Shown: in pieces, positions 1 through 11,924 of the stretch | Numbering within the stretch: the stretch's first letter is position 1 | Layout: every line of letters starts with the position of its first letter | DNA from: an uncultured Oscillospiraceae bacterium | GTDB taxonomy: Bacteria > Bacillota > Clostridia > Oscillospirales > Acutalibacteraceae | NCBI GenBank assembly: GCA_900552605.1 | Contig: USAR01000023.1 | Span: forward strand, 1-11,924 | Direction of reading: 5' to 3' | Length of the DNA stretch: 11,924 nucleotides | Notes under the pieces: generated by a model | Told to the model about the DNA's origin: nothing | Database searches by the model: none | Seen by the model: only the letters and a program-made list of their open reading frames with translations | Position numbers and translations under genes: made by a program

Positions 1-612
1 GGAACGGCAAAATTTTTTGCACTTCTATTGCTTCTTTATCACACATAAGCAAATAGCGCTGATTGTGAAGCAGCGTTTGATATGGAGTCACAACTTGACA
101 CGAACTTTTATGCATTTTTTGTCGGCACCAAATTTGTTATATTGATATTTCAACTGCACACCGTTTTCAATTGCAATATCAATCAGTTCAATATTGTAAA
201 AAATTGCTTGATTATCATTCTTGCTCCAATCGTTAACAGAGTAAATATTTTTAATGTGAGACTTAAAATATTTATTTGAAAGCCCACAAATTCTCTCTAT
301 TAAATCTTTAGAGTGTTTTGCGGTTATGTGCTTGCTGCTTAAAATACCGTCAATTATCATATGCAGTTCGCTGTCATCAAATTCACGGCAACTGATATAA
401 CTGCCTGCTCGGCATGCTTCAATTTCTATTCCTGCCTCCTTTAATAGCTAAATATTGCGACTTATTGCTTTGCGCTCAATAAAGATACCGTATTCGTTTT
501 CAAGATGGGAGGAAATTTCTTCTTGCGTTAACGGATGGTTATAATCACTGTAATCCTTCAAAATTTGAAGTATCCTTAAAAGTGCAAGCTTTTTCGGCTC
601 GAACCCTGCCAT
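1..612 (-). pseudogene. Broken HTH/WYL-domain transcriptional regulator (incomplete at window edge)
   Basis: Reading the minus strand from an ATG at 610-612, preceded by an AAAGGGG ribosome binding site, gives a protein that begins MAGFEPKKLALLRILQ and continues with an N-terminal helix-turn-helix (TQEEISSHLENEYGIFIERKAISRNI). The frame then hits a TAG at 448-450, where the following residues LLKEAGIEIEA show that the gene simply continues; a serine codon TCG would fit. The same frame runs on to a TGA at 88-90. From about position 91 the homologous reading moves to another frame (VTPYQTLLHNQRYLLMC...) and runs off the window. The middle (FYNIELIDIAIENGVQLKYQYNKFGADKK) and that tail match the WYL domain, a ligand-sensing module of bacterial regulators. 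One nonsense codon and one frameshift make this a probable pseudogene unless they are sequencing errors. About 204 codons are visible; the rest lies outside. Confidence 0.85.
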
Positions 613-759
613 AATTGATTCCCCTTTAAAAAATGTAAATTTAACAAGTGCGACATTTGCGGTGCATTAAAATATTATCATTCAAAATAAATTTTGTCAA
701 ATCTATTCGGTGTATGCGTATTGTTTTCTTGTCTTAATTAGCATATAAAGGAGATGCAA

Positions 760-810
760 ATGAATAATGCGTTGGGGGTTTCGGCTCTAGTCAGCCTTAT
801 CATAAAATAA
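760..810 (+). CDS. Possible 16-residue hydrophobic peptide
   Basis: An ATG at 760-762 is preceded by AAAGGAG at 748-754, five bases upstream, and opens a 16-codon frame (MNNALGVSALVSLIIK) ending in TAA at 808-810. The stop codon touches the stem of a strong hairpin terminator, which is the compact layout of a short expressed unit. The peptide is mostly hydrophobic with one terminal lysine. I do not recognise it. It could be a small membrane peptide or the remnant of a longer gene, or the RBS and ATG may be chance. No clear promoter is visible: a TTGTCA at 694-699 has no good -10 partner. Confidence 0.25.
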   Translation: MNNALGVSALVSLIIK

Positions 811-842
811 TAAAGACCTTCGGTTTTCAGAAGGTCTTTATT
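809..842. terminator. Bidirectional rho-independent terminator
   Basis: A perfect 13-bp stem (AATAAAGACCTTC at 809-821, complement at 830-842) encloses an 8-base loop, and the AT-rich ends supply U-tracts on both strands. On the minus strand it lies about 60 bases beyond the spore protein gene. On the plus strand it directly follows the possible small peptide. Confidence 0.75.
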
Positions 843-903
843 TGCCGGGAATTTATAAAATACAAGCGTTTTTAATAAACACTATTTTCGTTGCTTCAGC
901 TTC

Positions 904-1092
904 TTAGCGCATGCTGTTTTCATACGATTCGATCATCTTTTTAACCATCTGACCGCCGATTGAACCTGCCTGCTTAGAGGTAAGGTCACCGTTGTAACCC
1001 TGCTTGAGGTTTACGCCTACCTCGTTAGCTGCTTCCATCTTAAAACGGTTAAGAGCCTCACGAGCCTCGGGAACTACGTTCTTGTTAGACAT
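904..1092 (-). CDS. Small acid-soluble spore protein, alpha/beta type
   Basis: This 62-residue protein belongs to the alpha/beta-type SASP family, which coats and protects DNA in the dormant spore core and is degraded at germination by the protease GPR. The N-terminal half (VVPEAREALNRFKMEAANEVGV, residues 6-27) matches the conserved first block and includes the GPR-cleavage region around EAANEV. The second block, GSIGGQMVKKMIESY (43-57), carries the conserved glycine pair. Length is normal for the family. The ATG is preceded by AAAGGAGTG with good spacing. It is monocistronic and ends before the 809-842 terminator. Forespore expression by sigma-G is expected for the family, but I could not find a convincing sigma-G promoter in the 110 bases upstream. 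It is the best evidence that the organism sporulates. Confidence 0.95.
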   Translation of the reverse strand: MSNKNVVPEAREALNRFKMEAANEVGVNLKQGYNGDLTSKQAGSIGGQMVKKMIESYENSMR

Positions 1093-1424
1093 TCTTATTC
1101 ACTCCTTTTTGTTTTGTTTTTTTGCGTTTGCAATAGTATTGTATGAGGTTTATGATTAAATATAAGAGGGAAAGTAAGCCATAGTTTTTACCATTTAATG
1201 ATCGAAGATTTTAATATAAATATTTCCATATTTTCACAGTGCGGATAGCTTGATTTTTTGTGCTGCATTCTGATTGCATAATTGCCGCATTTTATTACTG
1301 TTGTCTCAAAGTTTGTTGCTCTTAGGAGGTATTTTACACTACATTAAAGAATAAACGCCGAAGAGTTGGATTCTTTCGGCGTTTATTCTTTAATATTAAT
1401 CATAATGGATTTTTAATTATATTA
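1093..1424. other. Intergenic stretch of 332 bases with one long hairpin
   Basis: The RBS of the spore protein gene lies at its left end and a 20-bp hairpin at 1343-1394. An AGGAGG at 1324-1329 is followed by no usable start codon, so it is not a supported translation signal. I see no gene, tRNA or clear promoter in the remainder. Confidence 0.5.
1343..1394. terminator. Long perfect hairpin, probable terminator of the 1425-1955 gene
   Basis: Twenty perfectly paired bases (1343-1362 with 1375-1394) enclose a 12-base loop. The core is AAACGCCGAA/TTCGGCGTTT and the ends are AT-rich. It begins about 30 bases beyond the stop codon of the minus-strand gene, where a terminator is expected. The U-tract is interrupted, so it is a less standard terminator than the others here. 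Its symmetry would let it work in both directions. Confidence 0.6.
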
Positions 1425-1955
1425 TCAGTATTCAATATCACGCGGTTCTATATCCGAAAGCAGCAATATTGCAAATGCGGCAAGCAGTGCATAATCCGTT
1501 ATTTTGTTTTTTAGCTTCACAGGATATTCGGCAGGCTCTACCGTGTTACCGCCGAGTGTGATTATTCTTCTTTGCAGACAAACAGACGCTGTGTTTTCGC
1601 CTATGCTTGAGAGTATAAGCGTGCTCTCCTCGCTCATTCCGCAAACTATGGTTTGGATATTATTATTCATCAAAATTTTAAGCGCGCCTTTATCGGAGCT
1701 GTATACCACGCCTTTATACTCCTTCGGAATTGCAAGTCTGCAAGAATCCGCAATTTCTCCTATCATAACAATAATGCCGCTTCCGGCATCGATTTTTGCA
1801 CGGGTTGAACATTCAACAAGCAGAAATTTCGGCTCTGGTTCAACCTCGTAAATATTAGAGCCGCTAATGGCAATTATACCGTAGTGCTCAAGCACGCGCT
1901 TAATTTCATCTGCAATATAGCCGCCTGTTATTCCGAATAATACCACCGTTGTCAA
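1425..1955 (-). CDS. Unrecognised 176-residue protein
   Basis: The start is a TTG at 1953-1955, chosen because AAGAAGG lies seven bases upstream and no upstream ATG is in frame. The N-terminus reads TTVVLFGITGGYIADEIKRVLEHYGI, resembling the first strand, glycine loop and helix of a nucleotide-binding or Rossmann-like fold. The middle alternates hydrophobic strands and helices (FLLVECST, GIIVMIGEIA, TIVCGMSEESTLILSSIG). The tail LLAAFAILLLSD is hydrophobic, but I would not call it a membrane segment. Cysteines occur at several positions without an obvious metal motif. I cannot assign a family or function. Good RBS, codon use like its neighbours and a following hairpin argue that it is a real gene. 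It stands alone, so context offers no functional clue. Confidence 0.75.
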   Translation of the reverse strand: MTTVVLFGITGGYIADEIKRVLEHYGIIAISGSNIYEVEPEPKFLLVECSTRAKIDAGSGIIVMIGEIADSCRLAIPKEYKGVVYSSDKGALKILMNNNIQTIVCGMSEESTLILSSIGENTASVCLQRRIITLGGNTVEPAEYPVKLKNKITDYALLAAFAILLLSDIEPRDIEY

Positions 1956-2219
1956 GCAAAAACCTTCTTTATCTTTTTATGCGGTGTTTTTTTACTGGTA
2001 ATTATTGAATACTTTAATTTGCAAAATCCGATAGAACAGGCTCCATTAAAATATTCACTCGTTTTAATATAATATAATCATATAATTGCATTTGCTGTTT
2101 TGCAAAGGTAATTTCAACACACGGTTTTATTCTAAACACTTTTCTTTTTAATATACAGAATAATGACTTGATATTTGCAAAAGATAAAGATACATAATTA
2201 CGAAAGGAGCGTTTAAGGT

Positions 2220-2432
2220 ATGTTTGACAAAATCTGCTTATTGCTTTCAATAATCGGGTCACTTAACTGGGGTCTTGTAGGTCTTTTTAAATTTGACCTT
2301 GTTGCGTGGATTTTCGGCGGTTCGGACGCAGTCTTGGCAAGAATCATATATGTTATAGTTGCGCTGTCCGGCATTTGGTGCATCTCGCTGCTTTTCCGCG
2401 ATAATACCGAGGTTATTGAGAGAAAGAGCTAA
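2220..2432 (+). CDS. DUF378-family small membrane protein
   Basis: The 70-residue product matches the DUF378 family: an N-terminal transmembrane helix with the signature IIGSLNWGLVGLF (residues 11-23), a short FDLVAWIFGG loop, and a second helix RIIYVIVALSGIWCISLLF (41-59), then a charged tail. The function of the family is unknown. AAAGGAG at 2203-2209 lies ten bases before the ATG. A weak sigma-A candidate, TTGATA (2168-2173) with CATAAT (2193-2198) and a 19-base spacer, lies upstream. It is monocistronic and convergent with yajC. Confidence 0.9.
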   Translation: MFDKICLLLSIIGSLNWGLVGLFKFDLVAWIFGGSDAVLARIIYVIVALSGIWCISLLFRDNTEVIERKS

Positions 2433-2483
2433 TGCAAATATTATCTGTTTAAAAGACATATTGATCAGGCGTTATCAATATTT

Positions 2484-2529
2484 AAAAAACGACAGTCGGC
2501 GGAAAGTTCTCCGCAGACTGTCGGTTTTT
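2484..2529. terminator. Bidirectional terminator shared by the DUF378 gene and yajC
   Basis: The stem GACAGTC/GACTGTC (2491-2497 with 2516-2522) is extended inward by GCGG/CCGC and outward by a C-G pair and A/T runs. T-runs follow the stem on both strands. It sits between two convergent genes, about 50 bases past the DUF378 stop and 12 bases past the yajC stop. Confidence 0.85.
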
Positions 2530-2540
2530 ATAGACATTAA

Positions 2541-2936
2541 TTACTTCTCAGCTTTTTTCTCAGCTTTTTTCTCAGCCTTTTTCTCAGCAGCGGCTTTCTT
2601 TTCGTTTTCCGCGTTCTTCTTAACTTCGTCGCGGACTGTGGTGTTTGTCTGAATAGCTGTACGCAAAAGCTTGGTCTTGGAGTGGTCGGCAGGAGACTCA
2701 ACAATAATGCTGTCGTCCTTAATCGAAACAACCTTGCCGCAAATGCCGCCGATGCTGATTATCTCATCGCCGATTTGCAGATCATTGCGCATTTTTTCCT
2801 CTTGCTTTTGTTGCTTTCTCTGCGGTCTTATCATAAAGAAATAGAAAACCGCAACCAGTACAACCAACATAATTATCATTGACCACGGATTTTGTTGCTG
2901 AGACGTTGCGTTAGTTGCCAATACGTTAAAATTCAT
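2541..2936 (-). CDS. yajC: Preprotein translocase accessory subunit YajC
   Basis: YajC is a single-span inner membrane protein that associates with SecDF and the SecYEG translocon. This 131-residue protein has one transmembrane helix at about 19-36 (SMIIMLVVLVAVFYFFMI), followed by the family hallmark IRPQRKQQKQ (36-45) and the conserved cytoplasmic block LQIGDEIISIGGICGKVVSI (53-72). The C-terminus is an Ala/Lys/Glu-rich tail ending in AEKKAEKKAEK, encoded by near-perfect 12-base repeats; such charged tails are variable in the family. The ATG has GGAGG eight bases upstream. The gene appears monocistronic here rather than next to secD/secF or tgt, where it is often found. Confidence 0.95.
   Translation of the reverse strand: MNFNVLATNATSQQQNPWSMIIMLVVLVAVFYFFMIRPQRKQQKQEEKMRNDLQIGDEIISIGGICGKVVSIKDDSIIVESPADHSKTKLLRTAIQTNTTVRDEVKKNAENEKKAAAEKKAEKKAEKKAEK
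2545..2590 (-). repeat. 12-base tandem repeat in the 3' end of yajC
   Basis: About 3.8 copies of TTCTCAGCTTTT (plus strand) lie at 2545-2556, 2557-2568, 2569-2580 and 2581-2590. The first two are identical and the third differs by one base. On the coding strand each unit adds the four residues AEKK, so a change in copy number would keep the frame and alter only the length of the charged tail. Confidence 0.85.
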
Positions 2937-2969
2937 TTTTTGAACCTCCGAAAAATTTTTATCACATCA

Positions 2970-2998
2970 ATTATATATCATAAGCTTCGATAATGCAA
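2970..2998 (-). promoter_or_regulatory. Sigma-A promoter of yajC
   Basis: On the minus strand a TTGCAT -35 box (2993-2998) and a perfect TATAAT -10 box (2970-2975) are separated by 17 bases. Transcription would start about 25 bases before the yajC start codon. Confidence 0.6.
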
Positions 2999-3014
2999 GA
3001 AAAATATGCAGTTT

Positions 3015-3170
3015 TTAACAGCTATTTCTGAGTTTTTTAACTGATTCGTTTTTCAAGCCTCTGTGATGTTTGCAAAATTTATCCGGCGACAAGCCACATT
3101 GCTTTTTAAAGCGCTTGGAAAAATAAAACTTATCGGTAAATCCACAATATTTTGCAAAGTATTTATGCCA
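3015..3170 (-). pseudogene. C-terminal remnant of an AraC-family regulator
   Basis: The minus strand encodes 51 residues ending at a TAA (3015-3017): WHKYFAKYCGFTDKFYFSKRFKKQCGLSPDKFCKHHRG and a short tail. This matches the second helix-turn-helix of AraC/XylS regulators, with the pattern A..CGF.D..YFS..FKK..G.SP..F. The frame is blocked immediately upstream by a TAA at 3171-3173, and nothing resembling the first helix-turn-helix or a sensor domain precedes it, so only the end of the gene survives. It lies upstream of and divergent from the glycosidase gene; AraC regulators next to sugar genes usually control them, so this may be the lost regulator of that gene. Confidence 0.8.
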
Positions 3171-3337
3171 TTAGTACTAAAATCTAAATTAAAAGCAGTT
3201 TAAAATACTTCATTTGAATCAGGTTTAATTGAAAATGCTTTCAGAGTGGCGGTACGGTTGCTATATGCAGAAGGCATTACTAATAACGGCGTTTGATTTT
3301 AATGTTTAAATCTATGAATAGTGTTATTTTTTATAGT

Positions 3338-3359
3338 TATAATGTGATTGCAATTGCAA
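3338..3359 (+). promoter_or_regulatory. Promoter -10 box and palindromic operator candidate of the glycosidase gene
   Basis: A perfect TATAAT at 3338-3343 has only a poor -35 match (TGAATA at 3315-3320, 16 bases of which the spacing is near normal). Four bases downstream lies the perfect 12-base palindrome TTGCAATTGCAA (3348-3359), across the expected transcription start. Its position and form suit a repressor of the LacI type, which often bind palindromes of this kind at sugar genes; that assignment is inference. Confidence 0.45.
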
Positions 3360-3416
3360 AAAATATATGTTATGCTTTTATTAACAAAATTACAGTATAT
3401 TTTTGGAGGAAAATCT

Positions 3417-5906
3417 ATGAGCGACAAAAGATTTGTTTATCACGTAACACCGGAAACAAATTCCGAGAGTGTTGTCGGCGGAAAAAAATACCGTTTCAGC
3501 ATTCTTTCGGCAGGACTTATCCGTTGTGAGTTTGATGAAGACGGAGTTTTTGAGGACAGAGCAACTCAAACGGTTGTTAACAGGCGCTTTGAGTCTACAC
3601 ATTACAGTGTTGACGATTGCGGCGAAACACTGAAAATCATTACTGATTCCGTTGAAATTACATATAAAAAGAATCAACCTTTTTCGGCAGAATCACTTTC
3701 TTTCAAGCTGCTTATAAAGCCTTACAGTGTTTGGAATTACGGCGAGGATTTTGAGGATCTCGGCGGCACGGCAAGAACTCTTGACGCTGTTAACGGTGAG
3801 CTGCCGCTCGGTCGCGGTGTTTGCTCGCGTGACGGCTTTTCGATTATTGATGACAGCTCTACCGCAGCTTTAGGTGATGACGGTTGGGTAACCCTGAGAA
3901 ACGGCAGCAGCACTGATGTTTACTTCTTTGGTTTCGGACGCAATTATTTAGCCGCTGTAAAGGCTCTGTATATGCTCACCGGTGCGCCTGCAATGCTGCC
4001 GGCATATGCTCTCGGCAATTGGTGGAGCAGATATTATAAATACACCGAGGAGAGCTACCTTGCGCTGCTCGATAAGTTCAAAAATGAAAACATTCCGTTT
4101 TCCGTTGCCGTTGTGGATATGGATTGGCACACTGTAGATGTGCCCGACAGTGTTAACGCACTTGAAGAAAAACCGCTTACCGGCTGGACAGGATACACTT
4201 GGAATGAGAAGTTTTTTCCAAACTACAAGCGGTTTTTAAAAGAGCTTAAAAAGCGCAATCTGCACACAGCGCTCAATTTGCATCCTGCAGACGGTGTTGC
4301 GGCACATGAACAACAGTATGAGGAAATGGCAAAGGCTGTAGGTATTGACCCCAAAACCAAGCGACGCGTTAAATTTGATGTGCTGAACAAAGAATTTATG
4401 AAGAGCTATTTCGATATACTTCACCATCCATATGAAGATGACGGTGTTGATTTTTGGTGGATGGATTGGCAGCAGGGAAAAAGCTATGCATGGCTGCACG
4501 AGCCGAATATCGGCGGTAATCTTAAAAACCCTCTGGAGTTCATCTCGCCGCTTTGGATGTTGAATCACTATCACATAGTGGATATTATGCGCAACCGAAA
4601 GCGTCCGATGTTTTTCTCTCGCTTTTGCGGAGCGGGAAGTGCAAGGTATTCAATCGGATTTTCGGGTGACGCTATCATTACTTGGGAATCGCTTAAGTTT
4701 CAGCCCTATTTTACAGCAACCGCTTCAAATATCGGTTACAGCTTTTGGAGTCACGATATCGGCGGTCATATGTTGGGTTACCGTAACGATGAGCTTTATA
4801 TCCGCTGGTTACAGCTTGGCGTGCTGTCGCCGATCAACAGGCTGCACAGCTGCAACGAAGAGTTTATTCACAAAGAGCCTTGGTGCTATTCTGCAGAAAC
4901 CGAACGCATTGCAAAGCGTTGGCTGCGTCTTCGTCACGAGCTTTTTCCGTATATTTACACTGCTTGTTACAACAACCATTCAAAGCTTGTGCCCATGATT
5001 CAGCCTATGTATTACAGCTATCCCGAAACAGGAGCTGCATATGAATGTAAAACACAGTATATGTTTGGCAGCGAGCTGATGATATCTCCGATAGTTGAGG
5101 CAAACGATAATTTAGATAAGCTTGGTAAAGCCGAGGTTTGGTTTCCTAAAGGAGATTGGTACGATTTCTTTACAGGCGATCACTATTATAGCAAGCGAAA
5201 CCGCAAGCTGAATGTTTACAGACCGTTGGACGTATCGCCTGTTTTTGCAAAAGCCGGTGCAATAATTCCTATGACAGCAGACTGTGAGGACAATGAACTT
5301 AAGCCGAGAGATACCGTTACGGTGCACGTTTTCCCAAATGCTGATAACACCTACACAATGTATGAGGACAGCGGTGAATATTTGGATTTTGAGAACGGTG
5401 AGTTTGCAAAGACCGAGTTTTGGCTGAAATGGCAGGCAGAGCCGACATTTACAATTAAAGCAGCTTGCGGCAAGACGGAGCTTTTACCGCAAAACAGAAC
5501 GTGGATAGTGAAACTTCGCGCTTTTGATGAAAGCGTTATTCCAACAGCCTTTATTAACGGAAGCAGCGCTGAAATTGAAAAATACATCGACGAGGAGGGC
5601 ACGGTCTGCGTAAAGATAACCGCTTCTATTGACCACGATATAACAATAAAACTGAACGGCGAAAAGCTGACAAAAGAAAATGAGAGCAACAGAGAAGCAT
5701 TTATTAAGATACTTGATATTGCACAGGTTTCATTTAAAAGAAAGAACGAGCTTCTTTCAGTACTCGATGCGGCCGATAGCAATTGGCAGTGCTCTTGGAA
5801 TTTTAATAATTCCTCCGAAAATGAATTTCATCTTGTTGGCGCTCTTAAGGAAAAGTTTTTAAGAGAGAGCGAGGAATTTCCTGAGGATCTGCTTAAAGGA
5901 ATTTGA
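3417..5906 (+). CDS. Family-31 glycoside hydrolase (alpha-glucosidase/alpha-xylosidase type)
   Basis: The 829-residue protein starts at the ATG 3417-3419, seven bases after GGAGG; an in-frame start at 3348 lacks an RBS and falls inside the promoter palindrome. It has no signal peptide, so it probably acts in the cytoplasm on imported oligosaccharides. The N-terminal beta-domain spans about 1-190 and the catalytic barrel about 190-525. Key motifs are VVDMDWH (232-238), WWMDWQQG with nucleophile Asp350, the acid/base Asp418 in GFSGDAIITWESL, and FWSHDIGGH (443-451). A beta-sandwich and DUF5110-like region follow (about 575-750). The last 80 residues form an extra charged segment I cannot place. 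GH31 enzymes cleave alpha-linked glucosides, xylosides or related sugars by a retaining mechanism; the exact substrate cannot be read from the sequence. Monocistronic. Confidence 0.92.
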   Translation: MSDKRFVYHVTPETNSESVVGGKKYRFSILSAGLIRCEFDEDGVFEDRATQTVVNRRFESTHYSVDDCGETLKIITDSVEITYKKNQPFSAESLSFKLLIKPYSVWNYGEDFEDLGGTARTLDAVNGELPLGRGVCSRDGFSIIDDSSTAALGDDGWVTLRNGSSTDVYFFGFGRNYLAAVKALYMLTGAPAMLPAYALGNWWSRYYKYTEESYLALLDKFKNENIPFSVAVVDMDWHTVDVPDSVNALEEKPLTGWTGYTWNEKFFPNYKRFLKELKKRNLHTALNLHPADGVAAHEQQYEEMAKAVGIDPKTKRRVKFDVLNKEFMKSYFDILHHPYEDDGVDFWWMDWQQGKSYAWLHEPNIGGNLKNPLEFISPLWMLNHYHIVDIMRNRKRPMFFSRFCGAGSARYSIGFSGDAIITWESLKFQPYFTATASNIGYSFWSHDIGGHMLGYRNDELYIRWLQLGVLSPINRLHSCNEEFIHKEPWCYSAETERIAKRWLRLRHELFPYIYTACYNNHSKLVPMIQPMYYSYPETGAAYECKTQYMFGSELMISPIVEANDNLDKLGKAEVWFPKGDWYDFFTGDHYYSKRNRKLNVYRPLDVSPVFAKAGAIIPMTADCEDNELKPRDTVTVHVFPNADNTYTMYEDSGEYLDFENGEFAKTEFWLKWQAEPTFTIKAACGKTELLPQNRTWIVKLRAFDESVIPTAFINGSSAEIEKYIDEEGTVCVKITASIDHDITIKLNGEKLTKENESNREAFIKILDIAQVSFKRKNELLSVLDAADSNWQCSWNFNNSSENEFHLVGALKEKFLRESEEFPEDLLKGI

Positions 5907-5991
5907 TTTTGCCTTTGCAAAAATGCTATTAAGCGGTTGAACTGCGGTTCAAAATAAGTTAATTGCTTTTGCACTGTAAATTCCGGCTTTT

Positions 5992-6026
5992 ATCTTTTCT
6001 CCCGCACCGTCAGTGCAGCCGAGCCC
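5992..6026. repeat. Left arm of a 35-bp inverted near-repeat
   Basis: Read on the minus strand, this segment matches 31 of 35 bases of the plus-strand segment 6149-6183, with the core CGGCTGCRCTGACGGTG. The arms flank a 122-base centre that contains the glycosidase terminator. On the minus strand an open frame (ASPAGIAYGLGCTDGAGEKIK...) runs through this arm, but it has no start or RBS. Confidence 0.7.
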
Positions 6027-6050
6027 GTACGCAATGCCTGCCGGCGATGC

Positions 6051-6086
6051 AAAAAATCAGCAGCATAATCTTGCTGCTGATTTTTT
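6051..6086 (+). terminator. Terminator of the glycosidase gene
   Basis: A perfect 15-bp stem (AAAAAATCAGCAGCA at 6051-6065, complement at 6072-6086) has a 6-base loop and a final run of six T. It lies about 145 bases past the glycosidase stop codon. Confidence 0.85.
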
Positions 6087-6148
6087 AACCGTTTTTTTCT
6101 TTCTGCTTCATCAAGCTGCAAGCTGTTGCGAAAAAGCGGTAGGCGACG

Positions 6149-6183
6149 GGGCACGGCTGCGCTGACGGTGGGGGAGAAAAAAT
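6149..6183. repeat. Right arm of the 35-bp inverted near-repeat
   Basis: This is the partner of 5992-6026, in opposite orientation with four mismatches. I see no target-site duplication outside the arms and no transposase between them. Confidence 0.7.
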
Positions 6184-6245
6184 CGTACTTTCAGGCAAGA
6201 AAAAACGATAATGAGCAGATAATACAAAAAGGATACAAGCGCAAA

Positions 6246-6287
6246 AAAATCGGCGGTGCAATAAAAATAAATTGCACCGCCGATTTT
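6246..6287 (-). terminator. Terminator of the lysine transporter operon
   Basis: A perfect 17-bp stem (6246-6262 with 6271-6287, core TCGGCGGTGCAAT) encloses an 8-base loop. On the minus strand it is followed by a run of seven T. It begins 16 bases past the ATPase stop codon. Confidence 0.9.
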
Positions 6288-6303
6288 GAAGCTAAAGCTG
6301 AAT

Positions 6304-7044
6304 TTATTTTGCCAGGAATCTTGTAAGGAAGTCCTGTGTCTTTTGCTGCTTAGGATTTGCGAAAAACTCCTTCGGCTCGCCCTCTTCACAGATAACACCG
6401 TCAGCCATAAACACAACGTGTGTTGAAACATCACGCGCAAACGCCATTTCGTGGGTTACAACAATCATCGTAAGTCCCTCGCTTGCAAGAGCACGCATAA
6501 CTTCAAGCACTTCTCCCACCATTTGTGGGTCTAAAGCGGAGGTAGGCTCGTCGAAAAGCAGTACCTCAGGTTCCATCGCAAGAGCTCTTGCAATAGCAAC
6601 ACGCTGCTTTTGTCCGCCTGAAAGCTGAGCCGGCTTTGCGTTAATAAACGGAGCCATTCCAACCTTTTCCAAGTATCTCATTGCAGTTTCGTGCGCTTCT
6701 GTGCGAGATTTTTTAAGAACCGAAACCTGTCCTGTAATGCAGTTTTCAAGCGCAGTCATATTATTGAAGAGGTTAAAGCTTTGAAAAACCATACCAACCT
6801 TTGCGCGATAGCGGGAAATTTGAAATTCACTGTCCTGAATGTTTTTACCGTGGTAGAGTATCTCACCGCTTGTTGGCGTTTCCAAAAGGTTTATGCAACG
6901 CAGCATTGTGCTTTTACCCGAGCCCGAAGCGCCGATGACGCTAAGAACTTCACCTTTATCCACCTGCAAGTCGATCCCCTGCAAAACCTTGTGGTCACCG
7001 AATTGCTTTTGAAGATTTTTGATTTGAATTACTTTTTCAGCCAT
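6304..7044 (-). CDS. Amino-acid ABC transporter ATPase (probable lysine importer)
   Basis: This 246-residue cytoplasmic ATPase powers the importer encoded by the two genes upstream of it. All nucleotide-binding motifs are intact: Walker [10 protein letters not shown] (38-46), Q-loop VFQSFNLF with Gln88, signature LSGGQKQR (141-148), Walker B VLLFDEP (161-167), D-loop SALD (169-172) and His198 in VVTHEM. The sequence is typical of the polar amino-acid group (GlnQ, HisP, ArtP). The start is the ATG at 7042-7044, seven bases after AAAGGAG. A longer in-frame reading up to 7137 overlaps the permease gene and should be discarded. The RBS lies inside the permease 3' end and the genes are one base apart, so translation is probably coupled. 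Lysine specificity is inferred from the riboswitch. Confidence 0.95.
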
Positions 7045-7045
7045 A

Positions 7046-7810
7046 TCAATTCTCCTTTGCAATGTGCAACTCGGCGTCGGGATCGCTTTGCGAGCCGAAT
7101 ACCGTGTAGTTATCCTTGCCGTCGAGCCTCTTTTCAATGTATCTCAACAGCCTTGTTATTGTAAAGGTGAGAATGAAATACAGCACGCAAACAACCAGAT
7201 AGGTTTGGAATGTTTGAAAATTTTGGCGTTTGATAATTCCTGCAAAATAATATAGCTCGGTAACACCTATAACATTAAGCACGGAGGTGTCCTTAATGTT
7301 AATAACAAATTCATTACTTACAGAGGGCAGAATATTGCGCATAACCTGCGGTATAATTACTTTAAGCATTGTCTGGCGGTGGGTCATACCGATAGACAAT
7401 GCGCCTTCAAACTGTCCGCGGTCGATTGAAATTATACCGCCGCGCACGATTTCCGCCATATAAGCGCCGGTGTTGATTGAAACAATAAGTATACCGGAGG
7501 GTATAAGCGGCAGCGTTTCACCGCCTGTTGCAAAGGCATAACCCCAATAAATAACCATCGACTGAACCATCATAGGTGTGCCGCGGAACACTTCAACATA
7601 AATGGCGATGATGCCGTTTAAGATTCTGTGCAGCGTGCGCAGAACGGGATTTTTGGAAATAGGGGCTGTGCGAACAACACCTGTTAAAAGACCCACAATA
7701 AGTCCGGCAACGGTGCCCGTCAGGGCAATGAGCATTGTATTGCTCACGCCCTGAAGCAGCTGCGGATAATATTTTGCAAAAATGTTTATAACGTCGTTAA
7801 AAAAACTCAT
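7046..7810 (-). CDS. Amino-acid ABC transporter permease (probable lysine importer)
   Basis: This 254-residue membrane protein belongs to the HisM/GlnP family and probably forms the homodimeric channel of the importer. It has about five transmembrane helices (roughly 24-46, 66-90, 102-125, 165-190 and 201-222), the family motif FRGTPMMVQ (75-83), and the cytoplasmic EAA loop [15 protein letters not shown] (132-146) continuing to KVIIPQ, which docks on the ATPase. The tail of about 30 residues after the last helix is polar. GGAG precedes the ATG with good spacing. The gene lies 34 bases after the binding-protein gene and one base before the ATPase gene. A single permease gene suggests a homodimer. 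Confidence 0.94.
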
Positions 7811-7844
7811 ATTTATCTCCGCTTACAATTTTTGTGTTTTAAAA

Positions 7845-8723
7845 TTACTTCTTAATGATAACAACAAGATTGGATTCATAGTAGGTGTCGGTAAAGTCGA
7901 TTTCCTTTTCACGCTCTGCTGTGGGGCTCATACCTGCAACAATTGCATCGATAGTGCCTGATTCGAGAGCAGGGAGGAGTGAATCCCATTCAATTGAGTA
8001 AATTTCAAGCTTAAGTCCGAGCTTGTTGGCAACATACTGTGCAATTTGAACATCATAGCCGTTTGCATAGAGTCCCTGCTTGCCTTCGCCGCTGATCGGC
8101 ACTGCGCCTGTTGTCTTGTTTTCGGTGTCTGTCCAGTTGTAAGGCTCATATGCACATTCCATACCAACCTTTAAAGTGCCGGTGGTTTTTGCAGGCGCGT
8201 CGCAGCTAACTGCAAACTTGTCGATTTTTTCGCCGGCATTCATGCTAACTATTTGCTCCATAAGCTGTGTCTTTTGTTCTTCGGTAATTTCGGAAAGCAC
8301 TTCGTTAATCTTGTTGCGCATAGCGGAGCCGTCTTTAAGACCGATCGCAATGCCGACGTCGGCTGCTGTTGCCTTAAAGCCTGTGTCATTGTTCTTCAAA
8401 GGAAGGTATGTAAGGCTGTCGTCGGTTTTGCAAACTGAAAAAGCAGTGGGCTCCTCAGCAACATAACCGTCAATAGCGCCGCTTTTGAGTGCTGTAAGCA
8501 AATCTGCAAATTCCGGATATGTTGAAGAGTCTACGTCTTTAATCTGTGAAAGCGCGTCAGCGTGGAAAGTGCCCTTTTGAGCTGCGATTTTTGCGCCTTC
8601 AAGATCTGCAAGGCTCTTTGCGTTTTTAATGTCTTTCCGGCTGCTCTTACCGCAACCTGCGAAGCATGCCGCACAAAGCACCGCGGCGAGTAAAACGGAT
8701 AAAATTCTTCTTCCTGTGTTCAT
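7845..8723 (-). CDS. Probable lysine-binding lipoprotein of the ABC importer, circularly permuted
   Basis: The start is the ATG at 8721-8723, nine bases after GGGAG; the ATG nine bases further upstream abuts the GGGAG and cannot use it. The 292-residue protein has a lipoprotein signal peptide (RRILSVLLAAVLCAACFAGC, acylated Cys24 likely). In the usual family the LKVGMECAYEPYNW segment comes first and the KSLADLEGAK segment follows the hinge. Here the order is reversed. Residues 34-118 are lobe 2 (NAKSLADLEGAKIAAQKGTF, LKSGAIDGYVAEEPTA). Residues 119-158 are the return into lobe 1 (VGIAIGLKDGS to EEQKTQLMEQIV). A linker of about 25 residues follows, then lobe 1 (184-292: LKVGMECAYEPYNW, NGYDVQIAQYVANKLGLKLE, IEWDSLLPALESGTIDAIVAGMSPTAER) ending at the hinge strand YYESNLVVIIKK. 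The expected ligand residues are present, including Arg271, Thr52 and acidic residues near 85-91, so the protein looks functional. Confidence 0.93.
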   Translation of the reverse strand: MNTGRRILSVLLAAVLCAACFAGCGKSSRKDIKNAKSLADLEGAKIAAQKGTFHADALSQIKDVDSSTYPEFADLLTALKSGAIDGYVAEEPTAFSVCKTDDSLTYLPLKNNDTGFKATAADVGIAIGLKDGSAMRNKINEVLSEITEEQKTQLMEQIVSMNAGEKIDKFAVSCDAPAKTTGTLKVGMECAYEPYNWTDTENKTTGAVPISGEGKQGLYANGYDVQIAQYVANKLGLKLEIYSIEWDSLLPALESGTIDAIVAGMSPTAEREKEIDFTDTYYESNLVVIIKK

Positions 8724-8752
8724 TTGAAACATCTCCCAAAAAGTATTATAAT

Positions 8753-8790
8753 AAAAAGCCCGTGAACCTCAAGAAAAGGTATCACGGACT
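8753..8790 (-). terminator. Intrinsic terminator of the lysine riboswitch expression platform
   Basis: On the minus strand AGTCCGTGA pairs with TCACGGGCT (8782-8790 with 8757-8765) and ACCT with AGGT further in, with one bulge, followed by TTTTT. It lies between the riboswitch aptamer and the binding-protein gene, inside the leader, so it can only serve as a conditional terminator. Confidence 0.85.
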
Positions 8791-8821
8791 TGATATTTGA
8801 AATAAAAGAAAATATTGCCAA

Positions 8822-8987
8822 TGATAGCTCTCCACATTTAAAATATGACAGTCCGATATCTTTTAAATATCGTCCCAGCAGAAAGCCGTCGGCAAACAAA
8901 AAACTGCTTCGGCGGAATTGCCTTTCACACACAACCGATTGCCGTCGTTGTTGTGCGTTACTTTTCGCATCCGCATCCTCTATCACG
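8822..8987 (-). promoter_or_regulatory. Lysine riboswitch (L-box) aptamer
   Basis: The minus-strand leader carries the conserved L-box elements in order: TGATAGAGGATGCG at the 5' side, AAGTAACGCA, GTGAAAGGCAATTCCGCCGAAGCAG, CTGCTGGG, then GGACTGTCATAT and GTGGAGAGCTATCA. The ends TGATAGAGG-type and GCTATCA pair as P1. The hairpins GCAG/CTGC, CGATAT/ATATCG and CATAT/ATGTG are visible. The 3' strand of P1 (UAUCAUUGG) can instead pair with the terminator's 5' arm (CCGUGAUA), and AAUAUUU with AAAUAU, forming an antiterminator. Lysine binding should stabilise P1, free the terminator and switch the operon off. Confidence 0.93.
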
Positions 8988-9016
8988 TTTGTTATTTGTT
9001 ATTTAATTTTGAGTGA

Positions 9017-9045
9017 ATTATAACGCTAAATCATTCAATTGTCAA
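9017..9045 (-). promoter_or_regulatory. Sigma-A promoter of the lysine transporter operon
   Basis: On the minus strand a perfect TTGACA (9040-9045) and a perfect TATAAT (9017-9022) are 17 bases apart. The transcript would start near 9010, giving a leader of about 287 bases that contains the riboswitch and terminator. A second TATAAT at 8745-8750 (minus) with TTGAGG upstream overlaps the terminator hairpin and is judged less likely. Confidence 0.88.
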
Positions 9046-9154
9046 TAGAATAATTAAAAAAACTTTATTTTTCCGCAAAGAATACAAAAATTATCCTAAA
9101 AATGTCGTGTTTATTGGATAAAATTAAAAATAATCAAAAAGACGAAAATAGCTA

Positions 9155-9183
9155 TTGACAATGTATTGCTTCAATGATATAAT
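9155..9183 (+). promoter_or_regulatory. Sigma-A promoter of the tRNA-Leu gene
   Basis: A perfect TTGACA (9155-9160) and a perfect TATAAT (9178-9183) are 17 bases apart, with transcription expected about ten bases before the mature tRNA. The promoter is divergent from that of the lysine operon, with about 110 AT-rich bases between them. Confidence 0.9.
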
Positions 9184-9199
9184 AATTATCGTTGCAAAT

Positions 9200-9283
9200 G
9201 CGAGTGTGCTGGAACAGGCAGACAGGCACGTTTGAGGGGCGTGTGTCTTCGACGTACGGGTTCAAGTCCCGTCACTCGCACCA
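9200..9283 (+). tRNA. tRNA-Leu (anticodon GAG), CCA encoded
   Basis: The acceptor stem GCGAGTG (9200-9206) pairs with CACTCGC (9273-9279), followed by discriminator A and an encoded CCA. The anticodon stem CACGT/GCGTG holds the loop TTGAGGG, giving anticodon GAG, which reads CUC and CUU leucine codons. A long variable arm (GTC-TTC-GAC) is characteristic of the class II tRNA-Leu. The T-arm is ACGGG-TTCAAGT-CCCGT. Length is 84 bases. It is a single-gene transcript with its own promoter and terminator. Confidence 0.96.
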
Positions 9284-9320
9284 AAAATCGACAGGTAACG
9301 ATAGTGCTTGTCGATTTTTT
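9284..9320 (+). terminator. Terminator of the tRNA-Leu gene
   Basis: AAAATCGACA immediately after the CCA pairs with TGTCGATTTT (ending 9318), with a loop of about 15 bases and a long T-run continuing to about 9330. It also provides the 3' end processing boundary of the tRNA transcript. Confidence 0.85.
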
Positions 9321-9396
9321 TGTTTTTGTTATTATATTATTCGTAATATGTAAAAAGCCTCAAGTAATTTAAAACCATTCCGAAAGGTAAAATGCG

Positions 9397-9960
9397 ATGC
9401 TTGAATTTATACAAGATACAGATTGGTCGATATTGCACTTCATCCGTGACGCCTTGCATTGCGGAGTACTTGATTACATAATGCCAAGGCTTACGCTGCT
9501 CGGTAACGGCGGTATTATCTGGATTATTGCCGCAGTTGCCATGGTCGTTTCAAAGAAATACCGAAAACACGGTGTAATATTACTTTTAGGTTTGCTGTTG
9601 GGCTTGCTTGTCGGCAATGTTGCTCTTAAAAACATTGTTGCGCGTGAAAGGCCGTGCTGGAGCGAAAGTGTGCAGTTGCTTATCAGCAATCCTAAGGATT
9701 ATTCTTTTCCGTCAGGGCACACGCTTTCTTCGGTGATTGCGGCATTTGTAATTACAAGTGCGGATAAAAGATTCGGTTTTATTGCTGTGCCGTTAGCTTC
9801 GCTTATTGCGTTTTCAAGGCTTTATCTCTATGTGCATTTTCCGTCGGATGTAATAGCGGCGGCGGTACTCGGTGTTTTAATAGGCTGGTTTACAGTGCAC
9901 TTTTTGGGTAAGGGTTATGACAGGTTGCTTTTAAAAAAGCACGCGGAAGCTGCAAAATAA
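9397..9960 (+). CDS. PAP2-family membrane phosphatase
   Basis: The 187-residue integral membrane protein has the full phosphatidic acid phosphatase type 2 signature: KNIVARERP (K78, R85, P86), PSGH (105-108) and SRLYLYVHFPSD (S140, R141, H147, D151). His108 and His147 are the expected catalytic histidines. Several membrane helices are visible (about 36-52, 59-77, 111-120 region, 127-146 and 152-171). Such proteins remove phosphate from lipid phosphates or from undecaprenyl pyrophosphate, the carrier recycled in cell-wall synthesis; sequence alone does not decide between them. The start follows GAAAGG by about nine bases. A short out-of-frame ATG precedes it. It is probably monocistronic. Confidence 0.92.
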   Translation: MLEFIQDTDWSILHFIRDALHCGVLDYIMPRLTLLGNGGIIWIIAAVAMVVSKKYRKHGVILLLGLLLGLLVGNVALKNIVARERPCWSESVQLLISNPKDYSFPSGHTLSSVIAAFVITSADKRFGFIAVPLASLIAFSRLYLYVHFPSDVIAAAVLGVLIGWFTVHFLGKGYDRLLLKKHAEAAK

Positions 9961-10082
9961 AGCTTTGTTTTTAATAAAAACTCTGTAATGTGATTATATG
10001 TATTTTTGCCGATATAAACCCAGGTACAGTTGTGAAGCCGGCGGCGAAAAAACCTCAGTTTACATAAATTATATCATTTAGC

Positions 10083-10108
10083 AAAAAGGTCGTGCATACG
10101 GCTTTTTT
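10083..10108 (+). terminator. Terminator of the PAP2 gene
   Basis: AAAAAGGTCG pairs with CGGCTTTTT around a TGCATA loop, with one bulged G, followed by a long T-rich run. It lies about 120 bases past the PAP2 stop and just before the TetR promoter. Confidence 0.7.
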
Positions 10109-10130
10109 GTTTTTTATTTCAAAAAAACAC

Positions 10131-10159
10131 TTGACAAGTGACCGAACGGTAACTATAAT
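10131..10159 (+). promoter_or_regulatory. Sigma-A promoter of the tetR-like operon
   Basis: A perfect TTGACA (10131-10136) and a perfect TATAAT (10154-10159) are 17 bases apart. A consensus promoter like this is expected to be strong unless repressed. Confidence 0.9.
10136..10155 (+). promoter_or_regulatory. Operator candidate 1 of the TetR-like regulator
   Basis: AAGTGACC-GAAC-GGTAACTA is an imperfect palindrome filling the spacer between the -35 and -10 boxes. It shares the half-sites AAGTNACC and GGTNACT with a second copy 26 bases downstream. A TetR dimer bound here would block RNA polymerase. Confidence 0.7.
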
Positions 10160-10161
10160 TA

Positions 10162-10181
10162 AAGTAACCATTAGGTCACTT
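10162..10181 (+). promoter_or_regulatory. Operator candidate 2 of the TetR-like regulator
   Basis: AAGTAACC-ATTA-GGTCACTT is the second copy of the palindrome, covering the expected transcription start. The spacing between the two centres is 26 bases. Confidence 0.7.
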
Positions 10182-10233
10182 TGAGTTTTGGCTCATTAAG
10201 ACAGAATAACATTTTACGTAAAAGGGTGCGATT

Positions 10234-10842
10234 ATGACAGGGAATACAAAACAAAAAATTGCGGAAACGGCGCTTAATCTTTTCTCACAAAAGGGTTATC
10301 TCGGCACTTCTATGAATGATATAGCACGAGAGCTGGGAATTACAAAGGCAGCGCTATACAAGCATTATGAGAGCAAGAGCAAGATTCTTGAAAGTATTAC
10401 AAAGCAAATGAGAGACGCGGATTTTGAAAGGGCAGAGGAATATGAAATGCCGCAGGAAGAACCGGGCAAATGTGCCGAGGCGTATATGCACACGCCGACG
10501 TATAAGATACGTGCATACAGCATTGCTCAGTTCAGACATTGGACCGATGAGGGTTTCGCGGCAAGCTTTCGGAAAATGCTGACACTTGAGCAATATCGCG
10601 ATGAAAAAATGGCGGAGCTTTATCACAACTATTTGGCAACGGGTCCGCTTTTGTATATGGCGGAAATTTTTAAAGAAATTGCGGAAGATAAAAGCGACGC
10701 AATGCAGCTGGCACTCGATTTTTACGGTCCTATGTTTTTGCTTTACAGCGTGTATGACGCAGCGCCAAACAAACAAGATGTTATTAAAATGCTTGAAAAA
10801 CATATAGATTTGTTTACCGAAAAAATAAAAAGGAGAGGCTGA
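10234..10842 (+). CDS. TetR/AcrR-family transcriptional repressor
   Basis: The 202-residue protein has a typical TetR N-terminal DNA-binding domain: KIAETALNLFSQKGYLGTSMNDIARELGITKAALYKHYESKSKIL (residues 8-52), with the recognition helix around TKAALYKHY. The remainder is the helical ligand-binding and dimerisation domain, which varies between members, so the inducer cannot be read. AAAGGG lies seven bases before the ATG. It heads an operon with a flavodoxin-like protein two bases after its stop and a small membrane protein. Two matching palindromes in its promoter suggest it represses its own operon. Confidence 0.94.
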   Translation: MTGNTKQKIAETALNLFSQKGYLGTSMNDIARELGITKAALYKHYESKSKILESITKQMRDADFERAEEYEMPQEEPGKCAEAYMHTPTYKIRAYSIAQFRHWTDEGFAASFRKMLTLEQYRDEKMAELYHNYLATGPLLYMAEIFKEIAEDKSDAMQLALDFYGPMFLLYSVYDAAPNKQDVIKMLEKHIDLFTEKIKRRG

Positions 10843-10844
10843 TA

Positions 10845-11342
10845 ATGGTAGTTGCAATTGTTTATCAAACGAATACCGGCAGCACGCGCCGATATGCCAA
10901 AATGCTTGGCGAAAAAACAGGACTGCCTGTACATGATATTAAATCGGCGAAGAAAAAGCTTTTAAAAAACGCAAAAATTATCTATCTTGGTTGGGTAATG
11001 GCAAACAACATAAAAGGGCTTAAAGAGGCTGAAAAGTATTTTGATATAAACGCTGTGTGTGCAGTGGGAATGGATGCGCGTGAAGCACAGATTAAAAAAC
11101 TCAGAGAAAAGAACAGATTGCCGTACGGTCTGCCGTTGTTTTTGCTTGAGGGTAATTTTAATATTCAAAAGCTGCACGGTATTTATAAAATTCTTATGAG
11201 CGTAATGATAAGCTCACTTAAAAAAACCGAAAACCGCACTAAGGAAGATGAGCAAATGCTTGCTTTTCTGCTTGATGAAAAAGACAGAGTGAATGAGGAT
11301 AACCTTGAAAAGGCACTTACTTGGTACGTTAATTTGAAATGA
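10845..11342 (+). CDS. Flavodoxin-domain protein
   Basis: The 165-residue protein begins VVAIVYQTNTGSTRRYAKML, where QTNTGST (8-14) matches the phosphate-binding loop of flavodoxins that holds FMN. The next strand, IIYLGWVMANNIKGL (45-59), corresponds to the second flavin-contact loop, and LFLLEGNFNIQKL (98-110) resembles the GG-containing segment of flavodoxin-like protoporphyrinogen oxidases such as HemG. It is shorter than multi-domain flavoproteins and lacks a membrane anchor. It may carry electrons or act as a small reductase; HemG activity is not established by these matches. Its RBS AGGAG lies inside the end of the repressor gene, so the two are co-translated. Confidence 0.85.
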   Translation: MVVAIVYQTNTGSTRRYAKMLGEKTGLPVHDIKSAKKKLLKNAKIIYLGWVMANNIKGLKEAEKYFDINAVCAVGMDAREAQIKKLREKNRLPYGLPLFLLEGNFNIQKLHGIYKILMSVMISSLKKTENRTKEDEQMLAFLLDEKDRVNEDNLEKALTWYVNLK

Positions 11343-11351
11343 GGTGTATTT

Positions 11352-11762
11352 ATGAAATTGTATTTCGGGAATGCGGTAACGGCTGCTACAACCATTACAG
11401 TGCTGCTGCTTGTTGGGTTTATAGGTTACAGCGCTGCAACCGGAGCCGACATACAGTATTGGGGACGCAGAAGCGCACTGTTGCTTTTTTTCGGCTTGGT
11501 TGTTTGCTGCCTTGCCGCAACGAGAGACGGACTTGACAAGACTATTCAAAACACTATTGACGACAGCTGTGCGGCAGGTGTTTTCAGACTTATAAGTGTG
11601 CCGACCGTTGTTGGGTGCATTGGTGCGCTTATAATAATTATTGCTGCAATTGCGACACCGATTTCAAAATCGCAGGCGGCGCGTGAGGTCTGGTTTTACA
11701 TAATGTCGGGCGGTGTTATGTTGAAGATCGTGACGGTTGAGATTGCAAGAATTATAGCTTAA
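11352..11762 (+). CDS. Small membrane protein, four predicted helices
   Basis: The 136-residue product has four hydrophobic segments (about 8-29, 40-56, 80-101 and 113-135) with a polar loop at 57-79 (TRDGLDKTIQNTIDDSC). I do not recognise the family. GAGGTG lies five bases before the ATG, and the gene starts nine bases after the flavodoxin-like gene, so it is in the same operon. A membrane partner for the flavodoxin-like protein is possible but unproven. Conserved cysteines at 52-53 and 73 could be of interest. No terminator follows within about 150 bases. Confidence 0.85.
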   Translation: MKLYFGNAVTAATTITVLLLVGFIGYSAATGADIQYWGRRSALLLFFGLVVCCLAATRDGLDKTIQNTIDDSCAAGVFRLISVPTVVGCIGALIIIIAAIATPISKSQAAREVWFYIMSGGVMLKIVTVEIARIIA

Positions 11763-11924
11763 TTGTGTGGTGCGAGATTTATTTTCAACGCAGCGAACCA
11801 TTTGCTTAAAAGACTCATAGAGATAAGACGAGATATATAGGAATTTTTCAAATGTCAGGCGTGACGGGATCGATTCTCGCCAGCCTAGGCGAACAATAAT
11901 AATCCGAATCAGTTTTTTCGCTGC

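Follow-up and report, generated by a model that had tools for sequence, protein, structure and literature searches.

The stretch of DNA analysed here (the window, 11,924 nucleotides) carries on its minus strand a three-gene amino-acid ABC importer operon, made up of a substrate-binding protein (SBP), a permease and an ATPase, behind a lysine riboswitch. The open reading frame of the SBP spans 7845-8732, with the ATG at 8723 (GGGAG upstream) as the likelier start; from this ATG the product has 292 amino acids, the same length as in P0002. The segments 1N, 2 and 1C named in the list are explained below it.

8817..8990, minus strand: lysine riboswitch aptamer RF00168, upstream of the operon (95.6 bits against a gathering threshold of 30)
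7845..8723, minus strand: circularly permuted SBP_bac_3 lipoprotein of 292 aa, order 2-1C-1N, probably lysine-binding (from sequence comparison)
8652..8723, minus strand: signal peptide and FAGC, which we take to be the lipobox; Cys24 of the 292-aa form is invariant in a 40-sequence alignment
8373..8627, minus strand: lobe 2 (NAKSLADLEG...), now the leading segment; TmArgBP domain 2 aligns to model residues 31-117, the exact borders being our choice
8235..8372, minus strand: C-terminal part of lobe 1 (1C), from sequence comparison, with exact borders again chosen by us
8181..8234, minus strand: linker between the former C- and N-termini (block pLDDT 92, 95 and 96)
7848..8180, minus strand: N-terminal part of lobe 1 (1N, LKVGMECAYEPYNW...), with the hinge strand NLVVIIKK at its end (from alignments, model and cut points)
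7046..7810, minus strand: ABC permease, BPD_transp_1, polar amino-acid type (profile matches)
6304..7044, minus strand: ABC ATPase; best NCBIfam matches TcyN, GlnQ and HisP, all below their cut-offs

Elsewhere in the window, a tRNA-Leu (gag) lies upstream of the riboswitch and on the other strand (9200-9283, plus strand), and an upstream tRNA match, one of them weak, is also present in 7 of 16 permuted loci described below. A small acid-soluble spore protein (904-1092, minus strand), YajC (2541-2936, minus strand) and a glycosyl hydrolase family 31 enzyme (3348-5906, plus strand) are consistent with a spore-forming, Clostridia-like host. A 176-aa ORF (1425-1955, minus strand) had no Pfam match at E ≤ 0.001.

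In canonical SBPs the chain runs from the start of lobe 1 (1N) through lobe 2 (2) and returns to lobe 1 (1C), whereas the chain of the window SBP is 2-1C-1N. The first-pass annotation, which named no strand, had read the protein as a lipoprotein signal followed by lobe 2 and only later by 1N ending at the hinge strand, and all the segments it quoted do lie in that order; its linker of about 25 residues corresponds to the approximately 18-25 residues seen between 1C and 1N. Solved SBPs align to the window protein as two pieces with their order swapped (residues 31-104 of AncQR match query residues 222-295, and 109-220 match 38-152). The canonical SBP L007 is 63% identical to the window protein over 115 columns in 1N and 51% over 133 columns in 2-1C, and its tblastn search against the window gave two matches only, in reversed order; each piece is therefore single, with no second copy nearby. 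The PF00497 (SBP_bac_3) profile scored 90.1 bits against a gathering threshold of 26.4, but only profile positions 19-92 of 132 were covered, aligning 76 of the 295 residues of the full reading frame (220-295), and the usual colinear order was absent, as in a permuted variant of the family. TIGR01096 (lysine/arginine/ornithine SBP) gave 110.7 bits in two stretches, below its cut-off of 256.35; a permuted chain is hardly able to reach a colinear cut-off, so the shortfall lowers membership by name only. With the same segments, cyclically rotated, and homology to a canonical protein, the window SBP is a natural circular permutant. An artefact of assembly, or two gene fragments joined by accident, as the odd piece order and the confined Pfam match might suggest, is practically ruled out by independent assemblies, since the order 2-1C-1N is shared by all 120 listed homologues (the best 120 of 4615 matches, with 7998 candidates scored), some on long contigs, and by 16 loci from other genomes of one family, and each piece occurs once in the window.

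The relatives of the window protein include both orders. Among 196 genomes of one family, 41 matched at E ≤ 1e-25, 16 with the permuted protein and 25 matching in 1N as canonical genes, and no genome of the 196 belonged to both sets; the 19 canonical-like loci fetched (of 25) were all canonical in order. A second search, of 146 genomes from this family, does not count as independent evidence. Window-type permuted protein was found in two of 295 genomes of an order-wide draw (E ≤ 1e-50) and in none of 196 genomes of a class-wide draw (E ≤ 1e-20). The lysine riboswitch precedes the operon in 15 of the 16 permuted loci, the sixteenth (L043) stopping at a contig edge, and was found in 6/9 and 14/20 canonical loci from the window's half of the tree. 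It was found in 0/20 loci from the other half and in 0/7 further loci (six of the type A group 2 introduced below and L027, whose place in the tree is not settled), absences that are soft because most loci came with only about 1.5 kb of flank. The canonical SBPs L007, L051, L054, L001 and L008, the nearest non-permuted rows to the window protein in the trees, share with it the operon and the lysine riboswitch and differ from it in having the order 1N-2-1C. In two other loci (L013 and L022) a canonical lysine-type SBP and the permease appear, by eye, to be fused in one ORF.

Permuted SBPs were also encountered in other parts of the family. With P0001 as query, the class-wide draw gave distant colinear matches (seven rows, 32-38% identity). 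A second group with the order 2-1C-1N (type A group 2) belongs to another part of the family and was present in 17 of 291 genomes of the same class (L070-L086), the class sampled being presumably Clostridia. A third order, 1C-1N-2, came to light in that search (type B; loci L087-L091, L093, L095, L097, L099, L101, L108 and L109). A type B query matched colinearly, over almost its entire length, in 28 of the 291 genomes, as counted from match rows that were not all read individually. In a further search the 120 homologues listed had the order 1C-1N-2 throughout, one of them (P0123) with extra pieces behind. This protein (424 aa) reads 1C-1N-2-1C-1N; its first 250 residues are 98% like type B P0160 and its end resembles type A group 2 by eye. 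P0123 was considered as a duplication intermediate and set aside, as it is known from one contig and has the type A group 2-like end, so that it may have arisen by chimeric assembly, or else represent an intermediate of duplication or of recombination. Fused frames were seen as well: in L130 a 765-aa ORF (8546-10840, minus strand) reads by eye 2-1C-1N-2-1C-1N followed by a permease part, that is, two SBP units in tandem, and adjoins a third type A SBP gene (10827-11699, minus strand), and in L082 a type A SBP and a permease-like part share one 537-aa frame (1351-2931, plus strand) without a lipobox match.

Requiring all three pieces and a 1N match below 1e-6 left 113 distinct ORFs (L027 is among those falling out); 67 of them were canonical, 34 were of type A and 12 of type B, proportions that are not natural frequencies since the ORFs were found with permuted queries. 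For phylogenetic analysis, 112 of them (the tandem ORF of L086 was left out) were combined with 11 proteins, the window's own and ten homologues; the resulting 123 rows were reduced to 100 by removing those more than 85% identical to a kept row, and to 97 for the careful tree by dropping the long-branch rows L002, L006 and L086. Sequences were rotated to a common order, their pieces were aligned separately, and trees were built on 100 and then on 97 rows. Window-type A proteins (20 rows) formed one group (support 100/99) within a 27-row set that includes seven canonical lysine SBPs (SH-aLRT 100). The tree contains five order changes for type A and three for type B, and its starred branches force as many. 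AU tests rejected a single clade for type A (p-value 5.2e-42), type B (p-value 2.6e-47) and both together (p-value 8e-7), values that are optimistic because the groups were named after the first tree had been inspected; one clade of all permuted forms is thereby ruled out. These tests show repeated order changes among which, as with parsimony, gains and reversals are indistinguishable; with the canonical order taken as ancestral, because the aligned solved SBPs have it, permutation would have arisen more than once in the amino-acid SBP family.

When 1N and 2+1C were analysed separately in quick trees, each built on few columns, the window protein came out nearest to the same canonical SBPs (L007, L051, L054 and L008), and a single type A clade was rejected on each piece (p-values 0.00095 and 0.0003). 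These trees bear on the view that 1N was taken from a different gene and that the similarity arose by convergence, with no rotation of one gene. Convergence has been proposed for the permuted TpMglB-2 (PMC4990184, in the part available), but for the window protein it is highly improbable given the agreement of the two trees and the 63% and 51% identity to L007. In the permease tree, 17 permuted loci grouped with seven canonical ones (100/99) and the canonical L007, L051 and L054 fell among the permuted loci; the latter formed one clade in 0 of 200 bootstrap trees, and a joint clade was still not rejected (p-AU 0.449). The permease tree is compatible with an SBP that changed while the operon around it was conserved.

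The points at which the chains were opened were mapped by aligning 46 permuted ORFs (45 loci, with two in L086) to a doubled canonical sequence, the numbers being approximate because the references differ. Type A chains begin at reference positions 94-118 and finish at 93-110, near where hinge strand 1 ends. Two ORFs depart from this, the tandem ORF of L086 and that of L032 (start at 59, with its alignment extending into the signal peptide); the late start of L043 reflects truncation by the contig edge. For each of the 12 type B chains the start falls within 167-175 and the end within 169-174, between hinge strand 2 and the last helix of lobe 2. Nearly all detected cuts thus lie at the two hinge crossings, a statement that covers proteins already sorted into these orders and is not general for the family, since segment-order searches see only cuts near both hinges. 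The cut points of the relatives agree with the opening of the chain at the hinge proposed in the first-pass annotation. The tandem duplication invoked there fared less evenly, fitting a more recent pair of relatives and having left no visible trace in the window's own lineage. In this pair, G662 (type B, L133) and G086 (canonical, L134), the genes flanking the SBP operon are shared, at 88% for one flank and 51-82% for the other, as are the permease (73%) and the ATPase (88%), and the DNA can be aligned both around and within the SBP gene, with readable breakpoints. In the permuted gene of G662, 1C (73% over 165 bases) is absent from the 3' end and follows directly on the lipobox codons; FTTVE-GKLIMATN, a stretch of the old N-terminus, is retained in the new linker. 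This pattern is expected if the gene was duplicated and the outer pieces were then lost, and a direct move of 1C might also produce it. Duplication intermediates were looked for in the lysine lineage and none was found. The VSC of the window linker was considered as a remnant lipobox and rejected, its Cys being missing in other permuted clades of the 40-sequence alignment.

The AlphaFold model of the window protein is a confident single chain (pLDDT 91.7) whose first part matches domain 2 and whose last part matches domain 1 of the TmArgBP crystal structure; a two-lobed fold is accordingly predicted, and segment order, separate trees of both pieces and this model together back the circular permutation. 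The best structural match of the model was OpuAC of B. subtilis, at 11-14% identity and with modest TM-scores (0.46-0.49 for 2b4m), in match lists from which a fold may be absent and still be possible. By sequence, only two Pfam families reached E ≤ 0.001, and neither is a betaine-binding family. Domain swapping into a dimer or oligomer, with 1N pairing with 2-1C of another chain, might be favoured by the short linker, and such swapping is known for TmArgBP; the monomer model is confident, however, with the linker predicted as ordered, and swapping appears improbable.

Lysine is the probable ligand. The SBP is encoded together with a permease and an ATPase behind a lysine riboswitch, as in a lysine importer; the riboswitch itself points to lysine metabolism and only indirectly to the ligand. 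The Arg of SPTAER, the T of QKGTF and the YxP[YF]NW motif, residues at the family's ligand positions, agree by eye between the window protein and L007 or across the 40-sequence alignment. An alternative is a permuted SBP for another cationic amino acid (arginine or ornithine), or one that serves sensing instead of transport: the sequence falls among polar amino-acid SBPs of varied ligands, but the riboswitch in 15 of 16 permuted loci and the permease and ATPase of the same operon make this reading unlikely. We hold with considerable confidence that the protein is the rotated SBP of a lysine importer, that it originated once from a canonical orthologue and that it should fold as an ordinary two-lobed SBP. 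The gene product would be lipid-anchored, with the old C- and N-termini joined by the short linker and the chain opening at the first lobe-to-lobe crossing; it is predicted to bind lysine between the two lobes of one SBP fold, most likely as an ordinary Venus-flytrap receptor, and would pass it to the permease and ATPase encoded downstream. The permutant probably arose in place within the lysine-SBP lineage, through a tandem duplication whose outer pieces were lost, with similar rotations occurring separately elsewhere in the amino-acid SBP family.

The cut points and the segment order of the model imply that the lipid anchor would enter at the hinge side of lobe 2 and not at lobe 1. Anchoring at the hinge may be of advantage, and the repeated rotation among lipoproteins is suggestive in this respect, with detection biased to hinge cuts. 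One could speculate, tentatively and with doubt prevailing, that amino-acid SBPs of Clostridia repeatedly permute in place, that all three rotations of the hinge-bounded segments exist, with the lipidated N-terminus leaving lobe 1 for a hinge crossing in both non-canonical ones, and that these were selected as hinge anchoring uncouples the tether from lobe motion or improves docking.

The two hinge crossings represent naturally tested cut sites for binding-protein sensors. A study cited in PMC7683729 bears a title on the use of circular permutation in FRET sensors. Permuted proteins may be covered only in part by family profiles. Close permuted and canonical relatives, a common operon and three rotations in one family make both the route and the functional effect of permutation testable.

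The first-pass annotation knew of no description of this arrangement, which was too narrow a view, as related ones have been published; permutation of SBPs was known before, and for amino-acid SBPs no prior description was found among the entries listed from the literature searched (in some cases 20 of 586 and 15 of 395 hits), which lay mostly outside subscription journals. The available portions of PMC2588589, PMC2912341, PMC2861598, PMC12667903 and PMC10087775 do not contain this case. In both published cases, as far as the accessible texts go, a very large distance separates the permuted SBPs from the canonical ones. TpMglB-2 (Tp0684) of Treponema pallidum, for which the name Cluster Bc was proposed (PMC4990184, in part), is like the window protein a natural circularly permuted lipid-anchored SBP, and it binds its sugar, glucose; the authors speculate on anchoring as a possible reason for its permutation. 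It has the type I, cluster B sugar-binding fold, with 13% identity between its permuted part and the canonical counterpart, and its homologues in treponemes and Gram-positives are described there as one family. Circular permutation relationships among glycine-betaine-binding proteins were reported in 2008 (PMC2395249, in part), with 2b4l, 1r9l and 1sw1 listed and B. subtilis OpuAC (2b4l) included; the text available is silent on which rotation each of these proteins has. At 11-14% identity, the betaine family bears a distant structural likeness only to the window protein, which, unlike that family, belongs to amino-acid SBPs and has close canonical relatives.
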